The notes under the pieces were generated by a model, which worked only from the letters and a program-made list of their open reading frames with translations, searched no databases and had not been told where the DNA came from. DNA of 64,000 nucleotides. Origin: Acidobacteriaceae bacterium. Lineage in GTDB: Bacteria > Acidobacteriota > Terriglobia > Terriglobales > Acidobacteriaceae. The DNA lies in contig JANXYB010000050.1 in the NCBI GenBank assembly GCA_025350325.1, forward strand, positions 1-64,000, read 5' to 3'. The first letter of the stretch is position 1. Each line of letters starts with the position of its first letter. This document shows, in pieces, positions 1 to 64,000 of the stretch. Both the position numbers and the translations under genes were made by a program.

Positions 1-1
1 A

Positions 2-403
2 GTCAGTCCCGCACAGATTGAAGAAGCGCAGAAGATCGTTCCCATCGTCTCGGTGCAAAACCGCTATTCGCTGGCCGACCGTCGCCACGAAGAGACGCTT
101 GCCTGGTGCACACAGCGCGGCATCGCATTTCTACCCTGGTACCCAATGGCCGCCGGAAAACTGTTCAAGCCTGACCATCCTTCATCACAGCCATTGGGTC
201 AGATAGCCGCGCGTCATAATGCCACTCCCGCGCAGCTCTCGCTCGCGTGGCTTCTGCAGCGATCGCCTGTCATCCTGCCCATTCCCGGTACTTCAAAGGT
301 CGCGCACCTTGAAGAGAATACCGCCGCGGCTGAGTTGCACCTCGCCGCGTCCGAGTGGACAGAATTGGAGAATGCCGCTTCAAATACTGTGTCAAAACAG
401 TAG
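2..403 (+). CDS. aldo/keto reductase, C-terminal part (cut by window start)
   Basis: This is the 3' end of an NAD(P)H-dependent aldo/keto reductase; the reading frame is already open at base 2 and ends with TAG at 401-403. The visible 133 residues hold the last strands of the TIM barrel: the VSVQNRYSL segment that lines the substrate pocket, then SLAWLLQRSPVILPIPGTSK, where PIPGTSK is the usual cofactor-phosphate binding stretch, and a closing helix. The catalytic Tyr/Lys/His residues lie upstream of the window, so substrate cannot be judged. It converges on the GH1 gene, with a shared terminator between the two. Confidence 0.9.
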   Translation, partial: VSPAQIEEAQKIVPIVSVQNRYSLADRRHEETLAWCTQRGIAFLPWYPMAAGKLFKPDHPSSQPLGQIAARHNATPAQLSLAWLLQRSPVILPIPGTSKVAHLEENTAAAELHLAASEWTELENAASNTVSKQ

Positions 404-408
404 ACATC

Positions 409-444
409 AAAAGAGCCACCACCCGAGGGGGCGATGGCTCTTTT
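409..444. terminator. bidirectional intrinsic terminator
   Basis: AAAAGAGCCA (409-418) and TGGCTCTTTT (435-444) form a perfect 10-bp stem with a 16-nt loop. The T-run at the right end and the A-run at the left end make it usable from both strands, as expected between two convergent genes. Confidence 0.85.
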
Positions 445-462
445 CTCGCGATTAATCCGCAA

Positions 463-1908
463 TTATTCCACTGCGTTTTTTGCAATCACTTGCTTGTACC
501 ATTCCGCGCTCAACTTCGGCGTACGCTTCTGCGTTTTAAAATCCACGTAGTGAATGCCAAAGCGTTTGCTGTAGCCGTCCGCCCACTCGAAGTTGTCCAT
601 AAGGCTCCAGAGAAAATATCCCTTCACCGGGTAGCCTTCCGTCACCGCGCGATGCAGATGCGTCAAGTGATTGCGTAGATACATCACGCGATCGACATCT
701 TCGATGCGCCCCGCCGGCGTCAAAACGTCGTCTGAAGACGTGCCGTTTTCGGTGATGTAAATTGCCGGCACTTTCCAGATGTCGCACACATTGCGCACGC
801 CCCAGTAAATGCACTCCGGCCCCAGCGTCAGCCACGGCGAAGCCATGTGCGGATACGAAGTCGGATTTGGCTCGATCGCGTAGCCATTCGCTGACTCGTC
901 GGCGCGCACATACTGCGGCGTATAGATGTTCAGGCCCACAAAGTCGAGCGGGCTGCCGATCGCCTTCATGTCACCGGCTTCGACCTTGGGCGCATTCGCA
1001 CCCTCGTGCTGCAAGTAATTATCGGGATACTTGCCCTCAAGCAACGTAGTCAAAAACTGAGCGTTGCCGTCGCGAGTCGCCTTGTGTGCAGCCTCAATAT
1101 GTTCCGCCGATTCGATCACGGGAACGTACACGATGGCATTTTCCGCCAGTCCCACTTGCGTTCCGCTCGGCGTGTTGGCACGAATCGCCTGCACCGCCAG
1201 CCCGTGCGCCAGAATCGCGTGATGCCGTATCTGGTTGACCGCCGCATCGGCCAACTTAAGGCCCGGTGCGAACTGCCCCGTCTTATAACCGAGATCGGTG
1301 AAGCACACAAATTCATTGGTCGTCATGAAGTGATGCACGCGGTCGCCAAGATGCTTGGTCATGTACGCCGCGTAATCTCCAAACGCCTTTGACGTGTCGC
1401 GCGATTGCCAACCGCCCGGTAGAGCCTGTGGCAGGTCCCAGTGAAACAGCGTGATGTATGGAGTGATGTTATTGGCCAGCAGCTCATCGACCACCCGACT
1501 GTAATAGTCCAGGCCCTTCGCATTCGGCTGCCCCGTGCCTTGCGGGAAAACGCGCGACCACGAAATAGACATCCGGTAGATACCGGTGCCCAGATTTTTG
1601 AGCAGTTGCACGTCTTCTTTGTACAAATGGTAGGAATCGTCGGCGACATCGCCCGTATCGCCGTGAAACGTCTTGCCCGGCGTGTGCGCAAACGTGTCCC
1701 ACACCGACGGTCCGCGACCATCGTCCTGGGCTCCGCCTTCAACCTGGTATGAAGCCGTGGCACAGCCCCACAAAAATCCCTTGGGGTAATCGAGGCTCGC
1801 GGCATGAGGCTGACCAAAAGCAAACTTGGGCAGTGAAACACCGGCGCACGTTGTGGCTGCAGCCGCGGCAACAGTCTTCGCAAATTGTCGACGAGTAATC
1901 GCTTTCAT
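463..1908 (-). CDS. GH1 family beta-glucosidase, Tat-exported
   Basis: A 481-residue glycoside hydrolase family 1 enzyme, likely cleaving beta-glucosides in the periplasm or outside the cell. Residues 1-32 form a signal peptide with a Tat-like motif (TRRQFAK), a hydrophobic Ala-rich stretch and an AFG cleavage region. The mature part begins YPKGFLWGCATASYQVEG, the classic GH1 opening. The nucleophile motif ITENG is intact (E387). The acid/base motif is TTNEF (E199) where most family members have T-x-N-E-P. The start has a good ribosome site (GGAG, 7 nt upstream). It is a single-gene unit between terminators. Sugar specificity is not predictable from sequence alone. Confidence 0.93.
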   Translation of the reverse strand: MKAITRRQFAKTVAAAAATTCAGVSLPKFAFGQPHAASLDYPKGFLWGCATASYQVEGGAQDDGRGPSVWDTFAHTPGKTFHGDTGDVADDSYHLYKEDVQLLKNLGTGIYRMSISWSRVFPQGTGQPNAKGLDYYSRVVDELLANNITPYITLFHWDLPQALPGGWQSRDTSKAFGDYAAYMTKHLGDRVHHFMTTNEFVCFTDLGYKTGQFAPGLKLADAAVNQIRHHAILAHGLAVQAIRANTPSGTQVGLAENAIVYVPVIESAEHIEAAHKATRDGNAQFLTTLLEGKYPDNYLQHEGANAPKVEAGDMKAIGSPLDFVGLNIYTPQYVRADESANGYAIEPNPTSYPHMASPWLTLGPECIYWGVRNVCDIWKVPAIYITENGTSSDDVLTPAGRIEDVDRVMYLRNHLTHLHRAVTEGYPVKGYFLWSLMDNFEWADGYSKRFGIHYVDFKTQKRTPKLSAEWYKQVIAKNAVE

Positions 1909-2060
1909 CTTTGGCTCCGCATCTCAGCGAACAGGGCTGAAAATCCCAAGCAAAACGTTTTAGCAGAATGCGTGACACACAATCAAGCGGAATTCTATCA
2001 GAGCCCGCGACCTCTCGCGCAAAGTCTAAAAGGAGGGTCGTTAATCGAAGCGGCTCGCAG

Positions 2061-2095
2061 AAAAAACAAGAGCCGCAACCCAAAGGTCGCGGCTC
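2061..2095 (-). terminator. intrinsic terminator of rpoD
   Basis: On the minus strand an 11-bp stem (GAGCCGCGACC paired with GGTTGCGGCTC, one G-T wobble) with a 4-nt loop is followed by TTGTTTTTTC. It lies 24 bp past the rpoD stop codon. Confidence 0.9.
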
Positions 2096-2118
2096 AGTCA
2101 GCGCACTAGTTGCGCAAC

Positions 2119-3804
2119 TTACATGTCCTTCACGCCTTCAACGAACGCCTTGAGCTTGCGCGAACGCGATGGGTGCCTCAACTTACGCAGTGCCTTGGCT
2201 TCGATCTGTCGGATGCGCTCGCGTGTCACCTGGAAGCTCTGTCCGACTTCTTCAAGCGTATGCTCCGATCCATCTTCCAATCCAAAGCGCATCTTGATTA
2301 CGCGCTCTTCGCGCGGCGTTAATGTGCGCAGCACCTGCGACGTGTACTCCTTCAAGTTCACGCTGATCACAGCTTCCGAAGGCGAAACCGCCTGGCGATC
2401 TTCAATGAAGTCGCCCAGATGCGAATCTTCTTCTTCACCGATCGGCGTCTCGAGCGAGATGGGCTCCTGTGCAATCTTCAGCACCTTGCGTACCTTGGCT
2501 ACGGGAATGTCCATGCGCCGCGCAATCTCTTCGCTCGATGGTTCGCGACCAAGCTCCTGCACCAACTGACGGCTGGTGCGGATCAACTTGTTGATCGTCT
2601 CGATCATGTGCACCGGAATACGAATCGTTCGCGCCTGGTCTGCGATCGCCCGCGTAATCGCCTGCCGAATCCACCATGTCGCGTAGGTTGAAAATTTGTA
2701 GCCGCGGCGATATTCAAACTTGTCGACGGCCTTCATCAGCCCGATGTTGCCTTCTTGAATCAGGTCGAGAAATTGCAATCCACGGTTGGTGTATTTCTTT
2801 GCAATCGACACAACAAGTCGCAGGTTGGCCTCAATCAACTCCCGCTTCGCCTGCTCGGCATCCATGTCGCCCTGAATCATTTCGCGCTGGGTGCGCTTCA
2901 GCTCGACAATTGAAACACCCGCGTCGCCTTCGATCTTCTCAAGGTCGGCTTTGCAATTTTTCTGCTGGCGTCGATATTCCTTTTTCAGTTCCTCGCTCTT
3001 CGACGCTTCGTGCTTTGAGTCGAGCGAACGAATCTGCCGTTCGAGGGTGCGCATCGTGTCAACGGTCTTATTGACTTTGTCCAGCAGGCGCTTGCGCTCG
3101 AGGCCGGTGTACTTCAATTCGCGAACAATGCGCGAGACCAGAACTTTTTCACGCGCAATCGCCCACCGCGTGTGGCGCACTTCTTTAGCGCTGGTTTTGC
3201 CCGTGGCTGCAGCTTGCTTCTCTTCAAGCTGCTGAATTTTCTTCTGATGTTTTACCAGCGCCTCAATGCGTGTGACGGTCGAACGAACGCGCGCCTGCAC
3301 TACCTCTTCAGTCAGCTCTTCTTCGTCGAAGATCACGACTTCTTTTACGTTCCGCACGCCCCGCTTCAGATCTTCGCCAAGCGCAACAATTTCGCGAATC
3401 ACGATCGGCGAGCGGGAAATGGCCTTGAGCACGCGCAATTGGCCGCGCTCGATGCGCTTCGCGATCTCTACTTCGCCTTCGCGCGTAAGCAGCGGCACGG
3501 TGCCCATCTCGCGCAGGTACATGCGGACAGGGTCATTGGTTTTTTCGAGGGTTCCCGGGGTGAGGTCAAGTTCAACATCCTCGCCCTCTTCGAGCTCAAA
3601 ATCCTTGTCGTGGCCAAATTTCGGCCCATCCAAAAGGTCGATACCCTGGGTGCCTATGGTTGTGATCAGATCGTCGAGGTCGTCGGCGGAGCCAATCTCT
3701 TCCGGCAAAATATCGTTCACATCGCCGTAGGTGAGATAGCCCTTCTCTTTACCGGTCTCAATCAGATTCTGAATGTCATCGTCAAACTTGTCATTGATGG
3801 CCAA
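2119..3804 (-). CDS. rpoD: primary RNA polymerase sigma factor (sigma-70, RpoD)
   Basis: Housekeeping sigma factor that brings RNA polymerase to -35/-10 promoters. Visible in order: region 1.1 ([17 protein letters not shown]), region 1.2 ([21 protein letters not shown]), a charged non-conserved segment, region 2 with the -10 reading helix ([17 protein letters not shown]), region 3, and region 4 with the -35 helix-turn-helix ([19 protein letters not shown]). I chose the TTG at 3804 (561 residues) because GGGAGAG sits just upstream and the product then starts [10 protein letters not shown]; an in-frame TTG at 3885 would add 27 residues that do not look sigma-like. It lies downstream of dnaG on the same strand, the usual pairing of the macromolecular synthesis operon, but separated by about 450 bp. 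Confidence 0.97.
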
Positions 3805-4250
3805 AACGTTTCCTACTCTCCCGCGCAAACATGTTTTCCCCGCACCGGTTGCGCACCAGTGCGTAGTCCGATCCAGCGCGTTCAAAAAAGACTTCCATGT
3901 GGAAATCGTGAGCGTGCACAGACGAACCTGCGGTCGCCCGCAATAGAAGCGGTCTAAAGTGTTGCTCGGAGCAGGATGATTTACGCTTCAGGGTTTAACC
4001 TGGGTCGCCCGCGAGCCGAAGCTCATGTGTGGGGCAAAAGGGGCGTACATCCTCACAGAGATCAATAGATTACCACATTTCCATATGATCATGTAGCGAA
4101 ATTTATCCGACGCCGACCGCGCCAAGCTGCTCCTGGCAAGTTTTGGCTGCTTGTCGACTCACCGCCTGCTTATTTAGACGGCTTTAAGGACAAATTCGAT
4201 GCACCTAATAAGTAACTGGGCAAGGTGCTGCTGCACTGAACGGTTCTCCG
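3805..4250. other. 446-bp gap between dnaG and rpoD
   Basis: No convincing gene. On the minus strand, TAATCT (plus coordinates 4067-4072) preceded by TGG looks like an extended -10 box and could give rpoD its own promoter, but the -35 region is poor. rpsU, often the third gene of this locus, is absent. Confidence 0.4.
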
Positions 4251-6035
4251 TCAGGCTCCGTGCGGCACCCTACTATGCAGCTTGCGCAGAGCCCGATCCA
4301 AATCCAGCTTGCGTTGCGTCAATGCGGTCAGTTCAGTGAAGTCACCGCGCCGCTCTGCCTCTGCGATCTGAGCCCGCATATCGCGCAAATGCCCTTCAAA
4401 CTGGCGCTGCTGCAGGCTCACGATGGCCCCCTCAACGTCTGTTTCCGAGGGTGCCTCTATCTCGGCCAGCAGGGTCTCAGCCAACAAGGCTCGTTGCGCC
4501 GAATCCTCGACCACTTCCATCGGGTCACGAGCGCCGCGTCCAGCCAGATTCTGCAGTGCACGCACTGCACCAAGTGACTCAAACAACTCAGGTTGATCCA
4601 TTATGGCTGCGACGGCCTTTCGCCTGGCGGCCTCATGGGCGGGATCGGTAATGGCCAGAGCCTTTAGCATCACCTTCTCTACCTCAGTAAGCGAAGTTGA
4701 GCGCACCTCGATGTGGTCGCGACGCCGCAAAGCCGCCTGCCGTAGTTCCTCGCGCAGCACTGCTGAATTGATTCCCAGCTTTTGCGACGCATCGGCGGCA
4801 AATTGATCGCGCACCAGCTTATCGGGGATGCGCCGGATGTGCGGCAACAGGTAGTTCACCGCCTTAACCTTCTGCTCCGCACTGCCGCCAGAGAACATCT
4901 GGCGAGCACGCTCGATCAGGTAATCGGACTGACGACGCGCTCCCATCACCGCCACCGTGTACGCCTCGACGCCCCGTTCGCGGATGAAGCGATCCGGATC
5001 GAGGCCATCTTCGAGGGTTACCACCTTGATGTTGAACCCCTCTTCGGTCAGTAAGGCGATCGACTTCTCAGCTGCCTTTGCCCCGGCTGCATCGGGGTCA
5101 AAATTAACGACCACATTCGACGTATGACGCTTGAGAATAGCCACCTGCTGCTCGGTGAAAGCCGTGCCGCTGGTGGCAATCACATGCTTGATTCCACGCA
5201 GAAACAGCGAGATACAGTCCATCTGGCCCTCGACCAGCAGCGCATATCCGGCTTGTCGAATCGCCGCCTTGGCCTTATCGAGGTTGAACAGTACCTGGCC
5301 CTTGGAATAGAGCGGCGTTTCCGGCGAATTGATGTACTTCGGGCCTGCCTTATCGCCCGACTCGAGCGTCCGCGCAGTAAAAGCGATTACGCGCCCGCCC
5401 TCGTTGGCGATGGGAAACATAACCCGTTTGCGAAAGCGATCATAGATGGGGCCAAGACTTCCATCCCCTTGCTCTTTTGCGCTGAACAGGCCACTCGCCC
5501 GCAATGTTTCCGGGTCGGCAGTCGCGCCCAGCCGATCGCGCAATGCGCTGAAACTGTCAGGGGCGTAGCCGATTCCGAATGTCTTGATGCCCTGCGGCGT
5601 CAGACCGCGCCCGGACAGATATTCGCGTGCCAGGGCGCCCTCAGGCCCTTGCAACTGCTCGCTAAACCACGCTGCCGCGGTCTCATGCAGTTCCAGCAGG
5701 CGGCCCCGCAGACGGGCCTCCGCAGCCTCTTCCGGCGAAGAAAATTCCCGCTTAGGCAGCGGAATTCCGCATTTTTGCGCCACCGTCCGCACTGCCTCGG
5801 GAAAGCCCACATTCTCGATCTTGCCGACAAAGCTGAACACGTCGCCCGACACCCCGCACCCGAAGCAGTGGTAAAACTGCCGCACCGCGTGCACTGAAAA
5901 GGACGGCGACTTCTCCTTATGAAAGGGGCACAGCCCGGTGTAGTTCTGCGCACCGGCTTTACGCAGGCGTATATAGCCCTCGATCACCTTGACGATGTCG
6001 GCCTGCTGCTTTACGGATTGGACGAAGTCCGACAA
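4251..6035 (-). CDS. dnaG: DNA primase
   Basis: Makes RNA primers for replication with the replicative helicase. The N-terminal zinc-binding domain is complete (CPFHKEKSPSF ... FYHCFGCG, the C-H-C-C ligand pattern). The RNA polymerase core follows, with TOPRIM motifs LLVEGQMD and the metal-binding NFDPDAAG. The C-terminal region, which contacts DnaB, is present. The family N-terminus usually reads (M)xDFVxxVKQxADIV, so I placed the start at the TTG at 6035 (594 residues). A TTG at 6077 is preceded by AAGGTGG and would add 14 residues; the sequence does not settle this. Length is normal for the family. It probably reads towards rpoD, since no terminator is seen after it. Confidence 0.96.
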   Translation of the reverse strand: MSDFVQSVKQQADIVKVIEGYIRLRKAGAQNYTGLCPFHKEKSPSFSVHAVRQFYHCFGCGVSGDVFSFVGKIENVGFPEAVRTVAQKCGIPLPKREFSSPEEAAEARLRGRLLELHETAAAWFSEQLQGPEGALAREYLSGRGLTPQGIKTFGIGYAPDSFSALRDRLGATADPETLRASGLFSAKEQGDGSLGPIYDRFRKRVMFPIANEGGRVIAFTARTLESGDKAGPKYINSPETPLYSKGQVLFNLDKAKAAIRQAGYALLVEGQMDCISLFLRGIKHVIATSGTAFTEQQVAILKRHTSNVVVNFDPDAAGAKAAEKSIALLTEEGFNIKVVTLEDGLDPDRFIRERGVEAYTVAVMGARRQSDYLIERARQMFSGGSAEQKVKAVNYLLPHIRRIPDKLVRDQFAADASQKLGINSAVLREELRQAALRRRDHIEVRSTSLTEVEKVMLKALAITDPAHEAARRKAVAAIMDQPELFESLGAVRALQNLAGRGARDPMEVVEDSAQRALLAETLLAEIEAPSETDVEGAIVSLQQRQFEGHLRDMRAQIAEAERRGDFTELTALTQRKLDLDRALRKLHSRVPHGA

Positions 6036-6210
6036 GATGGCTCTGTATTGAGCATAAGGCCCGCGTCCAGCCGTCAACGAAACAGGCCACCTTGTGCAAT
6101 GAGAATTAAAGGCGATGGACTCGAACAGTGCGGTTCGATTCGGAACAAATCTCAGTTAACCCAAAAGCCAGTCTGGGCAAACCTTAGAGCGTTATCGCAT
6201 CGAAACTCTC

Positions 6211-6636
6211 ATGCGCATATCGCGGACCAGCCTCGTCGCTCAATCCATCTTCTACATCGTCGGCGGTATCAATCATTTCTGGCATGAAAAGTTTTACATC
6301 CACATCATGCCCGACCATTACGCGCACCCGCACGCCCTGGTGCAGCTCAGTGGATTGGCTGAGATTTGTGGTGGTCTTGGCTTGCTCCTGCCTGCTACTC
6401 GACGTACCTCCGCATTTGGGATCACGGCCATGCTGCTGGTTTTTCTCGACGTACATCAATACATGCTGCGTCATGCGGAACGCTTTCCCGAGGCGCCAAA
6501 ATGGATGCTTTGGGCGCGCCTTCCACTGCAATTGGTACTCATTGCATGGGCGCTGAATTACGCGCGCTCCCCCCAGCAATCGCTGCTCCCTCCGTCGAGC
6601 GAGCAGTCGCACACGAGCGACGCCCAAGTGGGATGA
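6211..6636 (+). CDS. DoxX-like family membrane protein
   Basis: A 141-residue, four-helix inner-membrane protein. Helices are visible near residues 8-25, 48-62, 68-85 and 105-122. The segment GLAEICGGLGLLLPATRR is typical of the DoxX/DoxD-like family, in which the second helix carries a G-rich stretch followed by basic residues. Family members are linked to quinone or thiol redox processes, but most, including this one, have no assigned reaction. It stands alone, divergent from dnaG and convergent with the metallo-hydrolase gene. Confidence 0.8.
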   Translation: MRISRTSLVAQSIFYIVGGINHFWHEKFYIHIMPDHYAHPHALVQLSGLAEICGGLGLLLPATRRTSAFGITAMLLVFLDVHQYMLRHAERFPEAPKWMLWARLPLQLVLIAWALNYARSPQQSLLPPSSEQSHTSDAQVG

Positions 6637-6714
6637 GCCAATCAAAGCCTGAGACCGCCCGCCGCATCAATCAATAATCCTGATGTTGCGGTTTCAATGA
6701 GCCTGATGTAGCTC

Positions 6715-7536
6715 TCAATGAGCCTTCGGTTTCGCGTCGTTTTCAGCATCGCGAGCAAACACTTTTGCGAACGTCGCCAGCTTCGCTTCCACTTCGCGGC
6801 CGGCGAGAGGTTTGCCATGACCGGGCGCGAGTATCAAAGGATGCAAGGCGGCCAGCTTTCGAATCGACTGCAACGCCGCGCTCCAATCGGAAGTGAAATA
6901 GGCGGGTGGTCCATGTAACTCCGGTGGCTGTGCGATCGCCGCATCAAAGAACGATTCGGGCTTGGTGGTGCAGAACGCATCTCCCACCAGCAGCGTTTTA
7001 TCTGAAGGGCGGAAGAATGAAATATGCCCTGGCGTATGTCCAGGCGTCTGCACGATTTTCCATCCCGGCATTTCAGCCAGGCTCGCATTGTCAGACGCAT
7101 CGATCAGGCGAAGACGCTTGCTGAGATCGACTGGACCGCGCGGCAAGATGGGGGACATGAGCGTCATCAGTCCGCCGCCGGCGCCGGCATTCGGAGGCGG
7201 ATACTCCTTCTGACCGGTAAGATAAGGCTCTTCCAACGGATGCGCATAAATCGGTACATCCCAATGGTCGCCCAACTCAGACGCCGCACTTACATGATCG
7301 AAGTGCCCGTGCGTGAGAACAATTGCCGACGGCGCGCTGCTGAAATGCTTGTCAACCCAACTGCGAATCAAGCCGGCTGAAAAGGGCACACCCGCATCGA
7401 TCAGGGTCCAGGAACCGTCGCTGCGGGTAACCCCAAATACATTCACAAACCCGATGCGAAGACCGCGCACACCTTCCGCAATGTCATCGATGGGAACCAA
7501 AAGTGATTTTGAAACGGGAACTTCAGTCTGTGCCAT
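6715..7536 (-). CDS. MBL-fold metallo-hydrolase
   Basis: A 273-residue cytoplasmic metallo-beta-lactamase-fold hydrolase. The metal-binding motif H76-G-H-F-D80-H81 is intact, a further His is in TPGHTPGHISF, an Asp in LVGDAF, and a last His in LAPGHGKPL, so a two-metal site is likely. The layout fits the broad family of glyoxalase II-like, lactonase-like and other ester or thioester hydrolases; nothing picks out a substrate. No signal peptide is visible. It has no operon partner. Confidence 0.88.
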   Translation of the reverse strand: MAQTEVPVSKSLLVPIDDIAEGVRGLRIGFVNVFGVTRSDGSWTLIDAGVPFSAGLIRSWVDKHFSSAPSAIVLTHGHFDHVSAASELGDHWDVPIYAHPLEEPYLTGQKEYPPPNAGAGGGLMTLMSPILPRGPVDLSKRLRLIDASDNASLAEMPGWKIVQTPGHTPGHISFFRPSDKTLLVGDAFCTTKPESFFDAAIAQPPELHGPPAYFTSDWSAALQSIRKLAALHPLILAPGHGKPLAGREVEAKLATFAKVFARDAENDAKPKAH

Positions 7537-7761
7537 GGACTCAACCTCCTGTTAATTTTGCTTCTTCATGCCTGAAACACGGTAGCCGTCATTTTGTAAG
7601 GCGATAAATTGCAACACTAATCTGAGATGCCCATTCACCGCAGAAGAATGCTTCAACGCAGGCTCAATCGAGGGTGATACTGCCAACAATTTTTTGTCTG
7701 CCGGTATGGAGTTGGGTTGACTATGAAATTTTCCCGCCATGGCACCGAAACGCACTATCTA

Positions 7762-7790
7762 TTGTCTAAACCTGTGCGCTAGTATATGAA
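7762..7790 (+). promoter_or_regulatory. sigma-70-type promoter for the Flp pilin gene
   Basis: TTGTCT (7762-7767), a 17-nt spacer and TATGAA (7785-7790) give a fair -35/-10 pair about 60 nt before the pilin start. The rest of the 7537-7850 gap shows nothing recognisable. Confidence 0.45.
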
Positions 7791-7850
7791 ATCGCTTCTC
7801 CCCGCCTCAGTATTTTTGCGGTTCGAAAAACGAATACGGAGATTCCCCAG

Positions 7851-8045
7851 ATGAACCAACGATTGCTAGAACTGTATGTCCAGATAAAGACCTCGTTCGT
7901 CTGCGAAGAGGGTCAGGACATGGTCGAATATGCCTTGCTTGTCGCTCTGATCGCATTCGGCGCAATTACCGGGATGAGCTCCCTCGCTACCGGAATCAAC
8001 AGTGCTTTCTCAGGTATTAACTCGACGTTAACCGCAAACGTTTAA
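7851..8045 (+). CDS. Flp family type IVb pilin
   Basis: A 64-residue prepilin. It has a short leader ending at G21, followed by Q-D-M-V-E-Y: the processing site G/QDMVEY with Glu at +5 and Tyr at +6 is the signature of Flp pilins. A hydrophobic helix (residues 28-46) and a small Ser/Gly-rich tail complete it. Flp pilins build tight-adherence (Tad) pili after cleavage by a TadV-type peptidase, but no tad secretion gene (ATPase, TadB/C, secretin) is in this window, so this is an orphan pilin gene here. It is followed after 126 bp by a small coiled-coil protein. Confidence 0.93.
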   Translation: MNQRLLELYVQIKTSFVCEEGQDMVEYALLVALIAFGAITGMSSLATGINSAFSGINSTLTANV

Positions 8046-8171
8046 TCTCTTCTTTACATTTTTAGGGAATCCCTGTTCAAAGACTTGTCAAGCACCTCTC
8101 GGCCATCCTGTACGACCTTAGTGGAATGCCCATGCCGAAGATTACGCTGTAAATTGCGCTCAGAGGTCAAT

Positions 8172-8330
8172 ATGAAACAGGACGTCTATCGAGTAGCACT
8201 TCAAGAGGCCAATGCCGAACTGGAAGATATCACCAAATCTTTTGAGCAACTTCGCCAGCGCAAAGAGCAGATTGCCACCGTATTAGAAGCGCTCACGCCG
8301 CTCATAAACGCGCAGTCGTTCGCCAGTTAA
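8172..8330 (+). CDS. small coiled-coil protein, function unknown
   Basis: A 52-residue protein starting at the ATG at 8172, with AGAGG 5 nt upstream. Residues 8-43 (EANAELEDITKSFEQLRQRK and beyond) look like one long amphipathic helix or coiled coil. It has no signal peptide or membrane segment. The frame continues upstream to 8085, but that part lacks a ribosome site and looks non-coding. It lies directly behind the pilin gene on the same strand, so co-transcription is possible. I do not recognise a family. Confidence 0.6.
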   Translation: MKQDVYRVALQEANAELEDITKSFEQLRQRKEQIATVLEALTPLINAQSFAS

Positions 8331-8497
8331 CAGCGAAATCCAAACAAGTCAAGACACTGGCGACACCGGCAACCCGCTCGCCGCCCCTTCGGCGGCCATG
8401 TTGCGGAAGGTCGCGAAGCCATAGGCCCGATGTGTCCGCAACGAGTTTTAACCGAGTATGTTCAAGCTCGCTCTGTCCGATTGCGAACTACTTGAAG

Positions 8498-8527
8498 TGA
8501 GGGTGCCCCTCTAGAGAAACACCCTCA
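8498..8527 (-). terminator. hairpin downstream of the catalase gene
   Basis: TGAGGGTG (8498-8505) and CACCCTCA (8520-8527) make a perfect 8-bp stem with a 14-nt loop, 18 bp past the catalase stop. There is no T-run, so it may be a terminator or only a 3'-protecting hairpin. Confidence 0.4.
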
Positions 8528-8544
8528 GCCCTATATCAAGTTGA

Positions 8545-10707
8545 TCAATACGTAGTCTTCACCTTCGGCTCGCGATCCCAGATACGGCCATTGGCTGCGG
8601 TTGAGAGGAATGCGTTTGCATCCCCGCCGACCACCACGCCCGCATCTGCGACTACGCCTGCTGCATCCAGCAATGGCTTCGCTCCCGCTGTTGCGCCGAT
8701 GACTTTGCAGTGTGCAAAAGCGTCATGCACCCAGCCCACGGCCGCTGCTTCTTTTGCCAGTGTCTTCGCGCCCTGATCTGAAACGGCGACATACACCGCG
8801 TCAAACAACACTGAGGCGGCACCCGCCAACTGCATATCGGCTTCGATTACCTTGCCATCTCCGCCCACTGCGCCGCCAACCTTGGGAGCCACAACGGCGA
8901 AGTCGGCGTTTGCCTTCTTCGCTGCCGACCGTAGTGATTGCACGACGCCGGCGTCGCTGCCGTCAGCGATCAGACAGCCCACCTTGCGGCCCTCAAACGT
9001 CTTCTTTGCCTTGCCAAGAATGCTCAAAGCTGGAGAAGGTTTCAAGTCCGTCCGCACCTTCACGGTCGTAGGTTGTGGCTCGATCGCACCCTGCATGCCA
9101 AGCCCGGCCGCTACACGCGTTGCGATCTTAGAATCGACGTTGGCAAGTTGGCCGACCATCCGCTCGCGCACCGCTTTGGTCTCAACCTTGCTCAATTCGA
9201 ATATGAACGCCGATATGATGTGGTTTTGCTCCGTCTCAGTCTGCGAGTAGAAGAACTGATATGCCTGCGAAAAGTGATCCGCAAAGGTTTCCGATCGGAT
9301 CTTCATCTTGCTGCCCTGCATCGGCTCGGCGTAGCTCACCAAACCCTTAGTGGGATCTGGCCTTGGCGAATCTGCCTGCAGAGAACTGGGCGAATAGTTG
9401 ACCCGGCCCTTCTGCAAACTCATCTGCATGTGCCCGTCGCGCTGCATATGCATCACCGGGCACTTGGGCGCATTTACTGGGATCTGGTTGAAATTCGGTC
9501 CGCCCAGTCGCGTGATCTGCGTGTCCAGATACGAGAAGATGCGTCCCTGCAGCAACGGATCGTTGGAGAAGTCCACGCCGGGAACGATATTCCGCACGCA
9601 GAACGCCGATTGCTCCGTCTCCGCAAAGAAGTTGTCCACGTTGCGATTCAACACCATGGTTCCGACAACCTTCAGCGGCAAAATTTCCTCCGGAATCAGC
9701 TTCGTCGCATCCAGCACGTCGAAGTCGAACTTATTAGCGAAGTCCTCGTCGAACAGCTGTACGCAGAATTCCCACTCGGGGAAGTTGCCTTCGGCAATGG
9801 CGTTCCAAAGATCGCGACGGTGGAAGTCAGGATCGGCGCCTGAAATCTTCAGAGCCTCGTCCCAGACCACCGATTGCATGCCAAGCTTTGGCCGCCAGTG
9901 GAACTTGACAAACGTCGCCTTGCCCTCTTCATTGATCAATCGATACGTGTGTACGCCAAAGCCTTCAATCATGCGCAGCGAGCGCGGAATGGCGCGGTCT
10001 GACATCGCCCACATCAGCATGTGCGTCGCTTCGGGCATCAATGAAGCAAAATCCCAAAAGCTGTCGTGCGCCGACGCTGCCTGCGGGAATCCGCGGTCGG
10101 GCTCCTGCTTCACTGCATGAACCAGGTCGGGAAATTTGATTGCGTCTTGAATAAAGAAAACGGGAATATTGTTTCCTACCAGGTCCCAATTACCTTCCTT
10201 GGTGTAGAACTTCACCGCAAAGCCACGCACGTCGCGCGCCATGTCGGTCGATCCTTCGTTCCCGGCTACGGTCGAGAACCGCACAAACACCGGCACTTCA
10301 ACGCCAACCTCATTGAAAATGGCAGCCCGCGAAATGCCCTTCAGCGGTGTCGCCAGCTTGAAATACCCGTGCGCACCAAAACCACGCGCATGCACGATGC
10401 GCTCAGGAATCCGTTCGTGGTCGAAGTGCTGAATTTTCTCGATCAGCAGGTGATCTTCGAGCAGCGTCGGGCCACGACGCCCGGCGCGCAGTGAATTTTC
10501 ATCATCGGAAATAATCGCGCCTGTCTGCGCGGTCATGGGGGGATGCGTACCGCCGGCGTTCTGGTGTGTTTCGCCTGCGTTGCCGGTCGTATGGTCTTCA
10601 AGTGAAGCTTTTTGGCCTTGATTTGTAAGTTTCACGTCTTGATTTTCAGGTTTTGCAGCATCTTTATTCGCGATCTCTGTCCGGGATTTCCGGGTCTTAT
10701 CCGCCAT
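8545..10707 (-). CDS. katE: large-subunit catalase (HPII/KatE type)
   Basis: A 720-residue clade-2 catalase that breaks hydrogen peroxide into water and oxygen in the cytoplasm. The catalytic His is in [12 protein letters not shown] (H106), the heme pocket in [14 protein letters not shown], and the proximal heme Tyr in [10 protein letters not shown] (about Y393). After the core, about 150 residues form the extra flavodoxin/DJ-1-like domain specific to large catalases. The first 70 residues are hydrophilic and poorly conserved. The start at 10707 is set by AAAGGAG 6 nt upstream; an in-frame upstream start at 10737 has no such site. It is monocistronic. Confidence 0.96.
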
Positions 10708-11278
10708 CTGTGGCTCCTTTGGGGTTTGGACTTTCAAGGCTGGTACGTCGGGAAGGGGGATTCAAGGTGAATCTCGGGGCAGACGTATACCAGAGCTCGA
10801 TGAGTCCGATGCGCTCAATCATAATCCTGTTGCCTTGCAGGCTCTACCGCAGCATCGGACTTGCTTATTGCCCGGTAAAAGTTTTGCACTGAGATTTTCA
10901 CGGAATAGTTCGTATCCTGAGATCCCCATCGCCGCGCTACGATGCAGGCATTTCTGGCCGCGTGCTGGGTGATCTAGGACCACACTGATCGGGGGCGAAT
11001 TATTCACTTCGCCCTGCATCAAGACCAGCTCTGCGATGATCGGAGTGGGAATCGTTATCGGGCCGGCACTCTTCTGTCCGGCACAGGTTGAGCAAAACCA
11101 CAAAGAATGGCAATTGCAATCTCGGCACGGGAGCGTGGTCCGCAGATCGTCATAAGGAATTCTAGTTTGCAGAATATTTGCGCCGACCAGCGTATTCTCA
11201 AAGTTCATACAACAAAGCGCGAATTGCCGACTCGACTTAAACCGCCGACTAAGACTCACTTAACCTCAATCGTGTCTA
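10708..11278. other. non-coding gap between katE and kdsA (first part)
   Basis: No recognisable gene. One minus-strand frame (10819-11208) starts at an ATG without a ribosome site and encodes a Cys-rich 129-residue product (CRDCNCHSLWFCSTC); it matches no family I know and may be chance. katE's promoter should lie near 10720-10800. The repeat element that follows is listed separately. Confidence 0.4.
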
Positions 11279-11385
11279 GACTCTGCGGCTAACTCGTTTG
11301 TGAACTAGACTTTAGCGGCGGCCACTCTCATCATCTATCTCATATTGAACGACTTCTATCCAGAGTAGGAGTGGGGGGTACCCCA
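11279..11385. repeat. dispersed intergenic element, copy 1
   Basis: It carries the blocks GACTCTGCGG (11279-11288), GACTTTA (11308-11314) and GACTTCTATCCAGAGTA (11351-11367), then a G-rich run. The same blocks with identical spacing recur at 23322-23428. ACTCTG at the left end can pair with CAGAGT at the right end. It sits just past the kdsA stop codon. The right edge also contains GGAGTGGGG/CCCCACTCC, a 9-bp stem. Confidence 0.65.
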
Positions 11386-11413
11386 CTCCGTCCCACGTAG
11401 TACACGGAGCCCG

Positions 11414-12232
11414 CTACCCGCCGGAAGCCGCGCGATGAATCGCCAGCAGCCTCTCCAGCAGCGGCTTCAGCAGTTTCAGATCGAGCGCGTTTGCCCCGTC
11501 CGACTTGGCCTGCGCCGGGTCGTCGTGCACCTCGAGAAACAGCCCGTCTACCCCTGCCGCAACTGCTGCGCGGGTCAGCAGCGGAATAAACTCCGGCTGA
11601 CCGCCACTCACTCCGTTGCCCGCCGACGGCTGCTGCACCGAGTGGGTGCCGTCAAAAACCACCGGCGTCATCTGCCGCATCACCGGCAGCGAACGATAAT
11701 CGACCACCAGCGTGTTGTAACCAAAACTCGCCCCGCGCTCCGTCAAGAACACCCGCTCGTTGCCCGTCGAACGCACCTTCTCAACCGGGTGCGTCATATC
11801 CCACGGCGCGACGAACTGGCCTTTTTTGATATTGACCGCGCGGCCCGTCTTGCCCGCGGCGACCAGCAGATCTGTCTGCCTGCACAAAAACGCCGGAATC
11901 TGCAGCACGTCCACCGCCTCAGCCGCGACCGCGCAGTGGCCCGGCTCATGCACGTCGGTCAGCACCGGCAATCCCGTATCCTTGGCCAGCCGGCCTAGAA
12001 TGCGCGTGCCCTCCACCAGTCCCGGCCCGCGAAAGCTCTTCACGCTGGTGCGGTTCGCCTTGTCGTAACTAGCTTTGAAGATGTAGGGAATACCGAGGTC
12101 GCTGGTGATGCGCTGGATCGCTTCGGCCATTCGCCGCACATGCGCTTCTGACTCGATTACGCACGGTCCGGCGATTAGAAACAGTCGCCCATCGCCTACG
12201 TGCACCGGCCCGATTTCAAATGAATGACTCAC
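11414..12232 (-). CDS. kdsA: 3-deoxy-8-phosphooctulonate synthase (KDO-8-phosphate synthase)
   Basis: Condenses phosphoenolpyruvate with arabinose 5-phosphate to KDO 8-phosphate, the first committed step of the KDO part of lipopolysaccharide. The 272-residue TIM barrel shows LIAGPCVIES at the start, KASYDKANRTS, the GLPVLTDVHEP stretch, and the KKGQFVAPWDM phosphate-binding motif. The start codon is GTG at 12232. It lies 67 bp after pyrG on the same strand, so the two are likely one operon. KDO needs CTP for activation, which makes the pairing with CTP synthase sensible. Its presence shows a Gram-negative outer membrane. Confidence 0.97.
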   Translation of the reverse strand: MSHSFEIGPVHVGDGRLFLIAGPCVIESEAHVRRMAEAIQRITSDLGIPYIFKASYDKANRTSVKSFRGPGLVEGTRILGRLAKDTGLPVLTDVHEPGHCAVAAEAVDVLQIPAFLCRQTDLLVAAGKTGRAVNIKKGQFVAPWDMTHPVEKVRSTGNERVFLTERGASFGYNTLVVDYRSLPVMRQMTPVVFDGTHSVQQPSAGNGVSGGQPEFIPLLTRAAVAAGVDGLFLEVHDDPAQAKSDGANALDLKLLKPLLERLLAIHRAASGG

Positions 12233-12299
12233 GCAGCCGATTCTATCCTGCTCAAGACAACAGCCGCTCGTACAAGACTCCCATTTGCCGATTCGAGGC

Positions 12300-14281
<1,982 letters not shown>

Positions 14282-17029
14282 CTAGAAGTTGAAGGTAATC
14301 TTCGCCGTCACCGTGCGTGGAGTGAGGTAGTGCGTGCCGCTAAACGTCGACAGGAAGTTATACAGCGCGTATTTGTCTGTCAGATTGATTGCCGTCAAAT
14401 CCAGATCGACTTTGTAGCGATCGGCGTGAAACAGATTGTTCTTGCCGAGCGAAGCGTCAAAAAGATTGCGCGGCTTCATGCGTGCCGGATTCTTGTCGTT
14501 GTTCCCGGTTCCGGGTGCAGGCACGTTAATCAAGGACGAAGAATATTCTGCCGCGGGGCAAACTGCAGGCAGCGGATGCCCCGGCGCGGCCTTCACTCCG
14601 TTGCATATCAAGCCAGCCTGAAACTCCTCATCTGCTGTGAGGCGGCTCAGATCTACTGCGGGCTGACCATTCACAAATGTCGTAGTATCGCCGCACGAGC
14701 TGTTGGGATCGTTCGAGAGAGGGTTAAAGCAGGGCGTTGCGCCAGCCACCTGGCCCGAGTCATAGCGCCAACTAAGGCCGCCCCAAATGCCGTTTAGAGC
14801 CTTGCCGTGTGCCATCGTGTATTGCAAGTGCGAAGTCTGGTTGAACTTCTCATCGTGATCGATGCGGAACGGCAGACCAGTCTGACCAACCGTTGCGCCC
14901 GCACCAGCAACCTGCGGCGGATAGAATCGTGCAGATACCGAAGACATCACAGAGTAAGCAGTGATGTTATGAAATTGAGGTACCTCGACATGCAGCGCGT
15001 AACCGGGAATCTTGGAGTTATGCCAGTCGATCGGGAAAGTTATTGGCGTATTACCCAGCACGCTGAAGTCGAACGCATTGTGCGTGTACTTCCAGATATA
15101 CTCGCCGCTTACCACGATCTTCTTGCCAAAGGCCTGCTGCAAGCCCACATGAAATTCATTGCGGAATCCTGGAGCCTCGGTATTCGAAACTCCGGGCGAG
15201 CAATTGAGCAACGGCACTAACACTGCGTTGGAGCATCCTGTGCTCGAGAGAACGAGGTTCTCGTTGAAGGGCGTTTCGAGCGTGCGCGCGTAAGAAAGGC
15301 GCAGCACCGTCGAGGTCGGCTTAACCGTATACGCCATGCCTAAGCGCGGCTCAGTCTGCGTAGCGGCGGTCAGCCCGTTGTAAATATCTCCGCGCAGACC
15401 AAGGTTGAATATCCAGTTGCCAGCCTTGATCGAGTCCTCGATGTAAAGAGCCATCTCTTTGATATCGGTGCGTCCATTGAAGCTATATAGGCCGCCGCCG
15501 CGCGTTAGATCATACGGCGCAAGCACTGAGAGATAATTCGAATTTACAAACGCCGCGCCTCCCGCACACTGCGAAGAATCGGCATAGCCAGGCAGGGGTG
15601 CACCGGTCGCATCGACGCACGGCGAATTATAGAAGGCATCCACGACACCTAGGCGGTCCTTCTCTCGCAGAAAAGTCTGCGTGTACTGCGCCCCGCCCTT
15701 CATGGTGTGCCGCCCTCTGGAGTAGGAAATATCGCTATGCAAACCGGTATTAGTGAGCGTGCGATTCTGCGCGATGGATGAGGTTTGTAAATTCGCAGGC
15801 CCCAGATCGGCCAGCGGGTTGCCGCTCGGATAGTAGCTATAGTTATCGCGCCTGACGAATGCGCCTAAATTGAACACCGAGCTATTGCCGATGATCCGTG
15901 TATAAGTCGGCGAAATGTTGATTGTCCCGATCTGCGACCGCTGATCGGCATTTCCAACGGCTCCAAAGACGGGAGTGGCGGTGGCGCCACCGTTCACGAC
16001 GTTCTGCACGTTGAGGTTGTCGTATGTGTTGGGCGTTTGAAACCAGGATCGGCTGTAGTTGAGATTCAAATGCAGCGAATCCATTGGCGTCATGTTGTAG
16101 TCGATCCGGTCGAATACATTCTCTTCGTTCCCCTTGTCGTGGAAGACGGAGAACTCTGGTGGATCGAGAAAGCGTCCGGAGTTGAGTCCGTCGACCTCTA
16201 CGAAGTTACCCCACTTCTGTCCGCCATAAGCCATGTCAAACCCGGCCGTGGCAGATCCAAAGGTGCCGTAGGAACTGGTGAGGCTGCCGGTAGGCCGGGT
16301 TATGCCTTGCCCCGATCGCGTTGTAGCAACGATCACCAAGCTTGTCTTGTCTCCGTACTCTGCCGGCGGCGCACCTGAAATCACTTCTATCGACTGAATG
16401 GAATTTGCGGGGATCTGGTTAGAAAAGACTTTGCTCTGCTGGTCGGTGATCGACTGCCCGTCTACTGAGAACGAATTCTCCGCATGATCGCCGAGCCCAT
16501 GCATCTGTCCATCCGAGTCGGCCGACACGCCGGGAGTGGTGGCCGTGACCAAAGAACTCAATCCCGAAGACTCGCTTTCAAGGGGAAGCTTGTCCATCTG
16601 CGCACGATCAACATCGGTGTGGAAGGTGGGGTCGTTTTCGATCAGGTCGCCACCCGCCTCGACGGTGACCGTGGAATCGGCGGCGGCAATCTGCAGCACC
16701 AGTTTGAGGTCGATTCCTACCAGCGAACGAATCTCAACACCCTTGGTCAACGCCGCAAATCCAGAAGCGGAGACACTGACCTGGTATGGATTGAAGGGCA
16801 CGTTGGTGAATACGAATTGGCCGGCGCCATCCGAGGTGACGGTTCGCTTCAATCCGCTGACCGTGTTTATCAAATTGACGGCGGCGCCCGGAATGACCGC
16901 GCCCGAAGGATCGGTAACCGTGCCCCGTATCTCCCCGGCGTTGCCGCTCGGCGCAGGCGGGCCTGAAGCGGCCAGAAGGAATAGAGCAAGAGGAAGAATG
17001 CAAAAAATTGCGCCGCGTCTGAACGGCAT
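14282..17029 (-). CDS. TonB-dependent receptor with N-terminal carboxypeptidase-regulatory domain
   Basis: A 915-residue outer-membrane transporter. Residues 1-30 form a signal peptide (start at ATG 17029, CGGAGG 6 nt upstream). Residues about 33-120 are a carboxypeptidase-regulatory/Cna-B-like beta-sandwich (GEIRGTVTDPSGAVIPGA). The plug domain follows (SVDGQSITDQQSK ... IQSIEVISGAPPAEYGDKTS), then a large 22-strand barrel ending in an aromatic residue (TAKITFNF), the usual signal for outer-membrane insertion. This architecture is highly expanded in Acidobacteriota, and the ligand is generally unknown. The small CPLC protein just upstream on the same strand may be part of the same transcript. 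Confidence 0.9.
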   Translation of the reverse strand: MPFRRGAIFCILPLALFLLAASGPPAPSGNAGEIRGTVTDPSGAVIPGAAVNLINTVSGLKRTVTSDGAGQFVFTNVPFNPYQVSVSASGFAALTKGVEIRSLVGIDLKLVLQIAAADSTVTVEAGGDLIENDPTFHTDVDRAQMDKLPLESESSGLSSLVTATTPGVSADSDGQMHGLGDHAENSFSVDGQSITDQQSKVFSNQIPANSIQSIEVISGAPPAEYGDKTSLVIVATTRSGQGITRPTGSLTSSYGTFGSATAGFDMAYGGQKWGNFVEVDGLNSGRFLDPPEFSVFHDKGNEENVFDRIDYNMTPMDSLHLNLNYSRSWFQTPNTYDNLNVQNVVNGGATATPVFGAVGNADQRSQIGTINISPTYTRIIGNSSVFNLGAFVRRDNYSYYPSGNPLADLGPANLQTSSIAQNRTLTNTGLHSDISYSRGRHTMKGGAQYTQTFLREKDRLGVVDAFYNSPCVDATGAPLPGYADSSQCAGGAAFVNSNYLSVLAPYDLTRGGGLYSFNGRTDIKEMALYIEDSIKAGNWIFNLGLRGDIYNGLTAATQTEPRLGMAYTVKPTSTVLRLSYARTLETPFNENLVLSSTGCSNAVLVPLLNCSPGVSNTEAPGFRNEFHVGLQQAFGKKIVVSGEYIWKYTHNAFDFSVLGNTPITFPIDWHNSKIPGYALHVEVPQFHNITAYSVMSSVSARFYPPQVAGAGATVGQTGLPFRIDHDEKFNQTSHLQYTMAHGKALNGIWGGLSWRYDSGQVAGATPCFNPLSNDPNSSCGDTTTFVNGQPAVDLSRLTADEEFQAGLICNGVKAAPGHPLPAVCPAAEYSSSLINVPAPGTGNNDKNPARMKPRNLFDASLGKNNLFHADRYKVDLDLTAINLTDKYALYNFLSTFSGTHYLTPRTVTAKITFNF

Positions 17030-17163
17030 AGGAGCCTCCGATTGGTTACTGGGGGTGTGCGCAAACATGCGCGGCATCATCAGCAAACGGCGGCATCGGT
17101 TGTCTTCGATTCGACCCACTTGATAGTGAAAGTCCTGCTCACTAACACGATGGTAAGACGGAA

Positions 17164-17508
17164 TTAACTGGCTAAAACGAATCGACGCAAAGATGCCACC
17201 TCAGCAGGCGGGGGCGGTGGACGGGTAAAGTGTTGCGGATGCCAATGTCGAACTACCGCGCGAGTCTGAAAAACGGGCAGCACAGACTTGACCTGGACGA
17301 GAAGAATGATCGCTGTTGCAGCCGCCACCGGCACGGCCGTGTGCAAAACGACGCACAGCGGGCAACGGTCCGCATCGGCATTGACCGAGTGAACATGGGC
17401 CACCTGGACGACGGCGAGCAAGCTCAGCAGCGCCAGGCACAACAGCATCCCTGCCAAAGCGCTACGCTTTTGGCGAAATGCAATTCGGTTCTCCTGGAGC
17501 TTTATCAA
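17164..17508 (-). CDS. small membrane-anchored protein with HxH and CPLC motifs (DUF2946-like)
   Basis: A 114-residue protein with a hydrophobic N-terminal segment (residues 18-38), then HVHS and CPLC motifs, a second hydrophobic helix (about 58-75) and a Pro-rich tail. HxH plus CPxC after a signal anchor resembles the DUF2946 group of small exported proteins often found near TonB receptors and metal-homeostasis genes; this assignment is by motif only. The start codon is TTG at 17508 with AGGG upstream. It lies 134 bp ahead of the TonB-dependent receptor gene on the same strand and could contribute to metal handling with it. Confidence 0.6.
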   Translation of the reverse strand: MIKLQENRIAFRQKRSALAGMLLCLALLSLLAVVQVAHVHSVNADADRCPLCVVLHTAVPVAAATAIILLVQVKSVLPVFQTRAVVRHWHPQHFTRPPPPPAEVASLRRFVLAS

Positions 17509-17634
17509 TTCATTACCCTAAGTTAAGAATACACAGTGTTAGATGCGACAGTTCTGCTTACGTTACCGTGCGCCTGGTTTCAATGTAACGATTCGCCAAC
17601 GATGACGCTCGCCATGCGTCTAAACTGTTTAGAA

Positions 17635-18675
17635 ATGTCCGGTTTCTCACAATTGCGGCGTGTACTAAGCGTAAGCCTCGCAGGCTTGCTGCTTGTAGCA
17701 GGAACGGTTGCAGTCGATTCGCAGCAGAGGAAGCCCGTTCCGATCAAGCCCGATGCGCCAGGCTTGGCCAAGAATCATCGCCTCATTCTCAAAGACGGTA
17801 CGTACCAGATTGTCCGTGAATACAAGCTCGTCGGCGAACGCGTGCGTTACACGTCGCTCGAGCGTGGCGGCGATTGGGAAGAACTGCCCGCAGCATTGGT
17901 TGATTGGGAAGCCACGCGCAAGTGGGAACAAAATCACCTCAACCAGGACGCCGAAGACACTTCGCCGGCCATGAAGGAAGCCGAAGACATCGACAAGGAA
18001 GAATCCACGGAGCGGCTAGAGCAGAAGGCCCGCATGCCCGAAGTCGCCAAGGGCTTGGAACTGCCCGACGAAGATGGCGTGTTCGCGCTCGACACCTATC
18101 AGGGCGCGCCGGAGCTGGTGGAACTGATTCCGTCTGAATTAGGAATGAATGCCAAGAGCCGCCACGGCCTCAGCACGCTCAATCCGCTGGCTGGATCAAA
18201 GGCCAGCCTCGAACTTCAGGGTCAGCGGGCAAAGATTCATCTGCACGTCAACGACCCGGCAATTTATCTTTCCCTCGACGCCCAAGACAACGCTGAAAAG
18301 GTGCTCTCGCACGCCATTACAGTTCAAACTTCAGGCGCAAAAGAGCTCGCAAACAGGAAGCACGGAGCCCACTCGCCGGCATCGGGCTTTGCCATTGTCC
18401 GCGTCGATCAGCGCAGAGAGGTCCGCATTGTCGGCGCCGTCCACGTAAGTGCCAACGGCACTATCACGCAGGATGAAGACGTGATTCCGACCAAGCTTGA
18501 AGTGCTATCAGGGAAGCACTGGGTCAAGCTCACGCCACAAAAGTCGCTGGCCATCGGCGAGTATGCCTTGGTTGAGATCCTCTCACCCTCTGACATCAAT
18601 CAGTCGGTCTGGGATTTCCGTGTCGACCCGACATTGGGCGACAATCCAGCCTCTCTGGGACCGATCCTCAAGTAA
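17635..18675 (+). CDS. exported protein of unknown function
   Basis: A 346-residue protein with a clear signal peptide (LRRVLSVSLAGLLLVAGTVAV) and a hydrophilic mature part. The first mature segment (HRLILKDGTYQIVREYKLVGERVRYTS) is a beta-rich repeat-like motif often seen near the N-terminus of Acidobacteriota exported proteins. The rest is acidic, then beta-rich. I know no enzymatic motif in it. The start is uncertain: the frame is open from 17536, and ATGs at 17602, 17614 and 17635 all lack a strong ribosome site; 17635 fits the signal peptide best. It diverges from the CPLC protein. Confidence 0.7.
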   Translation: MSGFSQLRRVLSVSLAGLLLVAGTVAVDSQQRKPVPIKPDAPGLAKNHRLILKDGTYQIVREYKLVGERVRYTSLERGGDWEELPAALVDWEATRKWEQNHLNQDAEDTSPAMKEAEDIDKEESTERLEQKARMPEVAKGLELPDEDGVFALDTYQGAPELVELIPSELGMNAKSRHGLSTLNPLAGSKASLELQGQRAKIHLHVNDPAIYLSLDAQDNAEKVLSHAITVQTSGAKELANRKHGAHSPASGFAIVRVDQRREVRIVGAVHVSANGTITQDEDVIPTKLEVLSGKHWVKLTPQKSLAIGEYALVEILSPSDINQSVWDFRVDPTLGDNPASLGPILK

Positions 18676-18710
18676 GCCGCACCTGCACGTTTTTAGCGGA
18701 CGATTCTGGC

Positions 18711-19163
18711 CTAAGACTCAGGCGTCTTGGCGTGCGCGAATTTGCGACGGCGTCTATCCCACTCATCGGTTGAGAAGAAGCGCGGGCCCACCTCGATCAG
18801 CCTCGGGATCATGTTGAAAACCGATACCCGGCTCCACGGCCTGCCGTCGCGCATGCGAAAGCCTTTTTCGTTCAGGTCGCTTACGATGTGCGAATAAGAG
18901 AAATCCTGCACGAGTAATTCCATCATCCGCAGCAGGGCATCGTTCTCGCGCGCATCAATCTCCAACCGCTTGCAATCATCCGAGATGCGCAGCCCGTACG
19001 GGATGTCCTCGCTGAATCCGCCCTCCGGCGGAGTTTCAGAGTCAGGCAACTCGCGCCGCCACTCGATCGATACCATCTGCCATCCCGCCGCCGCCCGCTG
19101 CTGCATGATCTCCGGACTCATCGGCTGAGAAACGACGTCGCGAATGCGCTCAAAATACGCCAT
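18711..19163 (-). CDS. stand-alone protein resembling the serine-recombinase 'Recombinase' domain
   Basis: A 150-residue soluble protein. The second half (LVQDFSYSHIVSDLNEKGFRMRDGRPWSRVSVF) resembles the DNA-binding Recombinase domain of large serine integrases, which has the pattern I-x2-x-LN-x2-G-x-G-x-W-x-VF. There is no resolvase catalytic domain (no N-terminal Ser nucleophile region). It may therefore be a DNA-binding factor rather than an enzyme. Start ATG at 19163 opens MAYFERIRDVV. It lies alone between a convergent exported-protein gene and the ntrX-like gene. The assignment is by eye. Confidence 0.6.
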   Translation of the reverse strand: MAYFERIRDVVSQPMSPEIMQQRAAAGWQMVSIEWRRELPDSETPPEGGFSEDIPYGLRISDDCKRLEIDARENDALLRMMELLVQDFSYSHIVSDLNEKGFRMRDGRPWSRVSVFNMIPRLIEVGPRFFSTDEWDRRRRKFAHAKTPES

Positions 19164-19342
19164 CGAAAGCCTCCGTAGCTGAACTACCTATACCGCAGTC
19201 TGCAATTCCGAGTCCAAATGGGCGCCTGCACTAAGAGTTGTAAGTGGCTCACGTAGCATGACGATTCAAATCGAGAGCGCTCTACAAGCGGGCCCGCGCT
19301 GTGCGGTTTCAGCACTGTCTGTCCGCTTTTGGACAATACACT

Positions 19343-20698
19343 TTACTCGCGCACGCTGATTCCGAGCGCCTTCATCTTGCGGTAGAGATGGCTTCGCTCC
19401 AGGCCAAGCAGTTCGGCCGCACGGCTAACGTTATTGCGCGCTTCCTCGACCTTTTTCAAGATGAACTCTCGCTCGTAGGCATCCCTGGCCTGCTGCAACG
19501 TCGAAAATTCTTCCGTCGAGCGGGTTCCCGCCTTGTGGGTCAGCGGGGGCAGGTGCTTGCGCTCGATGCGCAGCGTGCGCGGGTTGAGAATCAGGACACG
19601 CTCGACGACGTTTTTCAATTCGCGCACGTTGCCAGGCCAGTGATACTGACCGAGCGCTGCGAGCGCTTCTTCACCAATCTCCATCCGAGGCCGGCCATAC
19701 TGGCGGCCAAATTCCGCCAAAAATTCCCGCACCAGCAGCGGAATATCCTGCTTGCGTTCACGCAACGGCGGCACAAAAAACGGAACCACATTCAGCCGGT
19801 AAAATAGGTCTTCGCGAAAGTTTCCCTTGGCAATCTCTTCTTCCAAGTCTTTGTTGGTTGCCGCGATCAGGCGCACATCGACGTGCAAGGGCTGGGTGCC
19901 GCCGACGGGTGTGAAGAGTTGATCGTCGAGCGCGCTGAGCATCTTGGCCTGCGTCTTGAGGCTCATGTCGCCCACTTCGTCCATAAAGAGCGTCCCGCCA
20001 TCGGCGCGTTCGAGAGTGCCACGCTGCTCAGGCGGGCCACCAGGCTGCGCACTATGGCGGTAGCCAAACAGCTCAGACTCAATATGCGCTTCAGGGATCG
20101 CAGCGCAGTTCAATTCGACAAAGACCCGATCGCGGCGCAGGCTCTCGGCGTGAATCGACCGCGCGATCAATTCCTTGCCCGTGCCGGATTCGCCGTAGAT
20201 AAGGACGCGGCCGTTGGTGGGAGCCATCAGGCGGATCTGCTGGCGCAGAGCCTTCAACGGTACGCTCTCGCCCGTCAACACCGATCCCACGCTGAACTGG
20301 CGCTTGAACTCAAGATTCTCATTGCGCATGCGCCGCGCTTCCACCGCATTCTTGAGCACGATCAGCGTGCGATCGAGCGACAGCGGCTTTTCGAGGAAGT
20401 CGTATGCGCCCAGTTTGGTCGCTTTCACCGCGGCTTCAATGGTGCCGTGCCCTGAAATGATCACTACTTCAGGGCGCTTCTCCGCTGCCAGCCCATGAAT
20501 ATCGGCCAGTACGTCGAGACCATCACGATCAGGAAGCCAGATGTCGAGCAGGACCACGTCATAGGGCGCGTCTTCAATGAGCACAAGCGCTTCGGCAGCC
20601 GTGGCCGCCGTTGCAACGCCGTATTCCTCTTCGCGCAGAATCTCTTCAAGAGAGGAGCGGATTTCTGCCTCGTCATCCACCACGAGGATGTGATTCAT
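19343..20698 (-). CDS. NtrX-like response regulator with AAA+ domain lacking the GAFTGA loop
   Basis: A 451-residue regulator. The receiver domain (1-120) has the phosphoacceptor D52 in VVLLDIW and an FLEKP motif. The AAA+ domain has Walker A GESGTGKE (169-176) and Walker B FMDEVGD (238-244). Where sigma-54 activators carry GAFTGA, this protein has FGYRHSAQPGGPPEQRG (about 211-227), so contact with sigma-54 is doubtful. A Fis-type helix-turn-helix ends the protein (NVSRAAELLGLERSHLYRKM). Its start codon overlaps the stop of the kinase gene by 4 bp (ATGA), so the pair is translationally coupled. Nitrogen or envelope signalling is possible, by analogy with NtrYX. Confidence 0.9.
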   Translation of the reverse strand: MNHILVVDDEAEIRSSLEEILREEEYGVATAATAAEALVLIEDAPYDVVLLDIWLPDRDGLDVLADIHGLAAEKRPEVVIISGHGTIEAAVKATKLGAYDFLEKPLSLDRTLIVLKNAVEARRMRNENLEFKRQFSVGSVLTGESVPLKALRQQIRLMAPTNGRVLIYGESGTGKELIARSIHAESLRRDRVFVELNCAAIPEAHIESELFGYRHSAQPGGPPEQRGTLERADGGTLFMDEVGDMSLKTQAKMLSALDDQLFTPVGGTQPLHVDVRLIAATNKDLEEEIAKGNFREDLFYRLNVVPFFVPPLRERKQDIPLLVREFLAEFGRQYGRPRMEIGEEALAALGQYHWPGNVRELKNVVERVLILNPRTLRIERKHLPPLTHKAGTRSTEEFSTLQQARDAYEREFILKKVEEARNNVSRAAELLGLERSHLYRKMKALGISVRE

Positions 20699-22971
20699 GA
20701 GCGTGCTCCCGTCCCTACGCTGAGGTCGTTCGCGGGTTGCTGCGTCGTCTCCATCAGCGGCAATCGCAGCAGAAAGCGGGCACCCTTGGGGCTGTTGCTC
20801 TCTGCACGAATCGAGCCACCAATTTCCTGCACAATCTTTGCCGCGATCGACAGACCGAGCCCCGTCCCGCGATGCTTGGTCGAGTAGAACGGCAAAAACA
20901 GCCGTTCGCGAATATCGTCGGTAAGACCATGGCCAGTATCGGCAACCATCACCTCCACCGCTGCGCCGTCCTCACTCAGGCCACTGCGAATGCTGAGCAC
21001 ACGTAGCAGGCCCCCTTGCATAGCCTCAGCGGCGTTGTCGATAAGGTTCGCCATCGCGCGCCGAATAGCTTCATGATCGGCCAGCACCATCGGAAGACCG
21101 GGTTCGAGATCGCGCTGCACCGTAATACCTTCGAGGCGTCCGGCAAATAAGGCCAGTGCCTCTTCGGCAACCGTATTCATGTCGCAGGGCCGTGGCTGCG
21201 GTGCGGGAAATTGCGCGAGCGCCGAGAACTGATCGACCAGCGTTCGCAGCGTACCGACACAAGTCAAAATCACCTCACTGCATTTGCGGATGATGGCAGG
21301 CGAATCGGGCTGTCCACGGTCCAGATGCTTCCCGATGCGCTCGGCAGATAGCGCGATCGGCGTAAGCGGATTTTTAATTTCATGTGCCACCCTCTGCGCC
21401 ACTTCTTTCCAGGCCAACTGGCGCTGCGCACGCAACAATTCCGAAGTGTCTTCAACCACCAGCACCGTGCCTGCCTTGCCATGCGCCAGTTCCAGCCGCG
21501 CGCTCGTCACCGCCAAGTGCATGGTGCGGCCGCGAAAATGAAATTCAATCTCAGTTGAGGCGGCACCCATGCGCTGACCGCGGCGCATCACCGCAGCTAG
21601 ATCGTCGACGGACTCAGCCGGCAACAGCGCGTCCAGCTTTTTCCCGCGCAGTCCAGCATTTTCGTCTTGGCCCATCAGCACCGCAAAGGCGCGATTGGCC
21701 TGGAGCACGATGCCTGCTCCATCCAGCGTGACCACGCCGGAAGGAATGGTTTCGACAATGGTCTCCAACTCGCGACGCCGCGCCTCGATTGCCAGGTTGG
21801 CTGCCGTGAGCTGCGCTGAAGAGCTCTCAGCCAACTGGCGGCTGGCATCCAGATCGGCGGCCATGTGATTGAACGAGCGCACCAACTCCGCCATTTCCCC
21901 GGTCGTGACCAGCGCCACGCGGTGCTCATACTTGCCTGCTGCGATCTCATTCATAGCCTCGGCCAGCGCTTCGACCGGTCGCGTGATTTGCTTTGACAAG
22001 AACAAAGCCAGCCATACGCTGGAGAAAAAAACGACGACCGTGATCAGCAGCAGCATTAAAAAGAACGTGGCCCGGATGCTGTTGCGCGTGCGAAACAAAT
22101 TCCAATACTCAGCCGCGCCCGAGCGAATTCGTTTGGCCGTCGAACTCAGCCCCTGGGGCATGGGCAGCGCAGCTACAACGATCTTGCCGGAGTTCGAAAC
22201 CCCCATCCCGAGCGCATATTCCTGACCTGCTATTTCCAGTACGGGTTCTCCACTGCGCTGTGCGGTTTGCAGAAGGTTGATTGAGAGTGGACCTTTCAAC
22301 GGAGAGGCTTTTTCCTGCCCGTCTTCGCTCAGCCAAGGGACTAAGTTAGCCTGCCTCGATTCGGGCGGCGCGCCAAACTCAGACAGCACTTTCCGATCTT
22401 TGCCGTAGACCACGACGAAGCCGCCATCGAGCGTAATGCCGTGTGAAGCGAGCACGGATTGAATTTCAGGCGAGCCAGTGTCCGCAGCACTCGTAGCCGC
22501 AATGGATTGAGCCTCTCCACGCGCGTTGCCCGCCACGTATTCCGCTAGTTCGAGCACCACGCGGGTTGAGTCTTGCCGCAGTTCCGACGTGTTCGGCGAA
22601 AACCAGCGGTCCAGCGACCGGTTCATCAATTGAAAACTGAATAGGAACATAAAGACCGCAGGCGTCAATGCAATCAGCGCCGCGCCTAACACCATGCGCG
22701 TCCGCAACCGCGCACCCAAAGCGCTGCTGCTCTGTCCGGCGTACAGTTTCAAAATGTTCCGTAGCAACAACAGCAGAAGCACGATCAGCAGCAAAAACAC
22801 CACGACCGTAAGACCGGTAAAAGCCAGCGTCTCACCGGACGTTTCCGGAGTTAAGAACCTGACTTTGCTGGTGTTGAAGGCCTGCAGTCCGCCCAGCAAA
22901 GCAAAAAACAGCAAAACGCCGGCTCCTAAAAAATACACCGACCGCCGCCGTGAATCGCCGCCGAAAAGCAT
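20695..22971 (-). CDS. NtrY-like membrane sensor histidine kinase
   Basis: A 758-residue sensor. Three membrane helices are near residues 12-30, 45-70 and 95-118, then a periplasmic sensor region of about 180 residues, a fourth helix (about 302-327), a HAMP linker, a PAS domain, a phosphoacceptor helix AHEIKNPLTPIALSAERI (His about 530) and an ATPase domain with NLIDNAAEA, DTGHG and GTGLGLSI motifs. This is the NtrY layout. It is the first gene of a two-gene operon with the response regulator. The signal is unknown. Confidence 0.93.
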   Translation of the reverse strand: MLFGGDSRRRSVYFLGAGVLLFFALLGGLQAFNTSKVRFLTPETSGETLAFTGLTVVVFLLLIVLLLLLLRNILKLYAGQSSSALGARLRTRMVLGAALIALTPAVFMFLFSFQLMNRSLDRWFSPNTSELRQDSTRVVLELAEYVAGNARGEAQSIAATSAADTGSPEIQSVLASHGITLDGGFVVVYGKDRKVLSEFGAPPESRQANLVPWLSEDGQEKASPLKGPLSINLLQTAQRSGEPVLEIAGQEYALGMGVSNSGKIVVAALPMPQGLSSTAKRIRSGAAEYWNLFRTRNSIRATFFLMLLLITVVVFFSSVWLALFLSKQITRPVEALAEAMNEIAAGKYEHRVALVTTGEMAELVRSFNHMAADLDASRQLAESSSAQLTAANLAIEARRRELETIVETIPSGVVTLDGAGIVLQANRAFAVLMGQDENAGLRGKKLDALLPAESVDDLAAVMRRGQRMGAASTEIEFHFRGRTMHLAVTSARLELAHGKAGTVLVVEDTSELLRAQRQLAWKEVAQRVAHEIKNPLTPIALSAERIGKHLDRGQPDSPAIIRKCSEVILTCVGTLRTLVDQFSALAQFPAPQPRPCDMNTVAEEALALFAGRLEGITVQRDLEPGLPMVLADHEAIRRAMANLIDNAAEAMQGGLLRVLSIRSGLSEDGAAVEVMVADTGHGLTDDIRERLFLPFYSTKHRGTGLGLSIAAKIVQEIGGSIRAESNSPKGARFLLRLPLMETTQQPANDLSVGTGARS

Positions 22972-23321
22972 GGGGCGATTATAGGCGCTGGGAGAAATGG
23001 GCCTACTACAGAGTGCAGCCTTAGTAGCTTGGTGAAAACATCCATTTACTCAATACTCTCGCGACTCACGAAATCATCCGACCGAACACATAGCAACCAC
23101 CCGTGATAACCATCGAAATAAACAAGCTCTTCATACCAACCTGATTTGGCCTGCCTGCTATTTGCAGACTATTTCCCCGCAATCACTATCCTTGGTTGTG
23201 AGGGGATTATGAGGGGAGTTTTGAGGGATAATTAGCCGACGAATTCCTGTGTTAAGAAAAACTAGTTGTCGTTCCTTCTGTGCGAACCCACTCAAAGCGC
23301 CAGTAACTTCTTTACTCAGAG
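22972..23321. other. gap upstream of the ntrY-like gene
   Basis: About 350 bp with no supported gene. The ntrY-like promoter should be near 22980-23100 on the minus strand. A purine-rich stretch near 23199-23232 (GAGGGGATTATGAGGGGAG) repeats GAGGGG twice; its meaning is unclear. Confidence 0.4.
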
Positions 23322-23428
23322 GACTCTGCGGATAAGTCTTTTAATAGAACGACTTTACTGCATGAGGCAAACTGCAATTCGCTGAAAACAAATGACTTCT
23401 ATCCAGAGTACGGGTGGGGGTGGGGTGG
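23322..23428. repeat. dispersed intergenic element, copy 2
   Basis: GACTCTGCGG (23322-23331), GACTTTA (23351-23357) and GACTTCTATCCAGAGTA (23394-23410) occur with the same distances as in the copy at 11279-11385, followed by a G-rich run. As in copy 1, the element lies just beyond the stop codon of a minus-strand gene (ald), and its ends can pair (ACTCTG with CAGAGT). Confidence 0.65.
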
Positions 23429-23465
23429 CAGAGACGCGCGACAAGCGGTCGTTGCCATGCCGCCA

Positions 23466-24581
23466 CTATGCAATCAAGCTCTCTGCCGCGGTCCACGAGC
23501 GCTGCTGGCTCTCAGCCACGCCGCGATGCGTCAGTTGGCCCATCCATGTGTTCAGCCCTTCTGCGAACCCTGGGTCCTGCTTGAGTGCCTCGCGCGCGCC
23601 CTTGTTAGCGATGCGCATCAGGTATGGGAAGGTTGAGTTGGTCAACGCTAACGTGGAAGTATGCGGCACCGCTCCCGGCATATTGGTCACGCAATAATGC
23701 ACCACGCCATCGACCACGTAACTTGGATTCGAGTGCGATGTGGGTCGCGCTGTCTCGACGCATCCACCCTGATCGATGGCAACATCGACAATCACTGCAC
23801 CCTTTTTCATCGCGGAGACCATGGCGCGGGTCACGATCTTTGGCGCCGTCGCACCGGGAATCAGCACTCCGCCGATCACGAGATCCGCCTCGCGCGTGGC
23901 ATGCTCCACGTTGTAGCTGTTCGAGGCAAGTGTATAAAGCCGACCGCCAAAAATATCGTCCAGTTCGCGCAGCCGGTTCAGGTTGACATCGACCAGCGTT
24001 ACCTTAGCGCCAAATCCCAGCGCGATTTTTGCTGCGTTGGTTCCGACAATGCCACCACCAATAATGGCCACGTGTGCAGGCGGAACACCCGGTACCCCAC
24101 CCAGCAGAATGCCGCGCCCGCCCCGTTCTTTTTCAAGATAGGTCGCACCGACCTGCACGCTCATGCGGCCGGCGACTTCACTCATCGGCGTCAGCAGCGG
24201 CAGCGTACCCTCGCGGTCGCGCACCGTTTCATAGGCAATGCCGATGACCTTTGACTCAAGTAACTTGTCGGTCAGGCCCTTAACCGGCGCCAAATGCAAA
24301 TAAGTAAAAAGCACCAGCCCCTCGCGAAAGAATGCATACTCTTTCTCGATCGGCTCCTTCACCTTGACCACGGTTTCCGACTTGCCCCAGACGTATCCAG
24401 CCTCGCCTACAATTTCTGCGCCGGCATTTTGATATTCCGCGTCGACAAAACCGGACTGCTCGCCCGCCAAGGTCTCGACGAGCACCTTGTGGCCGGCCTC
24501 GGTAAGCGCCTTCACGCCTGCTGGAGTAACACCCACGCGCGCTTCGTTGTCTTTAATTTCTTTGGGAACGCCAATGATCAT
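23466..24581 (-). CDS. ald: alanine dehydrogenase
   Basis: NAD-dependent oxidative deamination of L-alanine to pyruvate and ammonia, reversible. The 371-residue protein begins MIIGVPKEIKDNEARVGVTP, has the substrate Lys in VVKVKEP, the catalytic His in YLHLAPVKGLTD, and a Rossmann motif GGGIVGTNAA. The start is fixed at ATG 24581 by AGGAG 8 nt upstream; a longer open frame to 24869 would run through the intergenic region and is not family-like. It diverges from an Lrp-type regulator, a common arrangement in which the regulator responds to alanine or another amino acid. The intergenic inverted repeat is a candidate operator. Confidence 0.96.
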   Translation of the reverse strand: MIIGVPKEIKDNEARVGVTPAGVKALTEAGHKVLVETLAGEQSGFVDAEYQNAGAEIVGEAGYVWGKSETVVKVKEPIEKEYAFFREGLVLFTYLHLAPVKGLTDKLLESKVIGIAYETVRDREGTLPLLTPMSEVAGRMSVQVGATYLEKERGGRGILLGGVPGVPPAHVAIIGGGIVGTNAAKIALGFGAKVTLVDVNLNRLRELDDIFGGRLYTLASNSYNVEHATREADLVIGGVLIPGATAPKIVTRAMVSAMKKGAVIVDVAIDQGGCVETARPTSHSNPSYVVDGVVHYCVTNMPGAVPHTSTLALTNSTFPYLMRIANKGAREALKQDPGFAEGLNTWMGQLTHRGVAESQQRSWTAAESLIA

Positions 24582-24641
24582 TTCGCTGACTCCTGGGTCG
24601 TGGGATGATGGGCGGCGAGAAGGAATGCTCAACAGACTTCT

Positions 24642-24683
24642 GCGCGCCGGATGGTATCTGGGGAGGCCCTGTGGCCGGCGCGC
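24642..24683. promoter_or_regulatory. 9-bp inverted repeat between ald and the Lrp-type gene
   Basis: GCGCGCCGG (24642-24650) and CCGGCGCGC (24675-24683) are perfect inverted copies 33 bp apart centre to centre, about three helical turns. This suits cooperative binding by an oligomeric regulator such as an Lrp octamer. It could also be a hairpin in the ald leader RNA. Confidence 0.45.
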
Positions 24684-24766
24684 TTCTTTCACTGGCTTCC
24701 AACTCCAACACATCCTACGGCGCGAAGGGATTCCAATGCGTGCAAATTTGGTGGTAGAACTGGCTA

Positions 24767-25294
24767 ATGAGAACGAAGCGTGACAAAGTAGGGTCGTCAG
24801 CGCAAGAAACGCCCATTCAAACGCGCAAGCTTCGCGAGCAAGCGGAATTAGACGAGCTGGACGCTGCAATCCTCGGCTATTTGGCAGGTCACGGCCGCGC
24901 TACAAATTACGAAGTGGGGGAAGCAGTTGGGCTATCCGCTTCAGCGGCTTCGCGGCGCATTCAGTCTCTCGAGAACGCCGGAGCCATTCGCGGCTACCAG
25001 GCTCTGGTCGATGACCGCCTGCTGGGCAAACGAATGACGGTTTACATCCGTGTCACTTTGGAGCGCCAGTCGGCGGCGGTGCTCGGAGCCTTTGAATCGG
25101 CAGTTCGCCATTGTAAGGAAATAGTTAGCTGCCACCTCATGGCTGGCCAGTACGACTACATGCTCGTAGCCAGAGTGACCGGCATTGAAGACTACGGCCA
25201 CCTGCACCAAAACGAGCTTTCACGATTGCCCGGCGTCACCCGACTTGAAACCAGCTTCGCCCTCCGCGACGTGCTGGAGAGCGGCCGCACTTAG
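24767..25294 (+). CDS. Lrp/AsnC family transcriptional regulator
   Basis: A 175-residue regulator. After a basic tail of about 25 residues come a winged helix-turn-helix (LDAAILGYLAGHGRATNYEV, recognition helix SASAASRRIQSLENAG) and an effector-binding RAM domain (VIRVTLERQ-like strand, CHLMAGQYDYMLVARV). It is transcribed divergently from ald, 185 bp away, and probably regulates it in response to an amino acid. The basic N-terminal extension is longer than in E. coli Lrp. Confidence 0.92.
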   Translation: MRTKRDKVGSSAQETPIQTRKLREQAELDELDAAILGYLAGHGRATNYEVGEAVGLSASAASRRIQSLENAGAIRGYQALVDDRLLGKRMTVYIRVTLERQSAAVLGAFESAVRHCKEIVSCHLMAGQYDYMLVARVTGIEDYGHLHQNELSRLPGVTRLETSFALRDVLESGRT

Positions 25295-25441
25295 GCTGAC
25301 TAACGCCTGTATATTCAATGCCAGGTTCAGCATAGTCGTGGATCTGACGAGGTACTTTGGATTGCCGCGGACAGACGATTGCCGGGCTGGGGGATCGTTT
25401 ACGTGTCAGAATTTTGAACACACACTGAAAGGCAAATTCGC

Positions 25442-26602
25442 ATGTCTGAGCCTGACGAGCACCATCCCCACGACCAATCCACCGAGCCGAGTCAAGCCAT
25501 CCCCTTGGCAAGTGCCACCAGTTCCGCGGCAAGTGACCCAATCCCCCCGACACAGGACCCCATCCCCCCGGTTGCTCCCTTTATGGCTGCAGAAGCCCAG
25601 CCAGGCGGCAAGATCATCGAGGCTGCGCAGCAGAAAAAGTCTGGATTCACTTTCCTAATGGTTGGCATAGGAGCCTTTGCGCTTATTTTGATTGTGCTTC
25701 TCTTTATCAGCAAACCCAAGGCTAACCCCGACAATCCCTCTACCGATCTCGGTCCTGGCGTTTTTGCTGCTGCCGGGTTGCGCGGACACCTTGTGGCAAA
25801 ATGGATCGGCACGGCCCAAGATGGCAAGGCGCATTATCAGCTCCGCATTGAGCCGATTGAGCCGCAGATGCTATCCGGCTTTGCATTCGTGACCGCCAAA
25901 CCGCCGACTCCCTTGTCTGTGAAATTGCGTGTCCTTGACCAAACCGGCTTTGCCTTATGCAGCAAGGAAGTTGTTTTTCATTACGAACCTCGCACAATGC
26001 CTTCGGCATCTCCATCTCAGAGCCCGGCACACAAGTCGGATGCCGCCCGCCTTGCTGCTGAGAAGGCTCAGAGCAACGCTGATCTTCAGGCTCGGAAGGC
26101 CGCCGAAGCTGAACGGGAACGCCGCAACGATACGTTCCAGGACCAGCCGGGCACCGATGGCCGTATCGACGCGGTCAGCGCAGAAGGGGAACTTCCTTGT
26201 TCCGTAGACGCCTTCAAACGTGCTTATTATTGGGATTTTTCCACGAACTTTCCGACCCTTGATGAGCAAGGCGCTTTGCTCACCCCCCCGGCCGGCCACG
26301 CTTCGCTCGAAAGGGCCTCGGAAGACGCCAGACGTGCAATGGCGGCCAGGAAGAGCGCCAAGAAACCGGTCTCAGCATTCTTCGTCCAGGGAGATGACAG
26401 AATCGTCGGTTATGACCAATTTCGGGGAAAGCTCGATGCCGAAGGAAAATCTTTCTATATCGACCGCAAAAACGATGAACCCACTGCGGCGATGTGGGCC
26501 TCGAATACCTTGCTTATTCACTACAAATGCGACCAGCACGCTACCTGCGCACTTACGGTCGCAGGCGGCTTATCCGCCGTTCACGCGCGGTTAAACGAAT
26601 AA
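25442..26602 (+). CDS. single-pass membrane protein of unknown function
   Basis: A 386-residue protein with a Pro/Ser/Thr-rich cytoplasmic N-terminus (1-65), one membrane helix (about 70-92, FTFLMVGIGAFALILIVLLF), and a large outer domain. The first outer part (residues about 100-185) looks like a compact beta-domain; a charged Ala/Glu/Lys helix (about 195-225) follows, then a second beta-rich part. The layout with a TM helix and paired outer domains is common among Acidobacteriota unknowns. I do not recognise a family. It is monocistronic and convergent with the aldehyde dehydrogenase gene. Confidence 0.75.
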   Translation: MSEPDEHHPHDQSTEPSQAIPLASATSSAASDPIPPTQDPIPPVAPFMAAEAQPGGKIIEAAQQKKSGFTFLMVGIGAFALILIVLLFISKPKANPDNPSTDLGPGVFAAAGLRGHLVAKWIGTAQDGKAHYQLRIEPIEPQMLSGFAFVTAKPPTPLSVKLRVLDQTGFALCSKEVVFHYEPRTMPSASPSQSPAHKSDAARLAAEKAQSNADLQARKAAEAERERRNDTFQDQPGTDGRIDAVSAEGELPCSVDAFKRAYYWDFSTNFPTLDEQGALLTPPAGHASLERASEDARRAMAARKSAKKPVSAFFVQGDDRIVGYDQFRGKLDAEGKSFYIDRKNDEPTAAMWASNTLLIHYKCDQHATCALTVAGGLSAVHARLNE

Positions 26603-26667
26603 CTTTCGACAAATAACCGACGAGTGCTAACTATGGTGAGTTATGGAGTTGAACTCTCGCCTCTAGC

Positions 26668-28158
26668 TCACTCCGCGTTGTCTATTTGCGCCCGCTGCAG
26701 CTTGTCGGAGTAATCCACATACACAGCCTTCCACGTAGTGAAGAAGTCAATCGCGCCGCTTCCTTCCCGGTGGCCGTTGCCGGTATGTTTCACCCCTCCA
26801 AACGGCAGATGCACCTCGGCGCCGATGGTGGGAGCGTTGATGTATGTGATCCCCGCCTCGAGGTCGCGAATCGCAGTGAAAGCCCGGTTCACGTCCTTGG
26901 TATAAAGCGAAGTCGATAGGCCATAATCGATTGAGTTTGCTATCTCTATTGCTTGCTCGAATGTTTCAAACTCGATCAGGCTTACCACTGGCCCAAATAC
27001 TTCTTCGCGTGCAATGCGCATAGTCGCTTTTACCCCGCCCAGCACGGTCGGCTCAAAGAAAGTTCCCTTGGAATAATCGCCCTCGGTCAGCGCGTGTCCG
27101 CCAGTGAGCAATTTCGCGCCTTCGCCGACAGCTATATCCACGTACTTCTTTGAAGTTTCGATCTGGCTTGAGTTTACTTGCGGGCCTACGTCGGTCGCCT
27201 CCTCAAGACCGCTGCCAACTTTAAGTTTTCTGGTCCGAGCTACAAACTCTTTAGTGAATTTTGCCGCGATACCCTTTTGCAGCAGGATGCGACTGGTAGC
27301 GGTGCAGCGCTGGCCGGTGGTGCCAAACGAGCCCCACAGTGCACCGTCGAGCGCCAGTTCCAGGTTGGCGTCGTCAAGCACAATCTGCGCATTCTTGCCC
27401 CCCATTTCAAGCGAAACGGGCTTGAACGTCGCCGCCGCGCGCTGCGCCACATGAGAGCCTACTTCGCTCGACCCGGTAAAGCTTATGGCCCGTACGTCAG
27501 GATGCTCGACCAATGCCGCGCCCGCTCCTGAGCCGCTGCCGCTCACGATATTCACCACGCCGGGCGGCAACCCCGCATCGACCAGCGCCTGCACCAGGTT
27601 GTATGTGGAAAGCGGCGTATCGGTTGCCGGCTTAATGATGCATGTGTTGCCTGAAACCAGCGCCGGAAACAGCTTCCAACTGGGAATCGCCATCGGAAAG
27701 TTCCACGGTGTGATCAATCCCACCACTCCGACCGGCATGCGCAGGCTCATCGCAAATTTATTTTGCAGTTCGCTGGGTGTAGTGTGCCCAAACAGGCGGC
27801 GCCCTTCGCCGGCCACGTAAAAAGCCTCGTCAATTGCTTCTTGTACGTCGCCCCTTGTTTCGGCCAGCACCTTGCCCATTTCGCGGGTCATATCACGCGC
27901 ATACTGCTCTTTGCGCTGCTGCAGCAATAGTCCGGCACGTATGAGAATTTCGCCACGCTTGGGTGCAGGCACAAGTCTCCACGTAATAAAAGCCTTCTTG
28001 GCGGCGGCGACGGCATGCGCCACATCTTCTGCGGCGGACGCGGGAAACAGGCCGACTACATCGGAATGGTCGGCTGGGTTGACGTTCTGAATAGTTTTGC
28101 TGCTTGCGGCGGGACGCCATTCGCCGCCAATCAGATTGTGATACGTGGGAATTGTCAT
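26668..28158 (-). CDS. NAD(P)-dependent aldehyde dehydrogenase, alpha-ketoglutaric semialdehyde dehydrogenase-like
   Basis: A 496-residue aldehyde dehydrogenase. The cofactor motif ITPWNFPMAIP, the catalytic Glu in EMGGKN (E251) and the nucleophile Cys in GQRC (C285) are all present. The overall sequence most resembles the YcbD/KGSADH group that oxidises 2-oxoglutarate semialdehyde in sugar-acid breakdown, for example in the start (NPADHSDVVG) and in PFGGVKHTGNGHREGS near the end; this is a by-eye judgement. The start at ATG 28158 has GAGG upstream; the longer frame to 28245 is not family-like. No sugar-acid dehydratase lies nearby. Confidence 0.88.
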   Translation of the reverse strand: MTIPTYHNLIGGEWRPAASSKTIQNVNPADHSDVVGLFPASAAEDVAHAVAAAKKAFITWRLVPAPKRGEILIRAGLLLQQRKEQYARDMTREMGKVLAETRGDVQEAIDEAFYVAGEGRRLFGHTTPSELQNKFAMSLRMPVGVVGLITPWNFPMAIPSWKLFPALVSGNTCIIKPATDTPLSTYNLVQALVDAGLPPGVVNIVSGSGSGAGAALVEHPDVRAISFTGSSEVGSHVAQRAAATFKPVSLEMGGKNAQIVLDDANLELALDGALWGSFGTTGQRCTATSRILLQKGIAAKFTKEFVARTRKLKVGSGLEEATDVGPQVNSSQIETSKKYVDIAVGEGAKLLTGGHALTEGDYSKGTFFEPTVLGGVKATMRIAREEVFGPVVSLIEFETFEQAIEIANSIDYGLSTSLYTKDVNRAFTAIRDLEAGITYINAPTIGAEVHLPFGGVKHTGNGHREGSGAIDFFTTWKAVYVDYSDKLQRAQIDNAE

Positions 28159-28231
28159 AAAGACCTCAACAGTACCTAAATACCCAAAAGCACAATCGTT
28201 CACTGCGCCGGGCACAATTTCTGAGTGTACC

Positions 28232-28287
28232 GCACCGGTGCACAATGCGGAACGTCACCTTAGCGGTACATCGAGTGACGGCCGTCA
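28232..28287. promoter_or_regulatory. two palindromes in the aldehyde dehydrogenase / mreB divergent region
   Basis: GCACCGGTGC (28232-28241) and TGACGGCCGTCA (28276-28287) are perfect palindromes 46 bp apart centre to centre, in the 184 bp between two divergent genes. They are candidate operators for dimeric regulators; no regulator gene is adjacent. Confidence 0.4.
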
Positions 28288-28342
28288 TACGGCGCACAGC
28301 CGTTGGCCTTACAATCGGTAACGAGGCACAACTGAATCTTCC

Positions 28343-29407
28343 ATGTCATTGAATGGTTACCCTTCGCGCTCTTTGCGGTCGCATGGTCTGCGCTCTCTTT
28401 TCAGCATGTTTTCGAGCGATCTGGCCATCGATCTTGGCACCGCCAACACACTGGTCTTCGCGGCTGGCAAAGGCATCGTTGTCAACGAGCCTTCGATCGT
28501 GGCCATCAACAAGAATACAGGTGAGGTTGAAGCCGTCGGCAAAGAGGCAAAGGATATGCTGGGCCGCACGCCCGGCAACATTGTGGCCATCAAGCCGATG
28601 AAGGACGGCGTCATCGCCGACTTCAAGGTGACGGAGAAGATGCTCAACTACTTCATCCAGAAGGCGCACAACCGCAAGATGCTGGTGCACCCCCGCATTG
28701 TGATCGGCGTGCCGTCTGAGATTACCCAGGTTGAGAAGCGCGCTGTAGAAGACTCCGCTTACCGCGCCAAGGCCAGCGAAGTGTACCTGGTTGAACAGGC
28801 CATGGTGGCGGCGATCGGCGCGGGTTTGCCCATTACCGAGCCGGGCGGCAACATGGTCGTCGACATCGGCGGCGGCACCACCGATATCGCGGTCATTTCG
28901 CTGTCCGGCATCGTGTATTCCCGCTCCGTGCGCATGGCCGGCAACCAGATGGACGAGGCCATTACCAACTACCTCAAGCGCAAATACAACCTGCTCATCG
29001 GTGAGCGAACTGCAGAGCAGATCAAGATTGAACTGGGGTCTGCTTTCCCACTCGACAAGCCACTCACGATGGAAATCAAGGGCCGCAACCTCATCGAAGG
29101 CGTACCCAAGACCATCACCATCGACGACAGCGAGATTCGCGAATCTTTGGGCGAGTGCATCGCCGTCATCATGAATGCTATTCGCGTAGCCCTTGAGCGT
29201 ACGCCGCCGGAATTGTCGGCCGACATCAGCGACCGCGGCATCGTGCTCACCGGCGGAGGCGCGCTCATCAAGAATCTGGATAAGCGCATCCGCGAGGAGA
29301 CCGGCTTGCCGGTCTCTGTGGCTGACGACCCGCTGGCATCGGTCGTTCTGGGCACTGGCAAAATGCTCTCCGACTTCCGCCTGCTGCGCAAAATCAAGAT
29401 CGACTAA
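28343..29407 (+). CDS. mreB: rod-shape actin homologue MreB
   Basis: A 354-residue bacterial actin that organises the lateral cell-wall machinery. The nucleotide-binding phosphate loops are visible: DLGTANT (about residues 29-35), DIGGGTTD, and GGGALIKNLD near the end. Relative to most MreBs it has about 20 extra N-terminal residues (SLNGYPSRSLRSHGLRSLFS) before the usual start MFSSDLAIDLG (M22, 28406). This segment is basic and amphipathic and may be a membrane-binding helix, as MreB uses for attachment, so I kept the longer start. First gene of mreBCD-mrdA-rodA. Confidence 0.96.
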   Translation: MSLNGYPSRSLRSHGLRSLFSMFSSDLAIDLGTANTLVFAAGKGIVVNEPSIVAINKNTGEVEAVGKEAKDMLGRTPGNIVAIKPMKDGVIADFKVTEKMLNYFIQKAHNRKMLVHPRIVIGVPSEITQVEKRAVEDSAYRAKASEVYLVEQAMVAAIGAGLPITEPGGNMVVDIGGGTTDIAVISLSGIVYSRSVRMAGNQMDEAITNYLKRKYNLLIGERTAEQIKIELGSAFPLDKPLTMEIKGRNLIEGVPKTITIDDSEIRESLGECIAVIMNAIRVALERTPPELSADISDRGIVLTGGGALIKNLDKRIREETGLPVSVADDPLASVVLGTGKMLSDFRLLRKIKID

Positions 29408-29479
29408 ACAGGGATGAGTGGTCAGTTTGGTGCCGCCTTTATCTACTCACTGCTCACTATTCACTGATTATTGGCCGCC

Positions 29480-30775
29480 ATGGAACCGTTCTTCGTTCGC
29501 TATCGGAATCTGCTGGTGCTACTCGCTCTGCTGGTGGCGCAGGTCGTTGGCCTCGCCATGCAGGTGCATCGTACCCGCTTAGGGCCCGCGGGGGTCGATT
29601 CGACCGACGGGCGCAGCGTGTTGCTTCTCCGCTACTGGGCCAATTCGCTGGTCACGCCTCCGGAGCGCGCCATCCATTCCTCAAAACTTGGCGTCTCGAG
29701 CGTTTGGCAGAACTATTTCGACCTGCGTCATGTTCGCGAGCAGAATGAGAATCTGCAGAAAACCGTGGACCGCCTGCGCCTCGAGCAGGCGGCTTTGCTT
29801 GAAGATGCCCGCCAAGGCCACCGGCTGCAGGCTCTCCTCAACTTCCAGCAAAAATACATTTTTAAGACGGTTGTCGCGCAGGCTATCGGCAGCAGCGGCA
29901 CCGACCAATCGCGCGTCTTCTATCTCGATAAGGGAAAAGATGCCGGCCTGGATCGCGATATGGCAGTCATTACCGCAGACGGCATCGTGGGCAAGGTGCG
30001 CGACGTGTTTCCCCACAGCGCACAGGTGCTGATGATCAGCGACCAGACCAGCGGCGCGGGAGTGATTCTAGAGAGCACGCGTATTCGCGGCATTCTGCGC
30101 GGGAATGTATCGGGCCAGCCACAGATGGTAGACGTACTCGCCGACCAGCGCATTCAGCCGGGAGAAAAAATACTTACCGCGGGCGGGGATGAGATTTTTC
30201 CGCGTGGTCTTCCCGTGGGTACCGTTGAAAAAGTTATGCGCGACCCGGATCGCGACTCCTTTATTCAGATTCTCGTGAAGCCTTCCGCGCATCTCGATCA
30301 GTTGGACGAAGTGCTCGTCATCACCTCTATGCAGCCCCGCTTCCCGCCCGAGCAACAGCAAGATATGGCTACCAGTGTGCAACTCAAGGGTGCTGAGGCC
30401 GAGGCTGAAGCCCAGCAGAAGAAGACATCGGAAGGAATGGCCGAAAAGCTTCCGGGGCTGATAGACCCCAACGTTGCCCCCGATCAACAACTGCTGCATG
30501 ACACGTCGAACCCCAACCCGGTGGCTCACCCGCCGCAGTCGCTCCACCCTGACCGCTTCACACCGGGAGCAGCGGGAACGCCGAGCGCCCACCAATCTTC
30601 TGAAGACGTGCAGAGCAAGCCTCCACCGGTCAGGCAAAAGGCTCCCGTCGACGGGATCGACCATTCGGGCAAGCTAATCACTTCAGGTAAGACAAGCGGC
30701 TCAGGCAAGCCAAGCGGTTCGGGTGCTACGAATAAAAAGACTCCCGGCGATACTCCTGCGCGGAGGAATCCCTAA
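29480..30775 (+). CDS. mreC: rod-shape protein MreC
   Basis: A 431-residue inner-membrane protein with one N-terminal helix (residues 9-27), a periplasmic coiled coil (about 70-100), and the two beta-barrel domains of the MreC family (KDAGLDRDMAVITADGIVGKV, then KILTAGGDEIFPRGLPVGTV). It scaffolds PBP2-RodA. The C-terminal 140 residues (Pro/Gln/Ser/Thr/Gly-rich with SGKTSGSGKPSGSG) are a long disordered tail not seen in E. coli MreC. A TTG 9 nt upstream is an alternative start. It lies between mreB and mreD in the operon. Confidence 0.93.
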   Translation: MEPFFVRYRNLLVLLALLVAQVVGLAMQVHRTRLGPAGVDSTDGRSVLLLRYWANSLVTPPERAIHSSKLGVSSVWQNYFDLRHVREQNENLQKTVDRLRLEQAALLEDARQGHRLQALLNFQQKYIFKTVVAQAIGSSGTDQSRVFYLDKGKDAGLDRDMAVITADGIVGKVRDVFPHSAQVLMISDQTSGAGVILESTRIRGILRGNVSGQPQMVDVLADQRIQPGEKILTAGGDEIFPRGLPVGTVEKVMRDPDRDSFIQILVKPSAHLDQLDEVLVITSMQPRFPPEQQQDMATSVQLKGAEAEAEAQQKKTSEGMAEKLPGLIDPNVAPDQQLLHDTSNPNPVAHPPQSLHPDRFTPGAAGTPSAHQSSEDVQSKPPPVRQKAPVDGIDHSGKLITSGKTSGSGKPSGSGATNKKTPGDTPARRNP

Positions 30776-30777
30776 CC

Positions 30778-31299
30778 ATGCCGGTGCTTACCGCAGACAG
30801 CCGCCGCGATTATGAGATTCGCCACTACCCCGTACTGGTTTATGCGCTGGTGCCCCTATGCGCCCTGGTGTTGCAGGCGTGGCTGCCGCGTGTGCTGGGG
30901 CGCTTTGCCTGGTTTGATCTGCCAATGGTGATCGCGGTTTATTTCGGATTAGGCCGCCGTAATCCGATTCAGGGTTCGTTGATTGGGGGCGCCCTTGGCC
31001 TTTTTGAAGATGCGCTGACCCATCACGCCATCGGCATCAATGGCATTGCCAAAACCATTGCAGGCTACCTGGCAGCCTCGGTTGGCATACGCGTCGACGT
31101 TGAAAACTTCACAGTGCGCGTCCTGGTCACTTTTTTGCTGTCGTTGCTAGGCAGCGGGGTCTACGCGTTCATTTATCGATTCCTTTTGGGAATGGGGGCT
31201 GAGACCAATTGGCTCACCGAACTCTACAAGGCCATCGGCAATGCAGCGATTGCCATGGTGCTGTTTCCAATGCTTGACGTGACAATGATCAGAGACTAG
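30778..31299 (+). CDS. mreD: rod-shape protein MreD
   Basis: A 173-residue multi-pass inner-membrane protein (about five helices) of the MreD family, a partner of MreC in the elongasome. The start is ATG at 30778, immediately after the mreC stop. Sequence conservation in MreD is low, and the call rests on helix pattern, length, the GLFEDALTHHAIGINGIAKTI segment and its place between mreC and the PBP2 gene. Confidence 0.92.
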   Translation: MPVLTADSRRDYEIRHYPVLVYALVPLCALVLQAWLPRVLGRFAWFDLPMVIAVYFGLGRRNPIQGSLIGGALGLFEDALTHHAIGINGIAKTIAGYLAASVGIRVDVENFTVRVLVTFLLSLLGSGVYAFIYRFLLGMGAETNWLTELYKAIGNAAIAMVLFPMLDVTMIRD

Positions 31300-31387
31300 A
31301 CGCGTTCAGCTCGCCATGCGCAATGGTTTGCTCGGATCGCAGCACAGGGCATGAAAAGAAAGTCGACAAAGCGCTACTCTAGGGTAA

Positions 31388-33481
31388 ATGCACATGAACT
31401 TTGAGCGAGTCACACGCGGCGAAAAGCTTTCCACCGTCAAGGCGACGGCCGTTCAATACGCGATCCTCGCCCTGATGCTGGCGCTGACCGCGGGCTTGTG
31501 GCGACTTCAAGTGCTGGGTGCGGAAAACTTCAAGGCACTGGCGGAACAGAATCGCATTCGTAAAGTGCCGGTCCTGGCGGCGCGCGGCAAGCTCTTTGAC
31601 CGCGAAAATCGTCTCATCGTCGACAACTACCCGTCCGTCTCGTGCTTTCTGGTGCGTGAGCAGAATCGTAACGTCGATGCAGACTTGCCCCTGATCGCTC
31701 GAGGCCTTCATCTCGATGTCGAACAACTGCGCGCGACACTGCGCCGTTTTAGAGCTGCGCCCGGCTATCAGCCCATTCCCATCAAGCAGGACGTCACTGC
31801 TGATGAACAGGCCTTCATTGAGGCCCATCGCAACGAGCTTCCCGAACTGGAAACAATTGAAGGCGAACGCCGCCTTTATCCCCGCGATGGCTTCGCCTCT
31901 CATGTGATCGGGTACGTGGGCGAAGTGAGTGAGGAGGACCTGAACCAGACCCGCTACGCAGCCTATGAACCGGGCGACGTGGTTGGCAAGGGCGGCATCG
32001 AGGAAATGTACGACCAGTTACTGCGCGGGCAAGATGGCTCGCGCGACGTCATCGTCGATAGCCACGGCCGCGAAGTCGGCTACCTCGGTACCCAGCATGC
32101 CCAGCCCGGCAAAGAACTGCGACTTACCATCGATAACGATCTGCAGCGCGCCGCCGAACTTGCGCTCGGCAACCGAAATGGCGCGATTGTGGCAATGGAT
32201 CCGCGCAACGGCGAAATTCTCGCCTTGGTTTCTCGTCCCAGCTTCGATCCCAATGCATTCGCCGTCAGGATTGATCGTTCGGAGTGGAACAAGCTCATCA
32301 CCGACCCCGACCATCCGCTGATGAACAAGGCGATTCAGGCGCAGCTCGCCCCGGGATCAACGTTCAAGATTTTGATGTCTGTCGCCGGATTGCAGGAAGG
32401 CATCGCGCAAGATCTTAAAGTCACTTGCAGCGGCGGATGGGGTCCGTATGGCTTCTACCATCATTGCGACGAGAAACATGGTGCCGTGGATATTCACAAC
32501 GCCATTCCGTTCTCGTGCGATACCTATTTTTACCAGCTCGGAGACCGACTCGGGATTAACAAGATCGCGCAGTACGCCACGCAATTCGGCTATGGCCAGA
32601 AAACCGGCATCGACCTGCCTGGTGAACAGGCGGGGCTTATGCCGTCTGCACAGTGGCTGATGAAAAATTACCACCGTAGATGGTATCCCGATGAAACTCT
32701 GGACGTCGCCATTGGTCAGGGCGCAGTCGAAGCGACCCCCCTGCAACTGGCGCGAATCATTGGCGGCATAGCGTCGGGCGGCCATCTGGTTCGTCCCCAC
32801 CTGGTGTTTCCCGATCAGCTTCCTGCAGAATTTAGAAAGGATCTACTCGAAACCCTCCCTGGGTCAGGAGAAGTGAACATTCCCATTGACCCTGAGAACT
32901 GGAACGTTATCACGGACGGCATGGCAGAAGTGACGCAGCCGGGCTACTTCCACACTGCCGGCTCGGCGCATCTAGAGGGTATCGATCTGGCCGGCAAAAC
33001 CGGCACCGCCCAACTTATGAGCCACGAGGCCCTGGGGCGGACTAATAAAGGCCATAACACCCGGCCCAACGTCTGGTTTGTCGGTTTGACCCCGCGCCGC
33101 AATCCTGAACTGGTAGTTGCCGTGCTGTGGCAAAACGGTGAATTCAGCTACTACCCGGCCCGTCTGGGTGCGCGCGTGGTGTCGGCTTACGTTGAAAAGC
33201 AGCGGCGCCTCGCCCACAACCTGATGCCTCCCAAAACGCCCGCGGCACGCCCGGTTGAAGTAGGCGCGGTATGGACTACGCCAGGCGCCACCACAGCAGA
33301 CACTGCACGGCTTCATGCAGGACGCTTCTTCGTTGGGGATGCGGGAGTGATCTCGCAGTCTCGCGCTGCGTCACTATCCCGGCCAGCGTCGAAACTCGCC
33401 TCGCCGATGCAGGGACGTCAAACCCATTTGCCGTCTCAACTTGGCATTGCCGTGCCGATTAAACCCTGGAAGGCAAATTGA
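31388..33481 (+). CDS. mrdA: penicillin-binding protein 2 (elongasome transpeptidase)
   Basis: A 697-residue class B PBP that cross-links peptidoglycan during elongation together with RodA. One N-terminal helix (residues 21-40), the dimerisation/pedestal domain (ARGKLFDRENRLIVDN ... GKGGIEEMYDQ) and the transpeptidase domain with S324-T-F-K, SCD for the SxN motif, and KTGTAQ (about 537). The final 80 residues are Ala/Pro-rich and look disordered. It has ATGs at 31388 and 31394. Its stop codon overlaps the TTG start of rodA. Confidence 0.95.
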   Translation: MHMNFERVTRGEKLSTVKATAVQYAILALMLALTAGLWRLQVLGAENFKALAEQNRIRKVPVLAARGKLFDRENRLIVDNYPSVSCFLVREQNRNVDADLPLIARGLHLDVEQLRATLRRFRAAPGYQPIPIKQDVTADEQAFIEAHRNELPELETIEGERRLYPRDGFASHVIGYVGEVSEEDLNQTRYAAYEPGDVVGKGGIEEMYDQLLRGQDGSRDVIVDSHGREVGYLGTQHAQPGKELRLTIDNDLQRAAELALGNRNGAIVAMDPRNGEILALVSRPSFDPNAFAVRIDRSEWNKLITDPDHPLMNKAIQAQLAPGSTFKILMSVAGLQEGIAQDLKVTCSGGWGPYGFYHHCDEKHGAVDIHNAIPFSCDTYFYQLGDRLGINKIAQYATQFGYGQKTGIDLPGEQAGLMPSAQWLMKNYHRRWYPDETLDVAIGQGAVEATPLQLARIIGGIASGGHLVRPHLVFPDQLPAEFRKDLLETLPGSGEVNIPIDPENWNVITDGMAEVTQPGYFHTAGSAHLEGIDLAGKTGTAQLMSHEALGRTNKGHNTRPNVWFVGLTPRRNPELVVAVLWQNGEFSYYPARLGARVVSAYVEKQRRLAHNLMPPKTPAARPVEVGAVWTTPGATTADTARLHAGRFFVGDAGVISQSRAASLSRPASKLASPMQGRQTHLPSQLGIAVPIKPWKAN

Positions 33482-34584
33482 GTCCCGGCCGCCGTCTCAT
33501 GAGTTTTAGAGATTTCGACTGGGCGCTGCTCGGCATGGTGACGCTCCTGTGCACCATTTCAGTCCTCGAGATCTATTCCGCCACCCTGCACACCAAATAC
33601 ATTGGCTTTCACACCAAGCAAATCTACTGGATCGCGGGCGGCGTCATCGCCATGTTCATCTTCTCCAAGATCGATTATCACAAGCTGATCGATTGGGTTC
33701 CCTGGGCATTCGGGGTTTCGCTGGTCTCGCTCGTGGCCGTGAAGTTGGTGGGAACGAAGGTGCTTGGGGCGCGCCGGTGGGTAAAAATCGGCCCCATGCA
33801 CTTTCAGCCTTCAGAATGGGTCAAGCTGATCCTGATCCTGGCCGTGGCGCGCTATTTTGCCAACCTGGGTGGCCGCAGCCTCACTTGGAAGGACATCGCC
33901 AAGTCTTTCGCTCTGGTCGGTCTTCCCATGATGCTGGTCCTGGTTCAGCCTGACATGGGCACGGCACTCACTTACACCCCCATCCTGATCGCCGGCCTGT
34001 TTCTAGGCGGAATCAATTTGCGTCAGGGTCTTATCCTAATGATTTGCGGCAGTTTCCTGATCGCTGGAGTCTGGACGAGCGGCAAAATTCTTAAACCCTA
34101 TCAGAAAGCCCGTTTGACCAGCTTCATCAACCCCGATGACGACCCCAAAGGAAGCGGCTACCAGATTCGCCAATCGCTTATTGCGGTCGGATCAGGCGGA
34201 GTCTGGGGCAAGGGGGCAGCGAAGGGCACGCAAACCCAGGGAGATTTTCTGCCCATTCCGCATGCCGATTTTATTTTTGCCGCGTTTAGCGAGGAGCATG
34301 GCTTCGTAGGCGCTGTTTTTGTGCTGCTGCTATACTTTTTCATATTGATGCGTTTGATTCAAAACGCTCAAACAGCCGCCGATTTGCCCGGATCCCTAAT
34401 TATTATGGGGATTGTGGCTGTGTTGACCTTCCAGATCGCGGTCAACGTGGGCATGGTAATAGGGTTTATGCCTGTAACCGGAATTCCTTTACCGTTAATG
34501 AGTTACGGCGGTTCTTCGGTGTTGTTTACGTTTTTGGCGCTGGGCGTTGCGATGAACATACGCATGCGCAGGTTTGTAAATTAG
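33478..34584 (+). CDS. rodA: peptidoglycan glycosyltransferase RodA
   Basis: A 368-residue polytopic SEDS-family enzyme that polymerises lipid II and works with PBP2. Ten membrane helices can be traced, with family motifs ARRWVKIGPMHFQPSEWVKL, DMGTALTY, GSGGVWGKG and GIPLPLMSYGGSS. The TTG start at 33478 overlaps the mrdA stop (TTGA) and is preceded by GGAAGG, so coupling is likely; an ATG at 33499 has no ribosome site. Last gene of the operon, followed by a terminator. Confidence 0.95.
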   Translation: MSPGRRLMSFRDFDWALLGMVTLLCTISVLEIYSATLHTKYIGFHTKQIYWIAGGVIAMFIFSKIDYHKLIDWVPWAFGVSLVSLVAVKLVGTKVLGARRWVKIGPMHFQPSEWVKLILILAVARYFANLGGRSLTWKDIAKSFALVGLPMMLVLVQPDMGTALTYTPILIAGLFLGGINLRQGLILMICGSFLIAGVWTSGKILKPYQKARLTSFINPDDDPKGSGYQIRQSLIAVGSGGVWGKGAAKGTQTQGDFLPIPHADFIFAAFSEEHGFVGAVFVLLLYFFILMRLIQNAQTAADLPGSLIIMGIVAVLTFQIAVNVGMVIGFMPVTGIPLPLMSYGGSSVLFTFLALGVAMNIRMRRFVN

Positions 34585-35282
34585 GCGTTCGGACTGCTTG
34601 GTCTTAACGCAAGATCGTAGTCTCGCTCTTGTGCAAAAACCGAGAGGTTAGGTCACAAGAGAGGTTTTTGAAGTATTACGGCATGTTCTGAGGCCCTGTA
34701 GCTCGTTCGCCGCTACCGAACTCCGTCACTTTATTTTTCCGGGGATTTTGGTAAGAGGTAGAGTCGTCAGAAGCTGATGAGAATGCGAAAGCCGGCCCGG
34801 TCGAATGGACCGCGCGCTCGGCAGGATTGGGTTAATGAGCACGCAGAGACGGGAAAACCGTTGGCAGCGTTTAAGTTGCGCGCACCGCGCAGAAGCATCC
34901 TCGGTTCTTAGCGACGTCTATTCGTCGCTTGGGGTTGGGATTCTGGAGCCGGTCAGCGCCACTCCTCGCACGCGCTTGGGTCGTGCAGTTGCCAGCGGTG
35001 GAACGGCCCCGCTTTTGTCAACCGTATGGTTGGCATTAGCTTGGTTGGCCACAAATTCTTTGCTATCGGATCTCCGTACCAGGGTGCTGAATCGGCTTTC
35101 AAAGCTCGGCCTCCCCTACGGTTTGCCGCCCGTAACAAGGGCTGGCCGCCGCGCGATAACCAACACATCGGCAGAGCGCAGCTTATCCTTTCCGCACATC
35201 CCCAACCTCCCCGGGCTAACGCGCGTCTATCCAACCTTGCCGCAGGCCCCAGCAGGCAGACGCCGCTGGGCGGAAAGGTACG
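34585..35282. other. 698-bp non-coding leader region upstream of RNase E/G
   Basis: No convincing protein gene: the open frames here (for example 34805-35320) look random. It has the rod-operon terminator at its left end and at least two strong hairpins: TGCGCG/CGCGCA (34877-34891, 3-nt loop) and AGCGACG/CGTCGCT (34910-34929, 6-nt loop). It may be a long structured 5' untranslated region of the RNase gene. Confidence 0.45.
34626..34669 (+). terminator. intrinsic terminator of the rod-shape operon
   Basis: CTCTTGTG (34626-34633) pairs perfectly with CACAAGAG (34654-34661). Inside it a second hairpin, AACC-GAGA-GGTT (34638-34649), closes on a GNRA-type tetraloop. The stem is followed by AGGTTTTTG. 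Confidence 0.75.
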
Positions 35283-38200
35283 AGGGCAAAAGAGATATGT
35301 ATTTCCAGTACGCCGCATGAGACGCGACTGGCAATTTTAGAAGACGATCAACTCGCGGAGATTTATTACGAACGCGAAAACGAGTACACCCTGGCAGGGT
35401 CGATTTATAACGGAAAAGTCACGCGCGTCCTGCCCGGCATGCAGTCGGCCTTTGTCGACGTAGGACTGGAGCGCGATGCGTTCCTCTATGTCACAGACTT
35501 CATGGAGCTTGAAGACCCCGAAGAAAGTGACGAGTTAGACAAGGCTGCAGCCGCAGGGGGGAATCAAGCACCCCGCGAAGTGCGCAACTCCGATCCTTCC
35601 GACCCCAATGCAGGAAAAGATCAGGCTCGCCAGGAAGACCGCTCTCAACAGTCCGGACAAAAGGCCGATCAACCTGGCCGATCAAACCAGCGCCAAGATC
35701 GCAGCGGCAGTGCGTCTCGTGGCAGCCAGGAACGCCCCAGCCGAGATCGCCGTCCCGTGACGGAAACCGGGTCCGAGTCGTCGCTCTCGATAGAACCGAT
35801 TGCGATGGTTCGTGGTGAGACATCCGATCAAACCGAGAATGCGCAGGACGCGACCGGCGAGGGAGGAAAGCGCTGGCGTGGACGACGGCGTCGGCGCGGT
35901 GGTCGCGGCAGCACCAGCGAGGCAGAAACTCAGTCCCAAGGCAAGGAACCCGTTGAGGTGTACCCCCACGAGAAGGCTCAACCGCAGCCCGAAATCGCAC
36001 GCCAGATTCAAGCGTGGGCCGCCCCTGAGTCAATGCCTCTCGGCGATCGGGCGCCGGCAGCGTTTGTGTTGCCCGGCGAGTCGCTATCGAAGTACGGTGC
36101 TGCGCCCGCAGGGGATGCACCCAAGTCTGCACCCGAAACCTCCGCATCCGTCCGCCCCAGTAGCAGCTTTAAACCTGCCACCATGGTGCAGGCGCCGCTG
36201 GCCTGGGATGGGAGCGGTTTGCTGCCCGGTGAATCGATTTCGAAGCACCGCAGCCAGCGCTCCGAGCAAGACGTAATGCCAGTTTCGCAGGATTCATACT
36301 CAAGCCTCGCTGCCCCCGAGCCCGGTTCTCCCGATGCTGTCGAAGAAAAAGCACTCGTGGATGACATGGAAGCACCGTCAGAATTCAGGTCTGCGATCGA
36401 TCACAATCTCGACCGACAAAATTTGGCACCGGTCGATGATGATTTTTTTGAAGAGACTTCCTCCGTCGCGCCTGAGGCTGTGCGCAATGAGACTGGTGCC
36501 GCACATGAATTGACTGAGGCCAATGCCCCTGAGGACAAATCCGCGGCAGACGCCACCGCAACCTCAGTCGCTGAAGACGACGAAGTCCCCGTGAGGACAG
36601 CGTACAACCACGAACATGCAGAGGGCGCAAACGACGATCCGGAAACTGATCGCGACGCCTCCCACCATATCGATCCAAACCCTCCCAGCGGATTCAGACT
36701 CTTTGGTCTCGGCGGCAAAAAGAAGAAGCCAGAAGACGAGTCACCCAAAACAATAGCCGCTGACGACATTCCCATTGCGTCTTCTCCTGCAGCCTCGTCT
36801 GGCTCAGTTAGAACCGTGTCGGCCTTTGCGCCGGGCAGCGGTCTGGTTGAAGAAGAGCTCATCGAGGGCGAAGAATTCGACACCCCACATCACGCGCACA
36901 GCAAGGCAGACGACCACGACCTCGATGAATACGAAGAGGAGACGCTGCAGAGCCAGATTCGATCCGGTGAACTGGGCGAGATGCTGCAGGAAGCGCACCT
37001 CGACCACAAGATTCAGTTGAAGTTTGAAGACAAGAATGGAGATGACGAAGGCGAAGAATCTTTCGACGACGAGGAGGACGAGGAAGAGGAGCCGGTAGCG
37101 GCCGAAGGTCAGCCTGCGGGCGAGGGCCAGACACAGCAGCGCCGTGAACGCAGCGGGCGCGGGCGTCGCGGACGGGCCGGGGCACCGGGACAAGGCCAGG
37201 GCAACCGTCGCGGAGGACCATCGCGTCGCTCCATGCAAACTTCGGACCTGCCTATCATCAGCGACCTGCTCAAACCAGGCCAGGAAATCCTGGTGCAGAT
37301 TGCTAAAGAACCGATCGCCAAGAAGGGTGCTCGCATCACCAGTCACATCGCGCTGCCAGGACGCTTTCTGGTCTTCATGCCTACCGTGTCGCATGTGGGT
37401 GTGAGCCGCAAGATCGCTTCCGACGACGAGCGTCAGCGGCTGAAACGCATTCTGACCCACGAGCGAGGGGAGGCTTCGGGCGGATTTATCGTACGCACCG
37501 CAGCCGAGGGTGCCTCGGAAGAAGAGTTGCGCGCTGACCTTCGCTTTCTCATTCACCTATGGGACGAGATTAAGCAGCGCTCCGACAGCTCAAAGTCGCC
37601 CGCGCTCATCTATCACGATCTCTCACTCATCGAGCGCATCCTGCGCGACCAGGTCAGCTCCAATTTTTCAAGCATCTGGGTTGATTCCGAAGCCGATTAC
37701 GAACGCATAGTTCGCTTCCTTAATCGCTTCTCACCCGATCTGGTGCGGCGCGTCAAGCTTTACACCAAAGAAGTGCCCTTGTTTGAGCACTTCGGCATCC
37801 AGGACGAAATCTCCAAGGCGCTGCGCTCCAAAGTGTGGCTCAAGAGCGGCGGGTCCATTGTCATCAACCAGACTGAAGCGCTCGTGGCAATCGATATCAA
37901 CACTGGAAAATACGTCGGCAAAACGGCGCGCCTTGAAGACACGATCCTGAAGACGAACCTCGATGCCATTCCGGAAATCGTTCGCCAGATTCGCCTGCGC
38001 GATCTGGGCGGCATCATCGTCATCGACTTTATCGATATGGATGAACGCAAGAATCGCTTCAAGGTGATGGCGGCTCTTGAAGAGGCACTCAAGAGTGATC
38101 GGGCCCCGACCAAGGTTCTGCAGTTCAACGATTTTGGGTTGGTGGCGATCACGCGCAAACGCGTTAAACAGTCGCTTGAGCGCACTCTCTCCGTTCCATG

Positions 38201-38453
38201 CCCAACATGCCAGGCAACCGGCATGGTCAAAAGCTCTACCACCGTGTGCAACGAAATCTATACAGAATTGCGCAAGATGAAAAAGCATTTTGAAGGAGCC
38301 GACGTGTTGATCCGCGTCAATCCTGAAACGGTCAAGGTGCTCAAGGCGAACAATGCGAGCTGGATTACTGAATTCGAAGAATTGATCAGTAAAAACATAT
38401 TGATCAAGAGCGATGCCACTTTGCATCCTGAGCAATTCGACATTCAGGGATAG
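35283..38453 (+). CDS. RNase E/G family ribonuclease with very large S1-domain insertion
   Basis: Endoribonuclease of RNA decay and rRNA processing. The protein can be read from KEICISSTPHETRLAILEDDQ (35289 on), the conserved RNase E/G start, but no ATG, GTG or TTG precedes it in frame: the codon at 35283 is AGG, behind GGAAAGG. The first ordinary start is ATG 35439, inside the S1 domain. After GMQSAFVDVGLERDAFLYVTDF, about 580 low-complexity residues follow before the S1 domain resumes (LKPGQEILVQIAKE). Then come RNase H-like and DNase I-like domains with catalytic Asp in VAIDINTG and VIDFIDMD, and the Zn-link CPTCQATG. The insertion holds basic GRRRRRGGRG and acidic tracts and two copies of LPGESxSK. 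Confidence 0.9.
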   Translation, partial: RAKEICISSTPHETRLAILEDDQLAEIYYERENEYTLAGSIYNGKVTRVLPGMQSAFVDVGLERDAFLYVTDFMELEDPEESDELDKAAAAGGNQAPREVRNSDPSDPNAGKDQARQEDRSQQSGQKADQPGRSNQRQDRSGSASRGSQERPSRDRRPVTETGSESSLSIEPIAMVRGETSDQTENAQDATGEGGKRWRGRRRRRGGRGSTSEAETQSQGKEPVEVYPHEKAQPQPEIARQIQAWAAPESMPLGDRAPAAFVLPGESLSKYGAAPAGDAPKSAPETSASVRPSSSFKPATMVQAPLAWDGSGLLPGESISKHRSQRSEQDVMPVSQDSYSSLAAPEPGSPDAVEEKALVDDMEAPSEFRSAIDHNLDRQNLAPVDDDFFEETSSVAPEAVRNETGAAHELTEANAPEDKSAADATATSVAEDDEVPVRTAYNHEHAEGANDDPETDRDASHHIDPNPPSGFRLFGLGGKKKKPEDESPKTIAADDIPIASSPAASSGSVRTVSAFAPGSGLVEEELIEGEEFDTPHHAHSKADDHDLDEYEEETLQSQIRSGELGEMLQEAHLDHKIQLKFEDKNGDDEGEESFDDEEDEEEEPVAAEGQPAGEGQTQQRRERSGRGRRGRAGAPGQGQGNRRGGPSRRSMQTSDLPIISDLLKPGQEILVQIAKEPIAKKGARITSHIALPGRFLVFMPTVSHVGVSRKIASDDERQRLKRILTHERGEASGGFIVRTAAEGASEEELRADLRFLIHLWDEIKQRSDSSKSPALIYHDLSLIERILRDQVSSNFSSIWVDSEADYERIVRFLNRFSPDLVRRVKLYTKEVPLFEHFGIQDEISKALRSKVWLKSGGSIVINQTEALVAIDINTGKYVGKTARLEDTILKTNLDAIPEIVRQIRLRDLGGIIVIDFIDMDERKNRFKVMAALEEALKSDRAPTKVLQFNDFGLVAITRKRVKQSLERTLSVPCPTCQATGMVKSSTTVCNEIYTELRKMKKHFEGADVLIRVNPETVKVLKANNASWITEFEELISKNILIKSDATLHPEQFDIQG

Positions 38454-38485
38454 TCGCGCGGTTCATCCGCTACAGAATTGCGTTC

Positions 38486-38523
38486 AGCAGGGCCGGAGAA
38501 ACTTTTCCGGCCTTTGCTGTTTT
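38486..38523 (+). terminator. intrinsic terminator of the RNase E/G gene
   Basis: GGCCGGA (38491-38497) pairs with TCCGGCC (38506-38512), extended by AGCA/TGCT on the outside, followed by GTTTTA. Confidence 0.8.
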
Positions 38524-38643
38524 ACGTGGCGAAATGGCACATCCGTGACAAAGCAACTTCCGGCACAAGAATCCGTCTAAACCTGACGGGGAGCAGGGTT
38601 CGACTTCCCATCGAAATTCAAATCGATTCTCGAGGTTCTTAAT

Positions 38644-39522
38644 ATGTTTTCCATCCGTTATATGTCTGTTATGCGACATGTCACGATTCTTTCGGTTGCG
38701 CTTGCCTGTTCAATCAACTCTGCGAACGCGCAGTCTACATACACTCACGACTCATCCACGGCTGCGGTGACGAACAACAGTGAGTCGAGTTCCACGTCCT
38801 CTCTGCTCGATGCGCGCGATGGCGATCCTACGTTCGCAGCCGTCCTTCCATCACCGGTCACAGTGCCGGGCCAAGAAAACGGGCAGGACACCCATGCCGG
38901 AGGCTACGGCTACGGTACCGGTCGGCACAATTTACATGACCACCTCGCTTTCGAGGCGGGCGGCGGCTTCACCGCTCCCACCAAAGATTCCTCTCCTTAC
39001 ATCAGTTGGGGTGGGAACGTCACGCTTGGTGCGGGCTATCGGTTCAATCGTATGTTGAGCCTGATGACTGAGTATCAGTTCATCGACGACAAATTGCCCG
39101 GCGCCATCATTGCACAGGCTGGGGCCCAGGGCGGCCACGACCATATCTGGTCACTGACGCTCGATCCAGTAATCGACTTAATTCCCAAGGGCCACATGGA
39201 TGTCTACGTAACGGGTGGCGGCGGCTTCTACCGCAAGGTGACGAGTTTTACCGATCCAACGCAGACCCAGTACTGCACTTACTATTACTGCGGCATCGCA
39301 ACCACGAATGTGGTTGTGGGCCACTTCTCAAGCAACCAGGGTGGATGGAATGTTGGCGCCGGCGTAGCACACCGGTTAAACGGCAACATGAAACTTTTCG
39401 CCGAGGCTCGCTATCTCGACGTGAAATCACCCGCGGTCACAACCTCACCGAATGGCTTGGGCAACACCACGGTCGGTGCGGGCACAAAAATCATTCCTGT
39501 CACTGTCGGCATTCGCTGGTAG
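38644..39522 (+). CDS. outer-membrane beta-barrel protein
   Basis: A 292-residue exported protein. A signal peptide ends near ANAQS (residue 29). The mature part starts with a Ser/Thr-rich spacer of about 60 residues, then an 8-stranded barrel-like region with alternating Gly/aromatic strands (FEAGGGFTAPT, GAGYRFNRMLSLMTEYQFI, MDVYVTGGGGFYRK, GWNVGAGVAHRLNGNMKLFAEARYLDV) ending in GIRW, a terminal aromatic. This is the OmpA/OprF-like or Opa-like small barrel type; function unknown. ATG 38644 has GAGG 8 nt upstream. Monocistronic between two terminators. Confidence 0.85.
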   Translation: MFSIRYMSVMRHVTILSVALACSINSANAQSTYTHDSSTAAVTNNSESSSTSSLLDARDGDPTFAAVLPSPVTVPGQENGQDTHAGGYGYGTGRHNLHDHLAFEAGGGFTAPTKDSSPYISWGGNVTLGAGYRFNRMLSLMTEYQFIDDKLPGAIIAQAGAQGGHDHIWSLTLDPVIDLIPKGHMDVYVTGGGGFYRKVTSFTDPTQTQYCTYYYCGIATTNVVVGHFSSNQGGWNVGAGVAHRLNGNMKLFAEARYLDVKSPAVTTSPNGLGNTTVGAGTKIIPVTVGIRW

Positions 39523-39547
39523 CTCGCCTCAGAACTAGTTAGGCCTT

Positions 39548-39566
39548 ACGGGCAGTCCCGTCTTTT
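39548..39566 (+). terminator. terminator after the beta-barrel gene
   Basis: ACGGG-CAGT-CCCGT (39548-39561) followed by CTTTTC. Confidence 0.6.
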
Positions 39567-39642
39567 CCTCAGAACAGGGGAAGGGATGGGACATGCTTTT
39601 TCACTCGGTAATCACTTGGTAATTTCGATCGGGCGCAGCAGT

Positions 39643-40041
39643 TCACAGGATCCCCAATGTCCGTAGTCTCATGAGGCCCCCGGCCAACACTCCAAAAGGC
39701 GACAGAGCAACGAGGATTAGCGCATACCACACCGGTTGCTGGCCGCGGGACTGCAACGCGCTCATAGCCGACAGCAGCAAAACCACGATGGCTAGCGCCA
39801 GCACATGAATCAGTGGATTGTGGCGCGCCGCCCACGCCGTTGCATAGCCGCCGGCGGCCGCTGCTAGAAACGAATAGCCCAGATTTACAAAGATGTAGCC
39901 GGGCTGCGGTTTAGCGCGTTCACCGACCCAATCGGGGGTGAATCGTGTCAGCAATGCGGTTGTTGCAATCACCAGCAAAGCCATCGTAGCAAATCCGGCC
40001 AGCAGCGCCAGGAAAGCGTTGAGCACTACCAAGGCTTCCAC
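39643..40041 (-). CDS. small polytopic membrane protein, function unknown
   Basis: A 132-residue protein with four hydrophobic helices (residues about 3-30, 50-70, 78-95 and 104-125). The GTG start at 40041 overlaps the previous gene by 16 bp, so it is likely coupled. I recognise no family. Third gene of the minus-strand unit with the Xaa-Pro peptidase. Confidence 0.7.
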   Translation of the reverse strand: MEALVVLNAFLALLAGFATMALLVIATTALLTRFTPDWVGERAKPQPGYIFVNLGYSFLAAAAGGYATAWAARHNPLIHVLALAIVVLLLSAMSALQSRGQQPVWYALILVALSPFGVLAGGLMRLRTLGIL

Positions 40042-40397
40042 TCTTTTTCAGTCGCCGCGCCAACTTCACCACGCTCGATGCGTGCCAGAAATGTGCGTGC
40101 CAATCGTGACTCTCCGGGGTGGCTCTCTCCGTGAATGGAACACAGATCGAGAAACTCATCGCAGAGTGCGTTGCGTTCTTCCTGCTGCGCGGAAATTCCC
40201 TGCAATGCGAGAGCCAGTTCGCGCAACCGCGCTGCTTCGGGCCACTTTTCGCCCTCTTCGCCTAGCGGTTCGTAATCCGAGAAAAGCCCCTTGCGGCCGC
40301 GCGCGCACTCGTCTAAGCACGCAAGCAGTTGCTCCGCAAAGGCGCTGCTCAGCGTATCGAGCAACTCAGGCTCTTGTGGGTCCATTGGCTCGCTCAT
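40026..40397 (-). CDS. conserved acidic soluble protein, function unknown
   Basis: A 123-residue, predominantly helical acidic protein (CLDECARGRKGLFSDYEPLGEEGEKWPEAARL). No signal peptide or membrane helix. It begins 10 bp after the peptidase stop codon and overlaps the downstream membrane-protein gene, so the three form one operon. I do not recognise a family. Confidence 0.7.
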   Translation of the reverse strand: MSEPMDPQEPELLDTLSSAFAEQLLACLDECARGRKGLFSDYEPLGEEGEKWPEAARLRELALALQGISAQQEERNALCDEFLDLCSIHGESHPGESRLARTFLARIERGEVGAATEKEWKPW

Positions 40398-40407
40398 TTG
40401 TCAAGCC

Positions 40408-41751
40408 TCACTTCGCATGCATTGCTGCTTCAACTTCGTCAGCGGTGTGCGGCAATGCGGCGGTGAGATCGATCAGCTTTCCATCCGCGCCGACCAGAAA
40501 TACACATTCAATGCGCACGCCGATCTTCTCTTCAGGAATGTATACGCCGGGCTCAATGGTGAATACCATCCCAGGTTTGAGCAGAGCAGGATATTCTGCA
40601 GGATCGTGCACATCGATGCCGACCATATGTCCGAGTCCATGCAGCCAATACTTGCCCAACGCTTCACCATGCAGGTTTTTGCCATGCGTGTTGATGTAGT
40701 TGTAAGCAGCGTTATCGAGCGAGTCTGAATCTTTGCGATAGACGTCATTGATCTTCGACTTGCCGGCCACGAAGGAATCAAAAGCAGCTTTCTGCGCGCC
40801 CAGGACGATGTCGTAAATCTCGCGTTGACGTGCGCTGAAGTGGCCATTCACCGGAACCGTACGCGTGATGTCGGAGGCGTACATCGAATACTCGCACGCC
40901 GCATCGACAACTACGATGTCGCCTTCTTCCATGGTGCGCGCATTGTCGGAATAGTGAAGGGTCGTTGCATTGACCCCAGATCCTACGATCGGTGCATACG
41001 AAGGCCGCTCGCAACCTTGTTCGTACCAGGACTCCGTCATCTTCCCAGCTATGACTCGTTCGGTAATGCCGGGCTTGATGCTCTGCATCATCACGCGCTG
41101 CGCGGCAATCGATGCCGCAGAGGCCTTCTTTAGCAACTCGACTTCTCCCGCGTCTTTCACTTCACGCAGAGGCATCGTGAGTGTAGTCACATCGCGGGTT
41201 AGGGGAGCGTCCACGCCCAACGTCGCGGCGGTAAAACCGACCAGTGCCTCCGCCTGTTTCACTCCCGGTTGCGTCCACAGGCTGCGCGCGATTCGCCGGT
41301 TGGAAGCAATCAATTTGTTGAGCACGACGGGGAAGGTGGTCATGTCCTGCACTTCGTCCACTCCCGTGCTGCGAGCGACACCCGGCGACAATGCGTCCAG
41401 CTTGGCGCCGGTGTACTTTTCAGTGCGCAGATCGCGCGTAGGCAAGAAAAGAATTTCCCTGTAGGGTGCTTCGCGGCCTTTCTCAGTAATCGGGCCTACT
41501 ACCAGGAGCGCTGCTCCCGGCTCGTTCCAACCAGTCAGGTAATAAAAGTCGGCGTCCTGGCGGTAGGCCATGAAGTCGAGCACCGGCTCCTCGCCAGCAA
41601 ACAGAACGGCGACCCCCTCGTGCAGCGCAGCCGACAAGGCCACGCGACGCGCACGATATTCAGCGGTAGATTGTTTCTCGACGGCTTCAAGAGTGGGCAT
41701 GGCAGTAAGACTGGCCAACAGGAACAAGGCTACAAGACGGGACAATTTCAT
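40408..41751 (-). CDS. exported Xaa-Pro aminopeptidase (M24 family)
   Basis: A 447-residue peptidase with a signal peptide (MKLSRLVALFLLASLTAMPT). The N-terminal aminopeptidase P domain (YRARRVALSAALHEGVAVLFAG ... YRQDADFYYLTGW) precedes a pita-bread metalloprotease domain with the two-metal ligands visible: Asp in VVVDAACEYS, Asp in ASDITRT, His in LHGLGHMVGIDVHD, Glu in FTIEPGVYI, Glu in GVRIECVF. It removes N-terminal residues preceding Pro, here most likely in the periplasm. ATG 41751 fits the signal peptide better than the upstream in-frame start at 41781. First gene of a three-gene unit. Confidence 0.93.
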   Translation of the reverse strand: MKLSRLVALFLLASLTAMPTLEAVEKQSTAEYRARRVALSAALHEGVAVLFAGEEPVLDFMAYRQDADFYYLTGWNEPGAALLVVGPITEKGREAPYREILFLPTRDLRTEKYTGAKLDALSPGVARSTGVDEVQDMTTFPVVLNKLIASNRRIARSLWTQPGVKQAEALVGFTAATLGVDAPLTRDVTTLTMPLREVKDAGEVELLKKASAASIAAQRVMMQSIKPGITERVIAGKMTESWYEQGCERPSYAPIVGSGVNATTLHYSDNARTMEEGDIVVVDAACEYSMYASDITRTVPVNGHFSARQREIYDIVLGAQKAAFDSFVAGKSKINDVYRKDSDSLDNAAYNYINTHGKNLHGEALGKYWLHGLGHMVGIDVHDPAEYPALLKPGMVFTIEPGVYIPEEKIGVRIECVFLVGADGKLIDLTAALPHTADEVEAAMHAK

Positions 41752-41933
41752 TCCGCTATTGTCGCCGCTTGTGGTCCTCAACGTAAACGCGGGGGGCTAG
41801 TTCGCGCGAATTGCCCGCTATTGCATTACGGGTTGGCCGGTGGTTCCAGCCAGCGATGCCGTCGGCGGAGCCTCGCAAGTCGCCTATACCGTCATTATGA
41901 GCAGCGAGGGAACCCACGCGCCTTGCCACCACG

Positions 41934-41962
41934 TTGAAATTCCCATGAAAACGCCGTATGCT
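41934..41962 (+). promoter_or_regulatory. promoter of rimP-nusA-infB
   Basis: TTGAAA (41934-41939), a 17-nt spacer and TATGCT (41957-41962) match the sigma-70 consensus well. Transcription would start near 41969, giving a leader of about 195 nt. Confidence 0.55.
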
Positions 41963-42022
41963 AAATACGCAGACGAATTTGTCCGCCTGATTGCCGTGGG
42001 AATGCCGGCTGGCGGAGAGATG

Positions 42023-42046
42023 AGTGGGCTCACAGCCCACTTTTTA
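42023..42046 (+). terminator. leader terminator (putative attenuator) ahead of rimP
   Basis: AGTGGGCT-CAC-AGCCCACT (42023-42041) is a perfect 8-bp stem with a 3-nt loop, followed by TTTTATTT. It lies on the rimP strand 118 bp before the rimP start and about 55 nt after the proposed start of transcription, with no plus-strand gene before it to terminate. Confidence 0.8.
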
Positions 42047-42136
42047 TTTGGGTCAAATTCCCCACAAAACTCGCTGCTCACTGACCATGCGCCTCTTTGA
42101 AGAGCGCTGGTGGTAAGGGTGTTCGAGAGGCCCCAA

Positions 42137-42154
42137 GCGACGGGTTAGCGTCGC
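42137..42154 (+). other. hairpin just upstream of the rimP start
   Basis: GCGACG-GGTTAG-CGTCGC, a perfect 6-bp stem ending 9 nt before the ATG at 42164; it could influence ribosome access. The same stem sequence recurs in the RNase E/G leader (34911-34928). Confidence 0.5.
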
Positions 42155-42163
42155 CGGGTTGAA

Positions 42164-42772
42164 ATGACGGGCATAGGAAACATGGCGGCAAAGTTCGATG
42201 AAATTCGGTTGGCAGCGATCAGGGTGGCAGCTTCGCACGGCCTTGACGTCGTGGATGTCGAGCTATCCGGACCCGCTAAAGAGAGGGTTTTACGCGTTTT
42301 TCTCGAAAAGGATTCTGCCGGGCGCGAACGGTTGAAAGCAGAGATCGAGGCCGGTTCAGAGGGGCTTCCTGAACGGTTGGTCGAGGGTAAGCTCAGCATC
42401 AAGCAGCTCTCCGGTGTTACGCATGAGGATTGTGCCGCCTTCAGCAGGGATTTTGGTGTGTTGCTGGATGTTGAAGACCTGGTTCCGGGCGCAGACTACA
42501 CGCTAGAGGCGAGTTCACCTGGCTTGGATCGTAAATTGAGCAAGCGTGAAGATTTTGAACGGTTTACGGGATGTTTGGTTAAGATTCAGACCTTTGAGTC
42601 GGTGCGCAACAATCGGCATTGGCAGGGTCGTTTGGCAGCCGGGGCGAACGAAAACATCCTTCTAGATCTGGCGGCCGTGAAGCAGAACAGCAAGAGCCGC
42701 AAGGCGGGTGTAGACGTGGTAGAGATTGCTTTCGCGAATATTGAAAAGGCAGAGTTGATTCCGGAAATTTAG
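42164..42772 (+). CDS. rimP: ribosome maturation factor RimP
   Basis: A 202-residue 30S-assembly factor. The first alpha/beta domain (AAIRVAASHGLDVVDVELSG) and the conserved SSPGLDRKLSKREDFERFTGCLVKI segment identify it, followed by the SH3-like C-terminal domain. Between the two, a charged insertion (residues about 47-80, AGRERLKAEIEAG...) makes it longer than E. coli RimP. An ATG at 42182 has AGGA close upstream and is an alternative start. First gene of rimP-nusA-infB. Confidence 0.95.
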   Translation: MTGIGNMAAKFDEIRLAAIRVAASHGLDVVDVELSGPAKERVLRVFLEKDSAGRERLKAEIEAGSEGLPERLVEGKLSIKQLSGVTHEDCAAFSRDFGVLLDVEDLVPGADYTLEASSPGLDRKLSKREDFERFTGCLVKIQTFESVRNNRHWQGRLAAGANENILLDLAAVKQNSKSRKAGVDVVEIAFANIEKAELIPEI

Positions 42773-42891
42773 GCACCCATGTTGAGTGTTCGAGTGCCGG
42801 GCAAGGGTCGTTACCAGACCCTGGAACAATAAATTCAACTGCATGGCACCCCCTGAACGGGCTGCCGGCAAAATCCGAGGAAGTCAGCAGT

Positions 42892-44577
42892 ATGGCCAGC
42901 AGCATGTTGTATCAAAGCATCGAACTCCTGAGCCGCGAGAAGGGCATCGAGCCTGAGATCGTTGTCGGAGCCGTGGAAGAGGCCATTGCCCTTGCCACGC
43001 GAAAGTTTTATAAAACCCAGGAAAACATGCGTGGGGAACTCAATAAAGAGACCGGCGAGATCACGGCCTACGTCTTCAAAACGGTTGTGCCCGACGCAGA
43101 GGAGATTGAGGATCCGGTAAACCAGATCACGCTTACCCAGGCCAACGAACTGGCTCCGGGCGTCGAGGTGGGCAGCGAAATTCGACTCTATCGCGACACC
43201 AGCCCCTTGGGCCGTATCGCAGCGCAATTGGCCAAGCAGGTCATATTCCAGAAAGTCCGCGAAGCCGAGCGCGACACGGTGTTTAACGAGTACGCGCACC
43301 GCGAAAAGGAAGTACTGAACGCCACTGTCAAGCGCATTGAAGGGCAAGACGTGATCTATGACCTCGGCAAGGCAGAGGCCCGTTGCCCCAAGCGTGAACA
43401 ATCGCGGCTCGAACAGTTCTCCATCGGAGAGCGCGTCCGCGTGGTGCTGCTCAAGGTCGATCGTGCCGCCAAGGGTCCACAGGTAATCGTTTCGCGTGCC
43501 GCGCCGGAGCTGGTTTCAAACCTGTTTCAATCTGAAGTGCCGGAGATTTATGACAACACGGTGACGATTCGCGCGATCGCCCGAGAAGCTGGCGAGCGCA
43601 CTAAGATCGCCGTCCAAAGCCGCGACAAGGATGTCGATCCGGTCGGCGCTTGCGTGGGCATGAAGGGAATGCGCGTTCAATCCATCATCCGCGAGCTGCG
43701 CGGCGAGAAGATTGACATTATTGAGTTTAGCGATGAGATTACGACGTTTGCAGAGAAGGCTTTGCAGCCGGCCAAGGTTAGCCGCGTCACCATCGCCGAC
43801 CTGACTGACAAGCAGCTCGAAGTCATCGTGGATGATACGCAACTTTCCCTTGCCATCGGTAAGAAAGGCCAAAATGTACGCTTGGCGGCCAAGCTGCTGG
43901 GCTGGAAAATCGACATCAAGAGCGAAGAGGAAAAGCGCCAGGAGGTGGAGCAGCAGATGCAAGCTCTCACCGGCGGCCCCTCGACACCTATTGAACAGGT
44001 TTCGGAGTTGGGCGAGGGAATCATTCAGAAACTGGTCGCGGCGGGCATTACGACCGTCGAGTCACTGGCCGACATGACGCCCGAGGAGCTCGAAGAAATT
44101 CCGGGCATTGGCGAGCGCACTCTCGAGAAGATCTCGGTCGCGGTTCGGCACTACTTCGGCCATTTTGAAGAGGGCGAGGAAGGCCACGTTGCTGAAGGGG
44201 CCGAGGAGCTTTCTGAAGGTGCCGCAGCGGACTCGGCAGCCGCGGACACAGAAAATTTGTCTAACGGCGAATCGGAGATTGCCACTCCCGCAGAAGTCGC
44301 GGATACTGCTGAGGCAGAAGCCGAAAATTCTTCCGAGGTTCTGAAAGAGGCCGAAAGCGTTCGGGCGGCTGCGGCAGAGGGCGAAGAAGCTTCGGATCGC
44401 CATGCCGAAGCACTGCCGGAGCAGGAAATCGACACGGACGAAAGTCTGACCGCCGCCGAATTGGCAGTGGACAATGTGCCATCGGCAGATGAGGGCGATT
44501 CGCCTGAGTTGGAAGCCAAGCAAAACGAGACCGGAACGACCGAGGAACATGAAGCTGGCAAAGAGGACGGCGCGTAG
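42892..44577 (+). CDS. nusA: transcription elongation/termination factor NusA
   Basis: A 561-residue RNA polymerase-binding factor that modulates pausing, termination and antitermination. Visible in order: N-terminal RNAP-binding domain (1-125), S1 domain (EVLNATVKRIEGQDVIYDLG), two KH domains (ACVGMKGMRVQSIIRELRGEKIDI; LAIGKKGQNVRLAAKLLGWKIDI), a helix-hairpin-helix segment (LADMTPEELEEIPGIGERTLEKI) and then an acidic Glu/Ala/Asp tail of about 135 residues. The acidic tail is unlike the E. coli acidic repeats in composition but similar in position. GAGGAAG precedes the ATG at 42892. Confidence 0.96.
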   Translation: MASSMLYQSIELLSREKGIEPEIVVGAVEEAIALATRKFYKTQENMRGELNKETGEITAYVFKTVVPDAEEIEDPVNQITLTQANELAPGVEVGSEIRLYRDTSPLGRIAAQLAKQVIFQKVREAERDTVFNEYAHREKEVLNATVKRIEGQDVIYDLGKAEARCPKREQSRLEQFSIGERVRVVLLKVDRAAKGPQVIVSRAAPELVSNLFQSEVPEIYDNTVTIRAIAREAGERTKIAVQSRDKDVDPVGACVGMKGMRVQSIIRELRGEKIDIIEFSDEITTFAEKALQPAKVSRVTIADLTDKQLEVIVDDTQLSLAIGKKGQNVRLAAKLLGWKIDIKSEEEKRQEVEQQMQALTGGPSTPIEQVSELGEGIIQKLVAAGITTVESLADMTPEELEEIPGIGERTLEKISVAVRHYFGHFEEGEEGHVAEGAEELSEGAAADSAAADTENLSNGESEIATPAEVADTAEAEAENSSEVLKEAESVRAAAAEGEEASDRHAEALPEQEIDTDESLTAAELAVDNVPSADEGDSPELEAKQNETGTTEEHEAGKEDGA

Positions 44578-44695
44578 TATGCGCCGCCCGTTTATTTGCC
44601 ATTCAAGCGATAATGGATGGGATAGCAGCAGCCAATGCCATGAGGTAGCTATGAGCGACTAACGGCTTTGGGTAGCACATATTGAAAAGAGGCGG

Positions 44696-47600
44696 ATGAG
44701 CAAGGTTCGAATCAACGATCTCGCACGCGAGTTGGAAGTCAAGAGTCGTCAGATTCTTGACGTACTGGGAGAACTCGGTCTGGGTGAGGGCAAGACCCAC
44801 TCCAGTTCGATTGAAGACTACGAGGCTGAAAAGGTTCGTGCGCAGTTTGAGCGCGGAACCAGACCCGCGGGGCACAGTGGCGCCGCGTCTTCTCGGGGTG
44901 CCCAATCCATCACACCCAAAATCGATTTATCCCACGTCTCCAAGCCCGGCGATGTGATGAAGGCCATTCTGGCCCAGAAGCAGGAAGCCGAGGCCGAAGC
45001 GATAGAGGCACGGAAGGGTAAGGTGCCGATACGTGCGGTACAACCGCCGCCCAAAGCGCCCGCCGAGCAAGAGCCGCGCGCCGCAGCGGTTGCAGCCCCG
45101 CCGGCACCTCCTGCGCCACCAGCGCCAAGAAAGATTGTGCCGCAGGCACGCCCTGCCCCCGCCATTATTCCCCACCCGACCCCGGCCATCGCTTCGCGTC
45201 CCCCTTCGGGACCGGTGATTGCCAAAGCGCCGGTAAGTGCTGGATCGACGCGCCCCGCGGTGACGGTCGTCCCGCCGTCGGGAGTGGTTGTCACGGTTAA
45301 GCCGCCTTCGGCCGCTGTTCCCACCCAGGTTCGCGTTGCGGAGCCAGCACCAGCCCCGAGTAAGCCAACGACGGCCAAGGCTGCTTCCCCCGTTACTGCG
45401 ACCAGTCCGGTTGCGGCTGCGCCCGAGCCTGCCATTGCAGCGGTACCGGTGGTTGAATCGGTTGCGCCGTCTGTTTCGCTTGCTCCCCCGGCTGCGATGG
45501 CTTCGGCTGTCGAGGCGCCGGAGTCGCCAACACACGATCAGGAATCTGCCACACCACATGTCGCGCGCCCCGCAGCAGCAACAACGCGAACAGCCGAACA
45601 CGCACTTCCGCCGCCACCTCCCGCTGCTCCTATTCGCCGGGTTGTAATGCCCCAGACCGGGCCCCGCCCGGTGTACAAGGCCCCTATAGTTGTCCCGAGC
45701 GCTACCCCCATGGCGCAGCCCGGTGGCATTCAGCGCGGCAAACCCATCTTTGACCGCAGGCCATCAACTGGTCCCAGTAGCCCTGGCAGTTATGTCCAGC
45801 GCACGCCCGGCGGCCCTCCCGGAGCCGGCCAGTTTGCCGGGGGACCTCGTCCCAAGCACCCTACCCGCACCACACCCGGCGGATACGCAGGGCCTGGCGG
45901 AACCGGAGCTCCGGGCGCGCGTCCCGGCTTTGGAGCCCGCCCAGGATTTGGTGCGCCCCGCCCTGGTGGATTCGGCGGCCCTAGACCCGGTGCCGGCGGA
46001 GCACCGCCCACTGGAGAAGCGCCGCGTCCGCAGCGTGCAGCCCCGAGAGGCCGTGGCGGTCGTCCGCAGTATCCAAAGACCAAGGAAGGCCCGATGAAGG
46101 GCTTTGTGCCACCGCCGCGTTTTGGTGGTGCCACACACTTCAGCAATGAGCCGTTGCCCATCACGCGGGAAATCACCGTGACCGAGGGCATCAGCGTTAA
46201 GGATTTGGCTGAGAAGCTTGAAATCCGCGCCAAGGACTTGATTGCCACGCTGCTCATGCGCGGTGTCTTCGTGACCGTCAACCAGTCGCTCGATGCCGAA
46301 ATGGTCAAAGACGTCGCCGCGCGCTTCGGCGCTGGCGCGACCGTCATCAGCTACGAAGAGGAAATCGCCAATCAGTCCATCGAGGAAGTTCTCGAGGCTG
46401 AAAATACCGGCGAGCTTGAAGTTCCGCGTTCGCCCGTGGTTACGGTCATGGGCCACGTCGACCACGGCAAGACTTCGCTGCTCGACGCCATCCGCGAAAC
46501 GGATGTGGCAGGTGGTGAAGCCGGCGGCATTACCCAACACATCGGCGCTTACAAGGTGAAATTCGCCAAGGAAGGTTCTCCTGCTTCCGGCCGCGAAATC
46601 GTATTTCTCGACACCCCTGGCCACGAAGCGTTTACTCGCATGCGTGCTCGCGGAGCCAAGGTGACCGATATCGTGGTCATCGTGGTCGCGGCTGACGATG
46701 GCGTCATGCCTCAGACCCTTGAGGCCATTGATCATGCCAGGGCTGCCGAAGTACCAATCATCGTGGCTGTAAACAAGATCGACAAGCCCGATGCCAATCC
46801 CGACCGCGTCAAGAAGCAATTGGCCGATCGTGGATTGATTCCAGAAGAGTGGTCGACGGCTGGCGAAGGAACTGTGTTCGTCGAAGTCTCGGCTAAAAAA
46901 CGCATCAATCTCGACCTGCTTCTTGAGATGATCTGCCTGGTTTCAGACATCCGCGCGCCCAAAGCTACTCCGGGTCGCAAGGCTGTGGGATCGGTCATCG
47001 AAGCCAAACTCGATCGAGGCCGTGGTGCCGTGGCGACCGTGCTGGTCCAGGACGGAACTCTGCGGCTCAACGACAGCTATATTGTCGGCAACACGTTCGG
47101 CAAGGTCCGCGCCATGTTTGACGATCGCGGCCGGCCGCTCGAAGAAGCCGGTCCCTCAACGCCCGTCGAGGTACTCGGTCTAGAAGCGATGCCGGACTCC
47201 GGCGACACTTTCCTCGTCGTGGCCGATCGCGACAAGGCCAAGGGCATTGCACAATACCGCAAGATGAAAGAACGCGATTCGCAGCTCGCCAAGAGCTCGC
47301 GTGTCTCTCTCGAAGGCCTCGCAGAACAAATTCGCCTGGCAGGGGTTAAAGACCTCGGTCTCATCATCAAAGGCGACGTCACAGGGTCGGTCGAAGTGCT
47401 GGGTGATTCACTGGTCCGCATGTCGACTGAAAAGGTGCGCGTCAAGGTCATCCACTCCGGCGTCGGATCGATTACCGAGAGCGACGTGCTGCTCGCAACT
47501 GCCTCAAACGCCATCATCATCGGTTTTAATGTGCGTCCCGAACGCAAAGCCGCTGAATTGGCGCAACAAGAGGGAGTTGAGATTCGTCTGCACTCGATTA

Positions 47601-47983
47601 TTTATGAGTTGCAGGATGAAATGCGCCTTGCCATGCTTGGTTTGCTCGATCCGATGTTCAAGGAGAACTACGTTGGGCGCGCTGAAGTCATTAACGTCTT
47701 CCGCATTCCCAAGGTCGGTACCATCGCGGGTTGCCGCGTGCAGGACGGCGTCATTCGCCGCGATGCCGAGGTGAAAGTCATGCGTGGTGAGGAGCAGGTA
47801 TACAAGGGCAAGATCGGCTCGCTCAAGCGCTTCAAAGACGATGCCCGGGAAGTCACGAACGGCATGGAGTGCGGTATTGGACTGGGCGGATACAGCGATC
47901 TCAAGGAAGGCGATTTGATCGAGGCCTTCTCAACCGAAAAGCTGGCTGCAGATCTGGGAGCGCTGACCTCAGCCAAAGCATGA
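44696..47983 (+). CDS. infB: translation initiation factor IF-2
   Basis: A 1095-residue GTPase that brings initiator tRNA to the ribosome. An N-terminal IF2N domain ([25 protein letters not shown]) is followed by about 400 residues rich in Ala/Pro/Val and then Gly/Pro/Arg (with [20 protein letters not shown]), probably disordered, a second IF2N-like helix domain ([21 protein letters not shown]), the G domain ([21 protein letters not shown]) and domains II-IV ([29 protein letters not shown]). The start ATG 44696 follows AAAAGAGG. Last gene of the operon; a terminator follows. Confidence 0.97.
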
Positions 47984-48009
47984 CCGACTCAATCTTCAAC
48001 ATTCAAACT

Positions 48010-48044
48010 TGCCCCGCTTCTCACCACGAGAGTCGGGGCATTTT
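48010..48044 (+). terminator. intrinsic terminator of rimP-nusA-infB
   Basis: TGCCCCG (48010-48016) pairs with CGGGGCA (48034-48040), with an inner TCTC/GAGA pair, followed by TTTTATG. Confidence 0.88.
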
Positions 48045-48185
48045 ATGCTTGCTCTGAGTAGATCAGTCGCGGAGTCGCGACACGAATCCTGCGCTAAAGG
48101 TTTGAAATTCGCGCAACGTATATCCATTTTCTCTCAGTGAGCGCGAGCACATCGAAGCAGGTAATAGGCTCCTATAATTTGCGGC

Positions 48186-48773
48186 ATGAAATACATAATC
48201 CTTTTTCTGGCGCTCTTAGTTTCTGCTTACGCGCAATCGCCCGCACCGGCCTCGCTTCCCCCAATCATCGCTGCTGCGGATTCGAACCAGACCGATGAAG
48301 CCCAAGCGGCAGCGAAGCTTCATGATGCGCTCGATCTGGTAAAGCTCAGCGGAGTGCGCAGCCAGGTACCTGCGATGTGGAGGTCGATGATTGACGACGG
48401 ACGCAAGCAGATGGTCGAACAGTGTGAGTTGTGCTCAAAGAAATTCATGGATGAGTGGGCGAAGCGGATGGTTGACCGGATGAAGACCGATGAAATGGTT
48501 CAGATCTGGGTCAAGGCGTATGAAAAGCACTTCACCGCGGAAGAACTCACAAGCTTGATTGAGCTACAGAAGAAGACCAATGCGCACGAAACAATTCAAA
48601 TGAGTCAGGCGCTATCGGCAAAGCTCGCTGTCGAGTTGCCGGCGGTGAAGAATGAGTTCAATGATGGATGCGCGCAATTGGCCAGTGATCTCGGCAGTAC
48701 GATCACCAATGAAATCCAGCAAGAACATCCTGAGTATTTGAATACGTCAGACAAAGACGCGCCGGGAAAGTAG
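48186..48773 (+). CDS. exported DUF2059-type helical protein
   Basis: A 195-residue protein with a signal peptide ending AYAQS (residue 18). The mature helical part has the DUF2059 pattern: a helix ending in LVKLSGVRSQ, a Met-rich helix, then VKAYEKHFTAEELTSLIELQK. A CELCSKK segment carries two Cys. Function of the family is unknown. Monocistronic. Confidence 0.82.
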   Translation: MKYIILFLALLVSAYAQSPAPASLPPIIAAADSNQTDEAQAAAKLHDALDLVKLSGVRSQVPAMWRSMIDDGRKQMVEQCELCSKKFMDEWAKRMVDRMKTDEMVQIWVKAYEKHFTAEELTSLIELQKKTNAHETIQMSQALSAKLAVELPAVKNEFNDGCAQLASDLGSTITNEIQQEHPEYLNTSDKDAPGK

Positions 48774-48939
48774 CACAGCACCTTTGTTCAGGTCGCTTGT
48801 AGAGTGAAGGCCACAAGGGATCGGAAACTGGTCGCTGGCCGTGATCGACGACTGGTGCCCTGCACTTGAAGATTAAGTGATGCAACAAACCGGCCCTCTC
48901 TTCATATGAGGAGAAGGCCTCTGTGTGTTTGTCGCAGAT

Positions 48940-50073
48940 TTATCCGGGCAACTGGGGCGCAAGCTTCTGCACAGCCGGGCTGTCGGCGCCCAGCCAGTCG
49001 GCATGGCGTGCCGTCGTATCGAAGTGCGATGTGGTTTTGAACAGTTCATATTTACCCTTCATCGCTACTTCTTCGGTTTTCGCGATTAGCGTAGCGACCG
49101 CCGCCTCATCCATCGGCTGAAATGACTTGACTGCATAAAATGCCTGGTCTAGTAACCTCTTTGAATTGATTCCGGTGATCAACACCGACACCGGAACATT
49201 CAATGAATAGCGCAGGCAATCCATTGGCTCGACGACGCCACTCTTCAGAATGATGTTGTCGCCGAACGACTTCATACCGAGCACGGCAATCTTCTGATTG
49301 ATTGCTTCCGGCACGACAAGTTGCGCGAAGCTGCGGAAATGCGCATCCATCACATTGATCGGCATCTGCACCGTGTCGAAGTGGAACCCATGCTCCTGCG
49401 CCACCTTAAGCATGTAGAGGTGAATATGCGGGTCCTTGTGGCCGGTGAATCCGATGAAGCGAATCTTGCCCGCTTTCTGGGCCTCAACCACTGCCTCCAT
49501 CGCACCGCCCTCGCCGAATATGCGGTCGGGATCGTCGAAGCGAATCACTTCATGATGCTGCATGAGGTCAATATGGTCGACCTTCAAGCGCCGCAGAGAA
49601 TCGTTGATTTGGTTGGTCGCGACTTCCTTAGTACGGCCGTCGATCTTGGTCATCACGAACGCTTTTTGCCGATAGCCGCCCTGCGATAGCGCCTTGCCGA
49701 CGCGCTCTTCGCTGCGGCCCTCGTTATAGTCCCATGAGTTGTCTAGAAAGTTGATGCCTCGATCGACGCCCTCGTGTACGAGCTTGATCGCATCCGCTTC
49801 TTCAACGTCGGCCAGCCCCAGGTGGGCCCCGCCCATGCCAATGACGGATACTTGCACGCCGGTCGCGCCCAGATCGCGATAGAGCATTTCTCCCTTCATT
49901 GTTCCGGCGCTGGTGACGCGCGGGATACGCGACGCCGCGGACTTCGACGTTGGTTCGCTCATGGATGACTCCTCTTTTTTATTGGTCGCCGCCTGCCCCG
50001 AAGCTAAAGAACTGGCTGAAGCCAGTGCGGCCGCAGCAGCAGCTGCGCCCGACATGAATTCGCGTCTCTGCAT
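48940..50073 (-). CDS. aldo/keto reductase with Tat-type signal
   Basis: A 377-residue aldo/keto reductase. Residues 1-28 resemble a Tat signal (QRREFM, then an Ala-rich hydrophobic stretch). The catalytic tetrad is visible: Asp in NFLDNS, Tyr in WDYNEGRSE, Lys in MTKID, His in LMQHHEV. The barrel ends VLITGINSKRLLDQA, lacking the common VIPG form. The start at ATG 50073 was chosen because GGAGATT precedes it and the signal begins there; a longer frame to 50175 also exists. Substrate unknown. It diverges from the PfpI-like gene. Confidence 0.9.
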   Translation of the reverse strand: MQRREFMSGAAAAAAALASASSLASGQAATNKKEESSMSEPTSKSAASRIPRVTSAGTMKGEMLYRDLGATGVQVSVIGMGGAHLGLADVEEADAIKLVHEGVDRGINFLDNSWDYNEGRSEERVGKALSQGGYRQKAFVMTKIDGRTKEVATNQINDSLRRLKVDHIDLMQHHEVIRFDDPDRIFGEGGAMEAVVEAQKAGKIRFIGFTGHKDPHIHLYMLKVAQEHGFHFDTVQMPINVMDAHFRSFAQLVVPEAINQKIAVLGMKSFGDNIILKSGVVEPMDCLRYSLNVPVSVLITGINSKRLLDQAFYAVKSFQPMDEAAVATLIAKTEEVAMKGKYELFKTTSHFDTTARHADWLGADSPAVQKLAPQLPG

Positions 50074-50348
50074 TCTCGCAATCTCCGTTCCATTTGATGC
50101 GGTACCTTGCGAGTTAGTTTGTTCTCGTGCGATGCAATACACTGCCGAACCGGGATTCGAAACTGCGCCGCCCATTTTGTTGATCTTGTCGAAAACGCTC
50201 GGACCAAATCATTGGAGCGTCTAAAATGTCTGACGCGTAAACACTCCGGCTGGAAAAAGCTCGGGCCTGCTAGAACAGCCGCAACTGGCAACCTAGCTCC
50301 TTACTGCGGCGTCCTACAGTCGTAGACAACGATCAAGGAGGGTTATCG

Positions 50349-50912
50349 ATGGCTTCTAATTTAAAGGGGAAAAAGATAGCGATACTCGCAACCGACGGTT
50401 TCGAACAGGCCGAACTTACCGATCCTAAGAAAGCGCTGGATGAAGCAGGCGCAACGACATTCGTTATCGCTCCCAAGAGTGGAGAGATCAAGGGATGGGA
50501 CGAGAAGGAGTGGGGCGAAACTGTGAAGGTCGACAAAGTTCTTGCCGACGCCAATCCCAACGATTACGACGCACTCATCCTCCCGGGCGGTGTGATGAAT
50601 CCCGATCACCTGCGCATGGATCCGGCGGCGGTCAATTTTGTGCGTCAGTTTGTGTCATCTGGAAAGACGGTCGCGGCCATCTGCCATGGCGCCTGGACGC
50701 TGATTGAGGCCGGGGCGCTCACGGGTAAGACCGTAACTTCGTGGCCATCGCTCAAGACCGATATCAAGAATGCTGGCGGTCACTGGGTCGACCAGGAAGT
50801 GGCAATCGATGGTCAATTCATCACCAGCCGCAAACCGGATGACATCCCGGCATTCAACAAGGCCATCATCGAGGCAGTTTCGCAAGGTGCACGCGATCAC
50901 GCCAGCGTATGA
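50349..50912 (+). CDS. PfpI/DJ-1 family protein (class I glutamine amidotransferase-like)
   Basis: A 187-residue cytoplasmic protein. The nucleophile elbow AAICHGAW carries the reactive Cys, and the PfpI layout (KIAILATDGFEQAEL, YDALILPGGVMNPD) is complete. Relatives include intracellular peptidases, protein or nucleotide deglycases and general stress proteins; the exact reaction is unknown. AGGAG precedes the ATG. A long hairpin (CATCCTTC/GAAGGATG, near 50927-50958) follows the stop codon and may end the transcript. Confidence 0.9.
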   Translation: MASNLKGKKIAILATDGFEQAELTDPKKALDEAGATTFVIAPKSGEIKGWDEKEWGETVKVDKVLADANPNDYDALILPGGVMNPDHLRMDPAAVNFVRQFVSSGKTVAAICHGAWTLIEAGALTGKTVTSWPSLKTDIKNAGGHWVDQEVAIDGQFITSRKPDDIPAFNKAIIEAVSQGARDHASV

Positions 50913-50973
50913 TGACTCACCCGGCCATCCTTCCTCGACCTCAACGTCGGGAAGGATGTGCGCTGTGAATTAT

Positions 50974-51011
50974 AGGATGACAGCGTCTCCGAACTGCAGG
51001 ATGACAGCGTC
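50974..51011. repeat. two direct copies of AGGATGACAGCGTC
   Basis: The 14-bp unit occurs at 50974-50987 and 50998-51011 with a 24-bp period, between convergent genes. It is too short to classify. Confidence 0.6.
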
Positions 51012-51017
51012 CCCAGA

Positions 51018-51560
51018 TCAATGAGCCATGATGGGGACAGACGCAGAATGGTTTTCCCACGCCAGCGTCAGAGTGCCGTTGCTGCCGCCGCTGTCGGTTA
51101 AAGTATATTTCAAGTTTTCAACTAAGCTGGGTGGGGCCGCCATAGTCATCTTGACCTTGCCCAGGTCTTTTGAGCTGTCGTAAGCCAGGCCCCATTGTGC
51201 GGTTTGCTTGTTCACGATCATCACCCAGTTATCGGGATCGGAGATGTCGACGAAAAGCGTGTAGTCGCCCTTAGGAACCATCAAGTCGCCAATCATGAGA
51301 TCGGCATCGGTGTGCAGGGTAGTGGCGGAGTTGGCTCCAGCGCGCCACACGGGATAATGCGGGTTGTGGCTGATGAGCCCATCTTTAGTGAAGATGTGGC
51401 CGGTGCGGCCCTTCACCGCGGGCGCGGAATAGGTAATCGTAACGGCATGCCCGCCGATCATTGCCGATTCCTTGGCAGGCGGACTGGCAGGCGCTTTTGG
51501 TTGAGCAAACATGCTGGTTGCAGTGACGAGAAGGCCGGCACATGCTAATAGAACTTTCAT
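51018..51560 (-). CDS. exported DUF2911 domain protein
   Basis: A 180-residue protein with a signal peptide (residues 1-19, ending FAQP) and a single beta-rich DUF2911 domain (VTITYSAPAVKGR, VWRAGANSATTLHTDADLMIGDLMVPKGDYTLFV, GLAYDSSKDLGKVKM, LAWENHSASVPI). The family is common in Bacteroidota and Acidobacteriota and has no known function. It is convergent with the PfpI gene. Confidence 0.92.
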   Translation of the reverse strand: MKVLLACAGLLVTATSMFAQPKAPASPPAKESAMIGGHAVTITYSAPAVKGRTGHIFTKDGLISHNPHYPVWRAGANSATTLHTDADLMIGDLMVPKGDYTLFVDISDPDNWVMIVNKQTAQWGLAYDSSKDLGKVKMTMAAPPSLVENLKYTLTDSGGSNGTLTLAWENHSASVPIMAH

Positions 51561-51688
51561 CTGTTAATTCTCCTCTGGGCAGAGCGCCTGAAATTGCAGG
51601 TCAACCCGGCGCGTCGATTGTCGCACCAGGGCCCGCTGTTCGTGAAGAGGCTACGACAAGCCTGCTATGATGCGGCGCAGGAAGTGGC

Positions 51689-52591
51689 ATGGTGAACGAT
51701 CTCAAGGACCGGTCGGCTGGGGCGCGATTTCGAGCTGCGCTTAGCCAGGAAAAACCGTTGCAGATTGCGGGAGCGATCAACGCATACACGGCGCGGATGG
51801 CCGAGGCAACGGGGTTTCGCGCGGTGTATCTTTCGGGTGGAGGAGTGGCGGCGAATTCGCTAGGGATACCCGATCTTGGCATCAGCACCATGGAAGATGT
51901 GTTGATTGACGTAAGGCGAATTACAGATGCGACTTCGTTGCCGCTGCTGGTCGACATCGACACGGGGTGGGGAGGGGCTTTTAATATTGCGCGGACCATT
52001 CGCTCGATGGTGAAGGCGGGCGCGGCCGCGGTGCACATTGAGGATCAGGTTGGGGCCAAGCGCTGCGGACATCGCCCCGGCAAGGAACTTGTTCCAACCG
52101 AAGAGATGGTAGATCGCATCAAGGCTGCGGTCGATGCGAGGACGGACGAGCAGTTTGTGTTGATGGCACGCACAGATGCGCTGGCCAATGAGGGAGTGGG
52201 CTCGGCGATTGAACGCGCCCAGGCTTACGTAGCTGCGGGTGCGGACATGATCTTTGCTGAGGCAGTGACGGATTTGCCGACGTATACAGAATTCCGGGTA
52301 GCGGTAGGTGTGCCTATCCTCGCGAACCTCACGGAATTCGGACAGACTCCCCTGTTCAAGCGCGAAGAGCTGGCTACCGCGGGCGTCGACATGATTTTGT
52401 ATTGCTGCGCTGCTTATCGGGCCATGAATGCGGCGGCGTTGAAAGTGTATGAAGTAATTCGCAATGAGGGAACGCAAAATAGCGTGGTGCCGCTGATGCA
52501 GACACGCGCGGACCTATATGAATATCTCGACTATCACGCGTATGAGAAGAAACTCGACGACCTCTTTGCTAAAGGAAAGCGCGACGGATAG
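51689..52591 (+). CDS. prpB: 2-methylisocitrate lyase
   Basis: A 300-residue enzyme that splits 2-methylisocitrate into pyruvate and succinate, the last step of the 2-methylcitrate cycle for propionate. It has the isocitrate lyase/PEP mutase barrel: [18 protein letters not shown], the metal-binding [15 protein letters not shown], and the catalytic loop KRCGHRPGK (124-132, Cys126). KRCGH distinguishes the lyases from PEP mutases. CAGGAAG precedes the ATG. First gene of a block that continues with prpC and prpD. Confidence 0.95.
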
Positions 52592-52640
52592 ACCACTGTA
52601 CTCGTTCAACCATCATCTTGTGATTGCCCAGGAGAGTTTG

Positions 52641-53804
52641 ATGAGTCACGATTCTAATTTGGCACCGACGACTTTTAAGCCGAAAAAATCCGTGGCGCTC
52701 TCGGGAACGGCGGCGGGCTATACGGCGCTGTCTACGGTAGGGTACAACGGCAACGATCTGCAATATCGCGGATTCGACATCATGGACTTGGCGGCGCACT
52801 GCGAATTTGAAGAAGTGGCGCATCTGCTGGTGTACGGCAAACTGCCGCATGCGACTGAACTGGCAGCTTATAAAGCTAGACTTCGGCCGTTGAGGAGTCT
52901 GCCGGCAGCAGTTAAAGAGGCGCTTGAATTACTGCCTGCGTCGACCAATCCGATGGACGTTTTGCGCACCGGAGTATCCGTCTTGGGATGTGTCTCGCCC
53001 GAGGGCGCAGAACCCACCGACGAAGGTGCTCGTGAGATCGCCGATTCGCTTCTGGCTTGCTTGGGATCGATGCTCATTTATTGGTATCACTTCGCGCACA
53101 GCGGAAGGCGAATCGACGTAGAGACCGATGACGAATCAATCGCTACTCACTTTCTACATTTGCTGCATGGCACGGCGCCCAGTGTGGAGCACACGTCTGC
53201 GATGCAAGCTTCCCTGGTTCTATACGCCGAACATGAATTCAATGCGTCGACGTTTGCCGCGCGTGTCATCGCAGGGACGGGTTCGGATTTGTATTCGTGC
53301 ATTGTCGGCGCGATTGGCGCGCTAAAGGGGCCAAAGCATGGAGGCGCGAATGAGGTGGCGCTGGAAATTCAGAAACGCTATGCGAATCCCGATGATGCTG
53401 AGTCTGATATTCGGCGTCGCTTGGTTGATCGCGAAGTGATCATAGGGTTCGGGCATCCGGTATATACCATTAGCGATCCCCGCAGCGAGATTATTAAGGA
53501 AGTGGCGCGCGGCTTGGCACAAGCTGCCGGAGACATGCGACTCTTTTCGATCGCTGAACGAATCGAGACAACGATGTACGACGCGAAGAAAATGTTTCCC
53601 AACCTCGATTGGTATAGCGCAGTGGCGTATGACCTGATGAAAATTCCGGTACACCTTTTTACACCTTTGTTTGTGATAGCGCGGACGGCTGGTTGGTGCG
53701 CGCACGTGATTGAGCAAAGGCAGGACGGAAAGATTATTCGACCGTCGGCGGTTTATACGGGGCCGGAGAATTTGAAGTTCGTTCCGATTGAACAACGTGG
53801 GTAG
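52641..53804 (+). CDS. prpC: 2-methylcitrate synthase (citrate synthase family)
   Basis: A 387-residue enzyme that joins propionyl-CoA and oxaloacetate. The catalytic triad of the citrate synthase family is visible: His in GPKHGGANE (H233), His in GFGHPVY (H272) and Asp in NLDWYS (D323). Its place between prpB and prpD and its short, bacterial type II-like length favour methylcitrate synthase over the Krebs-cycle enzyme. ATG 52641 is preceded by AGGAGAG; the longer open frame from 52518 overlaps prpB and is not family-like. Confidence 0.93.
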
Positions 53805-53852
53805 TCATTTGGTAATTCAGCACAACTTGAATTAGAGCAACAAGGAGAAAAC

Positions 53853-55298
53853 GTGTCTTCGCACACGAGTTATGAGCGGCCGGCGCCAGACAAGGTATTA
53901 GTTGATATTGCCGACTACGCGCTGAATTTTGAGATCACGAGTGATTTGGCTTATGAGACGGCGCGCTATTGTCTGATCGACACTTTGGGCTGCGGCCTCG
54001 AGGCGCTGGAGTATCCGGCATGCACCAAATTGCTGGGGCCGATTGTGCCGGGGACGGTGGTGCCCAATGGAGCGCGCGTGCCAGGTACAAGTTACCAACT
54101 CGATCCGGTGCAGGCTGCGTTCAATATTGGTGCGATGATCCGCTGGCTTGATTTCAATGACACGTGGCTGGCCGCGGAGTGGGGACATCCGTCGGACAAC
54201 CTCGGCGGGATTCTCGCGGTTGCCGATTGGCTGGCGCGTAGTCCTAATGAAAGCCGAACACCGTTGCGCATGCAGCACGTGCTCACGGCGATGATCAAGG
54301 CGCACGAAATACAAGGCTGCATCGCGCTCGAAAATTCATTCAACAAAGTCGGATTAGATCATGTGGTGCTGGTGAAGGTTGCGTCGACCGCAGTGGTTTG
54401 CCAATTGCTGAATCTCAATCGCGAGCAGACCATCGCCGCGCTGTCTCTGGCGTGGGTCGATGGGCAGAGCCTGCGGACGTATCGCCACGCGCCGAATACC
54501 GGTTCGCGCAAGAGCTGGGCGGCTGGCGATGCGACCAGTCGCGCAGTGCGCCTGGCGCTGATGGCTCGCGCAGACGAGATGGGCTATCCGTCTGTGCTTA
54601 CCGCTAAGACGTGGGGATTTTATGACGTTTCTTTCAAGGGGCGGGAGTTCAGTTTTCAACGGCCATACGGAAGTTACGTGATGGAAAACGTGCTTTTCAA
54701 GATCAGTTATCCGGCGGAGTTTCACGCACAGACGGCGGTCGAAGCTGCAATGACGCTGCATGCAAGGCTTGAGCAGACAGGCAAATCGGCCGTGGACATT
54801 CGGCGCATTACAATCCGCACGCACGAGGCTTGCCTGCGCATCATCGACAAGAAAGGCCCGCTTGCCAATCCCGCGGATCGCGATCATTGCGTGCAATACA
54901 TGATTGCGATTCCGTTGTTGTTTGGGCGGCTCACGGCGGGGGACTACGAAGACCGCGTTGCCGCGGACCCTCGCATCGACACGCTGCGTGCAAAGGTACA
55001 GTGCGTTGCAGAGCCTTCTTTCACGACGGATTATCATGATCCGAAAAAAAGATCGATTGCGAATGCGTTGCTTGTTGAATTGAATGACGGCACGATGCTC
55101 GAGCAGAGCGTCGAGTATCCCATCGGGCATCGTCGCCGACGCGAAGAGGGTTTGCCGCTGCTGATCGAAAAGTTCAAAACAAATTTGCGTCGGCTATTTG
55201 CTGAGGAGCAGCAGCAGCGGATACTCGATGCGTCGCTCGACCGCAAGCAGCTTGAGGCCATGCCTGTTCACGAATACGTTGACTTGTATGTCGTGTAA
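53853..55298 (+). CDS. prpD: 2-methylcitrate dehydratase (MmgE/PrpD family)
   Basis: A 481-residue protein dehydrating 2-methylcitrate to 2-methylaconitate. Typical PrpD segments are [58 protein letters not shown] and [18 protein letters not shown]. The start codon is GTG at 53853 with AAGGAG upstream. It completes prpBCD. No prpE (propionyl-CoA synthetase) lies in the window, so propionyl-CoA may come mainly from amino-acid, odd-chain or cholesterol-like breakdown, or from genes elsewhere. Confidence 0.95.
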
Positions 55299-55364
55299 AG
55301 TTTCCCTTTGTTGCCCTCAACCAGCCGGGCGTGTTTGACTGGTTGCCGAAAGCAGGCGGCACGT

Positions 55365-56852
55365 ATGGCATACATTCTTGCGCTGGATCAGGGAACGACG
55401 AGTTCGCGGGCGATCTTGTTTGACGAGGCTGGCGCGATTGCGGCAGTGGCGCAGCATGAATTTGAACAGTTTTACCCGCAGCAGGGATGGGTGGAACATG
55501 ATCCCACTGAAATTTTAACCAGTCAATTGGCTTGTGCGGTCGAAGTGCTGGGCCGTGCCGGCGCTCGTCCGCGCGACGTGGCTGCGATTGGAATCACGAA
55601 TCAGCGGGAGACGGTGATTGTGTGGGATCGTGCTACGGGAAAGCCGATTCATCCGGCCATCGTGTGGCAAGACCGTCGCACGGCTGCGCAATGTGCGGCG
55701 CTCGAAGAGAGTGGCGTGGGCGAGACCGTCTCCGCAAAGACTGGACTGGTGCTCGACCCTTATTTTTCTGCTACCAAGGTTCGTTGGATTCTGGACAATG
55801 TGCCGGGCGCGCGCGTGAGGGCCGAGCAAGGCGAGTTAGCGTTTGGCACGGTCGACAGTTGGCTGATCTGGCATTTAACCAGCGGCGCACATCACGTGAC
55901 CGACGTGACCAATGCCTCACGCACATTGCTCTTTAACATTGTGAAGGGCGAGTGGGACCAGGAATTGCTCGGCATTTTTGGCGTGCCTGAGAGCATGTTG
56001 CCGCGTGTGGTCTGGTCGAGCGAACGCGTCGGCGAGGTGACGACTACGCTGGGCCTTGGTGGCATCGAAATTGCCGGCATCGCAGGAGATCAGCAGGCCG
56101 CCCTGTTTGGACAGATGTGCTGGCAGGCGGGCGAAGCAAAGAATACTTACGGCACAGGCTGCTTCTTGCTGCAAAACATTGGCACGAAATTTGCGCGTTC
56201 GCGGCACAGGCTCATCACCACGCTCGCAGCCAGCGCCGAGCATCGCCTGGAGTATGCGTTCGAAGGCAGCATCTTCATTGCCGGTGCGGTGGTGCAATGG
56301 CTGCGCGATAATTTGAGGCTGATCGGATCTTCGGCTGAGGTGGAGGCGCTTGCGGCCAGTGTACCGGACACTGGCGGAGTGGTGTTTGTGCCTGCATTTG
56401 TAGGGTTGGGCGCACCGCACTGGGATCCTAAGGCAGCGGGATTGCTAATCGGTTTGCGGCGCGACACCAAGCCCGGACACATCGCAAGGGCTGCACTCGA
56501 GAGCATCGCATTTCAAGTGGCCGATGTGCTTGAGGCTGTCGAAAGCGAGACGGGCACGCCGCTAGGCGCGTTGCGCGTGGATGGCGGCGCAGCAGTCAAT
56601 GATTTGCTGATGCAATTTCAGGCGGACGTACTCGGTGTGCCGGTGGTCCGGCCCCGCGTTACGGAAACAACCGCGCTGGGGGCGGCTTACCTTGCTGGTT
56701 TGGCGACAGGCTTCTGGGCCAATCCGCAGGCGCTTAAATCGAGTCGACAAGATGATGCACGCTTTGAGCCGCGCATGGATGCAACAGAGAGAGCGAGTCG
56801 CCGTGCGCATTGGCGGCGCGCCGTTGAGCGATCGCGAAATTGGGCCGAATGA
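55365..56852 (+). CDS. glpK: glycerol kinase
   Basis: A 495-residue FGGY-family kinase that phosphorylates glycerol to glycerol 3-phosphate. Visible are the ATP-binding [19 protein letters not shown], the substrate region [21 protein letters not shown], and the TYGTGCF and [20 protein letters not shown] motifs. ATG 55365 is preceded by GGCGG; earlier in-frame starts (from 55308) are not family-like. It is directly followed by glpD, and no glpF transporter gene is in the window. Confidence 0.97.
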
Positions 56853-56886
56853 GTTGGCTTGAATGCGCGGCGAGTGGGAGCACGTG

Positions 56887-58455
56887 ATGCGCAGAGACGA
56901 GATGCTGCGCAAGGTGCACGAGCGGTCGGCACAGGATCGACCGTGGGATGTGGCGGTTGTCGGCGGGGGCGCAACGGGCGTAGGAGTTGCGGTGGATGCT
57001 GCCTCGCGAGGCCTGGACGTGGTGCTTGTCGAGGCCCACGGCTTTGGCAAAGGCACCAGCAGTCGCAGCACCAAGCTTGTGCATGGCGGCGTGCGTTATC
57101 TCGAACAGGGCAACATTCCGCTGGTCATGTCGGCGCTGAAAGAGCGAGAGCTGCTGCGTAAAAACGCGCCGCACCTGGTGCATGATCTTACGTTTGTGGT
57201 GCCTAACTACGATTGGTGGGAAGCACCCTTCTACGGTATCGGCCTCAAGCTGTACGACATTCTGGCTGGACGATCTTGCTTTGGTGGTTCAAAAATACTT
57301 AGCAAAAGTGAGACGCTGCAGCGACTGCCAACACTAAACGACAAAGGTCTGCGTGGCGGCGTTGCCTATCATGACGGGCAGTTTGACGATGCACGGTTGC
57401 TGATCCATTTGGTGATGACGGCGGCCGATTGTGGTGCCACGCTGTTGAACTATTGCCCCGCTATCGGACTGCTGCGCGATGCGAAGGGCAAAGTAAATGG
57501 GCTCACTGCGCAGGATGCAGAGACGGGTGAGGCGCTGACGATTCGTGCGAGCGTGGTGGTCAATGCGACCGGCGTGTTTACAGATGCGGTGCGTCAAATG
57601 GCCGACCCGGCGGCAAATTCCTTGATAACGTGCAGCCAGGGAATTCACCTGGTATTCGATGAATCGTTTCTCAAAGGCGCTACGGCTCTGATGGTGCCGC
57701 GCACTAAAGACGGGCGCGTGCTGTTTGTCATTCCGTGGCATGGGCACGCTGTTGCGGGTACGACCGACACGCCGGTCGCTGCGCCCTCTCTCGAACCTCG
57801 CGCGCTCGATGAAGAGATTGATTTCATTCTCGAAACCGCAAGTCGCTATCTGAGCCGGCCGCCAAGCCGCGCCGATGTGCTCGCGGTTTATGTGGGCTTG
57901 CGACCCCTGCAGAAAGGTGCAGGCAAGACTTCGGCCCTTTCGCGCGACCATGTTCTGCACGCGGACGCATCCGGGTTGCTGACTATCAGCGGCGGCAAGT
58001 GGACTACGTACCGGCGCATGGCCGAAGACTGCGTGAATCATGCGATCAAGCTTGGCGAGTTGCAGAACCAGCCGTGCAGGACGAAGGATTTGAAGGTGCA
58101 CGGATACATGGATCGTGCAGGCGGATCGCAGGGCGACGATAATTTCGGCGTTTATGGCTCGGATGCAGCGGCCATTCGCGCACTTGCGAAGGAGGCTGGG
58201 CTGGGTGTGCAGTTGCATCCAGCATTGGCGTACATCGCTGCCGAAGTGGTGTGGGCAGCGCGTGCAGAGATGGCCCGCACTGTGGAGGACGTGCTGGCGC
58301 GCCACACACGCGCATTATTTTTGAATGCGCGGGCAGCACAGGCGATGGCCGAGCCGGTGGCGAAATTACTGTCCGCTGAGTTGGGACGAGACGCAGCTTG
58401 GGCCGCCGCACAAGCAGAATCCTTTGTGATGCTGGCTAATCAAAATATGGTCTAG
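56887..58455 (+). CDS. glpD: glycerol-3-phosphate dehydrogenase (FAD-dependent)
   Basis: A 522-residue membrane-associated flavoprotein that oxidises glycerol 3-phosphate to dihydroxyacetone phosphate and passes electrons to quinone. The FAD-binding motif VAVVGGGATGVGVAVDAASRG and the signature STKLVHGGVRYLEQG are at the start; VYVGLRPL and SGGKWTTYRRMAEDCV lie near the C-terminal FAD site. The C-terminal helical domain is complete. The ATG at 56887 has GGGAG 8 nt upstream; an ATG at 56863 would add eight residues. It follows glpK after a short gap, so the two likely form an operon. Confidence 0.96.
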   Translation: MRRDEMLRKVHERSAQDRPWDVAVVGGGATGVGVAVDAASRGLDVVLVEAHGFGKGTSSRSTKLVHGGVRYLEQGNIPLVMSALKERELLRKNAPHLVHDLTFVVPNYDWWEAPFYGIGLKLYDILAGRSCFGGSKILSKSETLQRLPTLNDKGLRGGVAYHDGQFDDARLLIHLVMTAADCGATLLNYCPAIGLLRDAKGKVNGLTAQDAETGEALTIRASVVVNATGVFTDAVRQMADPAANSLITCSQGIHLVFDESFLKGATALMVPRTKDGRVLFVIPWHGHAVAGTTDTPVAAPSLEPRALDEEIDFILETASRYLSRPPSRADVLAVYVGLRPLQKGAGKTSALSRDHVLHADASGLLTISGGKWTTYRRMAEDCVNHAIKLGELQNQPCRTKDLKVHGYMDRAGGSQGDDNFGVYGSDAAAIRALAKEAGLGVQLHPALAYIAAEVVWAARAEMARTVEDVLARHTRALFLNARAAQAMAEPVAKLLSAELGRDAAWAAAQAESFVMLANQNMV

Positions 58456-58485
58456 AAGTTCGCCCCGAACACAGGAGGTCATCGA

Positions 58486-58746
58486 ATGGCAAAGCAATGT
58501 ACGCACGTCGCGGATCATGCGAAGAAGGTGAAGCCAAATAGCAAAGGATGCGAAGAGTGCCTGAAAAGCGGCGATACGTGGGTTCACCTGCGCATGTGTT
58601 TGGAGTGCGGCAAGGTGGGCTGTTGCGACTCATCGAAAAATCGCCATGCGCGCGCCCATTTTGATGAGACGCAGCATCCTCTGATTCAATCAGCGGAGCG
58701 CGGCGAAAACTGGCGCTGGTGCTATATCGACGAGACTTATCTATAA
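58486..58746 (+). CDS. UBP-type zinc-finger protein
   Basis: An 86-residue protein made almost wholly of one zinc-finger of the ubiquitin-hydrolase (UBP) type: CTHVADH at the start, CEECLKSGDTWVHLRMCLECGKVGCCDSSKNRHARAH through the middle and a closing His/Cys segment. In eukaryotes the fold binds the ubiquitin tail; in bacteria, which mostly lack ubiquitin, the ligand is unknown. It begins 30 bp after glpD with AGGAGG upstream and may be co-transcribed with it. Confidence 0.92.
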   Translation: MAKQCTHVADHAKKVKPNSKGCEECLKSGDTWVHLRMCLECGKVGCCDSSKNRHARAHFDETQHPLIQSAERGENWRWCYIDETYL

Positions 58747-58763
58747 CAGTCGCTGACGGTTTC

Positions 58764-60485
58764 TTACGCGAGCTCGACGGCGATTTTTTTGGCTTCGGGA
58801 TCAAGCGTCACGATTTTGAAACTGCGAATCTGGTCGGCGCGCAGCGGTTCAGGTGTTGCTGAAACGGCCGGCGCATTCCCTTTCCAGCGATCTTTGAGCA
58901 TCGACGAGAGAGACGACAGGTCAACTTTGCTGCTGGTTGCGGGCTGCTGCGCCGGAGTTGCACTTACGAGTATGCGGCAGGTAGCGCGGATACCTTGGCC
59001 GAGCTCGATGGTTGCGTCGCTTGCGGACTCCTCGACGACGCGGCCAGATACCAAGTCGCCTTGCTTGTGTTCAGCGATGTATTCATCGATGCTGGTGGGA
59101 ATGAGCTGCTTGATGCTGAGCTTGATCTGGCGCTTCTCCTCATCAATCGCCAGCACCTGCGCCTTGACCGGTTGGCCGACGCGCAGCACGTCCTGAGGAT
59201 GGTTGATGCGCTTGTCGGCGCTGATCTCGCTCACGTGGACGAGGCCTTCGATGTTTTCAGCGATCTGCACGAATGCGCCAAAATTCATCAGCTTGGTGAC
59301 CGGGCCCTCAATCTGCGAGCCGACGGGAAACTTCTTTGATATGTCGAGCCACGGATCGGCGAGCGACTGTTTCAATCCGAGCGAGATGCGGCGTTCCTCA
59401 GGCTTGACCGAGAGAATCACAGCTTCAACTTTTTCGCCCGGCTTGAGAATGTCGCTGGGGTGGCGGACTTTTTTGCCCCACGCCATTTCAGAAATATGGA
59501 TGAGACCCTCAATGCCCGGCTCAATTTCGACAAATGCACCGAAGTCGGCCAGACGCGTGACGGTGCCGGTAACACGCTGCCCGGCCTGATAGCGACCGGC
59601 GGAGGCTTCCCATGGTTCCGGTTGCAGCTGCTTGAGGCCAAGGGAAATTTTCTTGGTATCGGGATCGATCTTGAGAAGGCGGACCTGAATTTCCTGCCCG
59701 ACGGTGAGGACGTCTTCAGGCTTTTCGACGCGGCCCCAGGAGATGTCGCTGACGTGCAGCAGTCCATCGATGCCGCCGAGATCGACAAATGCGCCATACG
59801 GAGTGAGGCTGCGCACGGTGCCACTCAGCGTATCGCCAGCCTTCATCTCTGTGTAGCGGCCCTCTTGCAATGAGCGGGCCTGCTCTTCAAGAACGACGCG
59901 GCGATCGACCACCACGTTCTCATCGGTGACGTCGAGCTTGGTGATGCGGCATGTGATCTCGGTGTCGACCAGCTTTTCAAGTTCGGCTGCGTCGCGCGTG
60001 CCGCTGCGGCTGGCAGGCATAAAAGCGCGCACGCCGATGTCGACATTCACACCACCCTTGACGAGGCCGGTGACGGTTCCGACGACGGCCAACTTCTGCG
60101 CAAAGGCTTCTTCGATCGCGGTCCAATCGCGAACCTGTGCGACTTTGAAGCGGGAGAGTTCGTAGTAGCCTTCCTCGTTGCGCCCTGTGACCGAGACGGG
60201 AAAACTCTGACCCACTTCGACAGCGTCTGCACTATTGTCGAAGACTGCGCGCGGTAGTACGCCCTCGGTTTTGTAGCCAATGTCGAGGAAGACCTGGTCG
60301 GCTGATTTCGACACGACCGTGCCTTGCAGTTGGCGGGTGCCGGGCTCGGCTTTGTGCGAGTGGCTGCGCTCGAACTGCGAAAGCATCTCAGCAAAGTTTT
60401 CCGTCGGTTCGGCGGCAATGTCGCCTGGAGGTTCGGGCGCGTCTTCAAAGGCGGAGTGCGGTGCGTAAATGCTGTCGTTATTCAT
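58764..60485 (-). CDS. rpsA: 30S ribosomal protein S1
   Basis: A 573-residue mRNA-binding ribosomal protein with six S1 repeats: the first two (GTRQLQGTVVSKSADQVF, KLAVVGTVTGLVKGG) are ribosome-type, repeats 3-5 (GTVRSLTPYGAFVDL, GTVTRLADFGAFVEI, GPVTKLMNFGAFVQI) are well conserved, and the sixth (HKQGDLVSGRVVEE) is degenerate. A 45-residue acidic leader precedes repeat 1, and about 60 low-complexity residues end the protein. The ATG at 60485 was chosen over the longer frame to 60545. It is monocistronic and convergent with the zinc-finger gene. Confidence 0.94.
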   Translation of the reverse strand: MNNDSIYAPHSAFEDAPEPPGDIAAEPTENFAEMLSQFERSHSHKAEPGTRQLQGTVVSKSADQVFLDIGYKTEGVLPRAVFDNSADAVEVGQSFPVSVTGRNEEGYYELSRFKVAQVRDWTAIEEAFAQKLAVVGTVTGLVKGGVNVDIGVRAFMPASRSGTRDAAELEKLVDTEITCRITKLDVTDENVVVDRRVVLEEQARSLQEGRYTEMKAGDTLSGTVRSLTPYGAFVDLGGIDGLLHVSDISWGRVEKPEDVLTVGQEIQVRLLKIDPDTKKISLGLKQLQPEPWEASAGRYQAGQRVTGTVTRLADFGAFVEIEPGIEGLIHISEMAWGKKVRHPSDILKPGEKVEAVILSVKPEERRISLGLKQSLADPWLDISKKFPVGSQIEGPVTKLMNFGAFVQIAENIEGLVHVSEISADKRINHPQDVLRVGQPVKAQVLAIDEEKRQIKLSIKQLIPTSIDEYIAEHKQGDLVSGRVVEESASDATIELGQGIRATCRILVSATPAQQPATSSKVDLSSLSSMLKDRWKGNAPAVSATPEPLRADQIRSFKIVTLDPEAKKIAVELA

Positions 60486-60628
60486 GGGTGTACAGTTCCA
60501 TTGTCCCACGGCGCGGAGGTGCATGTGATGGAGAGGTGTTGACATTGCGAGGAGGGAGCAAAAAGTGTTTCCACGCTGGTGAAAATGCGTGGTTCGGTTG
60601 AGAGACCTGCTTTTGATTTAGCCGACTT

Positions 60629-62392
60629 TCAGGGGAAATCGGTTACTTTGGGCGTCACGCGGTGCGGCGCGACCGATGTGGGTCCACCCTTGTCATTGAT
60701 CACGTCGGTGATTTCACCGAGATTGTCGAGAGCGATGGTGATCATGTGGTGGAAGCGGACGTCGGGCGTAACAGGCACTTCAATGGCGCGGGTGAGCTTG
60801 ACATTGGGGTGGCGAAAGACGCTGTAGACGCCTAATCCCCAGGCGTCGTGGCTGTTGACGGAATCGGCTACCTTGTATGAGGCCCAACCGTTGGTTCCTA
60901 CGGCGCTGGTGTAACTGGGCTGATCAGGCGAGTCGTACGGTATCTCGGATTGATAGAAGTAAGTTCGCCCGCGATTGCCGTTCCACAAGACTTGAAATTG
61001 CTGGTGATGCTCCACGAACAGGCCATAGATAGTGACGTTGTTGCCATTCACAACGAGGCCGTTATTACTGGTGTTGCTGGTCCAGCCAACGCCTGTGCCA
61101 TGATCGGCACGCCATATCCAGGTGTGGTCGACGATGGTGTCGTTCGCATTGATGCGCAGATTAACCTGCGCGCGGCCTATGCCTGCTCCACCGACACGAA
61201 AGAAGACGTCATGGAGGCCAATCGGATTTTTGGCGTGACTGAGTTTGCTGTTTGCACGCCCAACTCCGAGCAGCACCGGAGAATCTGCGACGCCTGCATC
61301 GAACAGCAGGCCGGCTATTTCAATTCCATCCACATCGGCGGTGATCATCGCGGCGGTGCCGTGCGTAGGTCGTAGGGTGGCAAAGCCAAGGCCCATCACT
61401 ATGGTGTCAGGGCGAGTAACCTGAATCGGCACTGTGAGGTCGTAGATGCCAGGCGTGAACAGCAGATCGCGGCCTTTTGCGAGTTGCGCGTTGAGGGTGG
61501 CGGCCGTGTCTGCATCGGAATGCGCGATGTAGAAGTGGCTCAGGGGAATCGATCGGCCAGGAGTCGAGCCAGCGTGCCAGGTGATGCCCACGCTGTTTTG
61601 GACCAGGGAGGGGAGGCGCACAGTCCAGTTACTTTGCGCGTCGATCGCGAGGAATGGTTTTTCGCGAACAACGGGCGTCGCGGCAACCTTAGTGAACGCG
61701 GGTACAGGCCACTCGCCCGTGGGCGGCTTGGTGTCGCCGACAAACACCATGTTCCAATTTGAGCCCGTCCAACTGCCCCATTCGCTGTTGCGCGAAATCC
61801 ACTGCTGCTGCGGGCCTGCGCCAACGTTGCCATCGATGACGGAGTCAGACATCCATCCGCCGCTGGCCCATCCACCTTTTTGATGAAGCACGATGTCGCC
61901 CAGCACATGCATGCGGCGAAACGGCGCGGCTTGCGAAACCGCCCACTGCATGGTGCCGCCGGTGGGGGTGACGGAAAAACCCTCGACGGCGCGCCAGAAT
62001 GTGCAGGTGGCGTTGTTGCCGGGCAGGCTGGCGTCGGCATGCACGTTGCCGATGATGTGCACGCCGTCGGGTGTCGCACCGAGGCCCAACACCTGGGTAT
62101 AGAAGCCGATGGGGATGTCGACATGATATTCGCCGGGCAGAAAGAGTAGGGCGTAGCGCGCGGTTCCAAACTCGCTGTGCTGCTCCACCGCGTAGACGTT
62201 TTCGATCTGCTGCTGGATCGCGCCAGAAGGCATGGACGGATCGAATACAAGGACATTGGGGCCGAGGTCTGGTTTGGAGGCAGGGGACGCGGCTTTCACG
62301 GCGAGTGCGCTAGCAGGCAAAACCGCTCCTAGTCCCATCGTCAGCAGCATTCTTGCAACTGAAGCAAATCTTCTTTTCTTGGTCATTACCAT
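60629..62392 (-). CDS. exported right-handed beta-helix protein (pectate lyase/GH55-like)
   Basis: A 587-residue exported protein with a signal peptide (SVARMLLTMGLGAVLPASALA). The mature part is built from short beta-strand repeats with regular turns (IIGNVHADASLPGN, IVLHQKGGWASGG, IVDHTWIWRADHGTGVGW, VNGNNVTIYGLFVEHHQQFQVLWNGN), typical of parallel beta-helices. It most resembles the twin-helix proteins near GH55 glucanases that are often labelled coagulation-factor-like; no catalytic assignment can be made. The start lies among ATGs at 62386 and 62392; I used 62392, where AGG is spaced properly. It diverges from the Gfo/Idh gene. Confidence 0.82.
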   Translation of the reverse strand: MVMTKKRRFASVARMLLTMGLGAVLPASALAVKAASPASKPDLGPNVLVFDPSMPSGAIQQQIENVYAVEQHSEFGTARYALLFLPGEYHVDIPIGFYTQVLGLGATPDGVHIIGNVHADASLPGNNATCTFWRAVEGFSVTPTGGTMQWAVSQAAPFRRMHVLGDIVLHQKGGWASGGWMSDSVIDGNVGAGPQQQWISRNSEWGSWTGSNWNMVFVGDTKPPTGEWPVPAFTKVAATPVVREKPFLAIDAQSNWTVRLPSLVQNSVGITWHAGSTPGRSIPLSHFYIAHSDADTAATLNAQLAKGRDLLFTPGIYDLTVPIQVTRPDTIVMGLGFATLRPTHGTAAMITADVDGIEIAGLLFDAGVADSPVLLGVGRANSKLSHAKNPIGLHDVFFRVGGAGIGRAQVNLRINANDTIVDHTWIWRADHGTGVGWTSNTSNNGLVVNGNNVTIYGLFVEHHQQFQVLWNGNRGRTYFYQSEIPYDSPDQPSYTSAVGTNGWASYKVADSVNSHDAWGLGVYSVFRHPNVKLTRAIEVPVTPDVRFHHMITIALDNLGEITDVINDKGGPTSVAPHRVTPKVTDFP

Positions 62393-62429
62393 CGCGCGCA
62401 ACCTGTCTGAACCCTGTCAATCTCTGGAG

Positions 62430-62441
62430 TGTGTCGACACA
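62430..62441. promoter_or_regulatory. 12-bp perfect palindrome in the divergent promoter region
   Basis: TGTGTCGACACA lies in the 141 bp between the beta-helix gene and the Gfo/Idh gene. It has the form of a dimeric-regulator operator and could control both genes. Confidence 0.4.
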
Positions 62442-62533
62442 GCCTCGTATGTTATCAGGCGCACGAATTGATTGCGCGGTGGACACGACAACGTCTGGCA
62501 AGCGAGAATTGCGCTCGCACGGGAGAAGACTCA

Positions 62534-63886
62534 ATGGGCATGCATTCAATGACGCGCAGGGATTTTGTGCGCCTAGGCGCAGGCACGGTAGCGGCGGGAG
62601 TCGCGGTTAAATCCACGCTGCTTGAGCCTGCCATTCTAGCAGCGCAGACACAAGCGGCGGGCGCCGGAGAAAAGAAGATTCGCTTCGTCTCAATCGGTAC
62701 AGGCATTCGCGGATGCGACTTGCTGCGGTCTGCGCGCAAAGTACCGACTGGAGTGCTAGTCGCCACTGCGGATTTGTACGATATGCACCAGAAGGCCGGT
62801 ATTGAAGCCTACGGAACAGATGTGCCGACGACGCGCGATTATCGTTCCCTGCTCGACCGCAAAGATGTGGATGCGGTGATCGTGGCCGTTGCCGACTTCC
62901 AGCATCGGCGGGTGGTGCTCGATTGCCTGGCCGCGGGCAAAGACGTGTATTGCGAGAAGCCCATGTCGCACAACGTGGCCGACGGACAAGCCATGGTGGC
63001 TGCGGTCAAGGCGGGTAAGCGGATTTTTCAAGCCGGCAGTCAGCGTGTTAGCAACGTCGTATACAAGAAGGCGCGCGAAATTTTTGCGTCAGGGCGACTC
63101 GGGGAAGTGACGTACGTCGAGGGACGCTTCGATCGCAATTCCCCTTCGGGAGCATGGGTTTATCCGATCGCGCCCGATGCCAGTCCGGAGACGATCGATT
63201 GGAAGACGTGGCTGCGCGACGCTCCCGACCGGCCGTTTGATGCGGCGCGCTTTTTTCGCTGGCGCTGTTTCGCCGACTACGGAGAGGGTGTGGCAGGTGA
63301 CTTGTTTGTGCATCTGCTTTCGGGGTTCCAATGCGTTAGCGGGGTGAATGCGATTCCCAGCCGCGCTTACGCCACTGGAAGCCTGACGCACTTCAAAGAT
63401 GGGCGTGACTATCCTGACTTGCTGGCGACGTTGTACGACTATCCCGGTATGACCGTGAATTTGCATTGCAACCAGAACAACTCATCAGGTGAGCCAATCG
63501 TTTTCTACGGGAAAGAGGCTACGCTGACCATCGAGCATGAAACACTTACGGTGACTCCGCAGGATACGCGGCCGGAGCCGGAGGGCTATGGTCTCGACGG
63601 CTGGACTGCCGCGAGCAAACAGCAATACCTCGACAAATGGCACGCAGAGAATCCTGCGCCGCCAACCAAGCTGCCGGAAGTTGAGACATATTCTGCTCCG
63701 CAGGGTTATGACGATACGGCAGATCATATTGCCAATTTCTTTAACGCGGTGCTGACGCGCCAGCATGTGCTGGAGGATGAGGTGTTCGGCAACAACACGG
63801 CCATCGCCTGCCACATGGGCAATACGTCCTACTTCCATCGCAACGTGGCCACGTGGGATGCAGCCGCGCAGAGCATTAAAGTTTAA
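62534..63886 (+). CDS. Gfo/Idh/MocA family oxidoreductase, Tat-exported
   Basis: A 450-residue NAD(P)-dependent oxidoreductase with a Tat signal (MTRRDFVRLGAGTVAAGVAV; Arg-Arg followed by an Ala/Gly-rich stretch). The Rossmann motif reads VSIGTGIRGCDLL, the cofactor-site Lys is in EKPMSHNVADG, and the C-terminal domain holds the beta-sheet substrate region with GDLFVHLLSGFQCVSG. Relatives act on sugars, inositols or their derivatives. ATG 62534 is preceded by GGGAG. The gene after it on the same strand also has a Tat signal. Confidence 0.93.
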   Translation: MGMHSMTRRDFVRLGAGTVAAGVAVKSTLLEPAILAAQTQAAGAGEKKIRFVSIGTGIRGCDLLRSARKVPTGVLVATADLYDMHQKAGIEAYGTDVPTTRDYRSLLDRKDVDAVIVAVADFQHRRVVLDCLAAGKDVYCEKPMSHNVADGQAMVAAVKAGKRIFQAGSQRVSNVVYKKAREIFASGRLGEVTYVEGRFDRNSPSGAWVYPIAPDASPETIDWKTWLRDAPDRPFDAARFFRWRCFADYGEGVAGDLFVHLLSGFQCVSGVNAIPSRAYATGSLTHFKDGRDYPDLLATLYDYPGMTVNLHCNQNNSSGEPIVFYGKEATLTIEHETLTVTPQDTRPEPEGYGLDGWTAASKQQYLDKWHAENPAPPTKLPEVETYSAPQGYDDTADHIANFFNAVLTRQHVLEDEVFGNNTAIACHMGNTSYFHRNVATWDAAAQSIKV

Positions 63887-63921
63887 ACCGCACTTGATAA
63901 CGCGCCTCAGGGAGAACAGAC

Positions 63922-64000
63922 GAATGAGTTTCACATCGCGCAGAACGTTTCTGAAAGCTTCGGGCGCCGTCGCTGCCGCAGCCTGTGTGGGGCCAATCCG
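63922..64000 (+). CDS. N-terminus of a Tat-exported protein (cut by window end)
   Basis: The first 26 residues read MSFTSRRTFLKASGAVAAAACVGPIR, with the classic Tat motif SRRTFLK and a hydrophobic core. AGGGAG precedes the ATG. Only the signal peptide is inside the window, so the product cannot be named; its place 35 bp after a Gfo/Idh gene suggests an oxidoreductase or sugar-related enzyme in the same operon. Confidence 0.85.

Follow-up and report, generated by a model that had tools for sequence, protein, structure and literature searches.

A dispersed intergenic repeat of Acidobacteriaceae that recurs as the leader of a small gene encoding a Cys/His-motif protein

The window analysed here, a 64,000-nucleotide stretch of an Acidobacteriaceae genome, contains two copies of an intergenic element which are probably solo members of a dispersed Acidobacteriaceae repeat paired with a small gene, the protein of which would bind its own leader, control its own synthesis and spread the repeat. 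The parts of this reading differ in strength: the tie between the dispersed repeats and one gene family is well supported; recognition of the leader by the protein is likely, judging from the cognate pairing of genes with repeats and from the position of the element; mobilisation of the repeat by the protein is a proposal. In short, we read the system as a REPIN/RAYT-like dispersed repeat whose partner is no Y1 transposase, and whose mode of spread we infer.

A sequence-only reading of the window had described three short blocks (here b1, b2 and b3) that occur twice at the same spacing. The block starts (Table 1) proved exact, as did the distances of 29 and 43 nt in both copies, and ACTCTG at the left end is complementary to CAGAGT at the right end as proposed, b1 and b3 covarying as complements. 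That the resemblance is not due to chance also holds: allowing up to 3 mismatches, the 17-mer GACTTCTATCCAGAGTA occurs twice in the window, while 100 shuffles gave a mean of 0.07 and none with two occurrences. Gene identification likewise bore out that both copies adjoin the 3' ends of minus-strand genes, kdsA and ald. Two statements had to be amended. A G-rich run is indeed present next to both copies, but it belongs to the unit and is not a neighbour of it; and the shared element is real, but the proposed extent of 107 nt is too short, as the unit measures about 122-126 nt in all copies and about 250-300 nt in the subfamily represented in the window. Copy 2 contains an imperfect inverted repeat of 20 nt (23323-23342 with 23390-23409; 75% complementary, 47 nt between the arms). 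In neither window copy was an inverted pair, of the kind expected of terminal inverted repeats, found at the unit ends. In copy 1, as well as in L017 (C113) and L052 (C114), the G-run runs on into GGTACC and a C-run to give a short hairpin; other copies have plain G-run ends.

Table 1. Coordinates of the two element copies, their parts and the neighbouring genes in the window.
Feature	Position	Strand	Remarks
Copy 1, full extent matching subfamily sequence model R1	11113..11397	+	142.7 bits, E 1.5e-41
Copy 1, 126-nt core	11256..11381	+	alignment A3; R2 match at L263, 89.5 bits
Copy 1, left block b1 GACTCTGCGG	11279..11288	+	ACTCTG complementary to b3
Copy 1, middle block b2 GACTTTA	11308..11314	+	direct repeat of b1, 29 nt on
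Copy 1, right block b3 GACTTCTATCCAGAGTA	11351..11367	+	contains inverted copy CAGAGT
Copy 1, G-run	11368..11389	+	within 9-bp inverted repeat GGAGTGGGG GGTA CCCCACTCC
kdsA (3-deoxy-8-phosphooctulonate synthase)	11414..12232	-	3' end toward copy 1 G-run
Catalase HPII-like gene, other side of copy 1	8545..10737	-	best model, below curated cut-off
Copy 2, full extent matching R1	23123..23439	+	218.2 bits, E 1.2e-64
Copy 2, 126-nt core	23299..23424	+	127.5 bits, E 2.1e-27
Copy 2, left block b1	23322..23331	+	
Copy 2, middle block b2	23351..23357	+	
Copy 2, right block b3	23394..23410	+	with b1, part of 20-nt imperfect inverted repeat
Copy 2, G-run CGGGTGGGGGTGGGG	23411..23425	+	
Alanine dehydrogenase gene (ald)	23466..24869	-	3' end toward copy 2 G-run
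Sensor histidine kinase (HK) gene	20695..22971	-	several relatives have ald next to it, across a short element-free gap

The whole-genome search that had been suggested for the three-block pattern yielded 6 occurrences in the 4.49-Mb host genome and 0 for the reversed-pattern control, and the 17-mer of the right block was found 8 times. A sequence-only model built from 8 copies (R1) detected at least 58 matches at 57 places, a lower bound as 150 of 249 candidates were scored; 57 matches had E-values below 1e-4 and one of 0.012, and one match was the second piece of another copy. Three of the 58, in which the right block was not recognised by the pattern (C80:120, C68:35312 and C79:61063), were left out before alignment; of the remaining 55, three cut by contig ends and the weak C49:25026 stayed unaligned, leaving 51 copies. 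Block spacing is identical in 48 of these 51, which align gapless over 126 nt, and the other 3 have one extra base, with the reservation that copies with other spacing could sit among the rows dropped before the alignment. The unit common to the aligned copies starts at TAAC, about 107 nt upstream of the right block's end, and finishes about 15 nt after it in the G-run, which it includes. The aligned copies fall into two subfamilies, one of 31 copies with GACTCTG, GACTTTA and CAGAGTA or close forms, sharing an extra upstream stretch to about -250, and one of 20 copies with ATTTCTG, ATTTTTA and CAGAAAT or close forms. Both window copies belong to the first, copy 1 standing by eye in a side group with C113 and C148. 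Judged from crude ORF calls the copies are extragenic, and in 34 of 52 cases, by similarly crude gene calls, a gene 3' end lies at the G-run side.

Several first-subfamily copies (L019, L078, L081, L084, L085 and L089) have about 60-90 nt more in common after the G-run (GCAGTTGTTGAGC...GGCACACTGAT), so that the unit apparently also occurs in a longer form. Two copies near contig ends, L058 (C98:116) and L076 (C36:10973), are near-identical including their flanks and represent a segmental duplication or an assembly duplicate; no copy pair recent enough to catch a jump was detected. A tblastn search for gene remnants behind the solo copies, covering 55 copies, returned the two intact genes only. 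By eye, the flanks of C25:2, C96 and C99 resemble decayed gene starts.

The partner gene appears as an open frame starting M..ECRHIMPNG.KC downstream of several element copies. Its product, of about 156 aa, carries a Cys/His motif (CRHI..NG.KC....YCYFH) at the N-terminus, followed by a helical central region; many members also have an acidic tail. Searches of four partner proteins against Pfam and NCBIfam returned nothing beyond one weak sub-threshold match in one of the four, and no Y1_Tnp; a PDB profile search gave no match, and no transposase, nuclease or recombinase motif was found with Pfam, NCBIfam, PDB or Foldseek. The predicted fold (mean pLDDT 78.5, pTM 0.55) had a best, non-significant Foldseek E-value of 1.7 and a best VIA-align Z of 6.3 over 43 residues, within the range that VIA-align calls common. 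The best PHROGs match, to an unnamed family, reached E 4e-4 for 2 of 27 members. The gene is present in 28 of 59 genomes of the genus (60 matches) and in 22 of 297 genomes of a phylum sample covering Acidobacteriota, all of them in the same single family. It was also seen in bog MAGs titled Verrucomicrobia and Rhodanobacteraceae (L234, L242, L258 and L261), which are perhaps misnamed or mixed bins, given that the phylum sample, drawn from Acidobacteriota, yielded the gene in a single family. The host genome has two intact genes, which are 43% identical to each other.

The element lies directly upstream of this gene, on the same strand, in 18 of 29 evaluable loci at E<=0.01 and in 23 of 29 at E<=1, the remaining 6 loci showing no adjacent element match; the sample consisted of 30 loci chosen from the 60 gene matches, taking the top one per genome and two more, and one of them, L182, is cut by a contig end. 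This leader element lies 2-112 nt from the gene start, its G-run usually within about 25 nt of the start codon. Over the named gene loci, a G-run was found no more than 60 nt upstream of the start in 33 of 52, while 7 of 59 gave no start. As a control, 30 kdsA loci contained one element match, the window's own, and this lies downstream of the gene.

Element and gene also tend to occur in the same genomes. With a 126-position model at E<=0.01, the element was found in 36 of 79 sampled genomes of the genus, host included. Among the 59 genomes shared by both searches, 26 contained both, 4 the element only (G022, G031, G036 and G045 at threshold, two of them <80% complete), 2 the gene only (G015 and G023) and 27 neither (Fisher p 2e-10); at >=90% completeness the corresponding counts were 14/2/2/15 (p 2e-5). 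Because the gene's own leader itself counts as an element match, and is the sole match in at least 3 of the 26 co-occurring genomes (G003, G004 and G010), stricter counts were used, requiring either >=2 element matches (20/4/8/27, p 5e-6) or more element matches than genes (19/4/9/27, p 2e-5). All these p-values are too small, since related genomes are not independent and no correction for phylogeny was applied; even so, the weaker count obtained with >=2 matches is still well apart from chance, and the physical link between gene and element does not depend on the p-values.

A more specific pairing is apparent within the host genome, where one of the two genes has a subfamily 1 leader and the other a subfamily 2 leader. 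The 49 other aligned copies split 30/19 by closeness to these leaders: 30 solo copies are nearer the C150 leader (mean identity 0.70 vs 0.56) and 19 nearer the C109 leader (0.73 vs 0.53). The same analysis, for which 3 leaders were added, covered 88 copies from genomes with three or more; 81 of these had their closest relative within their own genome, as did 30 of 37 when the host's own genome was left out, against a fraction of 0.30 in shuffles. Of the 69 forward matches found in other genomes, 49 are exactly 126 nt long and entered the RNAalifold, long-hairpin and covariation analyses; the other 20 measure 123-138 nt, so that spacing is less strict outside the host's own genome.

We then compared the sites of solo copies with those of relatives. 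The gap between the HK and ald genes measures 482 nt here; both genes were matched on one contig in 18 relatives, in 10 of which the gap is under 200 nt (9, 79, 83, 123, 134, 143, 165, 167, 196 and 199 nt; one partial match) and in 8 of which it spans 311-2416 nt. Seven of the short gaps were read in sequence, and of 30 ald loci searched with the element model, one matched, namely the window's own. At a second locus the gap is 539 nt here vs 111, 151 and 204 nt in G034, G008 and G024, and 1136-5846 nt in 7 other relatives; the element is again present in 1 of 30 loci, the host's own. Two solo copies thus sit where several syntenic relatives lack the element. Intergenic regions differ for other reasons too, since other relatives have longer gaps at both loci, and the flanks of the relatives are so diverged that neither a target-site duplication nor an exact junction was readable at the two loci. 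The kdsA locus was unusable as an empty-site test, the neighbour beyond the element not being found in the 29 other loci. In two other genomes (G046:C163:16487-16612 and G051:C122:17628-17753) an element likewise lies 0.4-0.6 kb past the kdsA stop codon with its G-run toward kdsA, so that some element sites may be old or preferred.

In genomes labelled Edaphobacter or Granulicella, the gene leaders differ in sequence and have a similar plan, namely AAGTCC, often TAAGTC, then GACTTTG and a G-run before the ATG. A model of 16 such leaders found at least 103, 103, 43, 29, 17, 8 and 8 matches in seven gene-bearing genomes of another genus of the family, 5 and 0 in two genomes of that genus that are devoid of the gene, 1 weak match in the host genome, and 0 in the gene-bearing G316 and G171 of other genera as well as in G056, G332 and G103, all counts being lower bounds with 150 candidates scored per genome. 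In four other-genus leaders (L231, L240, L243 and L257) the TTTTCTTTTGAAGACTTTG block is immediately preceded by a long hairpin, such as ATGACCTTTGTCC...GGACTAAGGTCAT, the arms of which vary between genomes and look complementary by eye. We also determined the strand of the solo copies, using the matches listed (53 of 103 in G388, 50 of 103 in G340 and 22 of 43 in G308, minus gene leaders) and rough replichore limits based on 20 samples per genome. In the single-contig genome G388, 39 of 50 listed solo copies have their G-run on the strand that GC skew suggests to be lagging; the bias is absent or weak in G340 (30 of 48 on the largest contig, 5 listed matches on other contigs being left out) and in G308 (11 of 19). 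The coding share on the presumed leading strand was 0.56 in G388, 0.41 in G340 and 0.55 in G308, and the low value makes the replichore assignment of G340 doubtful.

The three blocks change together between subfamilies and between genomes at fixed spacing. On average, b1 is identical to the reverse complement of b3 at 5.78 of 7 positions (shuffled 4.76, sd 0.08), b1 to b2 at 4.94 (shuffled 3.75) and b2 to b3 at 4.33 (shuffled 3.57; n = 100 throughout), values that partly reflect lineage structure, which the shuffles leave in. Further copies and b1/b3 covariation, the two findings on which the sequence-only reading had made its case depend, were both obtained. That reading had offered a structured RNA or a folded mobile repeat: the evidence speaks well for a dispersed repeat whose sites are lineage-specific, and does not support a stable RNA. 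A structured RNA, in which the leader would act in cis on the gene and the solo copies would make small RNAs, would draw on (i) b1:b3 pairing kept through double changes, two columns changing on both sides in 20 and 14 of the 51 sequences and a third in 1, (ii) the b1:b3 helix predicted by RNAalifold on the 51 own copies (A3; -3.15 kcal/mol), and (iii) covariation of AAGT[C/A] with [G/T]ACTT in other-genus copies (19/7/1/7, p 0.004), where a few rows may be given the wrong partner by the pattern. We nevertheless consider it very unlikely, and RNA structure was rejected as the main explanation: the folding energies of 7 copies are within 2.1 sd of shuffles (z -0.15 to -2.09), RNAalifold returned no structure on the 49 foreign or 100 pooled sequences and -0.7 kcal/mol in another run on the own set, Rfam gave 0 matches in the window at gathering and 0 at E<=1 in 9 loci, and within each subfamily no helix was among the top covarying pairs. 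In the own genome the b1:b3 changes, which the direct repeat b2 also undergoes, distinguish the two subfamilies and may go back to a single event. A stem between b1 and b3, whose arms of 6-7 nt lie 75 nt apart, would explain these two blocks but not by itself b2, which also follows; recognition of three sites by a single protein would account for all of them. The 20-nt inverted repeat of copy 2 and the 9-bp G-run hairpin of copy 1 are not common to the two copies. Reverse-strand matches of the model, seen in 10 of 69 sources, and the inverted repeat of copy 2 hinted at a longer hairpin (AACTC..TTTTC with GAAAA..AATT), but its arms did not stay paired in register across the alignment.

Two further explanations give the protein another role. 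If it were a regulator or a chromosome organiser, the elements would be binding sites that spread by ancient duplication and persist because of a regulatory or structural function, with the leader serving autoregulation; the concerted change of three copies of one short motif, as expected of the binding sites of one protein, the leader position at most gene loci, and the acidic tail with the Cys/His motif all agree with this. The copies, however, have an entire sharp-ended unit of about 122-300 nt in common and not a set of short sites, the sites are not kept between related genomes at the two loci compared, and the G-run side faces a gene 3' end, not a promoter, in the majority of the crudely called cases, so that we hold this explanation to be unlikely. 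An unrelated transposase, of the Y1 type or from an IS, might instead move the repeats, with the small gene as a passenger or regulator living in the element. The protein has no recognisable enzyme domain and the host genome contains 3 matches to Y1_Tnp, the transposase family searched, yet no element match lies in the loci of these 3 genes, and the two genes for two subfamilies together with the co-occurrence point to the gene itself; we regard this as distinctly unlikely.

Compared with known systems, the arrangement most resembles REPINs and RAYTs, in which each repeat group adjoins its own gene in genomes with several groups (PMC3116915). As there, we find tens to hundreds of short extragenic repeats with strict internal distances and an inverted block pair, and each gene has its own repeat group (2 genes, 2 subfamilies, 30/19 solo copies, in the one genome followed in full). 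The differences are that the gene here is not a Y1/HUH tyrosine transposase by Pfam; that the unit, at about 122-300 nt, exceeds a REPIN in length and combines two direct blocks, one inverted block and a G-run; that the repeat, as the leader of the gene, is found upstream only; and that the system is found, in our phylum sample, in one family of Acidobacteriota. REPINs are recognised by a short (20-40 bp) palindrome with a GTAG or CGTC tag; the inverted sequences seen here are the b1 and b3 arms, the imperfect 20-nt repeat of copy 2 and the 9-bp hairpin of copy 1. As the partner gene does not pass the defining RAYT test, the system works like REPIN/RAYT but is not one. MITEs and other non-autonomous repeats are short, non-coding, present in many copies and located at lineage-specific sites. 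The element shares these features, but unlike MITEs it shows no terminal inverted repeats at both ends and no parent transposase that we could find; a target duplication was not readable in the diverged flanks. With IS200/IS605-type elements, which move as single-stranded DNA (PMC6006769), it shares inverted blocks near one end, and one genome hints at a lagging-strand link as well; unlike these, it is not found beside the three Y1_Tnp matches of its host. The acidobacterial TIRYT genes, tyrosine transposases with flanking repeats (PMC3733652), are similar in having repeats beside a gene and in belonging to the same phylum, but the gene studied here has no tyrosine transposase Pfam match. Our word-based literature search, which can miss an unnamed mention, found no paper on such a repeat or protein.

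Returning to the REPIN/RAYT-like reading, the protein would use the three blocks (b1 and b2 direct, b3 inverted) to bind its own leader and in this way control its own synthesis; b1 and b3 could also pair in single-stranded DNA. Directly or with a host enzyme, it would also get the same sequence inserted or copied into intergenic DNA, often near gene 3' ends. The bias of 39/50 in one closed genome of another genus would fit single-stranded spread at the replication fork, the two other genomes being unclear. A bolder version, which we put forward tentatively as a possibility, is that the Cys/His protein itself represents an undescribed kind of factor able to mobilise or copy DNA, which would recognise the three-block unit of its own leader, perhaps single-stranded at the replication fork, and would have seeded separate repeat populations in different Acidobacteriaceae genera; this would amount to a second, independent REPIN/RAYT arrangement devoid of a Y1 transposase.

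Should the protein indeed cause its own leader to spread, this would be a bacterial gene-plus-repeat system that relies on none of the known transposase families. It would assign a role to proteins that lie outside the Pfam, NCBIfam and PDB matches obtained here, and the presence of two paralogous genes and two repeat subfamilies in one genome makes its specificity directly testable. It would also explain the tens to about a hundred intergenic repeats present in some genomes of these common soil bacteria.
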